Shown in pieces: positions 1 through 64,000 of a stretch of 64,000 nucleotides of DNA; the stretch's first letter is position 1, and each line of letters starts with the position of its first letter. Position numbers and translations under genes: made by a program. The stretch lies in assembly GCA_017463225.1 (NCBI GenBank), contig JAFTPO010000045.1, forward strand, positions 1 through 64,000, given 5' to 3'. The notes under the pieces were generated by a model. That model was not told the origin of the DNA. It worked only from the letters and a program-made list of their open reading frames with translations, and searched no databases. Source of the DNA: Lachnospiraceae bacterium (GTDB lineage: Bacteria; Bacillota; Clostridia; Lachnospirales; Lachnospiraceae).

Positions 1-100
1 CGTCATCTTCATCAAACAAATCATCATCGAATTCGTCTTCGTCTAATTCTTTCACCTTAAAAAAGTCCAAGAAACTCTTCTTACCTGATTCCTTAGCCAT
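1..100 (-). CDS. sepF: SepF cell division protein (N-terminal fragment, cut by window edge)
   Basis: Only the first 33 codons lie in the window. They read MAKESGKKSFLDFF followed by a very acidic Asp/Glu stretch. SepF proteins begin with a short amphipathic membrane-binding helix followed by an acidic linker, and this matches. SepF tethers FtsZ filaments to the membrane. The ATG at 98-100 has an AGGAGATATTAAT-type ribosome site upstream. The yggS/ylmE gene ends 15 bp upstream, the same ylmE-sepF order as in Bacillus and most clostridia. The core FtsZ-binding domain is outside the window, so the call rests on the N-terminus and synteny. Confidence 0.8.
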   Translation of the reverse strand, partial: MAKESGKKSFLDFFKVKELDEDEFDDDLFDEDD

Positions 101-115
101 ATTAATATCTCCTTA

Positions 116-808
116 TTATATATTGTAGTTGCGCTCTCCAAAAATACCTGTTCCAACACGAACCATAGTAGCACCCTCTTCGATGGCAACTTCATAGTCA
201 TTGGTCATACCCATTGACAAAATACTCATATCAACATTATCAATGTTTTTTGATTTTATGTCAAGTGATAATTGCTTTAATTGACTAAAATATCCCCTAT
301 TATCTTCAGGATTATCAACAAATGGAGCTATAGTCATCAATCCCTTAATTCTAACATTTGGAAGCTTGCTTATATCTTCAACCAGCTTAGCTGTATCCTC
401 AAGTTCTAAACCGAATTTTGTATCCTCATTGGCAACATTAACCTGAACCAAAATATCACATATTACGGATTTTTTAGCAGCCTCCTTGTCAATTTCCTTA
501 GCTAACTTAAGCGAATCAACTGAATGTATCAGGCATGCTTTATCTACAATGTATTTTACCTTATTGGTCTGAAGATGTCCTATAAGATGCCAATTCACCT
601 TGCATGATACTTCTTCATACTTAGAAGTGAGCTCCTGAACCTTATTCTCTCCAAATTCTTTAACACCATGACCTATAAGCTCTTCAATATCACTTAAAGG
701 CTTTGTTTTGCTGACTGCAATAAGTGTAATTTCTTCAGGATTTCTACCTGCTCTCTCGCAGGCATCAGCTATCTTTTTTACTACTGCATCATAATTATCC
801 TTTAACAT
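116..808 (-). CDS. yggS: YggS/YlmE-family PLP-binding protein (PLP homeostasis)
   Basis: A 230-aa protein of the usual family length, a single-domain TIM barrel related to the N-terminal domain of alanine racemase. The PLP lysine is in the AVSKTKP motif near residue 34. GENKVQEL and WHLIGHLQTNK are the family signatures, and the C-terminal SMGMTNDYEVAIEEG segment binds the phosphate. The family maintains pyridoxal phosphate homeostasis and has no clear catalytic activity. The ATG follows GGAGTAATT. The gene lies between an HlyD-like gene and sepF, the standard Gram-positive context. Confidence 0.95.
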   Translation of the reverse strand: MLKDNYDAVVKKIADACERAGRNPEEITLIAVSKTKPLSDIEELIGHGVKEFGENKVQELTSKYEEVSCKVNWHLIGHLQTNKVKYIVDKACLIHSVDSLKLAKEIDKEAAKKSVICDILVQVNVANEDTKFGLELEDTAKLVEDISKLPNVRIKGLMTIAPFVDNPEDNRGYFSQLKQLSLDIKSKNIDNVDMSILSMGMTNDYEVAIEEGATMVRVGTGIFGERNYNI

Positions 809-818
809 AATTACTCCT

Positions 819-2438
819 TTAATATATAATCTGATTCTCTACAACCTTAGAAGCGTCAAGGATTATATTATCATATACATTTATTTCCTCACCATTTTCG
901 ATTAATGCAAATTCATCAACTGTCTTAATTATAGTAACATAAGTGAACTCTGCAGAACCTCTGTTGGCAAGATATACTCCGTCTAGCTTCTTTATCTCTA
1001 AAACTGAAACTGCGATACTAGAGGATGCATCTCCCTCTAATAGAATATCTGTAGCCTGAAAGCCTGATGAATCAATGTATGCATTGTTGCCTATGATATG
1101 ATATACCATAGCCTTAACCTCTACCTCCTGCCTACCGGAATCATCTTTCTTTCTATGTACAGTAACAGCTACCTCACTGCCTTCTGCTACTCCACCATCA
1201 AGATACTCTAAAGGTACCTGATACAAATTACCTTCTTCATACTTCACAAGCTCCAAAGAGGAAACAGTTAAGGTATTCTTCGGAATAAGAACATCCTTAT
1301 CCTCAAAAAAGCTTGGGTCAACATAGCAGTATTCATCATCAATCTTAAATATGGTTGGTTCTATAATATGATTTACAAGATTGCCATTCTCGTCTCTTCT
1401 TTGAACATTAATCTTATTTTCACTACTCTGATTAACTCCACCTGTTAGATAATTCTTAGGTATTTTATAAACATCCTTTGTAACAAGAGAGGAAACAGGA
1501 ACTTTTAAGCCTTCATCCCCATCCATCACTATCTCTATAGATAGAAATCTCTCACCTATATAATTATACATATACTTATCCAGGCTAATATTTATATACC
1601 TTCCATCTGAACCATTCACTATGGTATATGGCATATATATTGTATAGCTTGAGTTATTAATTTTAAAGGTAATATTCTCCCTATCACCTAATAAGCTAAT
1701 TTGATCATCAGTTATAGGGGCAATTATACTCCATTTTTCACTAGGAATTATCTTTACAATAGGACTTCCTGCAGTTACAATCTCTCCGGTTTTAAGAGTC
1801 TGCTTTGAATACTTGGACTTATCAAAATCAGAAGCCTTTACAGTGGAAATATCATAATCCTCATAACCATCTATGTAATATGTAACTATTCCACTATATT
1901 CAGACCTTATTCCACTTAAACTATATCCGGAATTTTCGGTTATCTGCTGCATCATAACCTCATTAGTAAGCTCAAGCACCTTGTTATTTACGTTATTCTC
2001 AAAGTTATATGCCTCATAAAAGGTTTCATCACTATAAGATACCTTATATAGACTTATAAGCTCTCTTATATCTTTATAATCTTCCTTAGTTAATAACTCA
2101 TCAAACTGATCGCTATCACTTACGGTATTTATAAGACTGCCTGTTTCATCCACAGTACAAACTGTAGAGCCCTTCATAATCTTTTCACCATCACGTATGT
2201 AATAGCAAACATATCCGGATTCTATGGTTTTTACAAGCTGTTCATCTCTAACCGCCAGACCATTTAAGGTAATGTTATTATTTACATTACTCTTACTTAC
2301 TCTGTATATTGATACAGGCTCTTTAGACGCCATAATTATAGCGCATATTATGACGTACAATAAAATTGCTGCAACAACGCAAGTTGCAGCATTAAATTTA
2401 ATTGTTTTCTTAACTTTAACAACCTTATTATTACTCAT
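819..2438 (-). CDS. HlyD-like membrane fusion protein of the division cluster
   Basis: A 539-aa protein with a basic N-terminus, one membrane segment (about residues 17-38) and a long extracellular part. The region after the anchor looks like the split lipoyl/barrel-sandwich hybrid of HlyD-type adaptors: a biotinyl-lipoyl-like half near residues 60-110, a helical insert, and a second half near 180-240 with SEYSGIVTYYIDGYE and GEIVTAGSPIVKI. Beta-rich repeats follow. No ABC transporter or outer-membrane partner is nearby. Its place between a D,D-carboxypeptidase and yggS-sepF suggests a cell-envelope or division role, which is inference. The ATG follows AAGGGATAGTAT. The exact function is unknown. 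Confidence 0.7.
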   Translation of the reverse strand: MSNNKVVKVKKTIKFNAATCVVAAILLYVIICAIIMASKEPVSIYRVSKSNVNNNITLNGLAVRDEQLVKTIESGYVCYYIRDGEKIMKGSTVCTVDETGSLINTVSDSDQFDELLTKEDYKDIRELISLYKVSYSDETFYEAYNFENNVNNKVLELTNEVMMQQITENSGYSLSGIRSEYSGIVTYYIDGYEDYDISTVKASDFDKSKYSKQTLKTGEIVTAGSPIVKIIPSEKWSIIAPITDDQISLLGDRENITFKINNSSYTIYMPYTIVNGSDGRYINISLDKYMYNYIGERFLSIEIVMDGDEGLKVPVSSLVTKDVYKIPKNYLTGGVNQSSENKINVQRRDENGNLVNHIIEPTIFKIDDEYCYVDPSFFEDKDVLIPKNTLTVSSLELVKYEEGNLYQVPLEYLDGGVAEGSEVAVTVHRKKDDSGRQEVEVKAMVYHIIGNNAYIDSSGFQATDILLEGDASSSIAVSVLEIKKLDGVYLANRGSAEFTYVTIIKTVDEFALIENGEEINVYDNIILDASKVVENQIIY

Positions 2439-2449
2439 ATACTATCCCT

Positions 2450-3442
2450 TTATTTTACAAGGCAGAGTAGCTGAACCATCGCATCATATAAAACTGCCTT
2501 GGAATCTCCACTAGAAGCTATAACGATATATGTTTTATCATCTCTGGTAACATACATGGATAAGCAGTTTCCTGCTCCATCTGTTGTACCGGTCTTCCAA
2601 ACATGAATATCAAAATTCGCCGGGAGTTCCACATTACCATTTAAAAAATAATTTGTTGGTGTTATCTCCCTATTTATTAAATACCCCTCTGAGCTAATAT
2701 AAGAATATGAATATGATTCAAATTCATCTATGGTACGAATCAAATCATATTTATATGCTTCCTTAGTTATAAGATAGATATCATAAGCTGTAGAATAATG
2801 CTCTGGATTATCCAAACCATGAGGGTTCATATAATGTGTATTTGTGGCACCAATACTCTTAGCCTTCTGATTCATAAGAACAGCAAAAGCCTCCTCACTT
2901 CCGGCAACATAATCAGCCAAAATAAGAGCGTAATAATTATTACTCTCAATCAAAAGACCATATAGCAAATCCTTAACTGTTATCTCATCACCATAGAAAA
3001 TATCAGCAGGGGCAACTCCATCGTAGGTAAGGTCATAATCTCTGGTTAGTGTTACTGTACTATTTAGATTGATATCACCACTATTAATCTTATCGCATAC
3101 AACCATTGCAGTCATATACTTGGTCATAGATGCAGGATACATCCTCTCATGTACATTCTTTGCTGCTAAAACCTGCTTGTCTGTTTCATTTATCAATAAC
3201 GCATAATAACAGTCGTCAAACAGCTCAGCATTAGTATTGTCTGAGCGATAAACCACTGTATCATCCATAGTATATTCTGTTGTATCTGATGCCTTAAGCA
3301 TCTCACTTATACCGAATTTCATCTGTCCGGCTTCAGGATATTCATCACGAACAGAATTATTAAATATGCTGACTATAAGAAAGAAAATGCATATTATTAC
3401 AACAGGTATAAGGCTCTTTAGCATGCTTTTAATCAATTTCAT
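2450..3442 (-). CDS. D-alanyl-D-alanine carboxypeptidase, serine type (peptidase S11)
   Basis: A membrane-anchored penicillin-binding protein of about 330 aa. It has a signal anchor at about residues 8-27, then the S11 fold with the active-site SxxK motif SMTK near residue 105, the SxN motif in ESNNYYAL, and the KTG triad in HVWKTGTTDGAGNC. It removes the terminal D-Ala from peptidoglycan stem peptides outside the cell. The C-terminal PBP5-type beta domain and amphipathic anchor are absent, so anchoring is N-terminal. The start is uncertain: an ATG at 3442 is directly preceded by an in-frame GTG. It lies between the mgsA-like gene and the HlyD-like gene in the cell-envelope run. Confidence 0.9.
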   Translation of the reverse strand: MKLIKSMLKSLIPVVIICIFFLIVSIFNNSVRDEYPEAGQMKFGISEMLKASDTTEYTMDDTVVYRSDNTNAELFDDCYYALLINETDKQVLAAKNVHERMYPASMTKYMTAMVVCDKINSGDINLNSTVTLTRDYDLTYDGVAPADIFYGDEITVKDLLYGLLIESNNYYALILADYVAGSEEAFAVLMNQKAKSIGATNTHYMNPHGLDNPEHYSTAYDIYLITKEAYKYDLIRTIDEFESYSYSYISSEGYLINREITPTNYFLNGNVELPANFDIHVWKTGTTDGAGNCLSMYVTRDDKTYIVIASSGDSKAVLYDAMVQLLCLVK

Positions 3443-3466
3443 CACCTGTAATTAATAGTAATATGA

Positions 3467-3871
3467 TTAGTGCTTATATAGCTCTCTCCAATCCAAATCT
3501 CCTCTGTCTAATGCCTTAACTAATAGCTCTGCAGTAGCAAGATTAGTGGCAAGAGGAATATTATGAAGATCACACAATGTAAATATCTTACTAATATCTA
3601 CATCATTAAGCTTGATAGTCATTGGATCTCTAAGGAATATCATTAAATCCAATTCGTTACTCTCTATCATAGAACCAAGCTGATTAGCACCACCTGTATG
3701 TCCTGCCAGAAACCTATGTACAGTAAGATTAGCAGCTTCTTCTACCATTCTGCCTGTTGTTCCTGTAGCATAAAGCTGATGATGACTTAAAATACCTCTA
3801 TAAGCTATACAAAAGTTTTGCATAAGCTTCTTTTTTGAATCATGTGCGATTAATCCAATATTCATACACAT
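3467..3871 (-). CDS. Methylglyoxal synthase-like protein with altered catalytic residues
   Basis: A 134-aa protein aligning along its length with MgsA, which converts dihydroxyacetone phosphate to methylglyoxal. The phosphate-binding TGTTG loop (residues 36-40) and His10-Asp11 (E. coli His19-Asp20) are kept. The motif around the E. coli catalytic base Asp71, GGDQQ, reads GGANQ here, placing Ala62 at that position. The E. coli His98 position is Asn89, while Asp91 and Asp101 correspond to Asp82 and Asp92. Activity is therefore doubtful, although the fold assignment is firm. It sits between rodA and a D,D-carboxypeptidase gene, an unusual place for a glycolytic bypass enzyme. The ATG follows AGGGGTGAA. 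Confidence 0.8.
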   Translation of the reverse strand: MCMNIGLIAHDSKKKLMQNFCIAYRGILSHHQLYATGTTGRMVEEAANLTVHRFLAGHTGGANQLGSMIESNELDLMIFLRDPMTIKLNDVDISKIFTLCDLHNIPLATNLATAELLVKALDRGDLDWRELYKH

Positions 3872-3878
3872 TTCACCC

Positions 3879-4997
3879 CTAGTAAAACTTTTTCTGAAGA
3901 CTAATATTTAACACAAGTCCCATACCTGCACACATACTTATTAATGAACTAAGTCCATAGCTTATGAATGGCAACGGTAATCCTGTATTTGGTAACAAGC
4001 CTGTGGCTACACCGATATTAATGAAGGACTGGTAGCCAATGAGACATCCTACACCTGATGCTATAAGCATTCCTTTCATATCCTTCGCACGTCTTCCTAC
4101 ACTTATACATTGTAACACTAATATCAATATAATTGCAACAATGAATACACTTCCAACGAAACCTAATTCTTCTCCTATAACAGAAAAGATAAAGTCTGTC
4201 TGCTGCTCGGATATGAAATTAGCGTCTTTAACAGTTGCAATGGTCGAGGAATTTAATCCCTTGCCGGTAAGCTCTCCCGAGCCAATAGCCATTATAGAAT
4301 TATTCTGCTGGGAATAATCTTCACCATACTGGTCAGGATATATGAATGACAATATTCTTGCAACCTGATAATCTCTAAGCAATATCTGATCAGGTCTTTG
4401 AATATACCATATGAAGCTTCCCGCAATAGGTACAAATATAAGCAGTGCTATTACGATAATTTTATAGCTGAGTCCTGCCAGAAATATCAATGTAACAAGC
4501 ACAAATGTAAGACAAAGTGTTGTAGATAAATCAGGCTCCATAACTATAAGAAACAATGGCAACGCCGCAAATGCAGCCATCTGAATAATTCCCTTAATTG
4601 TATTAATCTCATCGTTATGTTTAAGACCGGCAAGCAGTGTGGCATAACATATTATCATCATAATCTTGGAAAACTCCGAAGGCTGGAACTGTACACCGCC
4701 TTCTCCACCTATATTTATCCATCTGGTTGCACTGTTAACCTCAACACCAAACAAAAGTACTGATAACAGCAGTATGGCATTGACAACATATATAACCTTA
4801 AATAGCTTACATATGAATTCATAATCCACAACAGACACAAAGCCCATAACAGATATACCTAAAACCGCACCTATACACTGTCTAACGGTAAAGCTGCTAT
4901 CCGCACTGTTAATACAGACAATTCCTATTATTATAACAGCAATTACCGTAAAGAATAATTTGAAATTATAATCCTTGAGACTGAATTTTGTGAACAT
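3879..4997 (-). CDS. rodA: RodA, SEDS-family peptidoglycan glycosyltransferase
   Basis: A 372-aa polytopic membrane protein of the SEDS family with about ten membrane segments. Family signatures are visible: FQPSEFSKI near residue 105, MEPDLSTTL near 157, FIFSVIGEELGFVG near 270, and the C-terminal TGLPLPFISYGLSSL. RodA polymerises lipid II into glycan strands together with PBP2 in the elongation complex. Its partner PBP2 is encoded three genes upstream in the same run. The start overlaps the 3' end of minD by about 32 bp, which suggests translational coupling. A second SEDS gene is at 42.4-43.8 kb. Confidence 0.92.
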   Translation of the reverse strand: MFTKFSLKDYNFKLFFTVIAVIIIGIVCINSADSSFTVRQCIGAVLGISVMGFVSVVDYEFICKLFKVIYVVNAILLLSVLLFGVEVNSATRWINIGGEGGVQFQPSEFSKIMMIICYATLLAGLKHNDEINTIKGIIQMAAFAALPLFLIVMEPDLSTTLCLTFVLVTLIFLAGLSYKIIVIALLIFVPIAGSFIWYIQRPDQILLRDYQVARILSFIYPDQYGEDYSQQNNSIMAIGSGELTGKGLNSSTIATVKDANFISEQQTDFIFSVIGEELGFVGSVFIVAIILILVLQCISVGRRAKDMKGMLIASGVGCLIGYQSFINIGVATGLLPNTGLPLPFISYGLSSLISMCAGMGLVLNISLQKKFY

Positions 4998-5778
4998 CCT
5001 TATCCTTCTTCTTTAACCATTTAAACAGACTAAAGCTGTTTTCATTTTCTCTGCTTGTACTAATTCCGGCAACTCTTCTGGCTATATAATCATATGCCTT
5101 ACCGGACTTTGTATTATTTCCTGCAATAGGCTCTCCCCTATTACTTGAAATTACAATATCCTCATCATCATATATTGTTCCAATTAGATTAATTGAGAGA
5201 ATATCTACAACATCATCAACTGACATCATATCTCCTCTTCTAACCATATCCTGGCGAATCTTATTTATTATCAAATCTACCCTAGGCATCTCATTTGCAT
5301 TCAAAATACCAATTATTCTATCTGCGTCTCTTATGGCAGAAACCTCAGGTGTTGTAACAATAATAGCCCTTCCTGCGGCTGCTATGGCATTCTTAAAGCC
5401 ATGCTCAATTCCTGCAGGACAATCAATAATTATGTAGTCATAATCCGGTTTTAAAGCTTCTACAAGCTTTTTCATCTGTTCAGGGCATACCGAAGTCTTG
5501 TCCCTGGTTTGTGCTGCCGGAAGCAAACCAAGATTATCATAGGTTTTATCCTTGATTATGGCCTGCTTAGGTTTACAGCTACCCTCCACTACATCAACCA
5601 GATTAAAAACTATTCTATTATCTAATCCCATTACTACATCAAGATTACGAAGTCCTATATCTGTATCAATAAGCAATACCTTATATCCTAATCTTGCCAA
5701 TCCATAACCTATATTCGCAGTGGTAGTTGTCTTTCCAACACCACCCTTTCCACTTGTTACAACAATTACCTCACTCAT
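4966..5778 (-). CDS. minD: MinD septum-site determining ATPase
   Basis: A 270-aa ParA/MinD-family ATPase. The deviant Walker A motif SGKGGVGKTTTTANIG is at the N-terminus, IDTDIGLRNLDVVMG follows, and Walker B is IIIDCPAG. MinD recruits MinC to the membrane to block division at the poles. The C-terminal tail FKWLKKKDKDV could be part of an amphipathic membrane-targeting helix. The ATG at 5778 follows GGGAGGAATATTTG and overlaps the minC stop codon as ATGA, so a TTG one codon earlier is not the likely start. Confidence 0.95.
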   Translation of the reverse strand: MSEVIVVTSGKGGVGKTTTTANIGYGLARLGYKVLLIDTDIGLRNLDVVMGLDNRIVFNLVDVVEGSCKPKQAIIKDKTYDNLGLLPAAQTRDKTSVCPEQMKKLVEALKPDYDYIIIDCPAGIEHGFKNAIAAAGRAIIVTTPEVSAIRDADRIIGILNANEMPRVDLIINKIRQDMVRRGDMMSVDDVVDILSINLIGTIYDDEDIVISSNRGEPIAGNNTKSGKAYDYIARRVAGISTSRENENSFSLFKWLKKKDKDVHKIQSQGL

Positions 5779-6296
5779 CAAATATTCCTCCCTGATATCG
5801 AATAATATACAAATGCATCTTCTACTGCATTATTAGCCCCTTGGCATCCTGCCTTGGCAATACCATCTAAAGCACCTGTAATTACTATATTCCCCTGTGA
5901 ATATACTGAGGCACCCTTTTCAACATTGCCGATTATTACGATGCTACATCGTGCATTAATAGATTGTCCACTTCTCAAATTTCCTATATAAAACAATCCA
6001 TCTCTATCAGTCTGTATATTTGATAAAAGCTTTATATCCTTATTCTCTTGTTTTTTAATGTTATGGCATACATTTAGGCCTAAATTGCTTAAAGCAAATA
6101 GTATCTTAGCTTTCTCATCCTCCGTTAAAATCTTGTTTTCAAAGGTGATATTTATAGGTTTAGAATTCTTATAATTACAATTAGGTCCCCTAAGCTTAAG
6201 CTCCAGCTGAAATATCACTTCCTCTAAAGTAGCTTCAGGCTCTATGATTATATGAATTCCCTGCTTATCACCCTTGATAATAACGGGATTTTTCAT
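5778..6296 (-). CDS. minC: MinC septum-site determining protein
   Basis: A 172-aa, rather short MinC. The N-terminal domain (residues 1 to about 95) begins MKNPVIIKGDKQGIHI. The C-terminal beta-helix domain has the typical NLRSGQSI, GNVEKGASVYSQGNIVITGALDG and AGCQGANN pattern. MinC inhibits FtsZ polymerisation when bound to MinD. It is translationally coupled to minD (ATGA) and lies 17 bp downstream of the PBP2 gene. The ATG follows AGAGGTGAATA. No MinE or MinJ is visible; a DivIVA-like protein is encoded at 48.3-48.9 kb. Confidence 0.92.
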   Translation of the reverse strand: MKNPVIIKGDKQGIHIIIEPEATLEEVIFQLELKLRGPNCNYKNSKPINITFENKILTEDEKAKILFALSNLGLNVCHNIKKQENKDIKLLSNIQTDRDGLFYIGNLRSGQSINARCSIVIIGNVEKGASVYSQGNIVITGALDGIAKAGCQGANNAVEDAFVYYSISGRNI

Positions 6297-6313
6297 TATT
6301 CACCTCTTTAAAA

Positions 6314-9157
6314 CTAATCTGATACGACAGTATTACCTGACATTTCAGCTCCTACAAGCTTCTCAGAATCATACATATATGCATATACAAAGCTTGCCAG
6401 CTCCTTTGCATTACCTGAAGAATAACCATACTGTATTACACAGGTAACAGAAACCTCAGGGGCCTCATAAGGAGCAAAGGAAACAAATAATGCATGGTTA
6501 GGTCTAACCTCACTCTCCTGGGCTGTACCGGTTTTTCCTGCAACCTCAACATTAATACGCTTGATTAAATCATCATCTTTTGAACCGTATACAATTGCTC
6601 TTCTCATTCCGGCATGAACAGAAGTCCAAGTCTGAGGTGCAACCTGATCCAACTCATTATGAATAATAGCCGAATTATCTTTTACAAGATTACCCTCATA
6701 GTCTGTTATTTTTTCAATTAAAGTCAGATCATAGCATGTACCACCATTGGCGACTGTAGTAACATATCTGGACATCTGAACAGGAGTATACAGATTTGTA
6801 CCCTGTCCTATGGCACTACGAACAGCGTCACTGTCAGAAATCTCCGGTGGACTCTCTGGAAGCTCAACACCGGATACAGCATCAAAGCCAAACATTTCTG
6901 CATATTTTGTCAAACGACTTAAACCATATAAATCGTTATATTTTTCATTCTTAGTAGCCAGCCAATATCCAACTTGATAAAAATACATATTACAGGAAGC
7001 CTGTATTGCACTCTCTAAATCCATACCTCCGTGACCACCTGGATATAACCAACATCTTGCAGCCGGCTCAATCTCATTAAACTCACCATCACATGAAAGT
7101 AATGTACTTGCATCAATTTCGTTTTCTGTAACACCTGCAACGGCAGTAAGCAGCTTATAGGTAGAACCCGGTGCAATCTTATGCTGTGTTGCTCTGTTAA
7201 TAAGAGGTGTTGTTTTATCATCTAACAATGTAGCATAATACTCTGAATCTACTTCATTTGTCAGATAATTATTATCATAGCTTGGATATGTTACAAGTGC
7301 TAAAACATCTCCGGTATCAACATCTGTTACAACAATTGAGCCGGAACATGGATCCAATGCAAGCATAGCCGGAGTAATCTCCAGATTTTTAATCTTCTTA
7401 GTGAAGAAATCATATGCCGGATATGCACCTGCTACAAATTCTTCATATTCTAAGTCATTTTCTTTATTCAACACACCTTGATCATATAACAGATAAACTA
7501 CATCTTCTCCTGTTATCTCGTCCGATTCTATCATAAATCTAATTACCTGTTTGTCGAATTCAGTATCCGTAGATAAATAATTTAAAATATAATCACAGAG
7601 AAGGTCGTAAACTTCTTCGGTGTCATAATAAGCACTTTCAACATCGAAGCTTGATATATCTATGGCCTCTATACTAATACAATACTTTAAATAATGCTCT
7701 AGTGATGTTCCACCCTCCTGATATGCCATAAATTCTTCATCATTAAGAGGAATCTTTGATGTCATAAGAATATTATTAACATTTAAAAACTCACAAATAT
7801 ACTCAGTATAATACTCATACTCTTCTTCAAGTTCTGAGCTTGGAACCGGCTTTTCTCTTAGAATTACATTTAATTCTCCTAAAACCTCTTCCTTCATATT
7901 AAGAAAGTTTTCATAGGTCTTTTTCTCAAGTACGGAAGCTTCATTTCTCTTCATCATATCCAGAGTAAGGATATTATTATCAAACAATCCAAAATATACA
8001 TCGCATATAGGAATCTGAGCATTCTCCCCATCAGGTATATCATAAATTGCGGTTAGATTAGCCAAAAGAATGGACGCAATTTCCTTCTCTAAAGTATCAT
8101 AGCAATACTTCTGTAAGTCAGCATCTATGGTAAGATATACATCATTTCCAGCCTCTGCATTCTTAGTTTCAACAACCTCTATAGGCTTTCCAAGATTATC
8201 TACATACATAACCTCATATCCGGTAGTTCCTCTAAGCTCACTTTCCATATACTGCTCTATACCGGTTTTTCCCACTATCTCGCTATTACTGTACTGCTTT
8301 TCCTTTGGCAGATCTGCATTATAGGTTTTGAGCTCCTCATCAGATATACCACCTACATAACCTATTATATGTGCGAAATACACAGCATCATTATATTTTC
8401 TGAGGGACTGAACCTCAACATCAATACCAATTAACTCATCACTATACTCTGAAAGAGATGCGTTACTTTCCTCACTGATATCATAAGCAATGGTTACAGG
8501 CATATACTGCTGGTATCTGTTCATCCACAGCTTATATCTGCAGGCAAGAATTTTAAGCCTTTCCTCCTTTGGAAAAAGAGGTGAAATGTCAAACACCTCA
8601 TCACAAAGATAATTTACAACATCCTCAGCTGTAGCATTCTTTTCGTGATCCTCTAAATCATCAAAGCTTGTAACCGCATAGACATCCTTTAAAAAGCTTC
8701 TTAACTGAGTCTCCTTGACCAAAAATTCATACTCTCCACTTTCGTCTAAACCAATATTAAAATCTATGGCAAGCTCATCGTTATTTGACTCTAAAATGGT
8801 AATGGCTTTGAATAAAACCTCATTTTTAAGCTCGTTTTCCCCAACGCCCTTTGCCTCAGCAACAGCTGTTATAGCAGTATCATTACTAAAAACAACGGAA
8901 TAGGCAAGCTCGTTGTATGCCAAAAGCTTTCCATTTCTGTCATATATCTCACCACGAACTGAATCTATAGTCAAAGTTTTCTTGGATTTATATGTGAAAT
9001 TCTCCACATGCTCCTGTCCCTCAACTATCTGAAGAGTAAAAAGCTGATTAATAAGGGCTCCAAACATCACCAAAATCAGGCATGTAATAGGGAATAATCT
9101 ATGCTTCATATACTCTAATACAGTCTCTTTAATTGAATTAATTATCTCCCATATCAT
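6314..9157 (-). CDS. mrdA: Penicillin-binding protein 2 (elongasome transpeptidase) with a large insertion
   Basis: A 947-aa class B PBP, well above the 600-720 aa usual for PBP2. One N-terminal membrane segment (about 20-42) precedes a dimerisation domain with RGEIYDRNG and HIIGYVGG. The transpeptidase motifs are STYK (about Ser664), SCN (about 720) and KTGTAQ (about 872). An acidic segment of about 235 residues lies between the conserved DADLQKYCYDTLEKEI (about 344) and the start of the catalytic core GSIVVTDVDTGDVLALV (about 605). It crosslinks peptidoglycan together with RodA. It follows mreD by 3 bp and uses a ribosome site inside the mreD end. Confidence 0.93.
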   Translation of the reverse strand: MIWEIINSIKETVLEYMKHRLFPITCLILVMFGALINQLFTLQIVEGQEHVENFTYKSKKTLTIDSVRGEIYDRNGKLLAYNELAYSVVFSNDTAITAVAEAKGVGENELKNEVLFKAITILESNNDELAIDFNIGLDESGEYEFLVKETQLRSFLKDVYAVTSFDDLEDHEKNATAEDVVNYLCDEVFDISPLFPKEERLKILACRYKLWMNRYQQYMPVTIAYDISEESNASLSEYSDELIGIDVEVQSLRKYNDAVYFAHIIGYVGGISDEELKTYNADLPKEKQYSNSEIVGKTGIEQYMESELRGTTGYEVMYVDNLGKPIEVVETKNAEAGNDVYLTIDADLQKYCYDTLEKEIASILLANLTAIYDIPDGENAQIPICDVYFGLFDNNILTLDMMKRNEASVLEKKTYENFLNMKEEVLGELNVILREKPVPSSELEEEYEYYTEYICEFLNVNNILMTSKIPLNDEEFMAYQEGGTSLEHYLKYCISIEAIDISSFDVESAYYDTEEVYDLLCDYILNYLSTDTEFDKQVIRFMIESDEITGEDVVYLLYDQGVLNKENDLEYEEFVAGAYPAYDFFTKKIKNLEITPAMLALDPCSGSIVVTDVDTGDVLALVTYPSYDNNYLTNEVDSEYYATLLDDKTTPLINRATQHKIAPGSTYKLLTAVAGVTENEIDASTLLSCDGEFNEIEPAARCWLYPGGHGGMDLESAIQASCNMYFYQVGYWLATKNEKYNDLYGLSRLTKYAEMFGFDAVSGVELPESPPEISDSDAVRSAIGQGTNLYTPVQMSRYVTTVANGGTCYDLTLIEKITDYEGNLVKDNSAIIHNELDQVAPQTWTSVHAGMRRAIVYGSKDDDLIKRINVEVAGKTGTAQESEVRPNHALFVSFAPYEAPEVSVTCVIQYGYSSGNAKELASFVYAYMYDSEKLVGAEMSGNTVVSD

Positions 9158-9160
9158 GGA

Positions 9161-9703
9161 TTACATATCCTTTCTTAACGCCTTAGCCTTAAGTCTTCGA
9201 TTAATATAAACATATAGCTTATAAACCAAAATTGTAAGCAAAGCTGTAGCTAACATCTCCGGAAGTATTATACCGAAAAAGTACGCCGAAAAATCCAATC
9301 TGTTATAAAGGGCAAAGCCTACAACATAAACAACAAAATTAAACACAAAGTCATCTAAAAGAATTATTATAAGTGGAAGCATAACGTCCTCTATCATATA
9401 ATTCTTATGGAAAAAGCCGTTAGTATAGCCAATTATCATATACAAAAACATATATGGTCCCAGCACCTCTAAGAAAAACATATCTACCAAAAAGCCGCTG
9501 AAAAAGCCTACCAGCATTCCCTCTTTTCTTCCTCTCATAAGACCGAAGGACATAGTAAGAATAAGCAATAAATTAGGACTTATACTGCTTATATCATGAA
9601 AACCAAATATAGTTGTCTGTAAAGAAAAATTAATAATAATTAAAATTCCCAGTGTAATTACTCGTCTCATATACAATATCCTTTTAAAGTCATATAGGAG
9701 CAA
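9161..9703 (-). CDS. mreD: MreD rod-shape-determining membrane protein
   Basis: A 180-aa, very hydrophobic protein with five or six membrane segments and a basic C-terminal tail. MreD signatures include the loop SPNLLLILTMSFGLMRGRKEGMLVG split across helices and the GFFSGFLVDMFF helix. MreD is a membrane partner of MreC and RodA/PBP2 in cell-wall elongation. It lies between mreC (9 bp) and the PBP2 gene (3 bp), the canonical order. Sequence conservation in this family is low, so synteny supports the call. Confidence 0.9.
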   Translation of the reverse strand: MLLYDFKRILYMRRVITLGILIIINFSLQTTIFGFHDISSISPNLLLILTMSFGLMRGRKEGMLVGFFSGFLVDMFFLEVLGPYMFLYMIIGYTNGFFHKNYMIEDVMLPLIIILLDDFVFNFVVYVVGFALYNRLDFSAYFFGIILPEMLATALLTILVYKLYVYINRRLKAKALRKDM

Positions 9704-9712
9704 TAATATCCT

Positions 9713-10576
9713 TTAATTATCCGTGTCCTGGATAAGATTTTCCTTCTCGTCTAATATAACCAAAACCTCTGTAATATTTGTAAAATCAGCTGCAGGTGTC
9801 AGCTTTGCTGTCATAGTAAGATTGTTTGTATCATAAGAAATCTCAGATACATAACCTATAATAATACCCTGGTGATATCTATCTGATATAGGCGAGGTTA
9901 CAACCTTATCTCCTACACTAACCTTTGCATCCTTATCAATATTTTTTACAATAATATAGCCCTCCTGGAAAAAGCTCAAATTACCCTCTACAGTACATAG
10001 TGCATTAGCGGGCATAACCTTAGCACTTATGCTGGAATTATCATCTATAATTCCTCTAACCTTTGAGTAGTCATCATGACATTCAATTACAAGTCCGGCT
10101 ATTCCTTCACCACACATAACATTCATGCCTTCTTTTATGCCATGGTTTGTTCCCTTATCTATATAGAACACAGAGAAAAATGATGATGAATCCTTGGCGA
10201 AAACTCTGGCCCCTGTCTTTTCATACTCAGGAAAGCTCTCATCTAAAGCATACAGCTCTCTTAACTCCTCTAACTCAGCCAGCTTGTTTTGGTAGTTTGT
10301 AATCTCTTCCTTATACATGGCAATCTCTTTCTTCAGAGCCTCATTTTCTTCATTTAATGCCTGTATCTCTTTGAAATTCTCAACCTTAGAATCTGTCCAT
10401 ATACCAATTTTGTTAATGCCCTTTTGTACCGGAGACACAATATTACCTGTTATATCTCTCACTAATTTCATCTGAGCTCCGGCAAAATATGATAACACAA
10501 GCAATATTACACATATTATCGTAAATGCCAGTAACAAATATTTAGGACTTATATCTTTTCTTCTATCATATCTCAT
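9713..10576 (-). CDS. mreC: MreC rod-shape-determining protein
   Basis: A 287-aa bitopic protein with a cytoplasmic N-terminus, a membrane helix (about 13-32), a coiled coil (about 63-108, rich in ALNEENEALKKEI-type heptads) and a C-terminal MreC beta domain with SSFFSVFYIDKGTNHGIKEGM and GLVIECHDDYSKVRGI. MreC activates PBP2 on the outer face of the membrane. Its start overlaps the radC stop by 11 bp. Unlike most Firmicutes, no mreB lies between radC and mreC. Confidence 0.93.
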   Translation of the reverse strand: MRYDRRKDISPKYLLLAFTIICVILLVLSYFAGAQMKLVRDITGNIVSPVQKGINKIGIWTDSKVENFKEIQALNEENEALKKEIAMYKEEITNYQNKLAELEELRELYALDESFPEYEKTGARVFAKDSSSFFSVFYIDKGTNHGIKEGMNVMCGEGIAGLVIECHDDYSKVRGIIDDNSSISAKVMPANALCTVEGNLSFFQEGYIIVKNIDKDAKVSVGDKVVTSPISDRYHQGIIIGYVSEISYDTNNLTMTAKLTPAADFTNITEVLVILDEKENLIQDTDN

Positions 10577-11258
10577 CTATAATTCCTCTTTCCAACATAC
10601 TAGTATAGCCACTATTACCAACTATAATGTGATCAGCAAGATTAATATCCATCAATCTGCCTGCAGTCTTAATAACCTTTGTGGACTGGATATCAGCCTG
10701 ACTAGGTATCACATTTCCTGACGGATGATTATGTATAAGTATTATATTTACAGCCTCATATTTAAGTGCCTGAATAAAAACTTCTCTGGCAGACATAAGA
10801 GACTGATTGACAGTACCCTCTGATAACAGCACCTCCTTAACAAGATGCATAGCAGAATCAAACACCATCATATAAAGCCTTTCACGGTTTATATACTTGC
10901 ATTTTTCCTGGTAATAGGATGCTATTGACTGGGGATTATCAAATGTAATATCCCTTTTTAATCGTTGTCTTACCATCCTTCTTGAAAGCTCAGAAACTGC
11001 AAGCAGCTGAGTTGCTTTTGTGTTCCCTATACCTTTTATGCTTAGCAAATCATCTCGGCTCATATAATTAAGACCGTTAAGGCCTTTATACATATGATGA
11101 TTGTTAAGCACTCTATGCGCTAAATCAATGGAGCTTGAATCCCTGGTTCCAGTCCTTATAATGGTTGCAATGAGCTCAGCATCGTTAAGAGCTTCAATAC
11201 CCAGTTCTACAGCCTTTTCATAGGGTCTTTCGCAATCCGCAATATCTCTTATTATCAT
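10566..11258 (-). CDS. radC: RadC-family JAB/MPN domain protein
   Basis: A 230-aa protein. The N-terminal helix-hairpin-helix part contains LLSIKGIGNTKATQLLAVSEL. The C-terminal JAB domain has the metal-site motif HNHPSGNVIPSQAD near residues 175-190. The historical DNA-repair role of RadC is unproven. The ATG at 11258 has an AAGGAGATTAT ribosome site, so a start five codons earlier is unlikely. It overlaps mreC by 11 bp and is 49 bp downstream of the DUF4321-like gene. Confidence 0.93.
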   Translation of the reverse strand: MIIRDIADCERPYEKAVELGIEALNDAELIATIIRTGTRDSSSIDLAHRVLNNHHMYKGLNGLNYMSRDDLLSIKGIGNTKATQLLAVSELSRRMVRQRLKRDITFDNPQSIASYYQEKCKYINRERLYMMVFDSAMHLVKEVLLSEGTVNQSLMSAREVFIQALKYEAVNIILIHNHPSGNVIPSQADIQSTKVIKTAGRLMDINLADHIIVGNSGYTSMLERGIIDEI

Positions 11259-11307
11259 ATAATCTCCTTCCACCTCTCCAAGCTGCGAAGACTATATTAA
11301 ATACTTT

Positions 11308-11568
11308 TTAAAGCTTTCTATATATTATAATTCCTATAATAATACCAATTATACTTGCAATATTTATGCTAATAGTAAGGCCAAAGGTAAGTACTAATAT
11401 TCCAAGATCTAATACCACCGGAGAAGAAAGTCCAAAGGTCTGGCCATAATTCAACCAACTTAAAAAGCTTACATTTCTACATAAATATCCTAAAAATCCA
11501 CCTAATACAATACCACTAAGCAATATTATCAGCAGTGTCCAATAATTCTTATTAGAAGCTCCAGCCAT
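11308..11568 (-). CDS. Small two-helix membrane protein, DUF4321-like
   Basis: An 86-aa protein with two hydrophobic segments (about 11-30 and 51-83) and conserved glycines in GIVLGGFLGYLCR. This pattern and the neighbourhood beside radC fit the DUF4321 family of clostridia, whose function is unknown. The ATG follows GGGAGAATCGAT. It lies between the ynbB-like gene and radC in the same transcription direction. The family call is from pattern memory, not a search. Confidence 0.65.
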   Translation of the reverse strand: MAGASNKNYWTLLIILLSGIVLGGFLGYLCRNVSFLSWLNYGQTFGLSSPVVLDLGILVLTFGLTISINIASIIGIIIGIIIYRKL

Positions 11569-11602
11569 ATCGATTCTCCCTTCAAAAAACTATCCTAATA
11601 TT

Positions 11603-12886
11603 TTACCATGTTACAAGCTCTTTTTCTACAATTTTTTGGAGTGACATCATTATACCGAACTTAGCATGCTGATAGGTAAGTCCTCCTTGGAAATACACTG
11701 CGTAAGGTTCCTTCATAGGTGCATCTGCACTGAGCTCAATAGAAGCTCCTGACACAAATGCTCCAGCAGCCATAATAACCTGACTGTCATATCCCGGCAT
11801 ATCCCAAGGTACAGGAGTAACAAAGCTATCCACAGGTGCTGCGGCCTGTATTCCCTCACAGAAAGCACAAATTAACTCAGGCTTTCCAAATTCAACCGCC
11901 TGAATAATATCATGTCTGTCTTCAGTGGCATTTGGAACAGTCTTAAAACCAAGCTTCTCATATACATTTGCTGCAAATATAGCACCCTTTAGAGCAGCTG
12001 AAGTCACAGTTGGTGCCATAAATAATCCCTGAGCTATATTTCTGGTTACACCTAGTGAAGCACCTACTTCTCTTCCTAAGCCAGGTGTAGTGAGTCTATA
12101 TGCACAATTATCTATACACTCCTTGGTTCCACATATATATCCTCCTATAGGGGCAAGTCCACCGCCAGGATTCTTAATCAAAGAGCCTACAACCATATCA
12201 GCGCCAACCTCTGAAGGCTCTATTACATCCACAAATTCACCATAACAGTTATCTACCATACAAATAACATCCGGCTTAATACCTTTTATAAAGCTTATTA
12301 CTTCACCTATTTGCTTTACGGAAAGAGTTGGTCTAACATCATAGCCCTTAGACCTCTGTATCTCTATAAGTTTAGTTTTCTCATTAATACTCTTCTTTAT
12401 ATTTTCATAATCAAAATCACCATTTGGAAGCAAATCAACCTTTTTAAAGGTAATTCCATACTCTGCAAGGGAACCCTTCGACTCTCTCACTCCTATAACA
12501 CCCTCTAAGGTATCATACACCTTTCCACATGGAGATAAAATCTCGTCACCAGGTCTCAAATTACCACCTAAGGCAACAGCCAAGGCATGTGTTCCACAAG
12601 TAATCTGTTGTCTGACAAGAGCCGCCTCAGTTTTAAATACCTTTGCATAAATATCCTCAACAGCCTCTCTTCCTGCGTCATTATAGCCATAACCGGTAGT
12701 TCCACTAAGGTGCTCCTCTGCAAAATGGCACTCCTGCATAGCCTTAATAACCTTAACCTGATTAAACTCAGTAATCTTATCTATCTCTTTAAATCTATCC
12801 TCTAACTCAAGCTCAATATCACTACAAAAATCATATACCTTAGGCGATATACCTAGCTGAATATAGTATTCTCTCAAATTATCCAT
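11603..12886 (-). CDS. Methionine gamma-lyase-like PLP enzyme (YnbB / 'aluminium resistance' family)
   Basis: A 427-aa fold-type I PLP enzyme of the Cys/Met-metabolism group. The cofactor lysine is likely in the segment VGSLIKNPGGG near residue 225. CMVDNCYGEF carries the Asp that binds the pyridine nitrogen, and TCGTHALAVAL is the N-terminal family motif. Family members are annotated as methionine gamma-lyase or aluminium resistance protein, and the substrate is not established here. The ATG at 12886 preceded by GGGAGTAGAATTTTAT is preferred over a GTG six codons upstream. It directly follows miaA (19 bp), as ynbB does in several Firmicutes. Confidence 0.88.
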   Translation of the reverse strand: MDNLREYYIQLGISPKVYDFCSDIELELEDRFKEIDKITEFNQVKVIKAMQECHFAEEHLSGTTGYGYNDAGREAVEDIYAKVFKTEAALVRQQITCGTHALAVALGGNLRPGDEILSPCGKVYDTLEGVIGVRESKGSLAEYGITFKKVDLLPNGDFDYENIKKSINEKTKLIEIQRSKGYDVRPTLSVKQIGEVISFIKGIKPDVICMVDNCYGEFVDVIEPSEVGADMVVGSLIKNPGGGLAPIGGYICGTKECIDNCAYRLTTPGLGREVGASLGVTRNIAQGLFMAPTVTSAALKGAIFAANVYEKLGFKTVPNATEDRHDIIQAVEFGKPELICAFCEGIQAAAPVDSFVTPVPWDMPGYDSQVIMAAGAFVSGASIELSADAPMKEPYAVYFQGGLTYQHAKFGIMMSLQKIVEKELVTW

Positions 12887-12905
12887 ATAAAATTCTACTC
12901 CCACT

Positions 12906-13868
12906 TTAGTTAATTATATTCCTAAACCTAAGTTCATTCATTATAAACTCAAGCTGTGAATTCTCTGTGTCTAATTCATCCTTATCAACCCAAATTACAT
13001 CTTTTTCTCTTCTAAACCATGTGAGCTGACGCTTAGCAAAATGTCTGGTGTCTCTCTTTAAGATGTAAATTGCTTCTTCAAGATTTATATCACCATCAAG
13101 ATAGCTTAATATCTCCTTATATCCTAATCCTTGCATGGATACCAAATCCTTGTGAAGCTTTAGCTCTTCCTTTAGATACCTAACCTCTTCTAATAGTCCA
13201 TTTTCCAACATAATATCTACTCTTTTATCAATCCTGTCATAGAGTTTCTGTCGGTTACAATTTAGAACAAAGTAAGCGAAATTGTAAGGAGATGACTTTG
13301 ATGACTCCTCAAGATTATGCTTGGATATAGGCTTTCCTGTCTGATGATAATACTCTAAAGCTCGAATTACTCTTTTAGTATTATTCATATGAATAGCGTC
13401 AGCAGATTCTGGATCAATCTCAGCAAGTATATTATGAAGATACTCAGGTCCCTTATCTTTTAACATATCCTTTAGGGTAGCCCTGTAACCATCATCTTCA
13501 TTTTCAACAAAATTTACATCATACAGCACAGATTGAATATAAAATCCGGTGCCACCTGCAATAATAGGCAACTTACCTCTGCTGTAAATATCTGCAATAG
13601 CTTCATCAGCCATAGCTTTAAATGTTGCTATATTAAATCCTTCCCTAGGATCTAGCACATCTATAAGATGATGTCTAACGCCATCCATCTCCTCCTCAGT
13701 AATCTTTGCGGAACCAATATCTAAATGCTTATATACCTGAATGGAATCTGCTGAGATAATTTCTCCATTTGTTCTTTTAGCAAGCTTTATGGAAAGCTCA
13801 GTTTTCCCAACTGCAGTTGGTCCGGTGAGAACTATTAACTTTTTATCTGATGAAATATTGTTATTCAT
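12906..13868 (-). CDS. miaA: tRNA dimethylallyltransferase MiaA
   Basis: A 320-aa protein with the P-loop TGPTAVGKTELS, the DSIQVY motif, the RHHLIDVLDP loop, IIAGGTGFYIQSVLY, and the C-terminal RRFAKRQxTWFRR-type sequence (here TRHFAKRQLTWFRRE). It adds a dimethylallyl group to A37 of tRNAs reading UNN codons. MiaB, which then methylthiolates the same base, is encoded 6.5 kb upstream in the same run. The ATG at 13868 has a weak GTGGTT ribosome site; a GTG four codons upstream has none. Confidence 0.96.
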   Translation of the reverse strand: MNNNISSDKKLIVLTGPTAVGKTELSIKLAKRTNGEIISADSIQVYKHLDIGSAKITEEEMDGVRHHLIDVLDPREGFNIATFKAMADEAIADIYSRGKLPIIAGGTGFYIQSVLYDVNFVENEDDGYRATLKDMLKDKGPEYLHNILAEIDPESADAIHMNNTKRVIRALEYYHQTGKPISKHNLEESSKSSPYNFAYFVLNCNRQKLYDRIDKRVDIMLENGLLEEVRYLKEELKLHKDLVSMQGLGYKEILSYLDGDINLEEAIYILKRDTRHFAKRQLTWFRREKDVIWVDKDELDTENSQLEFIMNELRFRNIIN

Positions 13869-13913
13869 AACTTTAACCACAAATAGTTAACATAATATTA
13901 TTATCGTTACCAA

Positions 13914-16058
13914 TCATAAAACTCTTTTAAATTTCTTCTCCAATTCTCTCTCACTCATAGATATAATAGTTGGTCTTCCATGAGGACAAGTGTATGGATT
14001 GTCAAGCTTAAGAAGCTGATCTATCAATGCATCTGCCTCCTGAAAGCTTATTCGCATATTTCCCTTAATAGCAGCCTTGCACGCCATAGATGAAAGCTTT
14101 CTCACAAAAACCTCATTTGACATATACCCTGCATTATCAATAAGTGAACCTACAAATTCCATAAACATATCTCTGCCATGTAATCCATAAAGATTAGATG
14201 GTACAGCATTTATCTTGAATTCATTGCCACCAAACTCAACTATATCATAGCCGAATTTCATAAACATATCATAATTATTTAGTATAGCTTCTCTTTCTGC
14301 ATAAGAAACGGTAACAACCATTGGTGGCATAAGCTGCTGTGAGTATATCTCCTTAGAATCAAGCTGTGACATAAGTTCCTCATATTTTACCTTTTCATGA
14401 GCTGCATGCTGATCCATAATATAAAGATTATTATCGTATTCTATAAGCCAATAAGTTCCAAAAACCTGTCCTATAAGTCTATGCTTAATTCTTGCCTTCT
14501 CGGATAAAAACTTATCATCAAAGAAGGTTGCTTGGGTTCCATATACTTCTTTTTCATCAACATTAATTTGAAGCTTAACCCCATCCTTTTGGGTATTTAT
14601 GGTAGTTGTTTGATGTGGTTCACTGCTTTCCTTTTGTCCTTTGTTTTCAGATACATTTGATGCCTCATATGTTACTCCATCATCCTTAAGAAGGTTAGTA
14701 ATATCTATTTTCTTGCTACCCTCAATAGTATCAACCTCTTTTTTCTCAACAGCATTAGATTTTATTTGTTGATATTTGGCATATGGTGATGAAGCATATT
14801 TGTATCCGGCCTCTTTAATAGTAGCTGTTGTTTTATAGGCAGTGGTTGATTTATCAGCAGGCTCCGCAACTTTAGTTTCTGCTTTTACATCAGTCTTATC
14901 CTGCTTCAATACTTCCTCATGCTTCTTCATCTGCTCTAATATACTGTAGGATGCAGAATACCCATCCACCTTTGTCTGTGGAGCACTTCTCTGCTTTTCA
15001 AAAGGCTCAGCAGGTCTCTCAACACTTCTAATAACATTTCCCTTTGTCTGTGAGTATTCAGCCTTAGGTATAAGCTCTTTAAACGCAAGAGCATCTCTTA
15101 CCGCCCTATTAACAGCTTCAAATAAGGCCTTCTCATTGTCATATTTAAATTCCATCTTTGTAGGATGAACATTTACATCACATTTATCTAAGGGAAGCTC
15201 TATAAAAAGCGCTGTAAACGGGAATTTATGTTGCATAACGAAGGTTTTATATCCCTCCTCTATTGCACGATTGACAATACCGCTTTTTATATATCTCCTA
15301 TTTATATAGTAATTCTCTAAACCTCTATTTCCCCTTGATAAAAATGGTTTACCAATATAACCGGATATTTTTATATCACCGGATTCATAATTTACCTCTA
15401 TTATATTCGATGTAATATCTCTTCCGAAAAGCTGATATAAAACATCCTTTAGCTTACCGTTTCCAGTGGTATCTAGCTTTGTCTGTCCATTGATGATTAA
15501 TTTAAATGCTATCTCCGGATGTGACAATGCAAGTCTTAACACCAAATCATTAATATAAGAGCCCTCAGTCATAGGAGTTTTAAGAAATTTTTTTCTGGCA
15601 GGTGTATTAAAAAACAGATTTCTGACAACAATTGTTGTTCCCTCCGGAACACCAACCTCCTTATATTCTATCTCATCACCACCATGGATTACATACTTAA
15701 CTCCTACCAAATCCTCTGCTGTCTTGGTAATCATCTCTGTCTGAGAAACCGCTGCAATAGTTGATAATGCCTCACCTCTAAAGCCTAAGGATGCTATACT
15801 ATCTAAATCAGAGGCATCATCTATCTTGCTAGTAGCATGACGCATATAAGCAGTTCTAACCTGATCCTTAGGAATTCCATCACCATTATCAGTAACTCTA
15901 ATAAATGATATTCCACCTTCTTTAATCTCCACTGTAATGGATGTGGAGTGTGCATCAATGGAATTCTCTAGAAGCTCCTTAACTACTGATGATGGTCTTT
16001 CTATAACCTCACCGGCAGCAATCTTATCTATAGTTGTCTTATCAAGCAACTTAATCAT
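13914..16058 (-). CDS. mutL: DNA mismatch repair protein MutL (with endonuclease motif)
   Basis: A 714-aa MutL. The GHKL ATPase domain shows IAAGEVIERPSSVVKELLENSIDA, DNGDGIP and ATSKI. A Lys/Glu/Thr-rich linker spans about residues 345-500. The C-terminal domain carries the metal-binding nickase motif DQHAAHEKVKYE and CPHGRP, so this MutL should nick DNA itself, as expected for a bacterium lacking MutH. It couples MutS mismatch recognition to strand excision. It follows mutS by 35 bp. Confidence 0.97.
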   Translation of the reverse strand: MIKLLDKTTIDKIAAGEVIERPSSVVKELLENSIDAHSTSITVEIKEGGISFIRVTDNGDGIPKDQVRTAYMRHATSKIDDASDLDSIASLGFRGEALSTIAAVSQTEMITKTAEDLVGVKYVIHGGDEIEYKEVGVPEGTTIVVRNLFFNTPARKKFLKTPMTEGSYINDLVLRLALSHPEIAFKLIINGQTKLDTTGNGKLKDVLYQLFGRDITSNIIEVNYESGDIKISGYIGKPFLSRGNRGLENYYINRRYIKSGIVNRAIEEGYKTFVMQHKFPFTALFIELPLDKCDVNVHPTKMEFKYDNEKALFEAVNRAVRDALAFKELIPKAEYSQTKGNVIRSVERPAEPFEKQRSAPQTKVDGYSASYSILEQMKKHEEVLKQDKTDVKAETKVAEPADKSTTAYKTTATIKEAGYKYASSPYAKYQQIKSNAVEKKEVDTIEGSKKIDITNLLKDDGVTYEASNVSENKGQKESSEPHQTTTINTQKDGVKLQINVDEKEVYGTQATFFDDKFLSEKARIKHRLIGQVFGTYWLIEYDNNLYIMDQHAAHEKVKYEELMSQLDSKEIYSQQLMPPMVVTVSYAEREAILNNYDMFMKFGYDIVEFGGNEFKINAVPSNLYGLHGRDMFMEFVGSLIDNAGYMSNEVFVRKLSSMACKAAIKGNMRISFQEADALIDQLLKLDNPYTCPHGRPTIISMSERELEKKFKRVL

Positions 16059-16093
16059 AATAATCTCCTCAGTACAAAGATATCCAAACTATA

Positions 16094-18715
16094 CTATCCT
16101 CTCAGTCGACCCTGAAGCTCCTGAAGATAAAGCATAGCCTTCATCGGTGTCATATTATCTAAATCCATACTCTTAAGCTCTGCAGCAATCTCCAACTCTA
16201 CAGGCGATGAGAACAGAGATAGCTGTTCATAGCTATTATTTTTAGAGCTTTTAAGCTCCTTAGTCTCTATATTTTTTGCTTTGCTTGCAATATCAGATTC
16301 TACAAGCTGAGCACATATTTCATTGGCTCTTTTTAAAACAATCTCTGGAACACCTGCAAGTCTTGCAACCTGTATTCCATAGCTTCTATCAGCTCCGCCC
16401 TTTATAATCTTTCTAAGGAAAACAATATTATCTCCGTCCTCCTTAATAGCTATACAGTAGTTATTTACCGCTGAAAGCTTACCTTCAAGCTCTGTAAGCT
16501 CGTGGTAATGAGTTGCAAAAAGTGTCTTAGCACCTAAAACTTCTTTGTTTGCAATATACTCAACAACTGCCCAGGCGATACTTAATCCATCAAATGTAGA
16601 GGTTCCCCTTCCAATCTCATCTAATATAAGAAGACTATTGGCAGTTGCATTTCTAAGAATATTAGCAACCTCTGTCATCTCTATCATAAATGTAGATTGT
16701 CCTGAAGCTAAATCATCTGACGCTCCAACTCTTGTAAATATTCTATCGCAGATACCTATATTAGCACTATCTGCAGGAACAAATGAACCAATTTGAGCCA
16801 TAAGAGTAATAAGAGCTGTCTGTCTCATATAAGTAGATTTACCCGCCATATTAGGTCCTGTTATAATGGATATTCTACTTTCCACATTATTTAAATAAGT
16901 ATCATTTGCTATAAAAGTGTTGGCATCTAACATTTTCTCAACTACCGGATGTCGTCCATTTTTTATATCAATTATTCCTTCCTCATTTATAACCGGTCGA
17001 ACATAATTGTTCTTCAAAGCAACTGTTGACAATGAAGCTAAAGCATCCAGTTCTGCAATATAATGAGCCATCTTTTGTACTCTTACTAAGGCTTCTCCTA
17101 TGGTGTCTCTAAGCTGTACATAGGTTTCATATTCCAATGCAAAGAGCTTATCCTCTGCTCCAAGTATTGTATTTGACAAATCATCCAGCTTGTCTGTGGT
17201 GTATCTTTCCGCATTTGCTAAAGTCTGTTTCCTAATAAAATAATCAGGCACCATACTCTTAAAGGAATTAGTAACCTCAAAATAATATCCAAATACCTTG
17301 TTATACTTAATCCTTAGATTCTTAATCCCGGTTGCTTCTCTCTCAGCATTTTCCAGCTGGGCAAGCCAATCCTTACACTCTGTTTTGGCAAGCTTAAGTC
17401 TGTCAATCTCCTCAAGATAATCGGCCTTAAAGATTCCGCCTTCCTTAATGGCTATAGGTGGCTCCTCCTCAATGGCAGCATCAAGAAGCTCAAACAAATC
17501 TACAAGCTCGTCAAAATCATCATTAATCTTCCTAAATCTATCTGCATCAAAATCAGATAAAAGGCCTCTTATATCAGGTAAATATCTAATAGAATTCTTA
17601 AACGACAGCATATCTCTAGGATTTGCTGTTTTAAGAGATATCCTGGTCATAAGTCGCTCTAAATCATAAATTGTATTTAGATACTCCTTAAGCTCCTCTC
17701 TTGAAATCATAGACTCATTCATAGCCTCAATAGAATTAAGTCTATCTTCAATCATAGCCTTATCCAGCAAAGGCTGTTCGATATATTCTCTAAGCTTTCT
17801 GGCTCCCATAGCGGTCTTTGTTTTATCCAAAACCCAAAGCAAGGAACACTTTTTTTGCTTATCACGTAATGTCTCTGTTAGCTCAAGATTCCTTCTGGTT
17901 GAGGAATCTATTATCATATATGAATCCACGGCATACATCTCAATATGACTGATATGCTTTAAAGAATTCATCTGTGTATCATAAAGATACTGAAGCATAG
18001 CACCGGATGCAACAACACACTCCGGGAAATCTCTAAGTCCAAGCACCTCTATGCTGGATATATTAAAATGTCGCTTTAATAGAATCTCACAGCTCTCTAA
18101 GTTACAGTAATGCCCCGGAGCCTCACTTATAGTTATCTTTAGCTTATCCACAGTAAGACCAATATCTATGCCTGAGCTCATAAAGGTATCCTGGTATATA
18201 ATCTCAGAGGGCTGATATTTATTAATCTCATCTATAACCTTTTCGCTGGAATTAACATGACAGGTTTTAAATATACCGGTACTTAAATCAGCAACCGCAA
18301 CACCATACATAAAATTATGATAGGATATGCACATAATATAGTTATTCTTAGATTCATCTAATATTTCCGTGGACATTTTTGTACCGGGAGTTACAATTCT
18401 AATTACCTCTCGCTTTACAAGTCCTTTGGCAAGCTTAGGATCCTCAACCTGTTCAGCTATGGCAACCTTATATCCCTTATCAATAAGTCTGTTAATATAT
18501 GTATCTGCAGCATGAAAAGGAACTCCACACATAGGCGCTCTCTCCTCAAGTCCACAATCTCTTCCGGTAAGAGTAATCTCTAATTCTTTGGACGCACAAA
18601 GGGCATCGTCAAAGAACATCTCATAAAAGTCCCCCAGACGATAAAACACTATACAATCCTTATACTTTTCTTTAGTTTCTAAATATTGCTCCATCATAGG
18701 AGATAATTTTGCCAT
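16094..18715 (-). CDS. mutS: DNA mismatch recognition protein MutS
   Basis: An 873-aa MutS of standard length. The N-terminal mismatch-binding motif is FYRLGDFYEMFFDDA with the intercalating Phe. The ATPase domain has Walker A GPNMAGKSTYMRQ near residue 615, the DDLASGQSTFMIEM signature, Walker B LLILDEIGRGTSTFDG and the ATHYHEL switch. It binds mismatches and insertion loops and recruits MutL. The ATG follows GAGGTGTAAT. It lies 22 bp downstream of the SulP transporter gene. Confidence 0.97.
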   Translation of the reverse strand: MAKLSPMMEQYLETKEKYKDCIVFYRLGDFYEMFFDDALCASKELEITLTGRDCGLEERAPMCGVPFHAADTYINRLIDKGYKVAIAEQVEDPKLAKGLVKREVIRIVTPGTKMSTEILDESKNNYIMCISYHNFMYGVAVADLSTGIFKTCHVNSSEKVIDEINKYQPSEIIYQDTFMSSGIDIGLTVDKLKITISEAPGHYCNLESCEILLKRHFNISSIEVLGLRDFPECVVASGAMLQYLYDTQMNSLKHISHIEMYAVDSYMIIDSSTRRNLELTETLRDKQKKCSLLWVLDKTKTAMGARKLREYIEQPLLDKAMIEDRLNSIEAMNESMISREELKEYLNTIYDLERLMTRISLKTANPRDMLSFKNSIRYLPDIRGLLSDFDADRFRKINDDFDELVDLFELLDAAIEEEPPIAIKEGGIFKADYLEEIDRLKLAKTECKDWLAQLENAEREATGIKNLRIKYNKVFGYYFEVTNSFKSMVPDYFIRKQTLANAERYTTDKLDDLSNTILGAEDKLFALEYETYVQLRDTIGEALVRVQKMAHYIAELDALASLSTVALKNNYVRPVINEEGIIDIKNGRHPVVEKMLDANTFIANDTYLNNVESRISIITGPNMAGKSTYMRQTALITLMAQIGSFVPADSANIGICDRIFTRVGASDDLASGQSTFMIEMTEVANILRNATANSLLILDEIGRGTSTFDGLSIAWAVVEYIANKEVLGAKTLFATHYHELTELEGKLSAVNNYCIAIKEDGDNIVFLRKIIKGGADRSYGIQVARLAGVPEIVLKRANEICAQLVESDIASKAKNIETKELKSSKNNSYEQLSLFSSPVELEIAAELKSMDLDNMTPMKAMLYLQELQGRLRG

Positions 18716-18737
18716 ATTACACCTCGATAAATCTTAT

Positions 18738-20387
18738 CTATATAAGAGTTGCTGCTCTAGCTAAAGCTACGTCTATATTCTCACAGAAGTTATCCTCACC
18801 AATTTTTTCACTAAAGCCTGCCTTATCCATAACTCTTCTAGGCTGCTCTAATACATGTGATAGAATAACTGTAACATCATTCTTCTTACACTTATCGTAA
18901 ACCTTCTCTAAGGACTGTAAAGCAGTAATATCCATAGCAGGAACACTTCTCATACGAAGTACAAGAACCTTAGTATCATCCTTAATAGATATGTTAAGGA
19001 AATTATCTGCTACACCAAAGAACATAGGTCCATCAATCTCATAAACCAAAGTTCCTTCAGGAACCTGCTTAAGAGCGATATGCATAGGGTCATTCTCCTC
19101 GCTATCGTCCTCATCTGAATATGTCCATCCTCTAATTGATGAAACATCTGACATTCTCTTAATAAAGAGTATTGCAGCAAGCACAAGACCAAATTCTATA
19201 GCTACAACAAGATCAAATATTACTGTAAGGAAGAAGGTAACAAGCATTATTGAAACATCTGACTTTGGAGCATGCTTCATTAAGCTGAAGAATTCCTTCC
19301 ACTCACCCATATTGTAAGCAACAACTATAAGAATTGCTGCAAGTGTTGTCATAGGTATAAGCGCTGCAAGTGGCATAAACAGCTTAAGAATAAGTAATAA
19401 CATAAGTGCATGTACCATACCTGCTATAGGTGTACGTCCACCATTTTTAACATTGGCAGCAGTTCTTGCTATAGCTCCAGTTGCAGGAATTCCACCAAAT
19501 AATCCGGATGCAATATTACCAACGCCCTGTCCTATAAGCTCCATATTAGAACGATGTCTACTGTTAATCATACCATCAGCTACTACACAAGAAAGAAGTG
19601 ACTCTATAGCTGCAAGAATAGCTATGGTAAACGCACTTGGAAGAAGCTGTTTTACCATATCAAAATTAATATCCGGGATAGACGGTGCCGGTATAGATGA
19701 TGAAAGCTCACCATATACACTTCCAATAGTAGCTGTCTCAAGTGGAGTAAATTTAACCAATAATGTAGCTACAATAATTGCAACTAAAGAACCAGGTACA
19801 ACCTTTGATATCTTAGGCATAATGATTAAAATCACAAGAGAAATTACACCAACTATTACTGTATGTAAGTCTACAGTTGTAATAACCTTAGCATATTCAG
19901 CAACCTTCTCAATAAACTCAGCAGGAACAGAGCCCATCTCAAGCCCTAAAAAATCTTTAATCTGACCTGCAAAAATTCCGATTGCAACACCTGCGGTAAA
20001 TCCTGCAGTGATGGTATATGGAATATATTTAATCAAACTACCAAACTTAAGGAATCCCATAAGTATAAGCATAATACCTGCCATCAAGGTAGCTACTGTA
20101 AGTCCTGCCATACCAAATTCTGTAACTATACCATAGATAATTACAACAAAGGCAGCAGTTGGACCACCAATTTGTACTCTACTTCCACCTAAAAATGATA
20201 TAAAAAATCCGGCGAAAATAGCAGTGTAAAGTCCCTGCTCAGGACTGACACCTGAAGCAATAGCTAAGGCTATAGAAAGTGGCAATGCAATTATGGCCAC
20301 AATTATACCCGCTATAATATCCTTAAAAAATTGATTCTTGTTATATGTTTTCATAACAGAAAACAGCTTTGGCTTTAGCTTATTCAT
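18738..20387 (-). CDS. SulP-family inorganic anion transporter with STAS domain
   Basis: A 549-aa protein with 10-12 membrane segments (about 25-410), including GIIVAIIALPLSIALAIASG and the SulP signature GGSRVQIGGPTAAF. A C-terminal cytoplasmic STAS domain (about 440-545) contains the switch region VPAMDITALQSLEKV. SulP members move sulfate, bicarbonate or related anions; the substrate cannot be told from the sequence. It lies between miaB (4 bp) and mutS (22 bp), so it is probably co-transcribed with unrelated genes. Confidence 0.93.
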   Translation of the reverse strand: MNKLKPKLFSVMKTYNKNQFFKDIIAGIIVAIIALPLSIALAIASGVSPEQGLYTAIFAGFFISFLGGSRVQIGGPTAAFVVIIYGIVTEFGMAGLTVATLMAGIMLILMGFLKFGSLIKYIPYTITAGFTAGVAIGIFAGQIKDFLGLEMGSVPAEFIEKVAEYAKVITTVDLHTVIVGVISLVILIIMPKISKVVPGSLVAIIVATLLVKFTPLETATIGSVYGELSSSIPAPSIPDINFDMVKQLLPSAFTIAILAAIESLLSCVVADGMINSRHRSNMELIGQGVGNIASGLFGGIPATGAIARTAANVKNGGRTPIAGMVHALMLLLILKLFMPLAALIPMTTLAAILIVVAYNMGEWKEFFSLMKHAPKSDVSIMLVTFFLTVIFDLVVAIEFGLVLAAILFIKRMSDVSSIRGWTYSDEDDSEENDPMHIALKQVPEGTLVYEIDGPMFFGVADNFLNISIKDDTKVLVLRMRSVPAMDITALQSLEKVYDKCKKNDVTVILSHVLEQPRRVMDKAGFSEKIGEDNFCENIDVALARAATLI

Positions 20388-20391
20388 AATA

Positions 20392-21840
20392 TTAATTCTC
20401 TCTTTCTCCTAAATAGTAAAATCCTTTGCAGGATATCAGTTTAACAGGAACTATCTCCCCTATTAGCTCCTCTCCACCTTTAAAATGAACTGTAATGTTT
20501 TCCTCAGTCCTACCCGTTACTAAATCCTTATCCTGATGGTTAATCTCTTCAACCAAAACATCCTTAGTAACTCCCTCATATCTTCCAACCCGCTTGTATG
20601 AGATATCATTTACCTCCCTCAGCAGTCGATTGAATCTGTCCTTGATTACATCCTCAGGAATCTGGTTATCCATAGATGCTGCAGGAGTTCCCGTTCGCTT
20701 TGAATATATAAAGGTATAGGCTTGATCGTATCCTACCTTTCTTACAACATCCATTGTCTCTAGGAAATCCTCTTCAGTCTCTCCGGGGAAGCCAACGATA
20801 ATATCAGTTGTAATGGATACATCCGGCAAAGCAGCTCTTATTCTTTCAACAAGACTTAAATACTGTTCCTTCGTATATCTTCTATTCATCTTCGAAAGAA
20901 TATCTGTGGAACCAGACTGTACGGGAAGATGAATATGATTACATATCTTAGGCTCTCTAGCCATTACAGCTATTAACTCATCAGACAAATCCTTGGGATG
21001 ACTGGTCATGAATCTAACTCTTTCTATGCCTTCTATCTGACATACCATAGTAAGCAGCTCTGGAAATGTTACCTTTTCCTCTTCAGGAACCCTAACTATC
21101 TTTCCATCCTGATAATCATATATCTGACCATAGGAATTAACATTCTGTCCTAAAAGCATAACCTCTTTTACACCCTTAGATGCTATATCCTTTATCTCAG
21201 CCAATATATCTTCAGCAGGTCTGCTTTTCTCCCTTCCTCTAACATAAGGAACTATACAATAGCTACAGAAGTTATTACATCCATACATAATATTAACGCC
21301 TGATTTAAAAGAGTATTTTCTCTTCTGTGGCAGTTTTTCAACTGTTATATAGCTTTTATCAAGAACCTCTATAATTCTCTCGCCCTGGAATAATCTATTA
21401 TATATCAATTCTGCCAGCTTATATATATTATGAGTTCCAAACACAATGTCAACCATTCTATACTTGGTCTTTATTGTCTCAACAACATGTGGCTCTTGCA
21501 TCATACAACCACATAGTGCTATAAGCATATTAGGTCTCTTTTTCTTTAAGCTTTTCAGATGTCCAAGGTGTCCATATAACTTTTTGTTAGCATTCTCCCT
21601 AACTGTACATGTGTTGAAGATAACAAAATCAGCATCCTCACCCTCAACCTCTTCATAACCTATAGTTTCAAGTATGCCTTTAAGCTTATCTGAATCATGG
21701 GCATTCATCTGACAGCCAAATGTAACAACACTGTAAGTAAGAGGCTTATCATCTGATTTAATATCAAGAATAAGCTCCTTACATTTATTCATAAAATAAT
21801 ACTGTCTGTCCGGCTCCATAACCGGTATTAAACCTTCCAT
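20392..21840 (-). CDS. miaB: tRNA methylthiotransferase MiaB
   Basis: A 482-aa radical-SAM enzyme. The N-terminal MTTase domain has TFGCQMNAHDS, NTCTVRENA and ALCGCM, giving the auxiliary iron-sulfur cluster. The radical-SAM motif is CNNFCSYC, and a C-terminal TRAM domain occupies the last 65 residues. It converts i6A37 to ms2i6A37 in tRNA, using the product of MiaA from the same gene run. The ATG at 21840 follows AAAGGATTCGTTTTG. It is the first gene of the long minus-strand run and sits behind a well-formed promoter. Confidence 0.96.
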   Translation of the reverse strand: MEGLIPVMEPDRQYYFMNKCKELILDIKSDDKPLTYSVVTFGCQMNAHDSDKLKGILETIGYEEVEGEDADFVIFNTCTVRENANKKLYGHLGHLKSLKKKRPNMLIALCGCMMQEPHVVETIKTKYRMVDIVFGTHNIYKLAELIYNRLFQGERIIEVLDKSYITVEKLPQKRKYSFKSGVNIMYGCNNFCSYCIVPYVRGREKSRPAEDILAEIKDIASKGVKEVMLLGQNVNSYGQIYDYQDGKIVRVPEEEKVTFPELLTMVCQIEGIERVRFMTSHPKDLSDELIAVMAREPKICNHIHLPVQSGSTDILSKMNRRYTKEQYLSLVERIRAALPDVSITTDIIVGFPGETEEDFLETMDVVRKVGYDQAYTFIYSKRTGTPAASMDNQIPEDVIKDRFNRLLREVNDISYKRVGRYEGVTKDVLVEEINHQDKDLVTGRTEENITVHFKGGEELIGEIVPVKLISCKGFYYLGEREN

Positions 21841-21899
21841 CAAAACGAATCCTTTCCATATTAAATAGTCTTATACTACATTAAGACATTAACTAAATA

Positions 21900-21928
21900 A
21901 TTATATGATACTTGTTAATTTTTTTCAA
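21900..21928 (-). promoter_or_regulatory. Promoter of the miaB-to-sepF gene run
   Basis: On the minus strand there is a -35 TTGAAA (21928-21923), a 17-bp spacer and a perfect -10 TATAAT (21905-21900), about 60 bp upstream of the miaB ATG. It is the only strong housekeeping-type promoter noticed upstream of the run. Read by eye. Confidence 0.7.
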
Positions 21929-22010
21929 TAATAAGGGTACAATATTTTTATGAGTTTTGTGAAAAGAAAATAACAGAAAATATAAAATAATCTGTCCCCA
22001 AAAGAAAGGT

Positions 22011-22037
22011 GGGTCGGTCTTAATTCAAGACCGACCC
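22011..22037 (-). terminator. Rho-independent terminator of the LysM gene
   Basis: A perfect 11-bp inverted repeat, GGGTCGGTCTT and its complement, with a 5-nt loop, 27 bp after the LysM gene stop. On the minus strand it is followed by a U-rich stretch (CCTTTCTTTT). Confidence 0.8.
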
Positions 22038-22063
22038 TGAGGTATGAAAAATATGACAAATCT

Positions 22064-22420
22064 CTACGGTGCATAATATGGAACCACAAGGGTTGCACCA
22101 CTATAGATTTTATCGCTGGTTAAATGATTAAGCTCCTTAAGCTCTTCTACATATTCATCAACGGATGAATACTCTTCCGATATGTACATATCCGCAATGC
22201 TCCATAAGGTATCACCTTCATCTATATCAATACAAACAAAATACTTTTGATTCGCAGTAGATGCACTAACCTCTTTAGAACACTTATCACCTATAAGAAA
22301 TATACTAGCAATCGCAATCAAACTGATAACAACAATTATCAACTTACGATTGCTATGAATAAAACATATTAAATCATCTATAACACTCTTAACATCTATA
22401 CCAAAATAATTAGTTTCCAT
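22064..22420 (-). CDS. YneA-like SOS-controlled membrane LysM protein (predicted division suppressor)
   Basis: A 118-aa protein with a short cytoplasmic N-terminus, one membrane helix (about 28-46) and an extracellular LysM domain (about 63-115, with DEGDTLWSIADMY and SGATLVVPYY). This is the architecture of Bacillus YneA, which delays division during the SOS response. The promoter carries three LexA-type boxes, which strongly supports an SOS role. No lexA gene is adjacent, although yneA is usually divergent from lexA; here the neighbour is a ttcA-like gene. The division role is inferred from architecture and regulation. Confidence 0.8.
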   Translation of the reverse strand: METNYFGIDVKSVIDDLICFIHSNRKLIIVVISLIAIASIFLIGDKCSKEVSASTANQKYFVCIDIDEGDTLWSIADMYISEEYSSVDEYVEELKELNHLTSDKIYSGATLVVPYYAP

Positions 22421-22445
22421 ACATTTATCCTCCTCATCTCATTTC

Positions 22446-22457
22446 GAACTCTTGTTC
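22446..22457. promoter_or_regulatory. LexA (SOS) box 1
   Basis: GAACTCTTGTTC, a perfect GAAC-N4-GTTC half-site pair as in the Gram-positive SOS box. It lies just downstream of the -10 of the LysM gene promoter, over the expected transcription start. Confidence 0.85.
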
Positions 22458-22464
22458 TGTATAT

Positions 22465-22493
22465 AATATATATCACGAACATCTGTTTGTCAA
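22465..22493 (-). promoter_or_regulatory. Promoter of the YneA-like gene
   Basis: On the minus strand a consensus -35 TTGACA (22493-22488), a 17-bp spacer and -10 TATATT (22470-22465). The start site is expected near 22458. LexA box 2 lies within the spacer and touches the -35; boxes 1 and 3 flank the promoter. LexA binding should block this strong promoter. Confidence 0.8.
22476..22489. promoter_or_regulatory. LexA (SOS) box 2
   Basis: CGAACATCTGTTTG, matching the CGAAC-N4-GTTYG consensus with one less-preferred centre base. It overlaps the -35 and spacer of the LysM gene promoter. Confidence 0.8.
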
Positions 22494-22502
22494 TATCTTT
22501 TT

Positions 22503-22516
22503 AGAACAATTGTTCG
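22503..22516. promoter_or_regulatory. LexA (SOS) box 3
   Basis: AGAACAATTGTTCG with perfect GAAC/GTTC half sites. Its centre is 27 bp from box 2, and box 2 is 31 bp from box 1, close to three helical turns, which would put the three bound dimers on nearly the same DNA face. Confidence 0.85.
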
Positions 22517-22655
22517 CATTTTATTGTGCGTTACTATTTTTTCTTTGCCCTTGAACATACAATAATATATTTACAGTCCGTTAAAACTCCCTTTAAATAA
22601 TCTAATTACTATGTTATACTACCACCTAGAAAATAGTATCAATAATGGAGGCATT

Positions 22656-23390
22656 ATGAAGCTACAAAAACTATTAAGCTATACAAGGCGTGCTATAGAT
22701 ACCTATGGTATGATAGATGAAGGAGATAAAATTGCCATTGGAATATCCGGAGGCAAGGACAGCTTAGCGTTACTATATGCTATGGCTCACTTAAGAAGAT
22801 TTTATCCTAAACATTTTGATATAATTGCTATTACTATTAACCTTGGATATCCTGGATTTGAAACTGATAAAATAAGTCAGCTTTGCAGGGAGCTTAATGT
22901 TCCTTATTATGTGGAAAATACAGAAATATATGACATAATATTTAACCATAGAAAGGAATCCAACCCATGCTCGCTATGCGCAAAAATGCGAAAGGGTGCA
23001 TTAAATGACAAGATAAAAGAACTAGGCTGCAATAAGTTCGCATACGCCCACCACAAGGATGACATAATAGAAACATTCTTCATGTCACTGATATTTGAAG
23101 GAAGAATACATACCTTTTCTCCTATAACCTACCTTGACAGAAGCAAGCTTACCATGATAAGGCCTCTAATGTTCTGTAATGAAGGTGAAATATCAGCATT
23201 TGAAAGAGCTATGGAGCTACCTGTTGTTACTGCAAAATGTCCTGCAGATGGCTTTACAAAAAGAGAATATGCAAAACAACATATAAAATCCTTAGAACAG
23301 GAAAATCCCGGCTGTAAGGAAAAGATTTTTGCAGCTATACTTAATGCCAATTTGGATGGTTGGCCGGAGCCTATAAAAAGGCAAAGATAA
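22656..23390 (+). CDS. TtcA-family PP-loop tRNA thiolation enzyme
   Basis: A 244-aa N-type ATP pyrophosphatase. The PP-loop SGGKDSLAL is near residue 35, NPCSLCAKMRKG supplies a CxxC motif, and KFAYAHHKDDIIETFFM is the family's second motif. TtcA proteins make 2-thiocytidine in tRNA; clostridial relatives are not all tested, so the exact product is uncertain. The ATG at 22656 follows TGGAGG and is preferred over an upstream in-frame ATG at 22611. A weak promoter candidate has TATACT at 22615-22620. The gene is divergent from the SOS-controlled LysM gene. Confidence 0.85.
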   Translation: MKLQKLLSYTRRAIDTYGMIDEGDKIAIGISGGKDSLALLYAMAHLRRFYPKHFDIIAITINLGYPGFETDKISQLCRELNVPYYVENTEIYDIIFNHRKESNPCSLCAKMRKGALNDKIKELGCNKFAYAHHKDDIIETFFMSLIFEGRIHTFSPITYLDRSKLTMIRPLMFCNEGEISAFERAMELPVVTAKCPADGFTKREYAKQHIKSLEQENPGCKEKIFAAILNANLDGWPEPIKRQR

Positions 23391-23423
23391 AGGAAGTGAG
23401 CTATAGTCACTTCCTTTATCTTT
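23383..23423. terminator. Bidirectional terminator between ttcA-like and recU genes
   Basis: A perfect 17-bp inverted repeat (arms 23383-23399 and 23407-23423) with a 7-nt loop. The arm AAAGATAAAGGAAGTGA includes the stop codon of the plus-strand gene. The U-rich 3' arm serves both convergent genes. Confidence 0.85.
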
Positions 23424-23435
23424 ACTTTAGCTTAT

Positions 23436-23969
23436 TTAATCTCTATCCTTTAAATCCCTCTGCAGACCTTTCAAATAATGAACTAATGCTCCCGACTCTC
23501 CCTTAATAAAGAATTCTTTATCAAGTTCATCGTATTTGAAATACTGTGGATGACCTTCTTTTGTTCTCTCAAGATATCCTTTTAGCTCATTGAACCTCAT
23601 ATAATAGAATTCATTTTTATGTGTGAACATTATTATAAGAAAGCTTATTCCCTTTTGATTCTCAAAATCTTCCATGAATTTTATCTGGTGCTCATGTATA
23701 TTCCTTAAACTAAACTTATCCACAGCACATTCCTTTGCATCAAAGCAAACAGGAATTCCCTGTACAACACCTATGTAATCCACAGTTGAATCCTTCTCAA
23801 AATAGGCAAGGGATATATTACCATTCTCCTTATCTATTTTTACAGGAGTAATTGGTGTAGGTATTTTTTGAACCAACCCTAAGCCCTTCTCTCTATACAA
23901 TTCATTTGTAATATTTATAAGCTCCTCAAGGGTTGAACCTCGCAAGCCTCTGGAATTCCAAGTTGCCAT
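23436..23969 (-). CDS. recU: Holliday junction resolvase RecU
   Basis: A 177-aa protein. RecU signatures include WNSRGLRGSTLEELI near the start, the catalytic nuclease core DYIGVVQGIPVCFDAKEC (Asp and Glu/Lys pattern) near residues 70-88, and HEHQIKFMEDFENQKGISFLII. RecU cleaves four-way junctions in Firmicutes recombination repair. It is usually next to a class A PBP gene, but here it ends a run after an RluA-family gene (6 bp). ruvA and ruvB, its branch-migration partners, are at 46.6-48.2 kb. Confidence 0.92.
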   Translation of the reverse strand: MATWNSRGLRGSTLEELINITNELYREKGLGLVQKIPTPITPVKIDKENGNISLAYFEKDSTVDYIGVVQGIPVCFDAKECAVDKFSLRNIHEHQIKFMEDFENQKGISFLIIMFTHKNEFYYMRFNELKGYLERTKEGHPQYFKYDELDKEFFIKGESGALVHYLKGLQRDLKDRD

Positions 23970-23975
23970 AATATC

Positions 23976-24968
23976 CTACATATCCTTTATCTCTATCCCC
24001 TCGCCTATACATATCTTATGAAATATGCTTGGTAATGGATCCTGAATTATAATATCCTCACTTAGCTTTACTAAACCTGCGTGCAGCAAGTGATTCTTTA
24101 GCTTATATCTATCTCTTAAATAATTATTAAAGCCCCTATCACCGTACTTTATATCTCCGGCAACAGGAAATCCTAAATGCTTTAAATGAGCCCTAATCTG
24201 ATGAGACTTTCCGGTTATTAGTTTAACCTTAACCAGGGTTATATCAATTCCCTTAGAGATAGGTGTAAATTCTGTCTCTATAAGAGAATAATCCTTTGGA
24301 TTAAATTTAGCATCTGTCTTCAGGCTTTCATACTTAGCTTCAGTTACTACAGTAGATATATTTTTTTCATTATCTTTGCTAATATATGCCTTTTCATGAA
24401 TAATATTATTCATATGTCCCATTACCAACGTATAATAATACTTGTCAATAGTTCTATCCTTTAAAACCTTCGATAAGTATTGACTACCATTAAGGCTAAT
24501 GCCCGCAAGTATAATACCTGATGTGTTCATATCCAGTCGATTACACACTGACGGTGTAAATGTTTCAGACAGCTTGTATTTTTCCTTATTAGTCCTCACA
24601 TAATCAACAATAGCTTCGTTTATGGAGTAATCATCCTTTTTTGCCTTTTGAGATAATACTCCCTGCTTTTTGTGAACGGCTATAATATCATCATCCTCAT
24701 AGAGAATGGTAATACCAAGTTTGGGTTTTGATACCTCGACATTATTTGTTCCCCTAAACTTGGCAACTGTATCATCTGATAAATAAAGCTTAACAATATC
24801 ATCAACGCATAGAAGCTCATCACCCTTAGCTTTTTTGTCATTTAGTACTATATTCTTTTTTCTCAGCATCTTATAAACAAACGAGGAAGGAGCATCCTTA
24901 AGATACTTCATAAGAAACTTATTTAAACGTTGACCAGAGTCACCCTTTTCAATTCTTACTTCTACCAT
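23976..24968 (-). CDS. RluA-family 23S rRNA/tRNA pseudouridine synthase
   Basis: A 330-aa protein with an N-terminal S4 RNA-binding domain (QRLNKFLMKYLKDAPSSFVYKMLRKKNIVLND) and the RluA catalytic motif NRLDMNTSGIILAG with the catalytic Asp near residue 145. TGKSHQIRAHLKHLGFPVAGDIKYG completes the active site. The exact uridine target cannot be told. It lies between a membrane protein gene and recU. Confidence 0.93.
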   Translation of the reverse strand: MVEVRIEKGDSGQRLNKFLMKYLKDAPSSFVYKMLRKKNIVLNDKKAKGDELLCVDDIVKLYLSDDTVAKFRGTNNVEVSKPKLGITILYEDDDIIAVHKKQGVLSQKAKKDDYSINEAIVDYVRTNKEKYKLSETFTPSVCNRLDMNTSGIILAGISLNGSQYLSKVLKDRTIDKYYYTLVMGHMNNIIHEKAYISKDNEKNISTVVTEAKYESLKTDAKFNPKDYSLIETEFTPISKGIDITLVKVKLITGKSHQIRAHLKHLGFPVAGDIKYGDRGFNNYLRDRYKLKNHLLHAGLVKLSEDIIIQDPLPSIFHKICIGEGIEIKDM

Positions 24969-24990
24969 TTAAACACCCTAATTATCTTTG

Positions 24991-25566
24991 TTATACGCAA
25001 GCCGATAACAGTTGTTCTCTAATATGTCTGTCAATAAGCTTATTATTATCATTTGGCTCGCTTACAGAGTTTATCTTCTTTATATATTCATTTATATCTG
25101 TAATAATGGTTATCTTGTACTTATACTTTTCCTGGATAATGCTATCATTAATCCACTTCTCGTATTCCTTCTTTTTTTCACTATAATCCTTAGCTAATAC
25201 CAACGCGTATATTCTGCCATTCTTCACAAGTATAGACTCATAAAATCTTATTCCCTCATATTGGGATATTGCTACATCAAAAAGCAGACTTTTATCATTG
25301 TTATTATAAGTGTTTGCTATTCTGGCGTGTTCATCAAAGGTAAGTGATTTAAATTTTAGAACTATAATTAGTGAAACTAAAAACTTCGCCAATGGTAAAG
25401 CCAATAATATTGCTATAACAATAACTACTCTTGAGGTGTCACCAAACATAATAAGAGTCCCTATTACAATAGCTTCAATCATTAAAGTTAAAATAATAAC
25501 AACAATTAGTTTTGATAGCTTGTAGTTCTTAAGATATCCGTATTCACCTTTATCCTTACTGTTCAT
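24991..25566 (-). CDS. Hypothetical membrane protein with two N-terminal helices
   Basis: A 191-aa protein not recognised. Two membrane segments (about 18-42 and 47-72) are followed by a soluble region of about 115 residues with a mixed alpha/beta look (ALVLAKDYSEKKKEYEKWIND, KYKITIITDINEYIKKIN). The first 17 residues are charged. It lies between an SDR gene and the RluA-family gene, in the same direction, and a GGAGATG ribosome site sits rather far from the ATG. No function is proposed. Confidence 0.75.
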   Translation of the reverse strand: MNSKDKGEYGYLKNYKLSKLIVVIILTLMIEAIVIGTLIMFGDTSRVVIVIAILLALPLAKFLVSLIIVLKFKSLTFDEHARIANTYNNNDKSLLFDVAISQYEGIRFYESILVKNGRIYALVLAKDYSEKKKEYEKWINDSIIQEKYKYKITIITDINEYIKKINSVSEPNDNNKLIDRHIREQLLSACV

Positions 25567-25586
25567 TATCTTTATTTACATCTCCG

Positions 25587-26342
25587 TTATTTAATAAATT
25601 TCATAATAAACCTATGTGGAAGTAGCTTGCAAAGTACACTAAATGCCTTCATAGTACCACCATAAACTGACACGTCCTTACCATGGAATCCATCTCTTAA
25701 AGCAAGCTCTACAACCTTATCCGGCTTGGCCATAACAAGCTTCTTATAAAGCTTGACCTGAGTGTCCCTTTCAGCAACATCAAAAAATTCAGTTTTAACC
25801 GGCCCCGGACATACTGCAGTAACAGTTATATTCTTGCTTTTAAGCTCCTGATTAAGAGCTCTGGAAAGACTTAATACATACGACTTTGTGGCTGCATAGG
25901 TTGCAAAATATGGCTGTGGTAAAAAAGCTGCTGAAGAAGCAAGGTTCCATATATTTCCTTTATTCTTATTCATATACGGTAAAACAAGATTGATAAGCTT
26001 TGTAAGTGCTACACAATTCACCTTACACATTCCCACATTATCATCTCCTGCATCTTCGAAGCTACCGATAATACCATATCCAGCTGAATTAACAAGAACT
26101 CTAACCTTAGGATTAAGCTTAATAAGCTCCATCTTAAAACGAATAAGGTCTGCCTCACTGGAAACATCTAACACCAAAGGTCTTATGGTTACATGTTCTA
26201 TATCCTTTTTTATGTCTTCCAGTCTATCTGCTCTTCTGGCGATAACCCATATTTCATCGATGTTCTTAAATCTTTTACTTATCTGGTATACAAATTCTCT
26301 TCCCATACCGGAAGAAGCACCTGTAACGATAGCTATATTCAT
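25587..26342 (-). CDS. Short-chain dehydrogenase/reductase (SDR)
   Basis: A 251-aa classical SDR. The NAD(P)-binding motif is TGASSGMGREF, the NAG-equivalent is VNSAGYG, the catalytic Ser is in LASSAAFLPQPYFATYAATKSY and the YxxxK pair is Tyr-Ala-Ala-Thr-Lys. The ATG at 26342 follows GGAGGTTGATGTC and overlaps the rsmF stop as ATGA; a TTG five codons upstream is unlikely. The substrate is not predictable. The coupling with an rRNA methyltransferase gene is probably only transcriptional. Confidence 0.9.
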   Translation of the reverse strand: MNIAIVTGASSGMGREFVYQISKRFKNIDEIWVIARRADRLEDIKKDIEHVTIRPLVLDVSSEADLIRFKMELIKLNPKVRVLVNSAGYGIIGSFEDAGDDNVGMCKVNCVALTKLINLVLPYMNKNKGNIWNLASSAAFLPQPYFATYAATKSYVLSLSRALNQELKSKNITVTAVCPGPVKTEFFDVAERDTQVKLYKKLVMAKPDKVVELALRDGFHGKDVSVYGGTMKAFSVLCKLLPHRFIMKFIK

Positions 26343-27718
26343 GACATCAACCTCCAACCAGGTAAATATTTATTCTTTAATACTCCATTGTTAAGTTTTC
26401 CCCAACCCAGTGGATATGAATCAACGCAAATCAACGCCCATCCATTTTTTCCTCCAACTTCATCCACATATATGGTTTCACCCTTAAGATACTTATTTAC
26501 TCTATCATCCTCTGATGTAAGATTAATAACATTTTTAAAATCTTCATATTTTAAACTCATAGCAAGGGACTGACTTGGCTCAAAACGATTCTTTTTAATC
26601 TCTCCCAAATATAATCCACAACGCAATATCCTTAGTCCTCTAACTGCAGGAAATGTATCCGGTATATAATATAACTTGTCCTGAGATAATTCAAAACGAT
26701 TAAAATCAAATGATTTATTAAAACCATCAAAGAATTCAATAACTTCCTTGGGTAGCTTAGCCTTCTTAATCGGATAGCTTCCTGAATTTCCGGCATTGGT
26801 AGTAGCACCGGCTTTCTCTACCAATGCAACAAAATGTCCCTCTCCCTCAATTCTATGAGGCCATAATCTGGCACATTTTTCCAAATCAGGATTCTTGGAA
26901 TCCGACCATTCAGGATGTCCACTATCAAAGCCCTCATACCTATCAAATGAACATACTTTTAGTTCCTCATCTAAGCTCAATAGATACTCAACTGACTTTT
27001 CATTCTCTAAAGGAGCAAATGTACAGGTGGAATACAGTATTTTCCCACCTGGTTTAAGCATCTTAACAACCTCCTTAAGAATGCTAATTTGCAAATCACT
27101 AAACAATTGATTACCATTATTCTCCCATGCAGTAATCATAGAGCTTGACTTTCTAAACATACCTTCACCAGAACAAGGAGCATCTATCAATATCTTATCA
27201 AAGTAACCTGCAAATCTTGCTGAAAGCTTATATGGAGCCTCACTGATTATAAGTGCATTTGTAGCTCCAAAAACCTCTAAATTCTTAAGAAGTGCCTTAG
27301 CTCTTGACGCACTTATATCATTAGATACAAGAACGCCTGTACCATCCAGCTTAGCTGCAAGCTCTGTAGACTTACCTCCCGGTGCCGCACAGATATCAAG
27401 CACTCTGTCTCCCATTTCAATTGGTATAACATTAGCAGGTGTCATAGCGCTTGGCTCCTGAATATAGTACAAGCCTGCGTAGTAATACGGATGTTTAGAT
27501 GGCTTATCAATAGTCTCATCATAATAAAATCCATTTTCACACCAAGGAACAGGCTTCAAATGAAATGGATTAATCTTAAGAAAATCCTCCACACTAATCT
27601 TCATAGTATTTATCCTTATACCATGATACATAGGTTTATCCAAACACTGCTTGTATGTCTCATACTCCTGCCCCAACAGCTGTATCATATTGTCTTCAAA
27701 AAGCTTTGGTAATTCCAT
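26339..27718 (-). CDS. RsmF/RsmB-family rRNA cytosine-C5 methyltransferase
   Basis: A 459-aa NOL1/NOP2/sun protein. The SAM-binding motif APGGKSTELAAKL is near residue 110, the DAPCSGEGMFRK motif follows, and the catalytic Cys is in YSTCTFAPLENE. The C-terminal part (about 320-459) is like the RNA-binding extension of YebU/RsmF. It makes 5-methylcytosine in 16S rRNA. It follows hflX by 13 bp and is translationally coupled to the SDR gene. Confidence 0.9.
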   Translation of the reverse strand: MELPKLFEDNMIQLLGQEYETYKQCLDKPMYHGIRINTMKISVEDFLKINPFHLKPVPWCENGFYYDETIDKPSKHPYYYAGLYYIQEPSAMTPANVIPIEMGDRVLDICAAPGGKSTELAAKLDGTGVLVSNDISASRAKALLKNLEVFGATNALIISEAPYKLSARFAGYFDKILIDAPCSGEGMFRKSSSMITAWENNGNQLFSDLQISILKEVVKMLKPGGKILYSTCTFAPLENEKSVEYLLSLDEELKVCSFDRYEGFDSGHPEWSDSKNPDLEKCARLWPHRIEGEGHFVALVEKAGATTNAGNSGSYPIKKAKLPKEVIEFFDGFNKSFDFNRFELSQDKLYYIPDTFPAVRGLRILRCGLYLGEIKKNRFEPSQSLAMSLKYEDFKNVINLTSEDDRVNKYLKGETIYVDEVGGKNGWALICVDSYPLGWGKLNNGVLKNKYLPGWRLMS

Positions 27719-27731
27719 ATATTCTCCTAAA

Positions 27732-28961
27732 TCAAATATTAAAGCTTGAATCTACATATGCCTTAATATATATTCCATCTTCCCTGTATTCCTCAGAAAG
27801 CAGAGTTCCTGATTTTCTAATCTTATTAATCATACCTGCATCATTGTAGGAAATAAGCTTCTCAACATACTTTCTACACTTGTTAATCTCTTCAGCTAAG
27901 GTTTCCATAAGCTTATCAAAGCCAATTTCCTTCTTTGCCGCAATATTAACGATTGCATCTGCCTTAAAATCCTTAATAATTGGCATTTCATCAACCTTAT
28001 CAATCTTATTAAAGGCTGTAATTATAATCTTATTCTCAACTCCTAAGCTGTCTAATGTCTCATAAACAGTTATGATATGGTTATCAGCCTGTGGATTTGA
28101 AATATCTACCACGTGAAGAATAATATCTGCATACTTAGCCTCCTCTAATGTAGACCTAAATGCATTTATCAGATGATGTGGCAGCTTTCTTATAAATCCT
28201 ACGGTGTCGGTAATAATAATCTCCTGTCCATTTAAAAGCTTTAAATTTCTAGATGTTGGATCAAGAGTTGCAAATAGCTTATCCTCCTCTAAAACTCCTG
28301 CATCAGTAAGATGATTGAGCAATGTGGACTTACCGGCATTTGTATAACCAACTATAGACACTATAGGCAAGTCTCCGGCCATACGTTGCTTACGCATAAC
28401 ATCTCGATGATTCTTAACATCCTCTAACTCTCTCTGAAGCTGAGCTATTCTATCTCTGATTATACGTCTATCAATCTCAAGCTTCTTCTCTCCAGGTCCT
28501 CTGGTACCGATACCACCACCTAATCTTGACAATGAACTTCTCATACCAATAAGTCTGGATGACCTATATTTAAGCTGAGCAAGCTCTACCTGTATCTTAC
28601 CTTCTCTAGTTGTTGCTCTACCGGCAAATATATCAAGTATTACCATAGTTCTATCCATAATCTTAGTATCAAGTACTTCCTCAAGATTCTTAAGCTGCAT
28701 AGGACTAAGCTCGTCATCACAGACAACTCCTGTAGCTCCAAGTTCTTGAATCATTTCCTTTAACTCTAAAGTTTTACCTGAACCTATATATGTGGCCTTA
28801 TCTATACCATCCTTTTTTTGAACAAGTCTGCCGATAACTGTAGCCCCGGCTGTTTTAACTAATTCTTCCAGCTCATCAAGATTGACCTCAACATCTTCTC
28901 CGTTATCTAAATCCGCGCTAAAAAGTATTACCTTTTCTTCTAAATCTTTATTCTCAAACAT
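27732..28961 (-). CDS. hflX: HflX ribosome-binding GTPase
   Basis: A 409-aa GTPase. The N-terminal HflX domain contains TYIGSGKTLELKE and DELSPMQLKNLEE. The linker has the GPGEKKLEIDRR signature, and the G domain has GYTNAGKSTLLNHL, DTVGFIRKLPHHL and NKIDK. HflX splits stalled or hibernating ribosomes. The ATG at 28961 follows AAAGGCGTTATT. A large inverted repeat lies just upstream. Only 1.9 kb further upstream in the same direction is another ribosome-acting GTPase gene. Confidence 0.95.
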   Translation of the reverse strand: MFENKDLEEKVILFSADLDNGEDVEVNLDELEELVKTAGATVIGRLVQKKDGIDKATYIGSGKTLELKEMIQELGATGVVCDDELSPMQLKNLEEVLDTKIMDRTMVILDIFAGRATTREGKIQVELAQLKYRSSRLIGMRSSLSRLGGGIGTRGPGEKKLEIDRRIIRDRIAQLQRELEDVKNHRDVMRKQRMAGDLPIVSIVGYTNAGKSTLLNHLTDAGVLEEDKLFATLDPTSRNLKLLNGQEIIITDTVGFIRKLPHHLINAFRSTLEEAKYADIILHVVDISNPQADNHIITVYETLDSLGVENKIIITAFNKIDKVDEMPIIKDFKADAIVNIAAKKEIGFDKLMETLAEEINKCRKYVEKLISYNDAGMINKIRKSGTLLSEEYREDGIYIKAYVDSSFNI

Positions 28962-28983
28962 AATAACGCCTTTCAGTTTACAT

Positions 28984-29039
28984 AACAATATTATGGTTGT
29001 CTAATCCCCATATTTGAATTAAACAACCATAATATTGTT
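28984..29039. repeat. Perfect 17-bp inverted repeat upstream of hflX
   Basis: Arms AACAATATTATGGTTGT (28984-29000) and its exact complement (29023-29039) are separated by 22 nt. No U-run follows on either strand, so a simple intrinsic terminator is doubtful. It occupies most of the gap between the TPR gene and hflX, and could be an AT-rich terminator, an RNA leader structure or a protein site. Confidence 0.7.
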
Positions 29040-29053
29040 AATTAGTATCAAAG

Positions 29054-29950
29054 TTATTCCTCTATATAATCGTCGCCATACAAATTATAAATGTCATTTA
29101 TAGGCTCCTCAGATATATTTACCCTGGTATCTAAGTATGCATATAAGTCATCACCCTTAGTATCGTCTGGATACAGCTCTTTATACTCCTTTGCTAAAGC
29201 AAAAGCTTCATTAAACTGACCAAGCTTTTCATAACAAACAATCTGCGTATATCTAAGCTGCTTTTCATAAGCCTTATCATCCTGAGATAATCCTTGAGTA
29301 ATATATGATACAGCAGTATTGTAATCCTCCTGCTCTATATAGTATTGAGCGAATTTATAGCACAAATACGCATCCATGCCCACCTCTCTACTATATATAT
29401 CAAAATAAAGCTTCATATTCTCATAGTCATCCAAATGTTGATAACATATTGCTGCGTAAACAGCGAGCTCTTTGTAACCCTTATCAACTGCCTCAACAAA
29501 GGTAGTGTGAGAACCATAATACTCTCCCTTTGAGAACTTAATCAAAGCATTGGTTATATCCATAAGATAAAGGATATCCTCTTCTTCATAGTGAGAATCT
29601 GAGTACTCATCCAGGATGTATCTGTAAGTATCATATGCCTCCTGATACATCTCCATTCTAAGATATGCATCTGCCTTGTAATAGCAAATATCAACATTAA
29701 GCTTATCTGAAAACCATTGATTGTAGCCTAAAGCCTTATCAAAATGTTCAACTGCTTCCTGATAATTACCTGCGTTAAAGCTTTCGACTCCTTTATTTCT
29801 AAAGGATTTCTTAGGAGTAAAAATATGAAATACACCTATAAGTGTCAATACTACAACAAGTATAAACAGACCTAAATTAAGCATTGTCAATGCTTTTCTC
29901 ATAGCCTTTTTTTTCTTTTGTATACGTTTTTTCTCTTCTCTCGGTGTCAT
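29054..29950 (-). CDS. Membrane-anchored tetratricopeptide-repeat protein
   Basis: A 298-aa protein with a strongly basic cytoplasmic N-terminus (about 1-20), one membrane helix (about 24-45) and an outside part made of TPR units, starting with GVESFNAGNYQEAVEHFDKA and repeated near residues 100, 195 and 235. An acidic C-terminal tail ends the protein. TPRs usually mediate protein binding; no partner is evident. The VanY-like protein directly upstream (27 bp) shares the same layout of basic N-terminus and single anchor. Confidence 0.8.
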   Translation of the reverse strand: MTPREEKKRIQKKKKAMRKALTMLNLGLFILVVVLTLIGVFHIFTPKKSFRNKGVESFNAGNYQEAVEHFDKALGYNQWFSDKLNVDICYYKADAYLRMEMYQEAYDTYRYILDEYSDSHYEEEDILYLMDITNALIKFSKGEYYGSHTTFVEAVDKGYKELAVYAAICYQHLDDYENMKLYFDIYSREVGMDAYLCYKFAQYYIEQEDYNTAVSYITQGLSQDDKAYEKQLRYTQIVCYEKLGQFNEAFALAKEYKELYPDDTKGDDLYAYLDTRVNISEEPINDIYNLYGDDYIEE

Positions 29951-29977
29951 ATCAATTAAACCAATCCTGTGTATAAA

Positions 29978-30871
29978 TTATTGAACTAAATCCATAAACT
30001 CCTCTAATGACAGATTATTCTCAGCCATAAATTCAGCAGCTTCCTTACCAACATATCTATATTGCCACTGTTCGTCACTTACTCCTGTAATACTTACCTT
30101 ATTTGCAGGATATCTGTTTATAAAGCCGTACTTATGACAATTATTCATAAGCCACTGATCTGTACCTCTTGTAGACTTATAATCCTCTTCGCCGAGTACC
30201 TCTACATCTGTAAGGTCGATGGCAAGTCCTGTCTCATGTTCACTACAGCTTGGCTGGTCTACAGACTTACCAACCTGAGCCTGAGCCTCCTCTTCAAGCA
30301 AGCCCTGGTCAACATAATGCTGAACTGCCTGATTATATAGCTCTGTCTGAGTGGCATTATCAATATACGCATTAATAATATTATATTCATATCCTGCCAT
30401 ATTACATGCATTAAGCATCTCTGAAAAATCAGAATAAATTCTGGCATCTATATCAAGACCACAATTTAATGTATGATGTTCAAAGGTATAGTTCTGAGGT
30501 AATGGATGATTACCATCGACTATGAACAAAAAGTCTTTATTCCTGCTATATATGGAAATTGCCTGCTCCTTCATAGCAGCCTGTCTGGCTATCTCAGGGT
30601 CAACAGTAGCATCTGCAGGTGTTGCTTCCTCCGTTGTCGGCTTTGAGAAAGAATCCTTATCCTTACCTCCAAGAGATAAAATATTGCCAAACATTACTAT
30701 GAGCAGAATTAAAGCAACCAAAGCAAATATAGAATAAATTAATATACTATAATCCCCTGCCTGGGTATGTTTTACAAGCTTTCTCCAGTATTTCCTTATA
30801 GCCTTTCTAGCTTTTTTATAAAACTTTCTAGCTTTACGCTTTATATACTCCCATAGTCCCTTAAAATCCAT
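29978..30871 (-). CDS. M15/VanY-like membrane protein with degenerate zinc site
   Basis: A 297-aa protein: very basic N-terminus (1-35), membrane helix (about 43-66), then a VanY/D,D-carboxypeptidase fold. The first zinc motif is intact (SCSEHETGLAID, with His212 and Asp219). The second motif, normally ExWH, reads EQWQ (residues 267-270), so the third zinc ligand His is replaced by Gln270. The SGYRS motif that supplies the active-site Arg is replaced by NAYID (167-171). It may be a non-catalytic peptidoglycan binder. The ATG follows a GGGGGTG ribosome site. It may be co-transcribed with the TPR gene. Confidence 0.82.
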   Translation of the reverse strand: MDFKGLWEYIKRKARKFYKKARKAIRKYWRKLVKHTQAGDYSILIYSIFALVALILLIVMFGNILSLGGKDKDSFSKPTTEEATPADATVDPEIARQAAMKEQAISIYSRNKDFLFIVDGNHPLPQNYTFEHHTLNCGLDIDARIYSDFSEMLNACNMAGYEYNIINAYIDNATQTELYNQAVQHYVDQGLLEEEAQAQVGKSVDQPSCSEHETGLAIDLTDVEVLGEEDYKSTRGTDQWLMNNCHKYGFINRYPANKVSITGVSDEQWQYRYVGKEAAEFMAENNLSLEEFMDLVQ

Positions 30872-30963
30872 GTGGGCACCCCCTTATGTCATTATTTTTC
30901 CTAATCCCATAAAAAACATATAATTACTAATAAATTATCACAAAAACACATAAAATACAATGT

Positions 30964-33567
30964 CTAATCTAATTTATATACATCTCTTAATTCCTTCTTC
31001 GCACTCTCAACCTGCATTTCAAATTCTGCAGAACTTACTACGGTACAGTTACTTCCTATAGCAAGCTGTCTGATAAGAGAATCAGAGGTTACAACCGTGA
31101 TACTAAGCTTGTCTTTATTAGCATTTGCGAATCTTTCGATATAAGCATCTGCAGTCTCCCCCTCCTTAGTATGAATAACTTGAACGTCTTCCTTATGTTC
31201 ATCTGTACCTTTATTGCCCTTAACCTTATATCCATCGAATACTACTATAAATGGTACATCAATTATAGCTCTATACTCTGACATAATTGATATTAGTCTA
31301 TCCTTTGCTGAGTCTATGTTGATACTGGATAATTCCTTTAGACTATTCCAAGCAAATATAACATTATATCCATCAATTATATAAACCTTATCCTTGGGTT
31401 TAGACGAAACCTTTGACCCCCTGTAATCGAAATAATCCGACTGTCTTTTCTTCCTATAGCCCTGCTTACTATGTTTTACATTAGCATTATAGGTCTGATT
31501 AATAATTTGATCTATCTCCTCAGTACCTATAGAATAGTCAAAGCTATTCCCCTTACCTAACATAAGATTGGATTTTGACTCAAATAAACCATCATCAGCC
31601 TCATCTATAGAAAGATGCATATAATCCTTAACTTCGTACCACGGAACAACAAAGCCGGCTCCATGAGAACAAAAAACGGAGGATGATGGATTTACAACAT
31701 CTTCATCAGGAATATAACCACTTGCTAATACTATTTCCTCAGTATTATGACATCTGTCATAGCCTGCAAACGAAACTGACAGGCTACCATTTCCTTTTGT
31801 ATATGCACTTACATTAACCTGATAATCTCTCATGGTTGCAACAGGGCATTTGCCTGATATAGTTGCAGTATCTCCTTTTATATCCGGTGGATTCATAGTG
31901 CCATGCATATTTTCAATATCCAGCATGGCTTTTCCAACCATATCAGATGGTATATAAAGCAGAAAATCATAATATGGCTCAAGCAATGTACATTCAGCAT
32001 ACATCAACCCATGTCTGATAGCTCTATATGTCGCCTGCCTAAAATCTCCGCCTTCGGTGTGTTTTAAATGAGCTTTACCATTTACAATACTAACTTTAAC
32101 ATCAGTAAGTGGTGATCCTATAAGAACTCCCTTATGAATTCTTTCTAACACATGAGTCTTAACCAGTCTTTGCCAGTTTTTATCAAGTATATCCTCACTA
32201 AGTCTGCTTTCTACAACAATACCTGAGCCTCTTTCTCCCGGTTCTAGCATAAGATGAATCTCTGCATAATGCCTAAGTGGTTCAAAATGTCCAACACCTA
32301 CAACAGCGCTATCTATAGTTTCTTTGTAGCTTATACTACCCAAATCAAATTCGGGTATAAAACCAAACCTTTTCGATATAAGCCCTTTAAGTATATCTAT
32401 CTGGACCTGTCCCATGAGTTTTACTCTTATTTCTTCTTTTGAATCATTCCACTCCAAAGATAGTTCAGGAAGCTCCTCCTCTAAAAGCTTTAGCTTAGGA
32501 TAGATTTGTCTTGAGCTAATGCCTAATTCCTTAGGTACTATAATCTGGTAGCTAATAACCGGCTCTAGTAGCTTCATTCTATTATCTGTATTACACCCCA
32601 ATGACTCTCCTGCCATAACCTGTTGCAACCCGGTTACGGCACAAATATCTCCAGGATACGCTACCTCACACACTTCATATTTTGTACCATTATATCTTCT
32701 GATTTGATTAACCTTCTCTTCATTTATCTTATCTCTTACACGAAGAACACCATTTGTAATCTTCATATGAGTAAGTCTTTCATCCTTAGAATCTCTGGTA
32801 ATCTTATATATCTTCGCTCCAAAATCATTTATATCACATTCATAACATAATTCACTGTATATATCTGCTGTATAAAGTGTAAGTCCAGTTATTAATTCAC
32901 TAACTCCTGTATCTCTTAGTGCAGACCCAAAATAACACGGAAATACACACCTTTCAGATATTAACCTGGTAATAACTGAAAGCTCAATTTCTTCTCCTTC
33001 AAGGAATCTATCCAAAAAGCTCTCATCATCAACAAGCTCTGCATATGTCACAGCCATAAACTCCTGGTCATCATTAGATATGTTATCAGAACAAAAATCT
33101 ATACATCCATTACCAAATTCAGTTTTAAGCATATTTATAATATATGCCTTATCATTATCCGGCTGATCCATCTTGTTAACAAATATAAAGGTTGGTATAT
33201 GATACTGCTGTAGCAATCGCCAAAGAGTTTTTGTATGACCCTGAACACCATCACTGGCACTTATAACTAAAATAGCATAATCTAAAACCTGAAGAGTCCT
33301 TTCCATCTCAGCAGAAAAATCCACATGTCCGGGAGTATCAAGCAGGGTGAATACACAGTTATCTGATTCAAATATAGCCTGTTTAGAGAATATGGTGATT
33401 CCTCTGCTTCGTTCCATATCATCTGTATCTAAATATGAATCCTTATTATCTACCCTACCTAAGGTTTTTATAACACCGGTGTTATAAAGCAATGCCTCAG
33501 ACAAGGTAGTTTTACCTGCATCAACATGGGCCAGTATTCCAATTGTAAGTTTCTTAACATTTTTCAT
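30964..33567 (-). CDS. TetM-like ribosome-protection GTPase fused to a YacP/Rae1-like NYN nuclease domain
   Basis: An 867-aa two-part protein. Residues 1 to about 640 are an EF-G paralogue of the TetM/TetO type: G1 AHVDAGKT (13-20), RGIT, G3 DTPGHVDF (77-84), G4 NKMD (131-134), then EF-G-like domains II-V. Residues about 728-865 form a NYN/PIN-like domain: IIDGYNV with Asp732, VVFDGYK, GETADAYIER and VVTSDSLIRQ, all carrying the expected acidic residues. In Bacillus, YacP (Rae1) is a separate A-site endoribonuclease. The fusion suggests ribosome-targeted RNA cleavage or rescue; tetracycline resistance is not implied. The ATG at 33567 has a GTGGGAT site and is preferred over an ATG nine codons upstream. 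Confidence 0.88.
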   Translation of the reverse strand: MKNVKKLTIGILAHVDAGKTTLSEALLYNTGVIKTLGRVDNKDSYLDTDDMERSRGITIFSKQAIFESDNCVFTLLDTPGHVDFSAEMERTLQVLDYAILVISASDGVQGHTKTLWRLLQQYHIPTFIFVNKMDQPDNDKAYIINMLKTEFGNGCIDFCSDNISNDDQEFMAVTYAELVDDESFLDRFLEGEEIELSVITRLISERCVFPCYFGSALRDTGVSELITGLTLYTADIYSELCYECDINDFGAKIYKITRDSKDERLTHMKITNGVLRVRDKINEEKVNQIRRYNGTKYEVCEVAYPGDICAVTGLQQVMAGESLGCNTDNRMKLLEPVISYQIIVPKELGISSRQIYPKLKLLEEELPELSLEWNDSKEEIRVKLMGQVQIDILKGLISKRFGFIPEFDLGSISYKETIDSAVVGVGHFEPLRHYAEIHLMLEPGERGSGIVVESRLSEDILDKNWQRLVKTHVLERIHKGVLIGSPLTDVKVSIVNGKAHLKHTEGGDFRQATYRAIRHGLMYAECTLLEPYYDFLLYIPSDMVGKAMLDIENMHGTMNPPDIKGDTATISGKCPVATMRDYQVNVSAYTKGNGSLSVSFAGYDRCHNTEEIVLASGYIPDEDVVNPSSSVFCSHGAGFVVPWYEVKDYMHLSIDEADDGLFESKSNLMLGKGNSFDYSIGTEEIDQIINQTYNANVKHSKQGYRKKRQSDYFDYRGSKVSSKPKDKVYIIDGYNVIFAWNSLKELSSINIDSAKDRLISIMSEYRAIIDVPFIVVFDGYKVKGNKGTDEHKEDVQVIHTKEGETADAYIERFANANKDKLSITVVTSDSLIRQLAIGSNCTVVSSAEFEMQVESAKKELRDVYKLD

Positions 33568-33586
33568 ATTATCCCACACAAAGCTT

Positions 33587-33613
33587 AAGCCCATAATATA
33601 ATATTATGGGCTT
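33587..33613. repeat. 27-bp perfect palindrome between purE and the GTPase-nuclease gene
   Basis: Arms AAGCCCATAATAT (33587-33599) and its exact complement (33601-33613) flank a single A. It lies 10 bp after the purE stop and 19 bp before the GTPase ATG. No good U-run follows on the minus strand. It may be a purE terminator or a leader hairpin for the GTPase gene. Confidence 0.7.
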
Positions 33614-33623
33614 ATTATTACTA

Positions 33624-34112
33624 CTAATTATATTTTGCAATAATTTCCTGATTAGTTTTCATCGCCTGCTCTTCCATATCTTTCCTAAATGCTACAAGCT
33701 TTTCCTTAATAGCATCATGCTTTATGGACATAATCTGAAGAGCAAGATATGCTGCATTCTTACCTCCGTTAATAGCAACTGTAGCTACAGGAATTCCAGG
33801 TGGCATCTGAACTATAGAATATAGTGCATCTACACCATCTAACACAGAGCCTGATATAGGTACACCAATAACAGGAAGTGTTGTCTGAGAAGCAACAACT
33901 CCAGGTAATGCTGCAGCCATACCGGCACCGGCTATAATAACTTCTGTTCCATTACCATTTGCCTCATCAATAAATGCTGATAAACCTGCATGAGCTCTGT
34001 GAGCCGACAAGCATCTAACATCTACAGCAACACCATACTCCTTTAATATATCAATGGCAGGCTCAAGCTTAGGAAAATCGCTTGTTGAACCCATTATAAT
34101 AGCTACTCTCAT
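33624..34112 (-). CDS. purE: N5-carboxyaminoimidazole ribonucleotide mutase PurE
   Basis: A 162-aa class I PurE. The N-terminal IMGSTSDFPKLEPA, the catalytic region SAHRAHAGL and the IAGAGMAAALPGVVAS motif are all visible. It rearranges N5-CAIR to CAIR in purine synthesis. The ATG follows GGAGG. It lies 15 bp downstream of a chemotaxis receptor gene, with no other pur gene in the window; purE usually heads or joins a pur cluster. Confidence 0.96.
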   Translation of the reverse strand: MRVAIIMGSTSDFPKLEPAIDILKEYGVAVDVRCLSAHRAHAGLSAFIDEANGNGTEVIIAGAGMAAALPGVVASQTTLPVIGVPISGSVLDGVDALYSIVQMPPGIPVATVAINGGKNAAYLALQIMSIKHDAIKEKLVAFRKDMEEQAMKTNQEIIAKYN

Positions 34113-34127
34113 CTTAAAACCTCCGAA

Positions 34128-35828
34128 TTAAAACTTAAATATGGACATACTGTCATCCAAATCTGATGCAATCTGACGAAGTCCATTTGACTTATCTGAT
34201 ATATCTTCAACAATAGCAGAAACTTCAGTTGCTGATGCAGATGTCTCTTCAGTACCTGCTGCATTCTCCTCAGCAATTGCAGTTAAGCTCTGAACAATAT
34301 CTACTACGCTAACTCTAGCCTCATCAAGAGCAGCAGCCTTATCTGATATTCTGTCTATACTTGAAATAGACTGCTCTACACCATCTATAATCTGTGTAAA
34401 TGCATTGTCAGTCTGCTCAACATGGTCGCTTTGTAATCTGATAATCTCTTTAACATCATACATAGTCTCAACAGCTCTCTCAGAATCCTTAAGAAGCTCC
34501 TGAATAATAATCTCAATCTGCTGTGCAGACACGTTACTCTGCTCTGCCAGCTTCTGAATCTCAGCCGCAACTACAGCAAATCCCTTACCCTGCTCACCGG
34601 CTCTTGCAGCCTCTATAGATGCATTAAGTGAAAGAAGATTTGTCTCCTCAGCTATAGCTGTAATAAGCTTTGTTGCCTCGCTAATCTTAAGAGCTGATTC
34701 ATTAGTAGTGTTAGTCTGCTCTGCAATCACATCTATGTACTCTCCAGCCTTCTTGTTAACATCGCTGAGCTCCTTTAAGATATCCTTTGCAAATGCTGTA
34801 GATTCCTTCATCTCATCTGCATACTCACGAAGTCTTGCAACCTCATCATTTGTTTCCTCAACCATATTACCCATAATGATAACATTCTCTGTAGCTGACT
34901 GTGTATCCTCTGCCTGTGATGTAGCACCCTGAGCTATATCATTAACAGCCTTTTCAACCTGTTCCATAGTAGTTGATGTCTCAGCAGCATCTGTGTTAAG
35001 AGCATCAGCAGCATACATAACGTTATCGCTCTTCTCTTTAATTACACTTACAACTTCAATAAGAGATAATCTAAGCTCATCCAGCTCTCTGCTAATAAGA
35101 CCTGTCTCATCCTTTCGTGAATTAAGCTTCTTCTGCTCCGGATCCTCTGTAAAGTCCATAGATGATATCTTAGATACAACACCTGTAAGCTTTACAATAG
35201 GTCTTACAAGAATAAAAGCAAACACCCCACCAAGTAAGCCGAAGAATATAACTGCTAAAACAATAGCAAACATACCTCTTTTATTAAGAGCTGCAACAGA
35301 CTCAAACAATTCTTCCTCATCAGCTGTTACAACAAGAATGAAATCCTGATTCTCATTTACATATATACCTGCGTATTTTATGGCACCGTGATATTCATAT
35401 TCCACAGCACCGTTCTGAACCTTCTTACCCGCTGCAATATCCTCTACCACCTGTGTAACTACAGCGTTTTCAACCTTCTGACCTACCTTATCCTTAGATG
35501 GATGATATACCATAGTTCCGTCAGGAGCTACAACGTAAACATAACTGCTATCAATGCCCTCCATACCTATACCATCAAGCTGATGAGTCAGATAATCATA
35601 ATTTACTATACTCTCTACATCAGATAATAGTATTTCTTCATCAAGCATATGACCATACGCCAGCGAAATATCATCCATATAATGATGATTAAGATTAGTT
35701 ATCTCCTTCTTAATATTTGGCGAATACAGCCATACCATAAGAATTCCTGTAAACAGTATAATAACAGTCATGGATAAAGCCATATATGTAGTTAATGAAT
35801 GTAATTTTAAAACTTTCTTGTTTTCCAT
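34128..35828 (-). CDS. Methyl-accepting chemotaxis protein with dCache-like sensor
   Basis: A 566-aa receptor with two membrane helices (about 15-35 and 185-207) and an extracellular sensor of about 150 residues with the Cache-type motif [22 protein letters not shown] split over the fold. An HAMP domain (about 208-262) and a long signalling coiled coil follow. The hairpin tip reads [34 protein letters not shown], the binding site for CheA/CheW. The ligand is unknown. The ATG follows AAAGGAGGAATCTACTCT. The gene probably leads a transcript with purE. Confidence 0.93.
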
Positions 35829-35868
35829 AGAGTAGATTCCTCCTTTGTCGTTTGAAAATTCTTTAATT

Positions 35869-35897
35869 ATTTTATCAAATTTTTTGTATTTTTACAA
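35869..35897 (-). promoter_or_regulatory. Promoter of the chemotaxis receptor gene
   Basis: On the minus strand: -35 TTGTAA (35897-35892), 17-bp spacer, -10 TAAAAT (35874-35869), about 40 bp before the ATG. A small inverted repeat TGCATACAAATGCA (35899-35912) lies just upstream of the -35. Confidence 0.55.
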
Positions 35898-35932
35898 GTG
35901 CATACAAATGCATTATGTAAATAAAATTCATA

Positions 35933-37624
35933 TCAAAAAGGTAAACTATCCTCTACGCAAAGTCTTCCCCACCCTGCAAAAGGATTAGGCACCTTTGAAT
36001 ATCCAAGCAAAGGATTAGCACCTGCTATAAGATAAGCCTTTACCTTTTGTCCATACAAAAAAACATCATTATTTCTTACAATTCCATATTCCATCAGCAT
36101 AGCAGCTGCAGAAGCTACAAAAGGCGTAGCAAATGAGGTACCTGTCACACTTGTATATCCACCTCCAACACTGGCCGTATCAATATCTACACCAGGTGCC
36201 AACATATCAGGCTTTATTTGTCCTGATGCCGAAAAACCCCTTCCCGAAAAAGATGCATAGGTCATAGTACCAGAATCATACGCACCTACCGTAATAACAC
36301 TGTCTGTTGTTGAAGGTATAGTCAGAGTTGTATATTCAAGTGGACTTAAAAATACTATATCCGTAACCGTTGCCCCCTCTGCGGGAAGCCAAATATCAAC
36401 TACTCCGTCAATCACCTCCTCAGATATAAACTCAATAGTCCACACACCCTCCTGAATCATTCCATCTAAAGGTATAATACTTATAAACACTTCATCATAA
36501 ATATTTATAGCAGAAGGTCCAATCCCAAGCATCCTAATATTCATATTATCTGTATCATATATAGCCATTCCCTGACCTGATTTATAGGGTCCATAAGATA
36601 TTCCCACAGGTGATTTTAAAATAATTGATATATCATCCTGATAGCTTTTCCAAAGTTCAATATTTATCCCCCCTTCTCCGTAAGGAATTTGAAATTCGGT
36701 AGCTTTACGTTCATAACTGTTCATAATTATCCGACTATGTCTCCCAGACATTCCATCATTTCCACTTCCTACAACAAATGTTACCTTTGCCATACCAGCC
36801 ACAACATCAATATACTGTTCTAATACAGAATTACCTCTATGATCTCCCCAGTTATTTCCATAGCTCAGATTAACCACCATAGGTACATCATTTTCAATAG
36901 AATGCCTTACAGCAAAATCAATCCCCTGCATTAATGCTATTGTGTCTGTCTCATCCCCTCCTCCTGTCTCAAGTTTTACCACCAAAAGAGAGGCATCCGG
37001 AGTACATGCTGTCACAATTCCCGCAACCGCAGTGCCATGACCGGATACATCAACACTTGGAAAGCTTCCTGCTTCACTTCTCAGGCTACTATTTATAATA
37101 CCGGATCCAAGGTATGTACCAATATTATATCCCACAGGAGGATTGCCAGATAAGCTTTGATCCCATATACCTATAACCTTTGAAACTACACCATCATTAT
37201 TCTCCGCAATAAAATCATTATGAAACACATCTATTCCCGAATCTATTATTGCAACAGTAACACCCTTACCTTTAAGCTGATAATCAAAGTAAGGCACATT
37301 CATACAGGATTCTCTAAATCCTTTTATGTCAGCCCTCTCCTGATTGTATTCCTTGGGCTTCTCAATGTATATTATTCTATCATCCAAAGATACCTGGGTG
37401 ATTTTTTCTTGTGGTATTTCTAGTATTCCAAAATTTCCTAATAGCTCTGTTGCAATTAGTCCATACTCATCTGCTATTTGACTTAAATCACCTGAATATC
37501 GAACAATAAGACTCCAGCTGTTAAACTCTTTACTATATCCAACATTTAAGGACAAACTGTCTTCTCTAAGTCTTTCATCCGTGTCAAGAGCAACATTTAA
37601 CTCAGTTCCCAGCTTTGAATCCAT
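35933..37624 (-). CDS. Subtilisin-like serine protease (peptidase S8), Csp-like
   Basis: A 563-aa S8 protease with no evident signal peptide. The triad is Asp128 (AIIDSGID), His196 (SGHGTAVAGI) and Ser497 (TGTSFATPFVAS); the oxyanion Asn is in VGSGNDG. A beta-rich insert lies between about 320 and 420. A prodomain-like region covers about 1-105. The layout with a long insert and no secretion signal resembles clostridial Csp and related spore or cell-associated proteases. It is divergent from spoIIGA-sigE, which hints at a sporulation link but does not prove one. The ATG follows GGAGTATTAAAGTT. Confidence 0.88.
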   Translation of the reverse strand: MDSKLGTELNVALDTDERLREDSLSLNVGYSKEFNSWSLIVRYSGDLSQIADEYGLIATELLGNFGILEIPQEKITQVSLDDRIIYIEKPKEYNQERADIKGFRESCMNVPYFDYQLKGKGVTVAIIDSGIDVFHNDFIAENNDGVVSKVIGIWDQSLSGNPPVGYNIGTYLGSGIINSSLRSEAGSFPSVDVSGHGTAVAGIVTACTPDASLLVVKLETGGGDETDTIALMQGIDFAVRHSIENDVPMVVNLSYGNNWGDHRGNSVLEQYIDVVAGMAKVTFVVGSGNDGMSGRHSRIIMNSYERKATEFQIPYGEGGINIELWKSYQDDISIILKSPVGISYGPYKSGQGMAIYDTDNMNIRMLGIGPSAINIYDEVFISIIPLDGMIQEGVWTIEFISEEVIDGVVDIWLPAEGATVTDIVFLSPLEYTTLTIPSTTDSVITVGAYDSGTMTYASFSGRGFSASGQIKPDMLAPGVDIDTASVGGGYTSVTGTSFATPFVASAAAMLMEYGIVRNNDVFLYGQKVKAYLIAGANPLLGYSKVPNPFAGWGRLCVEDSLPF

Positions 37625-37639
37625 AACTTTAATACTCCA

Positions 37640-37714
37640 TGTCGAATTAACTTATAATAATTTCTTATATTCTTCTCTCCTTCGACCTATAAATTATAGT
37701 GGTAATTCTATAAT
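37640..37714 (+). promoter_or_regulatory. Spo0A-type promoter region of spoIIGA-sigE
   Basis: A perfect 0A box TGTCGAA is at 37640-37646. A second, inverted 6-of-7 match, TTCGACC, is at 37681-37687. A perfect -10 TATAAT is at 37709-37714. TTCGAC stands exactly 22 bp upstream of the -10. The Bacillus spoIIG promoter is a Spo0A-activated sigma-A promoter with an unusual 22-bp spacing, so the layout matches. The call is by eye. Confidence 0.65.
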
Positions 37715-37741
37715 TTATTTGAGTGCTTCAAGGAGGTGAAT

Positions 37742-38524
37742 ATGAATTATGTTGTATATGCAGACATAATGTTTATCTGGATATTTTTTGTGAATTATAT
37801 AACCTATTACATAGCATGCAGAATACTCAGCAACTGTTTAAACAACAATAAGCTATTATTCTGGTGTTTATGTACAGCTGTAATACTAGAGCTGTTTTAT
37901 ATTATGACACTACATCTTACAAAAAAATATCAGCTAATATATTACATTTGTCTCAATATACTGCTAATGGTAGTCTTTCTACGATACATAACGAAAACCA
38001 ATAATCTACGAGGAATTATAAGACTTATGTCCTATCAGTTAATGGCCATGATATTACTGTCCGGCACATTAAAGCTTATGGAACAAGGAAGATTAAACTT
38101 TTACCTTACAATTCCTGTAATTATAATAATATGCCTCAGTCTACCAAAAATTCATAAAACCTTTCTAGGTCCGGGAAATGCAGCAAGCAATCTTTATCCT
38201 GTAATTATATATACAGCCACTAAGACACATCATCTAACAGGTTATATGGATACCGGAAATATACTTATCGACCCATATACAAATAATCCTGTCATAATCC
38301 TAGACAGACAGGCTGCACTAGATATACTTACGCCAGATATAAGAACTTATCCCATTCCATTTAGAACCATCAATAGTCAAACTTCTATTATGGAAGCATT
38401 TCACATAAACGGGATAAAAATCGGAGATTCAAAAAAGATATCTAATGTTACTGCCGCCATAAGTCCATCACCTTTTAACAAAGGGCTGGAATACAAATTA
38501 CTACTAAATAACAATCTAAAATAA
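37742..38524 (+). CDS. spoIIGA: SpoIIGA, pro-sigma-E processing aspartic protease
   Basis: A 260-aa protein, shorter than the 309 aa of Bacillus. Five hydrophobic helices (about 1-140) precede a retropepsin-like cytoplasmic domain with the catalytic motif GYMDTGN (Asp170). It cleaves the pro-sequence from sigma-E in the mother cell after SpoIIR signalling from the forespore. The ATG at 37742 has an excellent AAGGAGGTG site, and a GTG two codons earlier lies inside that site. sigE follows by 18 bp. The C-terminus is slightly truncated compared with Bacillus. Confidence 0.92.
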   Translation: MNYVVYADIMFIWIFFVNYITYYIACRILSNCLNNNKLLFWCLCTAVILELFYIMTLHLTKKYQLIYYICLNILLMVVFLRYITKTNNLRGIIRLMSYQLMAMILLSGTLKLMEQGRLNFYLTIPVIIIICLSLPKIHKTFLGPGNAASNLYPVIIYTATKTHHLTGYMDTGNILIDPYTNNPVIILDRQAALDILTPDIRTYPIPFRTINSQTSIMEAFHINGIKIGDSKKISNVTAAISPSPFNKGLEYKLLLNNNLK

Positions 38525-38542
38525 CTAAGAAAGGACCTTCTA

Positions 38543-39268
38543 ATGATTAGTATAATCAGTAACAACAAATTTCAATTCAACATAAAAAGCTTTGCAAACC
38601 TGTTAATGTATCCTAAAAACGAGGTTCATTATATAGGCGGAGCAGAAATACTGCCACCACCTCTTTCTCCAGAGGAGGAAGCAGAGCTAATTAACCAGAT
38701 AGATTACGATGATTCTGTAAGACAAATTCTTATTGAGCATAATCTTAGATTAGTTGTATACATAGCTAAAAAATTCGATAATACAGGCATCGGAGTTGAA
38801 GATTTAATATCAATCGGAACTATCGGACTTATAAAGGCAATCAATACCTTTAAATCTGATAAAAATATAAAGCTTGCAACCTATGCAAGCCGATGTATAG
38901 AAAATGAAATTCTTATGCATTTAAGACGTAGCACCAGAACAAAGGTTGAACTTTCTTTCGACGAACCATTAAACGTGGATTGGGATGGAAACGAGCTGCT
39001 TCTATCTGATATTTTAGGAACAGACGAGGATGTAATCTATAGAGACATTGAGGATGAGGTTGACAGAAATCTTTTAGAGCAGGCTATGAACATATTATCA
39101 GACAGAGAACGTATGATAATTGAATTAAGATTTGGAATCGGACATGATGACGAGGAAATGACACAAAAAGAGGTTGCCGACCTGCTTGGTATATCACAAT
39201 CCTATATATCCAGACTAGAAAAAAAGATAATTAAACGTCTTAAAAGAGAGATGCTCAGATTAAGTTAA
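38543..39268 (+). CDS. sigE: Sporulation sigma factor E (early mother cell)
   Basis: A 241-aa sigma-70-family protein. A short N-terminal pro-sequence (about residues 1-25) precedes [20 protein letters not shown]. Region 2 has [37 protein letters not shown] in overlapping blocks, and region 4 has [11 protein letters not shown] and [21 protein letters not shown]. Sigma-E directs mother-cell genes after asymmetric division. It is directly downstream of spoIIGA; sigG, often next in Bacillus and clostridia, is not here. The ATG follows AAAGGACCTTCTA. Confidence 0.95.
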
Positions 39269-39301
39269 AAAAAGTGACCTAGAAACTCTAGGTCACTTTT
39301 T
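39269..39301. terminator. Shared terminator between sigE and tRNA-Leu
   Basis: A perfect 15-bp stem (arms 39269-39283 and 39287-39301) with a 3-nt loop AAC, flanked by A and T runs on both sides. It starts directly after the sigE stop and ends 2 bp from the tRNA 3' end, so it can end both convergent transcripts. Confidence 0.88.
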
Positions 39302-39303
39302 CA

Positions 39304-39386
39304 TGCCGGTGGTGGGACTTGAACCCACACGTGGTTACCCACAACAGATTTTGAGTCTGCATCGTCTGCCATTCCGACACACCGGC
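39304..39386 (-). tRNA. tRNA-Leu (anticodon CAA)
   Basis: An 83-nt cloverleaf on the minus strand. Acceptor GCCGGTG pairs with CACCGGC and the discriminator is A. The anticodon loop CTCAAAA gives CAA. The long variable arm (GTGGGTAACCAC-type) and the GGTTCAAGTCC T-loop fit a class II tRNA-Leu reading UUG. CCA is not encoded. Confidence 0.93.
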
Positions 39387-39397
39387 GAACAAGTGAA

Positions 39398-39426
39398 AAT
39401 ATAGCATATTTTCACTCTTATGTCAA
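39398..39426 (-). promoter_or_regulatory. Promoter of tRNA-Leu, with a palindrome over the -10
   Basis: On the minus strand a consensus -35 TTGACA (39426-39421), 17-bp spacer and -10 TATATT (39403-39398), so transcription should begin 5-8 nt before the tRNA. A perfect 11-bp inverted repeat (39392-39402 and 39406-39416) covers the -10 and part of the spacer, and may also end sortase transcription. Confidence 0.75.
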
Positions 39427-39432
39427 GGATTG

Positions 39433-40314
39433 TTAATCCTCAATCTTCTTAGCTACAACAACAAATCTACCATTCTCTGTATGATACGCACAGGTTGATA
39501 ATGTAAGAAGCTTATCTCCATATTCTACATCATTTTCTATGGTGTATGGAGTCATGCTTACACAGTTTTTAACATAATCCATAAATTGTTCCTCTGTAGA
39601 CGCATCAAAGAACTGATAATACTTAAAACCTGTATAGTCAACAGGGTATATATTTGTTCTAAAGGCCGCTATAACCTCATATTCAGCATCTTCGTGTATA
39701 GTATTAAAGGTAAAGGTCTTATGGTCTTCATAAAACTCCTCATCTTCATATTCAAGAAGGTCGTGGAACATCTTTCCTGTATGCATATTATGACCATAGA
39801 TTAATACGTTATCACTATCCCTAACACTACAGCTTGTATCTACAAAAAGGGTTCCCGCATTGCTAGGATTCTTGTCATAGTCTCTGTAGATATAGAATTC
39901 CTCCTCATACATAGACTGCATAACAGGGTAATCTATATCAGTGTCATTTATCTTAATCCATCCTACAAAATCCTGATTCTTCTTATAGAGCATAGCATAT
40001 TTCTTCTGAACATAGGTGCCATTAAAGTTAATATATTTAATCTCTTCAACTCCGGCATCTGTTTCTGTGGCTATAACAACCTCCTCGTAGTTACTGTCGA
40101 ATACCACATCATCCATTTCTTCCTCTGCAACCACCATATCCTTAAGCTCATCTACTGTATCCTCGCTCTTCTTACTCTCCATAAAATACTTAATGAGATA
40201 TATGGCACATCCTAAGAAAACACATATCAACAACACAAGTATAATATTGTATATGAGTCTGTTAAGCTTTTTATTCTTTTTTTTCTTATTCGTACTTTTA
40301 ATCTTATCTGACAT
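39433..40314 (-). CDS. Class B sortase
   Basis: A 293-aa membrane-anchored transpeptidase. A Lys-rich N-terminus and a membrane helix (about 20-43) precede the sortase domain. Catalytic residues are His in LIYGHNMHTGKMF, Cys in LLTLSTCAYHTENGRF, and the Arg of the same segment. The substitution of TLSTC and the overall length fit class B. No protein with a recognisable sorting signal is encoded nearby, so its substrates lie elsewhere. It stands between the tRNA-Leu gene and the NUDIX gene terminator. Confidence 0.9.
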   Translation of the reverse strand: MSDKIKSTNKKKKNKKLNRLIYNIILVLLICVFLGCAIYLIKYFMESKKSEDTVDELKDMVVAEEEMDDVVFDSNYEEVVIATETDAGVEEIKYINFNGTYVQKKYAMLYKKNQDFVGWIKINDTDIDYPVMQSMYEEEFYIYRDYDKNPSNAGTLFVDTSCSVRDSDNVLIYGHNMHTGKMFHDLLEYEDEEFYEDHKTFTFNTIHEDAEYEVIAAFRTNIYPVDYTGFKYYQFFDASTEEQFMDYVKNCVSMTPYTIENDVEYGDKLLTLSTCAYHTENGRFVVVAKKIED

Positions 40315-40334
40315 AATATACCTTCCTCTAAAAC

Positions 40335-40365
40335 AGATAAAACCCGATTACTCGGGTTTTTATCT
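40335..40365. terminator. Terminator after the NUDIX gene
   Basis: Stem AAAACCCGA / TCGGGTTTT with a 4-5 nt loop and T-rich flanks on both strands. It lies a few bases beyond the NUDIX stop on the minus strand, upstream of sortase. Confidence 0.8.
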
Positions 40366-40371
40366 AGCTTC

Positions 40372-40824
40372 TTAAAAATACTTCTTACTTCCCCAAAGAT
40401 TATTCTTCTTAAGAGTCATATATTCCTCGTAGGCCTGCTCTAAAATCTGCTTTTCGTTAGGAAATTTAAGAAGATGATACGCTTCATGGTACTTGTAGTA
40501 ACCTGAATCCATAAAATATTCTTCTTTCTGTGGCTTGCTATAATAACTGTCAGCCATCATAAGATACCAATGAACATCCTTGTTAACAACATCATAGGAG
40601 GTATTAAAGGTATAATTGCTCTTGCCTACATACTTTATAATCTGAGCCTTTACACCTGTCTCTTCTCTAACCTCTCTTAGAGCTGTCTCATTGTGCTGTT
40701 CATCCTTTTCTACCGTTCCTTTAGGTAGAACCCATCCTTCATACTTGTTCTTATAATTCTTGTAGAGTAATAATATTTTACCTCTGAAGATTACCACACC
40801 ACCACAGCTTGTTGCTTCAATCAT
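40372..40824 (-). CDS. NUDIX hydrolase
   Basis: A 150-aa protein with a complete Nudix box: G-x5-E-x7-REVREETGV from GTVEKDEQHNETALREVREETG, about residues 38-60. It hydrolyses a nucleoside diphosphate linked to another moiety; the substrate is unknown. The ATG at 40824 has a perfect AGGAGGAATTGCA site, so the longer reading frame is not used. It has its own promoter and terminator. Confidence 0.9.
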   Translation of the reverse strand: MIEATSCGGVVIFRGKILLLYKNYKNKYEGWVLPKGTVEKDEQHNETALREVREETGVKAQIIKYVGKSNYTFNTSYDVVNKDVHWYLMMADSYYSKPQKEEYFMDSGYYKYHEAYHLLKFPNEKQILEQAYEEYMTLKKNNLWGSKKYF

Positions 40825-40874
40825 TGCAATTCCTCCTGCTATCTTGATAGGTGTGTTACACATATATTGAATTC

Positions 40875-40903
40875 ATTATAACAAATCCAACTGTTTTAAT
40901 CAA
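40875..40903 (-). promoter_or_regulatory. Promoter of the NUDIX gene
   Basis: On the minus strand: -35 TTGATT (40903-40898), 17-bp spacer, -10 TATAAT (40880-40875), about 50 bp before the ATG. Confidence 0.65.
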
Positions 40904-40948
40904 TAAATATTATCCAACAAGACAAAAAACTTATATCTTCACAATACA

Positions 40949-42460
40949 TTACTTATGGCTGTAATATGCATCAAAGACCTGCTTAGCTACCCAGGTTCCA
41001 GAAACACCATAGGTATTATAATCCTCCACTACAACACATACCACCAAGTCCGGATTCTCAGGATTCGAAAATCCAACAAACCAAGAATTACAATTCCCTT
41101 CGTTATCATATTCTGCAGTACCGGTTTTACCTGCTACCTTATAGGATGAGCCATAGAAATATGAGCTGGCTGTACCATATTCACAGACGCTTGACATATA
41201 ATCCGTTAATACTTCAGCCTCATCACTGCTCAAAAGCTCACCGTAGGATTTGCTCTTAAATCTTTGAACTGTACCACCATCATCATTTTCAATTCTTTCA
41301 ATAAGATAAGGCTTCATCAATACACCGCCATTTGCTATAGCGCACATTATCATAGCATTATGAAGTGGTGTAATCTGAGTATTACCCTGCCCAATAACTG
41401 TCTGTGGAAGCTCATCATCTCTACTGCTTTCATCTATCTCAAAGCTTGATTTAACGTAGTCACCATCATAAGGAAGCTCACTGTTAAATAGCATTCCATC
41501 CATAGATGTTCTAAACTGACCATAGTCAAGCTCACTTCCTATATTTGCAAAGGATACATTACAGGAATACGCCAACGAATCTCTTAAGCTTTCTGTATAA
41601 TGGGCTGTATCATCATTACAATGAATACTTACACCTGTGAATATTTCTTCTCCATAACAGTCATATGAGTAATTATCATAGGTATCAGGGTTCTCCCTAA
41701 TATATTCCAGCATAGTCATTACCTTAAAGGTGGAACCTGGTGCATAAAGTCCCTGAGTAGCACGATTAAGCATTATAGTACTGCTTTGTCCCTCCTCAGT
41801 CTGCATATAATTCCAAATATAATCTATCTCATTTGGATTATAATCAGGTTTAGAAAGCATAACTCTAATCTTTCCTGTAGATGGTTCAATAGCTATAACC
41901 GCACCTTCACAGTATCCCATAGCATTATATGCTGCAGTTTGAAGGTCATAATCCACAGTGGTAATTACATTATCACCTCTGTTTTTCTCTTCCTTTAGTT
42001 CCTTTATAGTCTTCTCAAATATATTTATATGAGAACGAAGCATATAAAAGTTACCCTCAAGCTCCAGTCCTGATTTACCATATTTATCATAGCCTGTTAC
42101 ATGTGCAAAGGTATTGCCGTAAGGATATGATCTAGTGGTATTTCCCTCCTCGTCAGTTTTACTTGTGGCGATTACCTTACCATCGGTGGTAATTATATCC
42201 CCTCGCTCCACATTCTCAGAGAAAGAATCCTGTCTGATATTTCTTGAATTAGCTATTACAGTCTCTGCCTTAAACTCCATAAAGTATATTACATAGCAAA
42301 CCATAGCAACAAAGACAAATATCATACTATAGGTAATAACCAAAATAGGCTTATTCTTCAATTTGTTAAGCTGTGACTTCTCCTTTTCTTTAGCCAGGAA
42401 TTCCTGCTCCGGCGTTAAGGGCAGCCTGTTGCTTTCTGAGACGTTCTTTTTCTTTTTCAT
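40949..42460 (-). CDS. Penicillin-binding transpeptidase paired with an FtsW/SpoVE-like protein
   Basis: A 503-aa class B PBP. A Lys-rich cytoplasmic N-terminus and a membrane helix (about 40-62) are followed by a dimerisation domain with ERGDIITTDGKVIA. The transpeptidase domain has STFK (APGSTFKVMTM), SCN (YSCNVSFANIG) and KTGTAEYD. It resembles PbpA-type PBPs encoded beside SEDS genes in Actinobacteria and clostridia. It overlaps the upstream SEDS gene by 71 bp and has an AAGAGGTTATAAAGC ribosome site within it, which argues for a tightly coupled synthase pair. Confidence 0.92.
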   Translation of the reverse strand: MKKKKNVSESNRLPLTPEQEFLAKEKEKSQLNKLKNKPILVITYSMIFVFVAMVCYVIYFMEFKAETVIANSRNIRQDSFSENVERGDIITTDGKVIATSKTDEEGNTTRSYPYGNTFAHVTGYDKYGKSGLELEGNFYMLRSHINIFEKTIKELKEEKNRGDNVITTVDYDLQTAAYNAMGYCEGAVIAIEPSTGKIRVMLSKPDYNPNEIDYIWNYMQTEEGQSSTIMLNRATQGLYAPGSTFKVMTMLEYIRENPDTYDNYSYDCYGEEIFTGVSIHCNDDTAHYTESLRDSLAYSCNVSFANIGSELDYGQFRTSMDGMLFNSELPYDGDYVKSSFEIDESSRDDELPQTVIGQGNTQITPLHNAMIMCAIANGGVLMKPYLIERIENDDGGTVQRFKSKSYGELLSSDEAEVLTDYMSSVCEYGTASSYFYGSSYKVAGKTGTAEYDNEGNCNSWFVGFSNPENPDLVVCVVVEDYNTYGVSGTWVAKQVFDAYYSHK

Positions 42461-43790
42461 GCTTTATAACCTCTTTGTTATGAATAACATATACGCCCTG
42501 TATTATGGCAAATATAACCAGTGTACTGGTCACAGAGCTTACTCCGTAGCTTACCAAAGGCAGGGTTACACCTGTTGACGGAATGAACTTTGTCACTCCT
42601 CCTAGGTTAAGCAGTGTTTGAATAATAAACAATATTGAATATCCAAAAGCTGCATATTTATAAAATGGTTGTCTAACCTTCATAGCTATATTTGCAAAGG
42701 AAATATACACGCTAAGCATTACCAGTATAAGACAAAGTCCAAATATTACTCCCATTTCCTCGCATATAGCTGAAAATATAAAATCACTTTCACTGACAGG
42801 TATATAATCAGCCTTTCCCATATATAGACCTGTACCTGCATAACCACCTGTGCCTATGGCAAAGAGTGATTGAGATACCTGATATCCACCTGTATCTATA
42901 AACTTAAAAGGATCCTTCCATGCCTCAACTCTGACCATAACATGATAAAACAAAGTGTCTTTAAACAATGTGGCAGCAGCAATTACTGCTCCTACTCCAA
43001 GTCCTATACCTCCTATCAGGAAAATCGGTCTTGAAGTAGCAAGATATACCATACACACATAAGTAATATAAAAAATTACAGCTGCTCCTAAATCCTTCTC
43101 CAATACAAGTACAAGCATAAATATGGCTGATATAATGGCATTTACCATAATATCGCCTAATGTATTTGCTCTTACAAGCATGCAAGCCACAAAGAATACA
43201 AATAAAATCTTTACAAACTCCATAGGCTGTAATGACAGACTTCCTATCTTAATCCAGTTTCGTGAACCATAGCTTTCATATCCAAGTCCAGGTATAAATA
43301 CAGTAAGCAAAAGAAATATACCTGCAATACCATAGAACACTCCCATATTCCTAAGGTTCTTCCATCTGGACATAATATATGGAATAAAGGCAGTTATAAA
43401 TAACGCTATAGTAGCAAATATAAACTGCTTAATAGCCATACTATAATCTAATCTTGTAAGCATTGTATAACCTATAAGCAATAAAAATGCAGTGTTATTA
43501 GTAAGAAGTCTCGAAGATTCCTTATATATGGAATGAAATACAACCATATATATAACAGCTACAAATATTTGCACAGCATAGAAAATCAAAAGCTTGACCG
43601 AGCCCTGTCTCAAATACATAGTTAAATAACACAAAAAATGTATAATAAATACATACACTATCTGCTTATTTAATTTTTTCTTTCTATCCTTTTCATCCGT
43701 AGATAAAAGTATAGAAAAGCACTTAACAGTATAAAGTACCATAAATATTAGTATTAGGTACTTAGATACCTGACATATAATATTAAGCAT
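42390..43790 (-). CDS. FtsW/RodA/SpoVE-family SEDS glycosyltransferase (second copy)
   Basis: A 466-aa SEDS protein with about 12 membrane segments; the first four helices are an extra N-terminal block. Signatures are LQPMEFVKILFV, EKDLGAAVIFYI, SDFIFSAICEEMGVIFG and TGVTLPLVSYGVSS. It polymerises lipid II and should partner the overlapping PBP. The hydrophilic C-terminal tail is coded in the overlap. It differs from RodA at 3.9-5.0 kb and could be the division (FtsW) or sporulation (SpoVE) enzyme; which cannot be decided here. Confidence 0.9.
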   Translation of the reverse strand: MLNIICQVSKYLILIFMVLYTVKCFSILLSTDEKDRKKKLNKQIVYVFIIHFLCYLTMYLRQGSVKLLIFYAVQIFVAVIYMVVFHSIYKESSRLLTNNTAFLLLIGYTMLTRLDYSMAIKQFIFATIALFITAFIPYIMSRWKNLRNMGVFYGIAGIFLLLTVFIPGLGYESYGSRNWIKIGSLSLQPMEFVKILFVFFVACMLVRANTLGDIMVNAIISAIFMLVLVLEKDLGAAVIFYITYVCMVYLATSRPIFLIGGIGLGVGAVIAAATLFKDTLFYHVMVRVEAWKDPFKFIDTGGYQVSQSLFAIGTGGYAGTGLYMGKADYIPVSESDFIFSAICEEMGVIFGLCLILVMLSVYISFANIAMKVRQPFYKYAAFGYSILFIIQTLLNLGGVTKFIPSTGVTLPLVSYGVSSVTSTLVIFAIIQGVYVIHNKEVIKHEKEKERLRKQQAALNAGAGIPG

Positions 43791-43793
43791 TAT

Positions 43794-46199
43794 TTATACT
43801 CCTCTATTAAAATGTCCACTGGTAAAAGTGGTCTTCATATTTTTAATATTTGACGAAACATTATTTCCAGCATTATATAGCTGAATAATATTAAGAATTT
43901 CTTTTGTTGCTATTTTATCCTCTATAGTAAAATTAATTCTTAGACTATTAACATTTAAGGAGCCAAGATACTGTTCATCAAGCAAATCTAATATCATATA
44001 AGGAATACCATTGTATATTATATTATTACATTCCGTGCAGTTTGCTCTGGCATAAAATACATTTTTCTTGTCATCCTTTAATATCACTACATCACAGGAT
44101 TTATTGCATCCCGTTTTATTCTTCACAACACACTGGGCTGAAAGCATAGCCTGCTGATATTCGTAACATACAAGCTGATTATCACCATCACATAAGGGTT
44201 TCAAATCCTCTCTGTTAAGCTCCCTTGGAAGTTCAAAGCACACCTTAGGTAATAGCTCTTTGATAAGCTGTCTGGCACTGGTATTATAAGCATATAGTCC
44301 ATCACCACAGATTACCCCCATCTTATTATTAAAATCTAAATTTGATTTTAGATATTCAAGATATGCGAACATCCCATCTATATTTCTTATATATATACCA
44401 TCAATATGACCTTTTGGCAAATAATCCTGTAGTTTAAAGCGGTTATTTATAACATATGGAAGCTCTATATATATGTTATAATCCGGCGTATTGCAAATTT
44501 CCAAAACATTACATTGTATAGCTTGATTATATAAATCAGCTGACACTACAATGCACTTAACAGCTTCACAACAAGTCACCTCAGTTAACTGTTCTAAGGT
44601 AGCAACTCCAACCGTAAAGCCTTCACACAAGCTTAAATCCTGAGATTTTGTTGGCTTTGAATTACTAATCATTGAATTATTATCTATAAAGCTACCTATT
44701 TTTCTTGTAAAGGAATTAATAATTTCAGTTTCTAAGGTCTCTATAGCTTCTCTTCTTAACTTTTTTATGACACTGGCAGGTACGAAGGCATCCCTATCCA
44801 CATCCATATCAAGCTTCTCCATAAAATAACATGTATTACCAAGCATACTTAGCTTAGCTTTTATATCCTCTAGATTAGCCTCCTTAGAATTAGCCCTTTC
44901 TACAACATCTCCATAGCAGATAATCTCATATTGCTTATCAAACATTTGTCTTCTTAAGGTAAAGGAAAGTTTTTCGCCAACCTTAGCCTTTAAACTTCCA
45001 CATAAGCCAAACTTTGGCTGATTACATATTATATCATCCTGGATATGCCTGATTATGTTGTTGCTTCTGGTTCTTAGAGCTGTCTGACCCATGATGATAA
45101 GCTTGGTTTTCGGAGCATTAAGATATACCAGTTGTCCCTTCATACCTTCTACACCTGAAGTGATTTCTATAATACTTTCATCCTTTAGTTTAAGCTCTAT
45201 AACATCCTGCTTATTTAGGTCAAAATCAAGCCTTATACCTATTTGACCAGCTTTTATATTCTCAACCTTTCCTATGGCAACGCCCTGGTTATTAGGTCTG
45301 TTCTTAGATATCATATCCGGTCCATTGTGCATAAAGTAATATCCACCGCAGAAGCCTCCTCTGTTGTAGATATTAGCAAGCTTAAATTTGAGCTCTTCAG
45401 CCTTTTTCTCGTTGTAACAACCTCTTACAACATCCTCCGAAATCTGTTTATATGCATCAACGGCAGAAGCAACGTAATATTCATTTTTCATACGCCCCTC
45501 TATCTTAAGAGAGTCTATGCCCGCCTCTATGAGCTTAGGGACATCTGACAAAGTACACATATCCTTCATAGAAAGAATATATTCTCCATCATAGGCTTTT
45601 CTACAAGGCTGTGCACATCTTCCTCGGTTACCGCTTCTCCCACCGGCTAAGGAGCTCATAAGACACCTTCCGCTATATGAATAGCACATAGCGCCGTGGA
45701 CAAAGGATTCTATCTCAATATTATTATCCTTTTTAATTTCGGCAATCTCCTCAAGACTCATCTCTCTGGCGGTTACAATACGACTGGCACCCATATCACA
45801 CATAGCCTTTGCAGCGTATTTGGATGTAATATTCATCTGAGTACTGCAGTGAATATGTATGTCCGGAAACATATCCTTAATCAGCTTAAAAACTCCTAAA
45901 TCCTGTACTATAACAGCATCCAAGCCTGCCTCATAATAAGGCAAAATAAAGTCATAAAGCTCTTTAATTTCACTTTCTTTAAATAAGGTATTAACTGTAA
46001 GATATAATTTTACCCCATGAATATGGGCATATTGGATTGCTTTAACAGATGTATCTAGATCAAAATTTGTTGCATAAGCTCTGGCACCAAATTTATTGCC
46101 GCCAAAATAGCAGGCGTCAGCGCCTGCATTTATAGCGGCAATTAATATATCATATGAACCACATGGTGCTAAAATTTCAGGTTTCTTAAAATACGTCAT
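43794..46199 (-). CDS. Peptidase U32-family protein (RNA hydroxylation type)
   Basis: An 801-aa U32 protein. The N-terminal domain has EILAPCGSYDILIAAINAGADACYFGG, and the family signature EIESFVHGAMCYSYSGRCLMSS with Cys ligands near residues 165-190 and SGNRGRCAQPCRKAY. A DUF3656-like region (about 380-490) and a C-terminal cysteine-rich part follow. Family members TrhP and RlhA hydroxylate tRNA U34 or 23S rRNA using an iron-sulfur cluster and prephenate; protease activity is historic. The ATG at 46199 has an AAGGGTAGAA site. It overlaps zapA by 14 bp. Confidence 0.88.
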   Translation of the reverse strand: MTYFKKPEILAPCGSYDILIAAINAGADACYFGGNKFGARAYATNFDLDTSVKAIQYAHIHGVKLYLTVNTLFKESEIKELYDFILPYYEAGLDAVIVQDLGVFKLIKDMFPDIHIHCSTQMNITSKYAAKAMCDMGASRIVTAREMSLEEIAEIKKDNNIEIESFVHGAMCYSYSGRCLMSSLAGGRSGNRGRCAQPCRKAYDGEYILSMKDMCTLSDVPKLIEAGIDSLKIEGRMKNEYYVASAVDAYKQISEDVVRGCYNEKKAEELKFKLANIYNRGGFCGGYYFMHNGPDMISKNRPNNQGVAIGKVENIKAGQIGIRLDFDLNKQDVIELKLKDESIIEITSGVEGMKGQLVYLNAPKTKLIIMGQTALRTRSNNIIRHIQDDIICNQPKFGLCGSLKAKVGEKLSFTLRRQMFDKQYEIICYGDVVERANSKEANLEDIKAKLSMLGNTCYFMEKLDMDVDRDAFVPASVIKKLRREAIETLETEIINSFTRKIGSFIDNNSMISNSKPTKSQDLSLCEGFTVGVATLEQLTEVTCCEAVKCIVVSADLYNQAIQCNVLEICNTPDYNIYIELPYVINNRFKLQDYLPKGHIDGIYIRNIDGMFAYLEYLKSNLDFNNKMGVICGDGLYAYNTSARQLIKELLPKVCFELPRELNREDLKPLCDGDNQLVCYEYQQAMLSAQCVVKNKTGCNKSCDVVILKDDKKNVFYARANCTECNNIIYNGIPYMILDLLDEQYLGSLNVNSLRINFTIEDKIATKEILNIIQLYNAGNNVSSNIKNMKTTFTSGHFNRGV

Positions 46200-46596
46200 T
46201 TCTACCCTTTTCAGCCTCAAGCTGAACTATCTTTCTCTGGAGCGCATTAATCTGCTCCTTATATTCCTCTATCATTCTCATAGCAGATTCCTGCTTAATC
46301 TGAGCCTCAATAACCTCATGACGAAGATCATAAAGCTGCTGCTCTTTATTAGTGTCCTCTGACACCATACTGTCTGCCTGATTCTTAGCCTTGAAATAAT
46401 CATCAGCTATATTTAAGGCAAGCAAAACACCCTGGTACTCAGTATTCATTCTACGATACTGATCAGATGCCTTACACTCATTTATCTTATTATTAATATA
46501 GGTTGCAACGTTCTGAAGATATTCCTCTCCCTCATATCCACTTAATGTATAAACCTTTCCATTAATAACTACTGGTATATCAACTTTCTTAGCCAT
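46186..46596 (-). CDS. zapA: ZapA cell division protein
   Basis: A 136-aa protein. The N-terminal ZapA globular part has [32 protein letters not shown], followed by a long coiled coil (about 75-130). It crosslinks FtsZ filaments. It overlaps ruvB by 8 bp and the U32 gene by 14 bp, an order common in clostridia. The ATG follows GAGAGATACAA. Confidence 0.9.
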
Positions 46597-47593
46597 TTGT
46601 ATCTCTCCTCACTATTCCAAAATGCTGATAGCAATAATCTGTTACCATTCTACCACGAGGTGTTCGATTAATAAAGCCATTTTTTATTAAGTAAGGCTCG
46701 TAAACATCCTCTAAGGTTCCTGAATCCTCACCTATGGCAGCAGCAAGGGTATCTAAGCCCACCGGACCACCATTAAACTTATTAATCATAGTCATAAGTA
46801 CACTTCTGTCAACATTATCAAGGCCTTGGGAATCAACCTCCAGCCTATCTAAAGCAGTCTTAGCAACCTGATAATCGATATCCCCATCATACTCAACCTC
46901 GGCAAAATCTCTTACTCTCTTAAGTAACCGATTGGCAAGTCTAGGGGTTCCTCTTGACCTTTTAGCAATCTCCAAGGCACCTTCATCATCTATATTAACG
47001 CCTAAAACCTTTGCTGACCTGATTATAATCTGCATAAGCTCTGTCACATTATAGAATTCCAGCTTGTTAACTACGCCAAATCTGTCTCTAAGAGGGGCTG
47101 TAAGCATTCCTGCCCTAGTTGTAGCACCAACTAAGGTAAATCTAGGTAAATCAATTCTAATACTTCTAGCTCCTGCACCCTTTCCTACCACTATATCTAT
47201 GGCAAAATCCTCCATAGCAGGATACAAAACCTCTTCAACCTGCTTGTTGAGACGATGAATCTCATCTATAAAAAGAACATCTCCCTCAGACAGGTTATTC
47301 AATATAGCTGCAAGTTCACCAGGCTTTTCTATGGCCGGACCTGAAGTAATCTTTAAATTAACTCCCATCTCTGTGGCAACAATACCTGCCAGGGTTGTCT
47401 TTCCAAGTCCCGGAGGACCATATAAAAGCACATGATCCAACGATTCATTTCTCTGCTTTGCTGCCTCTATAAAAACCTTAAGATTCTTCTTAGCCTTCTC
47501 CTGTCCAATATACTCGCTAATACTGGATGGTCTAAGACCCTGTTCAATTTTATCATCTTCGGTTATAATATCCGCGTTAATTATTCTTTCCAA
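46589..47593 (-). CDS. ruvB: Holliday junction branch migration helicase RuvB
   Basis: A 334-aa AAA+ ATPase. Walker A is [13 protein letters not shown], Walker B is LFIDEIHRL, sensor 1 is VGATTRAG, and the C-terminal winged helix has TPRGRMVT. It drives branch migration with RuvA. The start is a TTG at 47593 behind AGGGGATAAAA, with no nearby in-frame ATG. It follows ruvA by 18 bp and overlaps zapA. Confidence 0.97.
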
Positions 47594-47611
47594 TTTTATC
47601 CCCTATAGCTT

Positions 47612-48217
47612 TTACATTATATTCTTTAAGGACGCTTTAATAAGCTCCTCAACAGTACTGTATGTATTGCCTACAGCAGTTTTCTTAACCACTCTTAATG
47701 CCTCTGATTCAGAATATCCCAAAGCGTTAAGTGCAAGCACGGCATCACTTATGATATCATCTCCTGTATTATCTGACAAGTCTCCTGAGCTTTCCTCATC
47801 AATGCCGAATACATCCTCAAGCTTAAACTTATCCTTAAGCTCAACTACAACACGTTGAGCAATCTTAGGTCCAACACCGTTTGCCTTGGCTATAGCCTTA
47901 TGATCACCTGCAATTATAGCCATACGAATCTCATCCACCGTAAGAGCTGACATTATAGCTAAGCCCGCCTTAGGACCTATACCACTAACGCTAATAAGAA
48001 GCTTAAATACATTAATCTCATCCTTAGATAAAAATCCATATAAGCTAATATCGTCCTCACGAACATTCATATATGTATATACTGTTCTATCCTCATGAAG
48101 GGAAACCTTAGAGATAACATTAGCACTGGTCATAATTTTAAAACCTATACCACTATTATCTACAACGATATAATCAATATCAATATCCTCAATTTTGCCC
48201 TTAATATACGAAAACAT
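47612..48217 (-). CDS. ruvA: Holliday junction DNA-binding protein RuvA
   Basis: A 201-aa protein. The N-terminal OB fold starts MFSYIKGKIEDI and includes YTYMNVREDDISLYGFLSKDE. Two helix-hairpin-helix motifs are SGIGPKAGLAIMS and NGVGPKIAQRVVVELKDK. An acidic linker and a C-terminal RuvB-binding domain (ALNALGYSESEA) follow. It targets RuvB to junctions. The ATG follows AAAGG. No LexA box was seen upstream. Confidence 0.96.
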   Translation of the reverse strand: MFSYIKGKIEDIDIDYIVVDNSGIGFKIMTSANVISKVSLHEDRTVYTYMNVREDDISLYGFLSKDEINVFKLLISVSGIGPKAGLAIMSALTVDEIRMAIIAGDHKAIAKANGVGPKIAQRVVVELKDKFKLEDVFGIDEESSGDLSDNTGDDIISDAVLALNALGYSESEALRVVKKTAVGNTYSTVEELIKASLKNIM

Positions 48218-48241
48218 ATCTTATATAAACCTTTCTCCTAA

Positions 48242-48273
48242 AAAGAGTGTTGCTAAGATAAGCAACACTCTTT
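48242..48273. terminator. Terminator of the DivIVA-like gene
   Basis: A perfect 13-bp stem AAAGAGTGTTGCT and complement (48242-48254, 48261-48273) with a 6-nt loop, followed on the minus strand by TTTTT. It separates the DivIVA-like gene from ruvA. Confidence 0.88.
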
Positions 48274-48280
48274 GTTTTTC

Positions 48281-48901
48281 TTATAAGAACTCGAAGTCCA
48301 TCTCTTCCTCTTCTTCGCCATCACCAATCATCATACGCTCAGGCTTTCTAGCATCTTCAATCTCACCAACGAAGATCTCATCATCGTCATCATCATCAAA
48401 AGGTTTCTTAGCAGGTGCTTCCTCAGCAGCCTTCTTAAAGAATCTTGATGAAGCTGACTCCTCCTTAACAGGCTCTGCCTTAGGCGCCTCTTCCTTAACA
48501 GGTTCTACCTTAACAGGCTCAACCTTCTTCTCAGCCTTAGGTGCCTCTCCATTCTCATACTTCTTAGCCTCTGCCTTAGCCTTAGCAATAATATCTGCTG
48601 CTGCAGCTTCTGCATTCTTAATAATCTTATCAGCCTGAGCCTTTGCAGCTGAATTATCTGAACCTACGCTTGAAACATTCTCTGCCTCAGCCAGCTTATT
48701 CTCAAGCTCAAACATTCTAAGTCTATTATCCTGAAGTGACGCGCTAAGCTTCTCAAAATCTGCACTCATCTTCTCGTGTGCGGTATAAAGCTCATCATAC
48801 GCCTTATATACAGATTCCTTAAAATCCTCAACATCTGAAGTCTTAAAACCAAACAAACCCTTCTTAAATGATTTTGCTTTAATATCTAATGGTTGTAACA
48901 T
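48281..48901 (-). CDS. DivIVA-domain protein with low-complexity acidic tail
   Basis: A 206-aa protein. The N-terminal DivIVA domain starts MLQPLDIKAKSFKKGLFGFKTSDVEDF, with the conserved FGF membrane-insertion loop near residues 18-20. A coiled coil runs to about 110. The tail has Lys/Glu/Pro repeats such as KVEPVKVEPVKEE, a run of six Asp and a Glu-rich end. Such proteins mark division sites and poles. The ATG at 48901 follows GGAGGATATTTTG. It has its own promoter and terminator. It could be a GpsB/SepIVA-like regulator rather than DivIVA itself. Confidence 0.85.
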   Translation of the reverse strand: MLQPLDIKAKSFKKGLFGFKTSDVEDFKESVYKAYDELYTAHEKMSADFEKLSASLQDNRLRMFELENKLAEAENVSSVGSDNSAAKAQADKIIKNAEAAAADIIAKAKAEAKKYENGEAPKAEKKVEPVKVEPVKEEAPKAEPVKEESASSRFFKKAAEEAPAKKPFDDDDDDEIFVGEIEDARKPERMMIGDGEEEEEMDFEFL

Positions 48902-48936
48902 CAAAATATCCTCCGTACCTTATTATCTAATTTAAA

Positions 48937-48964
48937 ATTATACCATAACACACTAAAATTACAA
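48937..48964 (-). promoter_or_regulatory. Promoter of the DivIVA-like gene
   Basis: On the minus strand: -35 TTGTAA (48964-48959), 16-bp spacer, extended -10 TGGTATAAT with TATAAT at 48942-48937, about 36 bp before the ATG. Confidence 0.65.
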
Positions 48965-49035
48965 GAAAAAAATGTTATGTAAATTGTTAACAATAGTTGA
49001 ACAAACTATATTTTATGTATGTATACAGTTTCGAC

Positions 49036-49065
49036 TTGTGGAATATATTTTCATCATGATATAAT
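49036..49065 (+). promoter_or_regulatory. Promoter of the yprB-like gene
   Basis: On the plus strand: -35 TTGTGG (49036-49041), 18-bp spacer, -10 TATAAT (49060-49065), 45 bp before the ATG. Divergent from the DivIVA-like gene promoter. Confidence 0.6.
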
Positions 49066-49109
49066 ATAACAAGTTACTTATTACCGATTATAAACAAAGG
49101 AGGTACCAT

Positions 49110-50174
49110 ATGGAAAAGATAACAAGCAAAGCCAGAAATCATGATTTTCTTGTTCTTCATGATTATTTCAACCCTGAGGATATAGTTGCATTTGACATAG
49201 AAACCACAGGCTTTACCGCAGAAACAACCATACTGTACCTTATTGGATGTGCCCATTACGAGAATGGTGAATGGTATATAACCCAGTGGTTCAACAACGA
49301 CGGAATATCTGAACGAGAGATTCTTATAGAATTTTTCACATTTATCAAAGATAAAAAATATCTGTTCAACTACAACGGTGACGGATTCGATATACCATAT
49401 GTGACAAAGAAGCTAAAACGCTTTGAGCTTGATTTTTCCTTTGATAATATGGAAAGTATAGACCTATACAAATATATTAAGCCATTTAAGAAAGTACTTC
49501 ATCTAGACAATCTAAAGCAAAAAACCTTAGAGAAATTTTTGAATATCAATCGTTTAGACAAATATACCGGTGGAGACTTAATTAAAACCTATGAAGATTA
49601 TCTCAAAAATCACGATAATATAAGCAGACAGCTGGTTATCCAGCATAACTATGAGGATTTAGAGGGCTTGCTCTACTCCTCTTCACTGCTAGCCTACAAC
49701 AAGCTTAAAGCAGGAAGCTTTGTGGTTCAAAAGATGTCACTAAGAGATAATCGATTACTGTTTTCTCTTACTTTAAAGTATCCATTACCAAGAAGAATCA
49801 CCTTAGGTACAAACGATATTATTGTAACAGGTCACAAAAACGAAGCCACCATCAATGTACCTATAATCAGTGATGAATTCAAATTCTTCTTTGACAATTA
49901 TAAGGAATACTACTATCTTCCAGCTGAGGATATGGCTGTCCACAAGAGCGTAGCATCATATGTGGATAAGAATTATAGAATGCAAGCCAAGAAAGAAACC
50001 TGTTATCTTAGAAGAAGGGGCCATTTTATCACCCAGATAGATTCAGGAATATTATCAGGGTACAAGCGTGATTATAAGGACAAAGAAACCTTTATCGAGC
50101 TTGTAGACTCATTTTTACAGGATTTAGATATGCTAACCGCATACTCAAGACATGTTATAGAGAAATGTATTTAA
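49110..50174 (+). CDS. YprB-like RNase H-fold 3'-5' exonuclease
   Basis: A 354-aa protein of the YprB ribonuclease H-like family. DEDD-type exonuclease motifs are visible: VAFDIETTGF (Exo I, residues about 28-37), FNYNGDGFDIPYV (Exo II) and HNYEDLEGLLY (Exo III). The C-terminal 150 residues are not recognised and may bind nucleic acid. In B. subtilis, YprB is beside yprA (a helicase); no helicase is here. The ATG follows GGAGGTACCAT. It ends at a bidirectional terminator shared with the tmRNA gene. Confidence 0.85.
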   Translation: MEKITSKARNHDFLVLHDYFNPEDIVAFDIETTGFTAETTILYLIGCAHYENGEWYITQWFNNDGISEREILIEFFTFIKDKKYLFNYNGDGFDIPYVTKKLKRFELDFSFDNMESIDLYKYIKPFKKVLHLDNLKQKTLEKFLNINRLDKYTGGDLIKTYEDYLKNHDNISRQLVIQHNYEDLEGLLYSSSLLAYNKLKAGSFVVQKMSLRDNRLLFSLTLKYPLPRRITLGTNDIIVTGHKNEATINVPIISDEFKFFFDNYKEYYYLPAEDMAVHKSVASYVDKNYRMQAKKETCYLRRRGHFITQIDSGILSGYKRDYKDKETFIELVDSFLQDLDMLTAYSRHVIEKCI

Positions 50175-50205
50175 AACGGACTCAAATCAAATAATAACAA
50201 AAAAT

Positions 50206-50236
50206 ACGCCAAGCCTTAATTCACAAGGCTTGGCGT
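50206..50236. terminator. Bidirectional terminator of the yprB-like gene and ssrA
   Basis: A perfect 12-bp stem ACGCCAAGCCTT and complement (50206-50217, 50225-50236) with a 7-nt loop and T-rich flanks on both strands. It lies 12 bp past the tmRNA 3' end and 32 bp past the exonuclease stop. Confidence 0.88.
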
Positions 50237-50248
50237 TCTTTCCAAATA

Positions 50249-50590
50249 TGGAGCTGGCGGGAATCGAACCCGCGTCCGAAAGCTCTTCCATTACAGCTTC
50301 TCCCATCACAGTCTTATGTTTTAACATTCCCTCGACATGACGCCCATAGACAGGCTTCACATCTCGGTAGCTTCATGAATTTTCACTGACCGCAAAGCTT
50401 AAGCCAGTGAGTTTCCCGCTAGGTCGATGCCAGGGTTCTAAGCTGCGGGGAGCCTAGATCTGACAGCTGCCACTAGGCAGCGTACGCGTAATTTTCGTCT
50501 GCGTTTATATTTAATTCCCGTTTTTAGGTGGTTCAGGGCCACCGATGGCTACCATAATTTCTAAACCCCCGTCGAAACCAGTACAACCCC
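50249..50590 (-). ncRNA. ssrA: tmRNA (ssrA)
   Basis: About 342 nt on the minus strand. The tRNA-like ends pair: 5' GGGGTTG with 3' CAGCTCC plus discriminator A, and the T-loop GGTTCGATTCC is present. The 5' part reads CTGGTTTCGACGGGGG, a tmRNA hallmark. The tag frame at 50502-50473 encodes ADENYAYAA and then TAG. CCA is not encoded. Together with SmpB it rescues stalled ribosomes and tags the peptide. smpB is one gene upstream. The 50591-50640 interval to the next gene has only a small hairpin AATCCCTTTAGGGATT. Confidence 0.95.
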
Positions 50591-50640
50591 TGGTTTTATG
50601 ACGAAAATCTATATCAATCCCTTTAGGGATTAACATCATA

Positions 50641-51048
50641 TTACTCTGATAATTCCTCCTGAATAATCTCCTCCAAGGAACCATCCTTCAAATCATCTGT
50701 ATCTATAACAATAGTATTATCTGAATCTGAGGATAACTCATCAATCAGTTCATCATAGTTTGAATCTGTGGAGCTGGCTGTATCTGTTGTCTCAAATAAG
50801 CTTCCATAATTCTCATACATGTATTCCGACATCCAGTAGTCGTAGAGACCTGCTGAAACTGTGGCATTCTCCATACGCTTTTCATAGGATACATTGTACA
50901 TATGTCTTCCAAGAGGAAATCCAATCAACACTCCTACTAAAGCCGCACATATAAGAACTGTTACAACCTTCTTAACCTTAGCCTTTTTTATGTTTTTAGC
51001 TCTATTCTTCTTCTCTTCCTTGTACTTATCAACCTTTGCCTGACTCAT
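50641..51048 (-). CDS. Hypothetical single-pass membrane protein between smpB and ssrA
   Basis: A 135-aa protein, not recognised. A Lys-rich N-terminus (1-26), one membrane helix (about 27-47), and an outside part ending in a Ser/Asp/Glu-rich acidic tail (about 90-135). The ATG has a GGGATAATACT-type upstream site of modest strength. It lies 26 bp after smpB and 50 bp before the tmRNA. No function is proposed. Confidence 0.75.
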   Translation of the reverse strand: MSQAKVDKYKEEKKNRAKNIKKAKVKKVVTVLICAALVGVLIGFPLGRHMYNVSYEKRMENATVSAGLYDYWMSEYMYENYGSLFETTDTASSTDSNYDELIDELSSDSDNTIVIDTDDLKDGSLEEIIQEELSE

Positions 51049-51074
51049 AGTATTATCCCCTTATGATTAGTATA

Positions 51075-51545
51075 TTATCCAAGATTTCTAACCTTAAAAT
51101 CTCTCTCAGCTTCACGCTTAACATCCTTCTTGGCTATATCATCTCTCTTATCATAGAGTTTTTTACCTCTTGCTAAGCCCACTTCAACCTTAACTAAGCT
51201 GTCCTTAAAATAAACTCTTAAAGGTATCAGGGTATATCCCTTCATCTTCTGCTGACCTATAAGCTTTCGTATCTCACTCTTGTGAAGCAATAGCTTTCTA
51301 ACTCTCAGCGGATCCTTGTTGAATATATTTCCCTTCTCATATGGGGATATATGCATCTGATACACGAAAACCTCTTCATCCTCAACTCGGATAAAGGATT
51401 CCTTTATGCTACACTTTCCCATACGAAGTGACTTAACCTCGGTACCTGCTAAGGCTATGCCGGCCTCATAGGTATCCTCTATAAAATAATCATGATATGC
51501 CTTTTTGTTGTTGGCTATTAATCTTGTACCCTTTTCCTTAGCCAA
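51075..51545 (-). CDS. smpB: SsrA-binding protein SmpB
   Basis: A 156-aa protein starting [41 protein letters not shown] across its OB fold, with the basic C-terminal tail [14 protein letters not shown] that enters the ribosomal mRNA channel. It binds tmRNA. The likely start is a TTG at 51545, with AAAGGG nine bases upstream; a TTG at 51554 would sit on that site. It overlaps the rnr stop by 8 bp, so translation of the pair is probably coupled. Confidence 0.95.
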
Positions 51546-53691
51546 TTGTATCAACCCTTTCTATATTATCACTAATTATTGAAAAATCAATTGTTTTCTT
51601 GATTTTATCACATCTTAAAACCTTAATCCTTACCTTGTCACCAAGCTGATACCTTTTCTTGGTATTCTCACCTATCATAGAGTAGGTCTCTTCACTAAAG
51701 TAATAACAGTCATCATACATATATGCCACTGAAACTGCACCCTCAACTGTATTTTCAAGCTCTACAAATATATAATTGGAGGTTACACCTGATACTACGC
51801 CATCGAATTCCTCCCCGATATGCTCAGACATATATTCAATCTCTTTAAGCTTGATTACCTCACGCTCTGCCTCCTCAGCTCTTCTTTCCTTAGATGAATT
51901 ATCAGCAGCTACTGTAGGCAGGATTTTATTATAGTGCTTAATTCTCTTATCATTTAGCTCTCCATGAAGATATTCCTTTATTATACGATGAATCTGTAAA
52001 TCCGGATATCTTCTTATAGGTGAAGTAAAATGACAGTAGTATTTGCAGGACAATCCAAAATGTCCTGTACACTCAGGTGAATATCTTGCCTGCTTCATAG
52101 AACGAAGCATCATTCTGCTAATAAGAGCCTCGTACGGTTCACCTTCAATCCTTTGAAGAATCTTCTGAAACTCCTTAGGATGCACATCCTCGGCAGATGC
52201 CTTGAGGAACAAGCCAAAGTTATTGATAAATCCATTCAATATAGAAATCTTGTCCTGATCAGGCTTCTCATGAACTCTATACTCAAAAGGAAGCTCCTGC
52301 CAGAAGAAATCCTCTGCCACAGTTTCATTGGCCATAAGCATAAAATCCTCAATAATCTTTGTAGCAGGATTTCTGTCATATGGCTTAATCTCAACAGGCT
52401 TATGATTCTCATCAACTATAATCTTAGTCTCAGCCACATCAAAATCTATAGAACCTCTCTTATGACGATTAGCTCTTATAATCTCCGAAAGCTCCTTCAT
52501 AAGATCAAACATATATATGAGATAATCATATCTCTCAAGTGGCGCATCCTCTGTTCTATCAAGAATCTTAGCCACATCGGTATAGGTCATTCTCTCATTT
52601 ACATTTATAACACCCTCACAGATATAGTGGTTTAACACCTTACCCTTCTTATCTATATCCATAACACAGCTAAGAGTAAGTCTGTCCACGCCTGCATTAA
52701 GGGAGCATATACCATTAGAAAGCTTATGAGGAAGCATAGGAATAACACTGTCAACCAAGTAACAGCTTGTACCACGCTTAAGGGCCTCCTTATCAAGTGG
52801 TGACTTCTCCTTAACATAATTAGAAACATCCGCTATATGAACACCAAGAGTGTATATTCCATCCTTGTAAGACAGGGTTATGGCATCATCCAAATCCTTA
52901 GCATCCTCTCCATCGATGGTAACTGTATGAAGCTCTCTAAAATCATTTCTGCCAACTATCTCAGCCTGGTCAATCTCATCAGGTATATCCTTTAGGGATT
53001 CCATAACCTTCTCAGGATACTCCATAGGAATATCATATGCTCTTACAACCGATAATATGTCTGTAGATGGGTCATTTACGTGACCTAGTATCTCCACAAC
53101 CTTACCCTCAGGAGACTTTCTATCCTGACCGTAATTAATAATCTCACAGACAACCTTATGTCCGGTCATAGCACCCATAGAGTCACTCTTGCTTACAAAT
53201 ATATCATCAGAAACCTTCTGATTATCCGGCACCACAAAACCAAAGTGGTCCTGTCTCTCAAAGGTACCAACAATCTTAGTCATACCTCTCTCAAGAACCT
53301 TCACAATCTGAGCCTCACTTCTTCTACTGGAGGTGGCATCTTTTAATGGCTTAATAAGCACCTTATCTCCATGAAATGCATCAAAGCAGTACTTAGCAGG
53401 GATAAAATAGTCCTCCTTCTCTCCTTCAACCTTTACGAAGCCAAAGCCCTTTTTGTTTCCTATAAATGAACCTGTTAGCAGATTACTATCGGTCTTCTTA
53501 TATTTCCCCTTAGGAGTAAGCACAATCTTACCCTCTGTAATAAGCTCTCCTAAGGCCTCCTCCACCTTCTTCTTATCTCCGTCAGAGACTTGAAGCAGAA
53601 ATCTGATATCCTTAAGCTTCATAGGCTTATACATATCATCACATATAAAATCATAAAGTTTTGCTTTAATACTTTCTTTTCTACTACCCAT
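51538..53691 (-). CDS. rnr: Ribonuclease R
   Basis: A 717-aa RNase II/R-family exoribonuclease. N-terminal winged-helix and cold-shock domains (about 1-225) precede the RNB domain with the metal motif [14 protein letters not shown] near residue 270 and [10 protein letters not shown]. The C-terminal S1 domain occupies about 620-700. It degrades structured RNA 3'-5' and clears defective mRNA in the tmRNA pathway. The ATG at 53691 follows GGGAGGTGCTTGTT; an in-frame start 15 codons upstream has no site. The order secG-rnr-smpB-ssrA is the standard one. Confidence 0.96.
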
Positions 53692-53818
53692 AACAAGCAC
53701 CTCCCTGTGCCTAGGACTATATATATAATCCTTCAAAATACATCATATATCAATAAACTCATAGTTTAATACCTTATAAGTATATTACCACATATCTTAG
53801 AATCTATAAAGTAAAAAA

Positions 53819-53845
53819 AGTGCCCTGAATCAGATTCAAGGCACT
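53819..53845 (-). terminator. Terminator of secG
   Basis: Stem AGTGCC-C-TGAATC against GATTCA-A-GGCACT with one mismatch and a 1-nt gap loop (tightened in practice), followed on the minus strand by seven T. It lies 10 bp after the secG stop and separates secG from rnr. Confidence 0.82.
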
Positions 53846-53854
53846 GTAAAAATC

Positions 53855-54085
53855 TTAAATAAACTTAGATGATATAAGCAATGCAACTACCATAAAAGCT
53901 ATACCAAGAACTATGGTAATCTTTGTAAGAATGGCATCTTTGTACTTACCCTTGTTCTTGTTCCAGTAAGACTCTCCACTTCCACTAACTGCTGAAAGTC
54001 CACCACCTTTTCCTTCCTGCATCATAACTACAATTGATAAAAGAACTGATATTATTAATAAAGCTATAATTAACGCTGTCTTCAA
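53855..54085 (-). CDS. secG: SecG preprotein translocase subunit
   Basis: A 76-aa protein with two hydrophobic helices (about 3-20 and 53-73) joined by the conserved loop MMQEGKGGGLSAVSGSGESYW. SecG aids SecYEG protein export. The ATG follows AGGAGGAAAAGGTTTT. It lies 106 bp after eno and before rnr. Confidence 0.95.
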   Translation of the reverse strand: MKTALIIALLIISVLLSIVVMMQEGKGGGLSAVSGSGESYWNKNKGKYKDAILTKITIVLGIAFMVVALLISSKFI

Positions 54086-54191
54086 AACCTTTTCCTCCTA
54101 AAATATAACCAGTGGATATAAACCACATAATCTTCCATTAAACACTTTGATTATATTATCACAAGAATTTAGGCTTTGCAATAGTTTTTTC

Positions 54192-55487
<1,296 letters not shown>

Positions 55488-55538
55488 TTATCATAATATC
55501 TAGGGTAATTATTTACAGATTGTTAGAATAATATACAA

Positions 55539-55570
55539 AAAAACTCCCGACAAATCCGTCGAGAGTTTTT
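55539..55570 (-). terminator. Terminator of mscL
   Basis: Stem AAAAACTC-c-CGAC / GTCG-a-GAGTTTTT with one mismatch and a 6-nt loop, followed by T-rich DNA on the minus strand. It lies just after the mscL stop. Confidence 0.82.
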
Positions 55571-55574
55571 GTTT

Positions 55575-55982
55575 TTACACCTCTGATGCACAATGTGGGC
55601 ACTTTGTTGCATCCTTGTGTATCTCGCTCTTACAATAAGGACACTCCTTAGTGTTAGCTTCCTCCGCTGCTTCTTCCTTCTTCTTACCTATGTTAGCTAG
55701 GTTGTTCATACCCTTAACCATAAGGAATATGATAAATGCCATTATAAGAAAGTTTATAACTGCTGTTATAAATGCACCGTAATTAATATACTGATCTCCT
55801 AAGAGATGAATTCTTCCCTGAATCTCAGCTCCGCCAATACAATTGATGATTGGAGTGATAACGTTATCAGTAAATGATGTAACCAAATCCTTGAAGGCTG
55901 CACCTACGATAACACCTACTGCCATACTCATTACATTGCCCTGAAGAGCAAACTCCTTAAACTCCTGTAAAAACTTCTTCAT
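55575..55982 (-). CDS. mscL: Large-conductance mechanosensitive channel MscL with C-terminal zinc ribbon
   Basis: A 135-aa protein. The N-terminal amphipathic helix FLQEFKEFALQGNVMSMAVGVIVGAAF leads into the pore helix, and a second membrane helix (about 64-90) follows. The usual cytoplasmic bundle is short and acidic, then a zinc ribbon CPYCKSEIHKDATKCPHC (C-x2-C-x10-C-x2-C) closes the chain. MscL releases solutes under hypo-osmotic stress. The ribbon is an addition compared with E. coli. The ATG follows AAAGGAGTTAATTAAA. It has its own terminator. Confidence 0.92.
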   Translation of the reverse strand: MKKFLQEFKEFALQGNVMSMAVGVIVGAAFKDLVTSFTDNVITPIINCIGGAEIQGRIHLLGDQYINYGAFITAVINFLIMAFIIFLMVKGMNNLANIGKKKEEAAEEANTKECPYCKSEIHKDATKCPHCASEV

Positions 55983-56032
55983 TTTAATTAACTCCTTTCA
56001 TATATTTATTAAACTTTTATCTCTTTATAATT

Positions 56033-56067
56033 ACTGCCGACACAGCACCATATACTATGTCGGCAGT
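56033..56067 (-). terminator. Terminator of gpmI
   Basis: A perfect 10-bp stem ACTGCCGACA / TGTCGGCAGT with a 15-nt loop, 19 bp after the gpmI stop on the minus strand, followed by AATTATAAAG. The tail is only moderately T-rich. Confidence 0.65.
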
Positions 56068-56086
56068 TTAGTGTCAAAATATTAGC

Positions 56087-57628
56087 CTATCTTACGATAA
56101 GTGACTTACCAGTCATCTCTGCTGGCTGTGGAAGTCCCATAACCTCAAGTAATGTTGGAGCAATATCTGCAAGGCATCCACCCTCACGAAGCTTAACTCC
56201 CTCATCATAGTTATAAAGTATAAATGGAACAGGATTTGTTGTATGAGCTGTGTGTGGTGCACCAGTCTCATGGTTAACCATCTGCTCAGCATTTCCGTGG
56301 TCTGCACAGATAAATAATACACCATCAGCCTGCTTAACAGCCTCTACTGCAGCGCCTACACACTGGTCAACTCTCTCAACTGCAGCAACTGCAGCAGGTA
56401 TAACTCCTGTATGTCCTACCATATCAGGGTTTGCAAAGTTGATTATAATAACATCATACTTGTCTGAAGTAATTGCATCTACAAGGTTTACACCAACCTC
56501 AGGAGCACTCATCTCAGGCTGAAGGTCATAGGTAGCAACCTTAGGAGAGTTAACAAGTGTTCTGTCCTCATCCTTATTTGGCTCCTCTAAACCGCCATTG
56601 AAGAAGAATGTAACGTGAGCATACTTCTCAGTCTCAGCAAGTCTAAGCTGAGTCTTGCCACATGATGCAAGATACTCACCAAGTGTATTTGTAATCTCCT
56701 GCTTCTTAAATGCAATAATCTTGTTAGGTATACTCTCATCGTAATCCTTGAAGCATACGTAAGTAAGTGGAAGCTTTCCACCCTTTCTGTCAAATCCGTC
56801 AAATTCGTCTGCACAGAAAGCTCTGGTAATCTCTCTTGCTCTGTCAGGACGGAAGTTATAGAAGATAACTGAGTCGTTTGCCTTTACAGTTGCAACAGGA
56901 GCACCATTCTCCTTAATTACTGTAGGAAGCACGAACTCATCAGTCTTCTCATCTGCATATGAATCAGCAACGGCCTGTACAGGGTCTAAAGCCTCTACAC
57001 CCTCTCCATAAACCATAGCTGCATATGCCTTCTCAACTCTATCCCAGTTGTTATCTCTATCCATAGCATAGTAACGTCCTGATATTGTAGCAACCTTACC
57101 TACACCTATCTCTGCCATCTTCTCAACAAGCTCTGCCACATAATCCTTACCTGATGCAGGAGGTGTATCTCTACCATCAAGGAATGGATGTACATAAACA
57201 TTTGAGAAGCCCTGCTTCTTACAAAGCTCTAAGATACCATATACATGTGTATTGTGGCTATGAACACCACCATCTGAGAGAAGTCCCCAGAGGTGAAGGT
57301 CTGAATTATTCTTCTTACAATTCTCTATAGCCTCAAGAAGCGCCTCATTCTCAAAGAAATCCCCATCTTCAATAGCCTTAGTTATAGAAGTTAAATCCTG
57401 ATATATAATTCTTCCGGCACCGATGTTCATATGACCAACCTCAGAGTTACCCATCTGACCATCTGGAAGTCCTACTGCAAGTCCTGAAGCATTTCCCTCA
57501 ACAAACGGACACTCTGCCATAAGCTTGTCCATAACAGGTGTATTTGCCATAGCTATAGCATTTCCATCCTTCTCCTTACTGATACCATAACCATCAAGTA
57601 CCATTAAAACAACTGGTTTCTTACTCAT
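56087..57628 (-). CDS. gpmI: Phosphoglycerate mutase, 2,3-bisphosphoglycerate-independent
   Basis: A 513-aa alkaline-phosphatase-superfamily enzyme. The metal/nucleophile Ser is in DGQMGNSEVGHMNIGAG near residue 62, with VLMVLDGYG at the start, HPFLDGRDTPP in the middle and HGNAEQM and TAHTTNPVPF near the end. It interconverts 3- and 2-phosphoglycerate. The ATG at 57628 follows AAAGGAGATAAATAAG; a longer frame has no site. It is separated from tpiA-pgk by a five-gene block. Confidence 0.97.
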   Translation of the reverse strand: MSKKPVVLMVLDGYGISKEKDGNAIAMANTPVMDKLMAECPFVEGNASGLAVGLPDGQMGNSEVGHMNIGAGRIIYQDLTSITKAIEDGDFFENEALLEAIENCKKNNSDLHLWGLLSDGGVHSHNTHVYGILELCKKQGFSNVYVHPFLDGRDTPPASGKDYVAELVEKMAEIGVGKVATISGRYYAMDRDNNWDRVEKAYAAMVYGEGVEALDPVQAVADSYADEKTDEFVLPTVIKENGAPVATVKANDSVIFYNFRPDRAREITRAFCADEFDGFDRKGGKLPLTYVCFKDYDESIPNKIIAFKKQEITNTLGEYLASCGKTQLRLAETEKYAHVTFFFNGGLEEPNKDEDRTLVNSPKVATYDLQPEMSAPEVGVNLVDAITSDKYDVIIINFANPDMVGHTGVIPAAVAAVERVDQCVGAAVEAVKQADGVLFICADHGNAEQMVNHETGAPHTAHTTNPVPFILYNYDEGVKLREGGCLADIAPTLLEVMGLPQPAEMTGKSLIVR

Positions 57629-57709
57629 CTTATTTATCTCCTTTAAATTAAAATCTTTAAATTCCAACAACTATAATATCATATATTATTCTAATTTCAA
57701 GAATATGGT

Positions 57710-58810
57710 TTAATTATTTTTATCATCTTCCCAGACTTGATTATCAGACTCTTCATTAGCCATATCCGCCAGATACCTTTTGTACCTTACCCTGTTTCTA
57801 ATAGTCATTATCAGGATATATGCTACAATCACAATCTCTAAAGCATATAAAATGTGTGTGTATAAAAATGTATTTCTAGGCTCTATAGTGTATTCTTTAC
57901 TATGATCCTGATGCTTCTCAAAGTCATAGGTAGATGCTGACTGAATCTGATTCTTTATCTCAGGATACTGCTCAAGCTCATATATATAATCCACCCAGCC
58001 TATATCATAAGCTGTTATCTTAGTAATCTCTGAAAAAACATAGTTTTCATCTATGTATACATCCGCGGAGTTTCCAAGCATTATATCCTTAGGATACTCC
58101 TTTGCCACATAATCTACGAACTCTCTAGAAGTACCAACAGCAGGTCTGGCATAATACAAATCTCTTGCTCCAAAGAGATGCAATATCTCGTGAGCAAAGG
58201 TATTAGGATATATTTTAACACCTGTATTCCAAGAGGTTCCAAAAAATGCTACCTCCTCAAAATCATCATTTATATTATAGTAATACTGCTGGGCGATGCA
58301 GCTATCCACAGCACCATCTACAAATACAAGATAGGCCACACTATTACAATCATATTTCTTCAAAAGCTCTTCCGTGTCAACGTTTTCCTTTATAAACTGC
58401 CTAACATCATCCTTCATCTCATCGCTGTCATCAGAGCCAAACTCATATGATGCTTCCTTATCATAATCGAAGCGATACATAAGATCAGGATGCTCTTCTA
58501 TATCATAGATAAGCTCAACCTTTTTGCCATATATAGCACCCTGGTCAACAAGATAATCACAGGCCAGTCTAAGATTCTTCTTTATTCTCTTTTCATCGTA
58601 CTTATTCCAGTCTGCATTCCTATCATCCACATAAACACTAACAAGTATTGACTTCTCATCCAAATATTTGGCACTACCTGCAGGATGCTCATCCCACTGA
58701 CTATAAGGAGCTCCATCATCTCTTTGGGTAAGCTGCGATTCATCTCCTTTGCCACATCCGGTAAGAAGGCAGAGCATAAGTGCAAAAACTGCCACTATGT
58801 ATTTTCTCAT
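57710..58810 (-). CDS. Metzincin-like zinc metalloprotease lipoprotein with a C-terminal membrane helix
   Basis: A 366-aa protein of unknown family. A lipoprotein signal ends at LLTGC (Cys19). The mid part contains HEILHLFGARD (His207, Glu208, His211, Gly214, Asp217), which fits the metzincin HExxHxxGxx(H/D) zinc motif with Asp as third ligand, as in snapalysins. A membrane helix lies at about 322-344, followed by a basic then acidic cytoplasmic tail. So it would be anchored at both ends. It starts directly at the GH5 gene stop. Action on a surface or secreted protein is inferred. Confidence 0.75.
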   Translation of the reverse strand: MRKYIVAVFALMLCLLTGCGKGDESQLTQRDDGAPYSQWDEHPAGSAKYLDEKSILVSVYVDDRNADWNKYDEKRIKKNLRLACDYLVDQGAIYGKKVELIYDIEEHPDLMYRFDYDKEASYEFGSDDSDEMKDDVRQFIKENVDTEELLKKYDCNSVAYLVFVDGAVDSCIAQQYYYNINDDFEEVAFFGTSWNTGVKIYPNTFAHEILHLFGARDLYYARPAVGTSREFVDYVAKEYPKDIMLGNSADVYIDENYVFSEITKITAYDIGWVDYIYELEQYPEIKNQIQSASTYDFEKHQDHSKEYTIEPRNTFLYTHILYALEIVIVAYILIMTIRNRVRYKRYLADMANEESDNQVWEDDKNN

Positions 58811-60328
58811 CTAGTAATACTCTCCTAAGCTAATTCCGTTAATTCCTAATGGAATCTGGTGGTCAAGACCTATAAAATGCTGTCCGTCATTCCATAAAAC
58901 CTCTTTGACGAAGTTATACTTTTCATCATCCCAGGTAGTAAAATCATCAAGCACCATACCACCTGTATCTCCCGAGTTTGCATTAAAGCACCAGAAGGTG
59001 TGGTGTAGCTTATATTCACCTATAAGCTGTCTCATATAGGTCATCCATTCCAGATTTGGCTCCTTCATAAAGCCACCCCACTCACCTATTAAAAGTGGTG
59101 CAATCTTCTCCTCATGAATATATAGCCAGTTATCATACCAGCAATCCTCCATAAGACTATCATATGAATAATCACCCTCAAACCAAGGCTGTGCGTATAC
59201 TGTAGGACCATAGTCGTGAGGTGAATATACAAGCTTATTCTGATACTCTCCCAAATCAACAGGATAATCAGCTACTCCTCTAAGATTTCCACCCCACCAA
59301 TTGTAATAATAATCATCCTCATTCTGAGATGCATAATCTCCATTTGACTTTATATCCTTAGGGTATATCTCAATACCCTCTACCATAACCAGAGCGTTAG
59401 GATTCTTTGAAAGTACTGCAGAAGCAGCCTGCTCAGCCATATACTTCCAGTTATTTGCCCTCTTGGAATCATTCCATATAGCAGCTGCATCACCCTCATA
59501 ATGCTTACCGTGTGGCTCATTTTTAAGGTCATATGCAATGATTGTATCATCATTTTTGTATCTGTCAGCCACCCAAGACAGGGCGAACAGATAATCCTCT
59601 GCTGTAATTCTCTCTGTGTACCAGAGATTAACCACATGTCCGCTGGCATTTGTCTCTGCGCTATGTATATCAATAATTACCTTAAGACCATTAGCTCTAG
59701 CCTGACCTAAGAAATACTCAAATATCTGTAAGCTGTCCATACCAACTAAGTAATCGTTTGTAGCCTGATTAAAATTGGCTTGAGGATACTCCCCTCTTGA
59801 CCATTGAAGCAAAAGCTCCGCTGAAAATGGAACTCTGATAACATTGAAGCCATGATTTGCAATCTCCTGAATAGAAGTATTCATATCTCCTGCCCAAAGA
59901 CCATCGAAGGTATTTGTTCCTGTATTATAACCAAACCAGTTAATTCCCGTAAGCCAGACCTCATTGCCATCCTTATCGACAATCTTGTTGCCCTCTACAT
60001 ATAACCAGTCATCTGTAGTTGGTTCAGGGACATCCATAGCACCATAGTCCACATCTCTTTCAACTGTTACATAATTTGATGTGTCAATAACCACTTCATA
60101 ATCCGAATCTCCGCTATCTTCACCATCCGGTATTTCAACATTGTCAGATGACTGTGAATTGTCTGAATGATTCTGATTAGTTGTCTCTGTAGCAGAACTT
60201 TCATTACTTTCAGCTTTTGAATCTGAATTCATCCTTTTCTTCTGAATGCTCATACCAAGCAATATTCCAAGCAAAAATGTTACAACTATTATCTGTATTA
60301 AAATTATAATCTTTAAACCTTTATTCAC
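58811..60328 (-). CDS. Glycoside hydrolase family 5 (cellulase-type) enzyme, membrane-anchored
   Basis: A 505-aa protein. A membrane helix (about 7-27) is followed by a Ser/Asp/Glu/Asn-rich linker (about 33-95), then a GH5 barrel. The proton donor is Glu271 in YDLKNEPHG and the nucleophile is Glu416 in LLIGEWGGF. VWLTGINWFGYNT opens the domain. It likely cuts beta-1,4-glucan or a related glycan outside the cell; no carbohydrate-binding module is seen. The start is a GTG overlapping the stop of the MIF-like gene by one base. The metalloprotease gene follows directly. Confidence 0.9.
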   Translation of the reverse strand: MNKGLKIIILIQIIVVTFLLGILLGMSIQKKRMNSDSKAESNESSATETTNQNHSDNSQSSDNVEIPDGEDSGDSDYEVVIDTSNYVTVERDVDYGAMDVPEPTTDDWLYVEGNKIVDKDGNEVWLTGINWFGYNTGTNTFDGLWAGDMNTSIQEIANHGFNVIRVPFSAELLLQWSRGEYPQANFNQATNDYLVGMDSLQIFEYFLGQARANGLKVIIDIHSAETNASGHVVNLWYTERITAEDYLFALSWVADRYKNDDTIIAYDLKNEPHGKHYEGDAAAIWNDSKRANNWKYMAEQAASAVLSKNPNALVMVEGIEIYPKDIKSNGDYASQNEDDYYYNWWGGNLRGVADYPVDLGEYQNKLVYSPHDYGPTVYAQPWFEGDYSYDSLMEDCWYDNWLYIHEEKIAPLLIGEWGGFMKEPNLEWMTYMRQLIGEYKLHHTFWCFNANSGDTGGMVLDDFTTWDDEKYNFVKEVLWNDGQHFIGLDHQIPLGINGISLGEYY

Positions 60329-60672
60329 TAGAAATTACCACCGTTCCAGCCCCAATTTGAGGTTGCTTCGTATTTTACATATATATGGTCTGCCTTAATC
60401 CCAAGCACCTTGCCAAATATCTCGCATATCTTTCCTGTAAGAGCATCAAATGCAGCCTTATTCTCGCCGCCAAACACACTTACCTCAACAAAGGCTATAT
60501 CCTCACTATTATTTCCTCTAAAATACAGTGAATACTCATCCTGAAAGCCTACCATAAGCCATGACTCACTCTTTCCCGGAATTGCTGTTATAGCCTGTCC
60601 CAGCAAAGTCTTAAGCTCTATCTCCTGCTCCTTAGTAATCTTCTTTGAAATCTTTGAATTAATAAATGGCAT
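60328..60672 (-). CDS. MIF/phenylpyruvate tautomerase-family protein
   Basis: A 114-aa protein of the tautomerase superfamily, MIF type. Pro at position 2 becomes the N-terminal catalytic Pro1 after Met removal (MPFINSK). ITAIPGKSESWLMVGF carries the active-site Lys, and VEVSVFGG is a family strand. The natural substrate is unknown; phenylpyruvate tautomerisation is typical in vitro. The ATG follows GGAGGTTATATT. It is coupled to the GH5 gene by a TAGTG overlap. Confidence 0.88.
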   Translation of the reverse strand: MPFINSKISKKITKEQEIELKTLLGQAITAIPGKSESWLMVGFQDEYSLYFRGNNSEDIAFVEVSVFGGENKAAFDALTGKICEIFGKVLGIKADHIYVKYEATSNWGWNGGNF

Positions 60673-60701
60673 AATATAACCTCCTTATAATCTATATATT
60701 A

Positions 60702-61337
60702 TTACTCCTCGTCGTAGTCATCCTCTTCAAGAATATCAACTACTGCATTTTCAGCAAATTTAACCTTCATCCCCTTATCCCAGCTACTTAAAGGCAATAC
60801 AAGCACTGTTTCATGCTCCTTACTTGTAACTACAGGGAATACATCTGCAGACAGATAGCCTGTAGGCAGGAATTTTCTATATACTATCATACCCGCCATA
60901 TGAACATCGATATTGTGTCCCTCAAGCATATAGTTGAATCTAAAATTAGGTCTGTCGGGATCCTCCATGAATTTTCTCACAGCAGGTCTTAATTCCTCAG
61001 GAATAACCTCCTCCGGAGCTCCTCTATAGCCAATAATATCCTTTGCCACCTGAATCAGCTTCTCAGGATTCTGATTTGCCCACTCATGATTTGAATACAT
61101 AATAATGGCAGGACCATCCATAAAATCCGAATTATCCTTAAGCATTGGATTTGCCATCACTATGTGAGCATAATTCACATCACCATTTTTATATACATCC
61201 TTATACTCCTCATAGGTTTTATAGAGCTTGTCATCTCTTTTAATCCACATAACATGCTCTAAAGCCTCCTTATAAGGCTTTCTCTTGTACTTTTTTCTCA
61301 TCTTCATAAGTGATTTTTCATAGTTAAATTCTTTCAT
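60702..61337 (-). CDS. Conserved-looking hypothetical soluble protein (211 aa)
   Basis: Not recognised. No membrane segment or signal. The N-terminus is Lys/Arg-rich (MKKMRKKYKRKPYKEA-like), the middle has GPAIIMYSNHEWANQNPEKLI and NYMLEGHNIDVHMAGMIVYRKFLPTGYL, and the C-terminus is very acidic. It has many aromatic and His residues but no familiar catalytic motif. The ATG has a GAAAGGTCG site. It is 21 bp after the membrane protein gene and 29 bp before the MIF-like gene, so it belongs to that transcript. Confidence 0.75.
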   Translation of the reverse strand: MKEFNYEKSLMKMRKKYKRKPYKEALEHVMWIKRDDKLYKTYEEYKDVYKNGDVNYAHIVMANPMLKDNSDFMDGPAIIMYSNHEWANQNPEKLIQVAKDIIGYRGAPEEVIPEELRPAVRKFMEDPDRPNFRFNYMLEGHNIDVHMAGMIVYRKFLPTGYLSADVFPVVTSKEHETVLVLPLSSWDKGMKVKFAENAVVDILEEDDYDEE

Positions 61338-61358
61338 AAGTATGTTCGACCTTTCTTA

Positions 61359-62138
61359 TTATTGATACTGATTATATGAATTCTGTCCGAAATTATTGTC
61401 GTAATAATCATTTCTGTAGCTATTTGGATCAATCTGATTTTCATATCCGTTATTTACATTCTGGTTAAGAAGATTTAATCGGGAGGCGTTCGACATATAT
61501 TCCGGCTGAATAAATACGTTTTGAACATATCCCTGATAATTCACAAGACCTTTGCTAAACTGCTCTCTCATAAAGCTTAAATAAGCTAAACCTTCCTTGT
61601 TGTATCCAAAACGGGCATTTGGGCATACCTTAGCAATCTTGGACGCAAGCTCATCAATATTAGCCTTCTTAACCCCGTATACATTTATTCCTATATCGCC
61701 GTGGGCAGTACAAACCATAAGTACCTTTCCTGTTGGAATGAGATTTGTAGACTGCTTTTGTATATAAACAAGAAAAACATTCTCTAAGTATGATATCTCT
61801 GTTGCAGATTTAGCATTAGCTATACACCTGTCAGAAAGCTTAATAAATCTATCCTTGTACAAAATATTAGAAGCCATATTGTTTACCTGATGAAGAATAT
61901 ATGGATTTCTCTTAATCAGACCTGACTTCATAGGATTAGACGCATTTCTAATACCGAATATAAGCATAGGAATACTTATAGCAATAAATATCAATATAGG
62001 AATAATGTATGTACCCAAAGAGCCATCTATGGCAAATGCTATTAAGGAAACAAGGCAAAATGCCAGCATTATTCCTCCTATAACAGCTACTGTTATTCCT
62101 CCACGTTTAATTCTTTTTAATAATAATTCACTTTCCAT
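61359..62138 (-). CDS. Hypothetical membrane protein with Asn/Tyr/Gln-rich tail
   Basis: A 259-aa protein, not recognised. Two membrane helices (about 13-35 and 42-62) are followed by a soluble domain of about 150 residues with DIGINVYGVKKANIDELASKI, and a low-complexity C-terminus (about 222-259) rich in Asn, Tyr, Gln and Asp, such as NDYYDNNFGQNSYNQYQ. It is the first gene of the GH5 block and follows a promoter with an extended -10. No function is proposed. Confidence 0.75.
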   Translation of the reverse strand: MESELLLKRIKRGGITVAVIGGIMLAFCLVSLIAFAIDGSLGTYIIPILIFIAISIPMLIFGIRNASNPMKSGLIKRNPYILHQVNNMASNILYKDRFIKLSDRCIANAKSATEISYLENVFLVYIQKQSTNLIPTGKVLMVCTAHGDIGINVYGVKKANIDELASKIAKVCPNARFGYNKEGLAYLSFMREQFSKGLVNYQGYVQNVFIQPEYMSNASRLNLLNQNVNNGYENQIDPNSYRNDYYDNNFGQNSYNQYQ

Positions 62139-62193
62139 ATTTGTCCTCCCCGTAAATGAATATTATATATTCTCATTAAAACCAATCCTTTAA

Positions 62194-62222
62194 ATTATAT
62201 CATACCTAAGCATATATTTACA
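62194..62222 (-). promoter_or_regulatory. Promoter of the GH5 block
   Basis: On the minus strand: extended -10 TGATATAAT (62202-62194) with a weak -35 TGTAAA (62222-62217) at 17-bp spacing, about 56 bp before the first ATG of the block. The rest of the 226-bp gap holds only the tpiA terminator and AT-rich DNA. Confidence 0.55.
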
Positions 62223-62308
62223 TAAATAAATTTTAAAAACTTTCTATAATTCGTCATAGTTTTACATACAAGCAATATTCCACATAGTTTATTGTTTTAA
62301 AAAAAAGA

Positions 62309-62333
62309 TGACCCGGAGATTTTCTCCGAGTCA
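62309..62333 (-). terminator. Terminator of tpiA
   Basis: Stem TGAC-c-CGGAGA / TCTCCG-a-GTCA with one mismatch and a short loop, followed on the minus strand by eight T. It lies about 30 bp past the tpiA stop. Confidence 0.88.
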
Positions 62334-62364
62334 CCATTTATTTCACATAAAAATCGGCAATAAA

Positions 62365-63111
62365 TTAGTAGTTTACAATCTTACCAAAATCAGCCTTAAG
62401 TGATGCACCACCTACAAGACCACCGTCGATGTTTGGCTGAGCAAATAACTCTGTAGCATTTGCTGCGCTAACAGAACCGCCGTACTGAATACGAACAGCA
62501 TCTGCAGTTGCCTGATCATACATCTCGGCGATACACTCTCTGATGCCCTTACATACTTCCTCAGCCTGCTCAGTTGTAGCAGTCTTACCAGTACCGATAG
62601 CCCAGATTGGCTCGTAAGCGATAACGATATCCTTAACCTGATCAGCTGTTACTCCAACAAGGTCAGACTTAATCTGGAATCTAATCCAATCCATAGTTAC
62701 TCCCATCTCTCTTTGCTCAAGTGACTCACCACAGCAAAGGATTGGAGTAAGACCAGCCTCGATAGCCTTCTTAACCTTCTTGTTAAGTAAAGCATCATCC
62801 TCCTTGAAGTAATCTCTTCTCTCTGAGTGTCCGATAATTACATACTTAACACCAGCATCAACAAGCATAGCTGCTGAAATCTCACCAGTATATGCTCCGC
62901 TCTCCTCAAAGTACATATTCTCCGCACCAACCTGTACATTTGAACCCTTAACAGCCTCAACTACAGGAACAATATCAATTGCAGGAACACAGTAAACAAC
63001 GTCTACTGCATCATTCTTTACAAGTGGAGCAAGCTCCTCAACAAGCTTAACAGCCTGTGATGGAGTCATGTTCATCTTCCAGTTACCTGCGATAATCTTC
63101 TTTCTTGCCAT
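62365..63111 (-). CDS. tpiA: Triosephosphate isomerase
   Basis: A 248-aa TIM barrel of standard length. It begins [13 protein letters not shown], with the catalytic Lys; the electrophile His is in [11 protein letters not shown], the base Glu is in [14 protein letters not shown], and the phosphate loop is GGLVGGASL. It interconverts dihydroxyacetone phosphate and glyceraldehyde 3-phosphate. The ATG follows GGAGATTAGGATT. It follows pgk by 21 bp and ends at a strong terminator. Confidence 0.97.
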
Positions 63112-63132
63112 AATCCTAATCTCCTAATCTTC

Positions 63133-64000
63133 TTACTTATCGTTAGCAGCTGCTACACCTGGAAGCTCCTTACCCTCAAGGAACTCAAGAGATGCACCAC
63201 CACCAGTTGAAATGTGGCTCATCTTATCGCCATATCCAAGCTGGTTAACAGCTGCTGCTGAATCACCACCACCGATGATTGTTGTAGCGTCAGTCTCAGC
63301 AAGCGCTGCTGCAACTGCCTTAGTACCTACAGCAAGTGTTGGGTTCTCGAATACACCCATAGGTCCATTCCAAACAACTGTCTTAGCTGTCTTAACTGCC
63401 TCTGAGAATAATGCAACAGTCTTAGGTCCGATATCACAGCCCTCCTTGCTAGCATCCATCTTGTCAGCGTCACAAACAACTGTGTCAACTGGAGCATCGA
63501 TTGGATTAGGGAAATCATCAATCATAACTGAATCAACTGGAAGCATAAGGTTCTTGCCAAGCTTCTCAGCCTTCTCCATCATTTCCTTACAGTAATCAAT
63601 CTTAGTGTCATCTACAAGTGACTTACCAATCTCATATCCCTTAGCTTTAAGGAAAGTATAAGCCATACCACCACCGATGATAAGTGTATCACACTTCTCG
63701 ATTAAGTTAGAGATAACATTAAGCTTATCTGCAACCTTAGCACCACCAAGGATAGCTACGAAAGGTCTTACAGGGTTCTCTACTGCATTACCAAGGAAGT
63801 CAATCTCCTTCTGCATTAAGTAACCAACAACTGCAGTATCAACAAGCTGTGCTACACCAACATTTGAGCAGTGTGCTCTATGTGCAGTACCGAAAGCATC
63901 ATTTACAAATACGTCACAGATTGAAGCTAAATCCTGTGAGAAAGCCTCACCGCACTTAGTCTCCTCTGCTCTGAAACGAGTGTTCTCAAGAAGAATAACA
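63133..64000 (-). CDS. pgk: Phosphoglycerate kinase (C-terminal part, cut by window edge)
   Basis: About 289 codons are in the window; the N-terminal quarter lies beyond position 64000. The frame is open through the edge with [15 protein letters not shown] and [16 protein letters not shown], both classic Pgk motifs. Further on are [37 protein letters not shown] and the nucleotide-binding [11 protein letters not shown]. It makes ATP and 3-phosphoglycerate. A Met at 63816 is internal, not the start. tpiA follows by 21 bp. Confidence 0.97.

Follow-up and report, generated by a model that had tools for sequence, protein, structure and literature searches.

A translational GTPase fused to a YacP/Rae1-type NYN nuclease, the probable Rae1 of Lachnospiraceae and many related lineages

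The window analysed here, a 64,000-nucleotide stretch of a Lachnospiraceae genome, encodes a single polypeptide in which a translational GTPase is followed by a YacP/Rae1-type NYN nuclease domain. We conclude that, in the window's family and in many lineages related to it, this fusion is probably the standard form of Rae1. Genomes that carry it lack the separate gene and have an empty slot in its place, so that the fusion most likely does the job of Rae1. For B. subtilis, PMC6613710 presents Rae1 as an endoribonuclease of the ribosomal A site. The architecture itself is already published: fusions of Tet and YacP-like NYN domains in ten Clostridiales are described, and proposed as a resistance mechanism, in Atkinson 2015 (PMC4342817). 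The window protein has the same domain pair and most likely belongs to that set, as judged from the described pair and not from their sequences. The additions to the account given in that paper are the census with its family prevalence, the mutual exclusion with a separate rae1, the empty rlmB–sigH slot that marks its replacement, the trees and the assignment of the GTPase to a subfamily of its own. A full-text search of the open-licence literature returned no further papers on this domain pair by title.

Domain organization of the fusion protein

The gene and its parts are located as follows.
30964..33567, minus strand: whole gene, 867 residues plus stop, translational GTPase fused to YacP/Rae1-type NYN nuclease (open frame, Pfam)
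32872..33549, minus strand: G domain, residues 7–232, G motifs intact (Pfam, alignment)
31744..32337, minus strand: EF-G domains IV and V, residues 411–608 (Pfam, alignment)
31603..31761, minus strand: conserved tail of the GTPase subfamily, residues 603–655, CHN ... SVFCxHGAGF ... W ... MH (alignment)
31387..31602, minus strand: variable linker, residues 656–727 (alignment)
30967..31386, minus strand: NYN_YacP nuclease domain, residues 728–867 (Pfam, solved-structure match, alignment)

An alternative in-frame ATG upstream, at 33594, would extend the product to 876 residues. Pfam places GTP_EFTU at residues 7–232 (2.6e-51), EF-G_D2 at 251–323, EFG_IV at 411–524 and EFG_C at 528–608. Domain III has no Pfam match of its own, and its place falls inside the alignment with TetM and TetO, which are the best solved matches of the GTPase part (2.7e-69 to 1.7e-67). 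The G1, G3 and G4 motif residues and domains I–V of an EF-G-type GTPase are all present. At the C-terminus, NYN_YacP (PF05991) matches residues 730–862 (1.4e-37; 129.7 bits against a gathering cut-off of 24.6), and the B. subtilis YacP chains 5mq8 and 5mq9 are solved matches of this part by sequence (2.1e-18). The sequence-only reading had proposed a TetM-type GTPase and an NYN nuclease in one protein, with the second domain akin to Rae1; the open frame and the Pfam matches confirm the fusion, and the PF05991 score and the matched YacP structures confirm the kinship. An assembly artefact is ruled out as its source, as all 34 long-frame loci fetched from other genomes, chosen across families, hold both parts, with the GTPase preceding the NYN domain in each. 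One alignment (A1) combines the window protein with 29 of these 34 fused proteins.

Active-site residues and the C-terminal segment of the nuclease

The G-motif residues Asp16, Lys19, Thr20, Asp77, Gly80, His81, Asn131 and Asp134 are invariant in all 56 fused rows, and Asp732, Asn735, Asp778, Asp807 and Asp829 of the NYN domain do not vary in any of the 78 fused and 40 standalone rows, which bears out the earlier claim that the G motifs and the acidic residues of the nuclease are intact. The fusion shares its NYN domain and these same acidic residues with Rae1/YacP (5mq8, 5mq9). It differs in that B. subtilis Rae1 is a separate small protein, co-transcribed with yacO/rlmB according to PMC6613710, and in that the separate forms keep a longer C-terminal segment.

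This segment, which follows the TSD motif, comprises only 38 residues in the window protein, compared to at least 63 in all 25 standalone proteins. Lengths below 60 residues occur in 24 of the 54 fused proteins counted (55 less L122, which lacks the TSD motif) and in none of the 25 standalone ones. The post-TSD segment includes the position of R166P, a substitution in B. subtilis Rae1 that PMC6613710 counts among the suppressors attributed to loss of function of YacO or Rae1. Shortening of this NYN segment, seen in this sample in fused forms alone, would fit the GTPase having taken over docking.

The GTPase subfamily and the tetracycline resistance proteins

The fusion shares the EF-G-like domain order of TetM and TetO, but differs from them in the tip of domain IV, in an extra conserved tail and in the added nuclease domain. 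Its identity to Tet(O) is ∼29–30%. Against NF012153, the NCBIfam equivalog model for tetracycline resistance ribosomal protection proteins, it scores 408.1 bits, below the curated cut-off of 775. The domain IV tip loop reads LKHTEGGDFR (residues 501–510) in the window protein and SPVSTPADFR in TetM/TetO. Pro509 of TetM, which we take to be a functional residue of this loop, aligns with Lys502, and the resistance-type Pro509 loop is absent. The tip consensus of the fused rows is KHTxGGDFR, with Lys502 in 54 of 56 and His503, Thr504, Asp508 and Phe509 in 56 of 56 each; among the 17 unfused rows, the same five residues are found in 16, 16, 17, 17 and 16, respectively. The tail (residues 603–655) is likewise common to fused and unfused relatives and is absent from the four outgroup rows. 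A zinc site in this tail (C606/H607 ... C633/H635) was considered and rejected, since a histidine at residue 635 is present in only 41 of the 56 fused and 6 of the 17 unfused rows, and 5 of 56 fused rows have a tyrosine or phenylalanine at residue 633. Judged by sequence, the GTPase is a distinct subfamily that lies below the resistance cut-off and has a different domain IV tip. Of the description “TetM-like” in the sequence-only reading, the domain order stands, whereas the resistance-model score and the domain IV tip speak against it.

Annotation of these proteins varies. A copy on an Agathobacter rectalis plasmid is annotated as a member of the TetM/TetW/TetO/TetS family, and the Monoglobus pectinilyticus copy as a translation factor GTPase family protein. 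Plasmids of Ligilactobacillus salivarius (169–360 kb) bear an unfused GTPase (∼45% identity), and 9 of the 10 listed copies are annotated as TetM/TetW/TetO/TetS resistance proteins. Counts of resistance genes are affected, since some proteins that carry this label are members of another GTPase subfamily, which may be a housekeeping one.

Distribution of fused and standalone forms

PF05991 was searched in overlapping sets of 200 genomes of the family, 146 of the order and 148 of the class. Frames of at least 700 residues were classed as fused and those of at most 300 as standalone, a rule checked in 59 loci hand-picked across families (34 long, 25 short); these frame-length classes are taken as they stand, with some matched stretches flagged for in-frame stops. 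Fusion-length frames proved usual in the window's family, Lachnospiraceae, where they occur in 163 of 200 genomes (132 and 27 from the family listing, 4 from the order listing). A further 13 genomes have frames of at most 300 residues, two of which (G042 and G095) are pieces of a fusion, and 4 have intermediate frames; NYN matches are thus present in 180 genomes, the window's own included, and the other 20 have none. Outside the family, the 201 listed NYN-bearing genomes comprise 80 with long, 118 with short and 3 with intermediate frames. Among 58 families with an NYN match, the long form occurs in 24, the short form in 39 and both in 6. Contigs named Lachnospiraceae and Oscillospiraceae are among those bearing the full fusion. 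Across 299 genomes sampled from the whole phylum, searching with the GTPase (E ≤ 1e-80) recovered 23 rows in 22 genomes: 18 are fused, 2 are unfused and reach into the tail (G669 and G693), and 3 weaker ones, including a second copy in G693, match to residue 607 only.

Two GenBank records named “Bacteriophage sp.” also hold the fusion, MT835514.1 (L257, marked unverified) and MT835563.1. Carriage by a phage was rejected for MT835514.1, whose nine scanned ORFs include addB, a UvrD-type helicase beside the fusion, an MraW-family methylase and a tRNA synthetase; with this content, the record looks like a misfiled bacterial chromosome. IMG/VR contains 29 relatives. Two of these (L260 and L261) are 43% identical over residues 4–652 and lie at the very start of their contigs, L285–L287 are 47–54% identical over short pieces, and the remaining 24 are 25–30% identical.

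Mutual exclusion with, and replacement of, the separate rae1 gene

The genome that contains the window (2.77 Mb, 95 contigs) has no NYN_YacP match over the cut-off other than the fusion. Among the matches listed, a full-length fusion and a full-length standalone protein occur together in 0 of 388 NYN-bearing genomes (361 plus 27 listed). Second NYN matches are short fragments or below the cut-off in four genomes (G248, G220, G309 and G469), pieces of one gene split over two contigs in G076 and G173, and pieces of one domain within a single frame in G130. G466 has two fusions, the second NYN copy of G154 is in a frame of 457 residues close to the start of a contig, and in G039 the second match is a contig-edge piece that cannot be classed.

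At least one of mrnC, rlmB and sigH is found no more than 3.5 kb from the standalone NYN gene in 23 of 25 fetched loci, and all three are in 17; none of the three is that close to the fused NYN in any of 34 fetched loci. The window's own genome has mrnC, cysE, rlmB and sigH in a row, and because rlmB overlaps sigH, there is nothing between these two. Its fusion sits between purE and a vanY-like gene, outside the rlmB–sigH location. In this genome and 30 chosen fusion genomes, the ∼1.5 kb before and after rlmB contain no NYN match (0/31; for L241, the contig stops ∼0.27 kb past rlmB). In 16 of these 31, sigH is beside rlmB with a gap of −74 to 377 nt, which leaves no room for a gene of ∼510 nt, and in the remaining 15 the rlmB–sigH slot is not preserved or not recognised. 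Within genus g309, G395 lacks a GTPase match at 1e-60 and has a standalone NYN flanked by rlmB and sigH, and the fusion-bearing G469 aligns on both sides of this gene as a clean deletion. This replacement of the separate gene lends indirect support to the Rae1-like role that had been proposed for the fusion.

Phylogeny and origin

Trees were obtained by quick searches with SH-aLRT support. The GTPase tree (77 rows) unites 56 fused rows with three unfused ones from Bifidobacterium and Collinsella in one clade (support 98), and 14 other unfused rows are the sister of this clade (86). A smaller tree, built from 25 of the 56 fused rows, 16 of the 17 unfused ones and 3 of the 4 outgroup rows, again nests the actinobacterial rows among the fused ones. 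Constraining the fused GTPases as a clade costs 22.8 log units and is not rejected (p-AU 0.209). The Bifidobacterium and Collinsella copies nested in the fused clade (L123, L124 and L130) look as if the nuclease had been lost after transfer to Actinomycetota.

The unpruned NYN tree has 118 rows, after L024, L025, L203, duplicates and the standalone L042 were left out, and requires 4 changes of state. In it, weakly supported branches place six separate NYN from the window's family among the fused ones, and L256, the NYN of Collinsella, forms a pair with a fused one. The six, L055 and L072 included, form one clade (95) and may have been freed from a fusion. L055 (in G059) and L072 (in G290) are separate genes located away from mrnC, rlmB and sigH. 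Pruning removed six long rows (L256 and five fused ones) together with 18 fused rows from the window's family; in the resulting tree, the remaining 55 fused rows lie on one side of a branch (89). A single fusion event, followed by transfer and loss of the nuclease in Actinomycetota, fits the trees of both domains, a fit and not a proof.

The GTPase without the nuclease

Unfused GTPases of at least 41% identity occur in 20 of 130 genomes with a separate NYN (12/58 and 8/72), compared to 3 of 58 genomes without NYN (0/20 and 3/38), a weak association (p = 0.055, uncorrected for kinship). These counts are without the fusion pieces of G042 and G095, the GTPase of G281 (56% identity, cut by a contig edge) and all matches of 30–36% identity; 3 of the 20 counted GTPases are damaged (G099, G223 and G029). 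A separate NYN accompanies the unfused GTPase in the genomes of Neobacillus, Intestinibacter, G669 and G693, and in Collinsella with a weaker-scoring NYN (91 bits), while in two Bifidobacterium no NYN accompanies it. A strict need for the nuclease is not supported by these NYN-less genomes. As the GTPase is found without any NYN in 3 of 58 genomes and in two Bifidobacterium, it has a job of its own. In the family, 20 of 200 genomes have neither an NYN match nor a GTPase match at 1e-60, and the job of the fusion must therefore be dispensable or done otherwise there.

Genomic context

In the window, purE lies upstream of the fusion, and the vanY-like gene, a TPR gene and hflX lie downstream, all on the same strand. 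The sequence-only reading had pointed to hflX, ∼2 kb from the fusion gene, and to ssrA–smpB–rnr. Neither holds up as evidence: hflX is near the fusion in only 2 of 45 loci, the window and its congener G180, which are also the only ones where the TPR and vanY-like genes accompany it, and tmRNA, smpB and rnr, at 50.2–53.7 kb, are ∼17–20 kb distant. A conserved operon partner was also rejected, the commonest neighbour being present in just 5 of 45 loci. A crude scan for a drug-inducible leader identified terminator-like hairpins upstream in 14 of 50 loci, and none in the window by the same rule. The 56-nt gap between purE and the fusion contains an inverted repeat (AAGCCCATAATATTATATTATGGGCTT) at 33587–33613, minus strand, which spans the alternative start at 33594 and could be a terminator or a regulatory hairpin. 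A subtilisin-type protease with a CspB prodomain is encoded at 35936–37624, 2.4 kb upstream of the fusion; L257 also has such a protease (7819–9441), ∼5.8 kb before its fusion gene. PADLOC returned no families of defence systems.

Possible function

When an EF-G-like protein binds the ribosome, its domain IV reaches the A site. To our knowledge, the route by which Rae1 reaches that site is unsettled. We consider it probable that the fusion is the Rae1 of its lineage in one piece, docked by its GTPase and cutting mRNA at or near the A site. By its kinship to EF-G and TetM, the GTP-bound fusion would dock on a ribosome whose A site is empty or blocked. GTP hydrolysis would then withdraw or rearrange domain IV, a step that may be coupled to cutting, and the NYN domain, tethered by the linker, would cut the mRNA in the A site or close by, as expected from B. 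subtilis Rae1. The ribosome would thereby be freed and the message destroyed. The A site may not accommodate domain IV and the nuclease at the same time, so that cutting may follow the withdrawal of domain IV or occur nearby. MutS2 of B. subtilis, also an NTPase joined to a nuclease domain, acts on troubled ribosomes, although its domains are unrelated to those of the fusion. A bolder version, which we put forward tentatively and would not favour at present, is that the fusion is a GTP-driven ribosome-docking nuclease, in which a GTPase of a distinct EF-G-like subfamily recognises stalled ribosomes and brings the A-site mRNA-cutting domain attached to it into place, and that it arose once and spread widely, with the native rae1 lost wherever it settled.

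The proposal of Atkinson 2015 is one of drug resistance, in which the GTPase removes a tetracycline-like A-site inhibitor and the nuclease adds a new step. We regard it as rather unlikely for these proteins. The score of 408.1 bits against an equivalog cut-off of 775 and the lysine at the position of TetM Pro509 in 54 of 56 fused rows argue against it, and the presence of fusion-length frames in 163 of 200 genomes of the family, together with the missing separate nuclease, fits a core role better. It does, however, draw on TetO and TetM as the nearest solved relatives, on the TetM/TetW/TetO/TetS annotation of the A. rectalis plasmid copy, on the unfused relatives carried by L. salivarius plasmids and on the co-existence of fused and separate forms in 6 of 58 families.

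The two parts might also be independent activities in one chain, the NYN domain doing the usual work of Rae1 and the GTPase a different task on the ribosome, with fusion giving just co-expression or nearness. That the GTPase exists alone, with or without NYN, that the actinobacterial members look like NYN losses and that the linker is variable would all agree with such an arrangement, but we judge it improbable given fusion-length frames in 24 of 58 families, active sites that are both invariant in the examined rows, and a C-terminal NYN segment that is shortened, in this sample, in fused forms only. A role in rRNA or tRNA maturation, proposed earlier for NYN_YacP (cited in PMC4342817), would make the fusion a maturation enzyme carried on ribosomes. 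The separate gene does adjoin mrnC and rlmB, which encode rRNA enzymes; the fused form is away from the mrnC/rlmB/sigH neighbourhood (0/34), and B. subtilis Rae1 is described in PMC6613710 as an A-site endoribonuclease, so that we give this role very little credence.

In the light of the evidence for replacement, the fusion is no longer an oddity within the resistance proteins but probably the standard Rae1 in its lineages. A natural fusion that stands in for Rae1 would name the docking module, and would make the mechanism testable in one polypeptide. If the bolder version is true, ribosome rescue and mRNA quality control would gain a new class of factor in the form of a GTP-driven docking nuclease.
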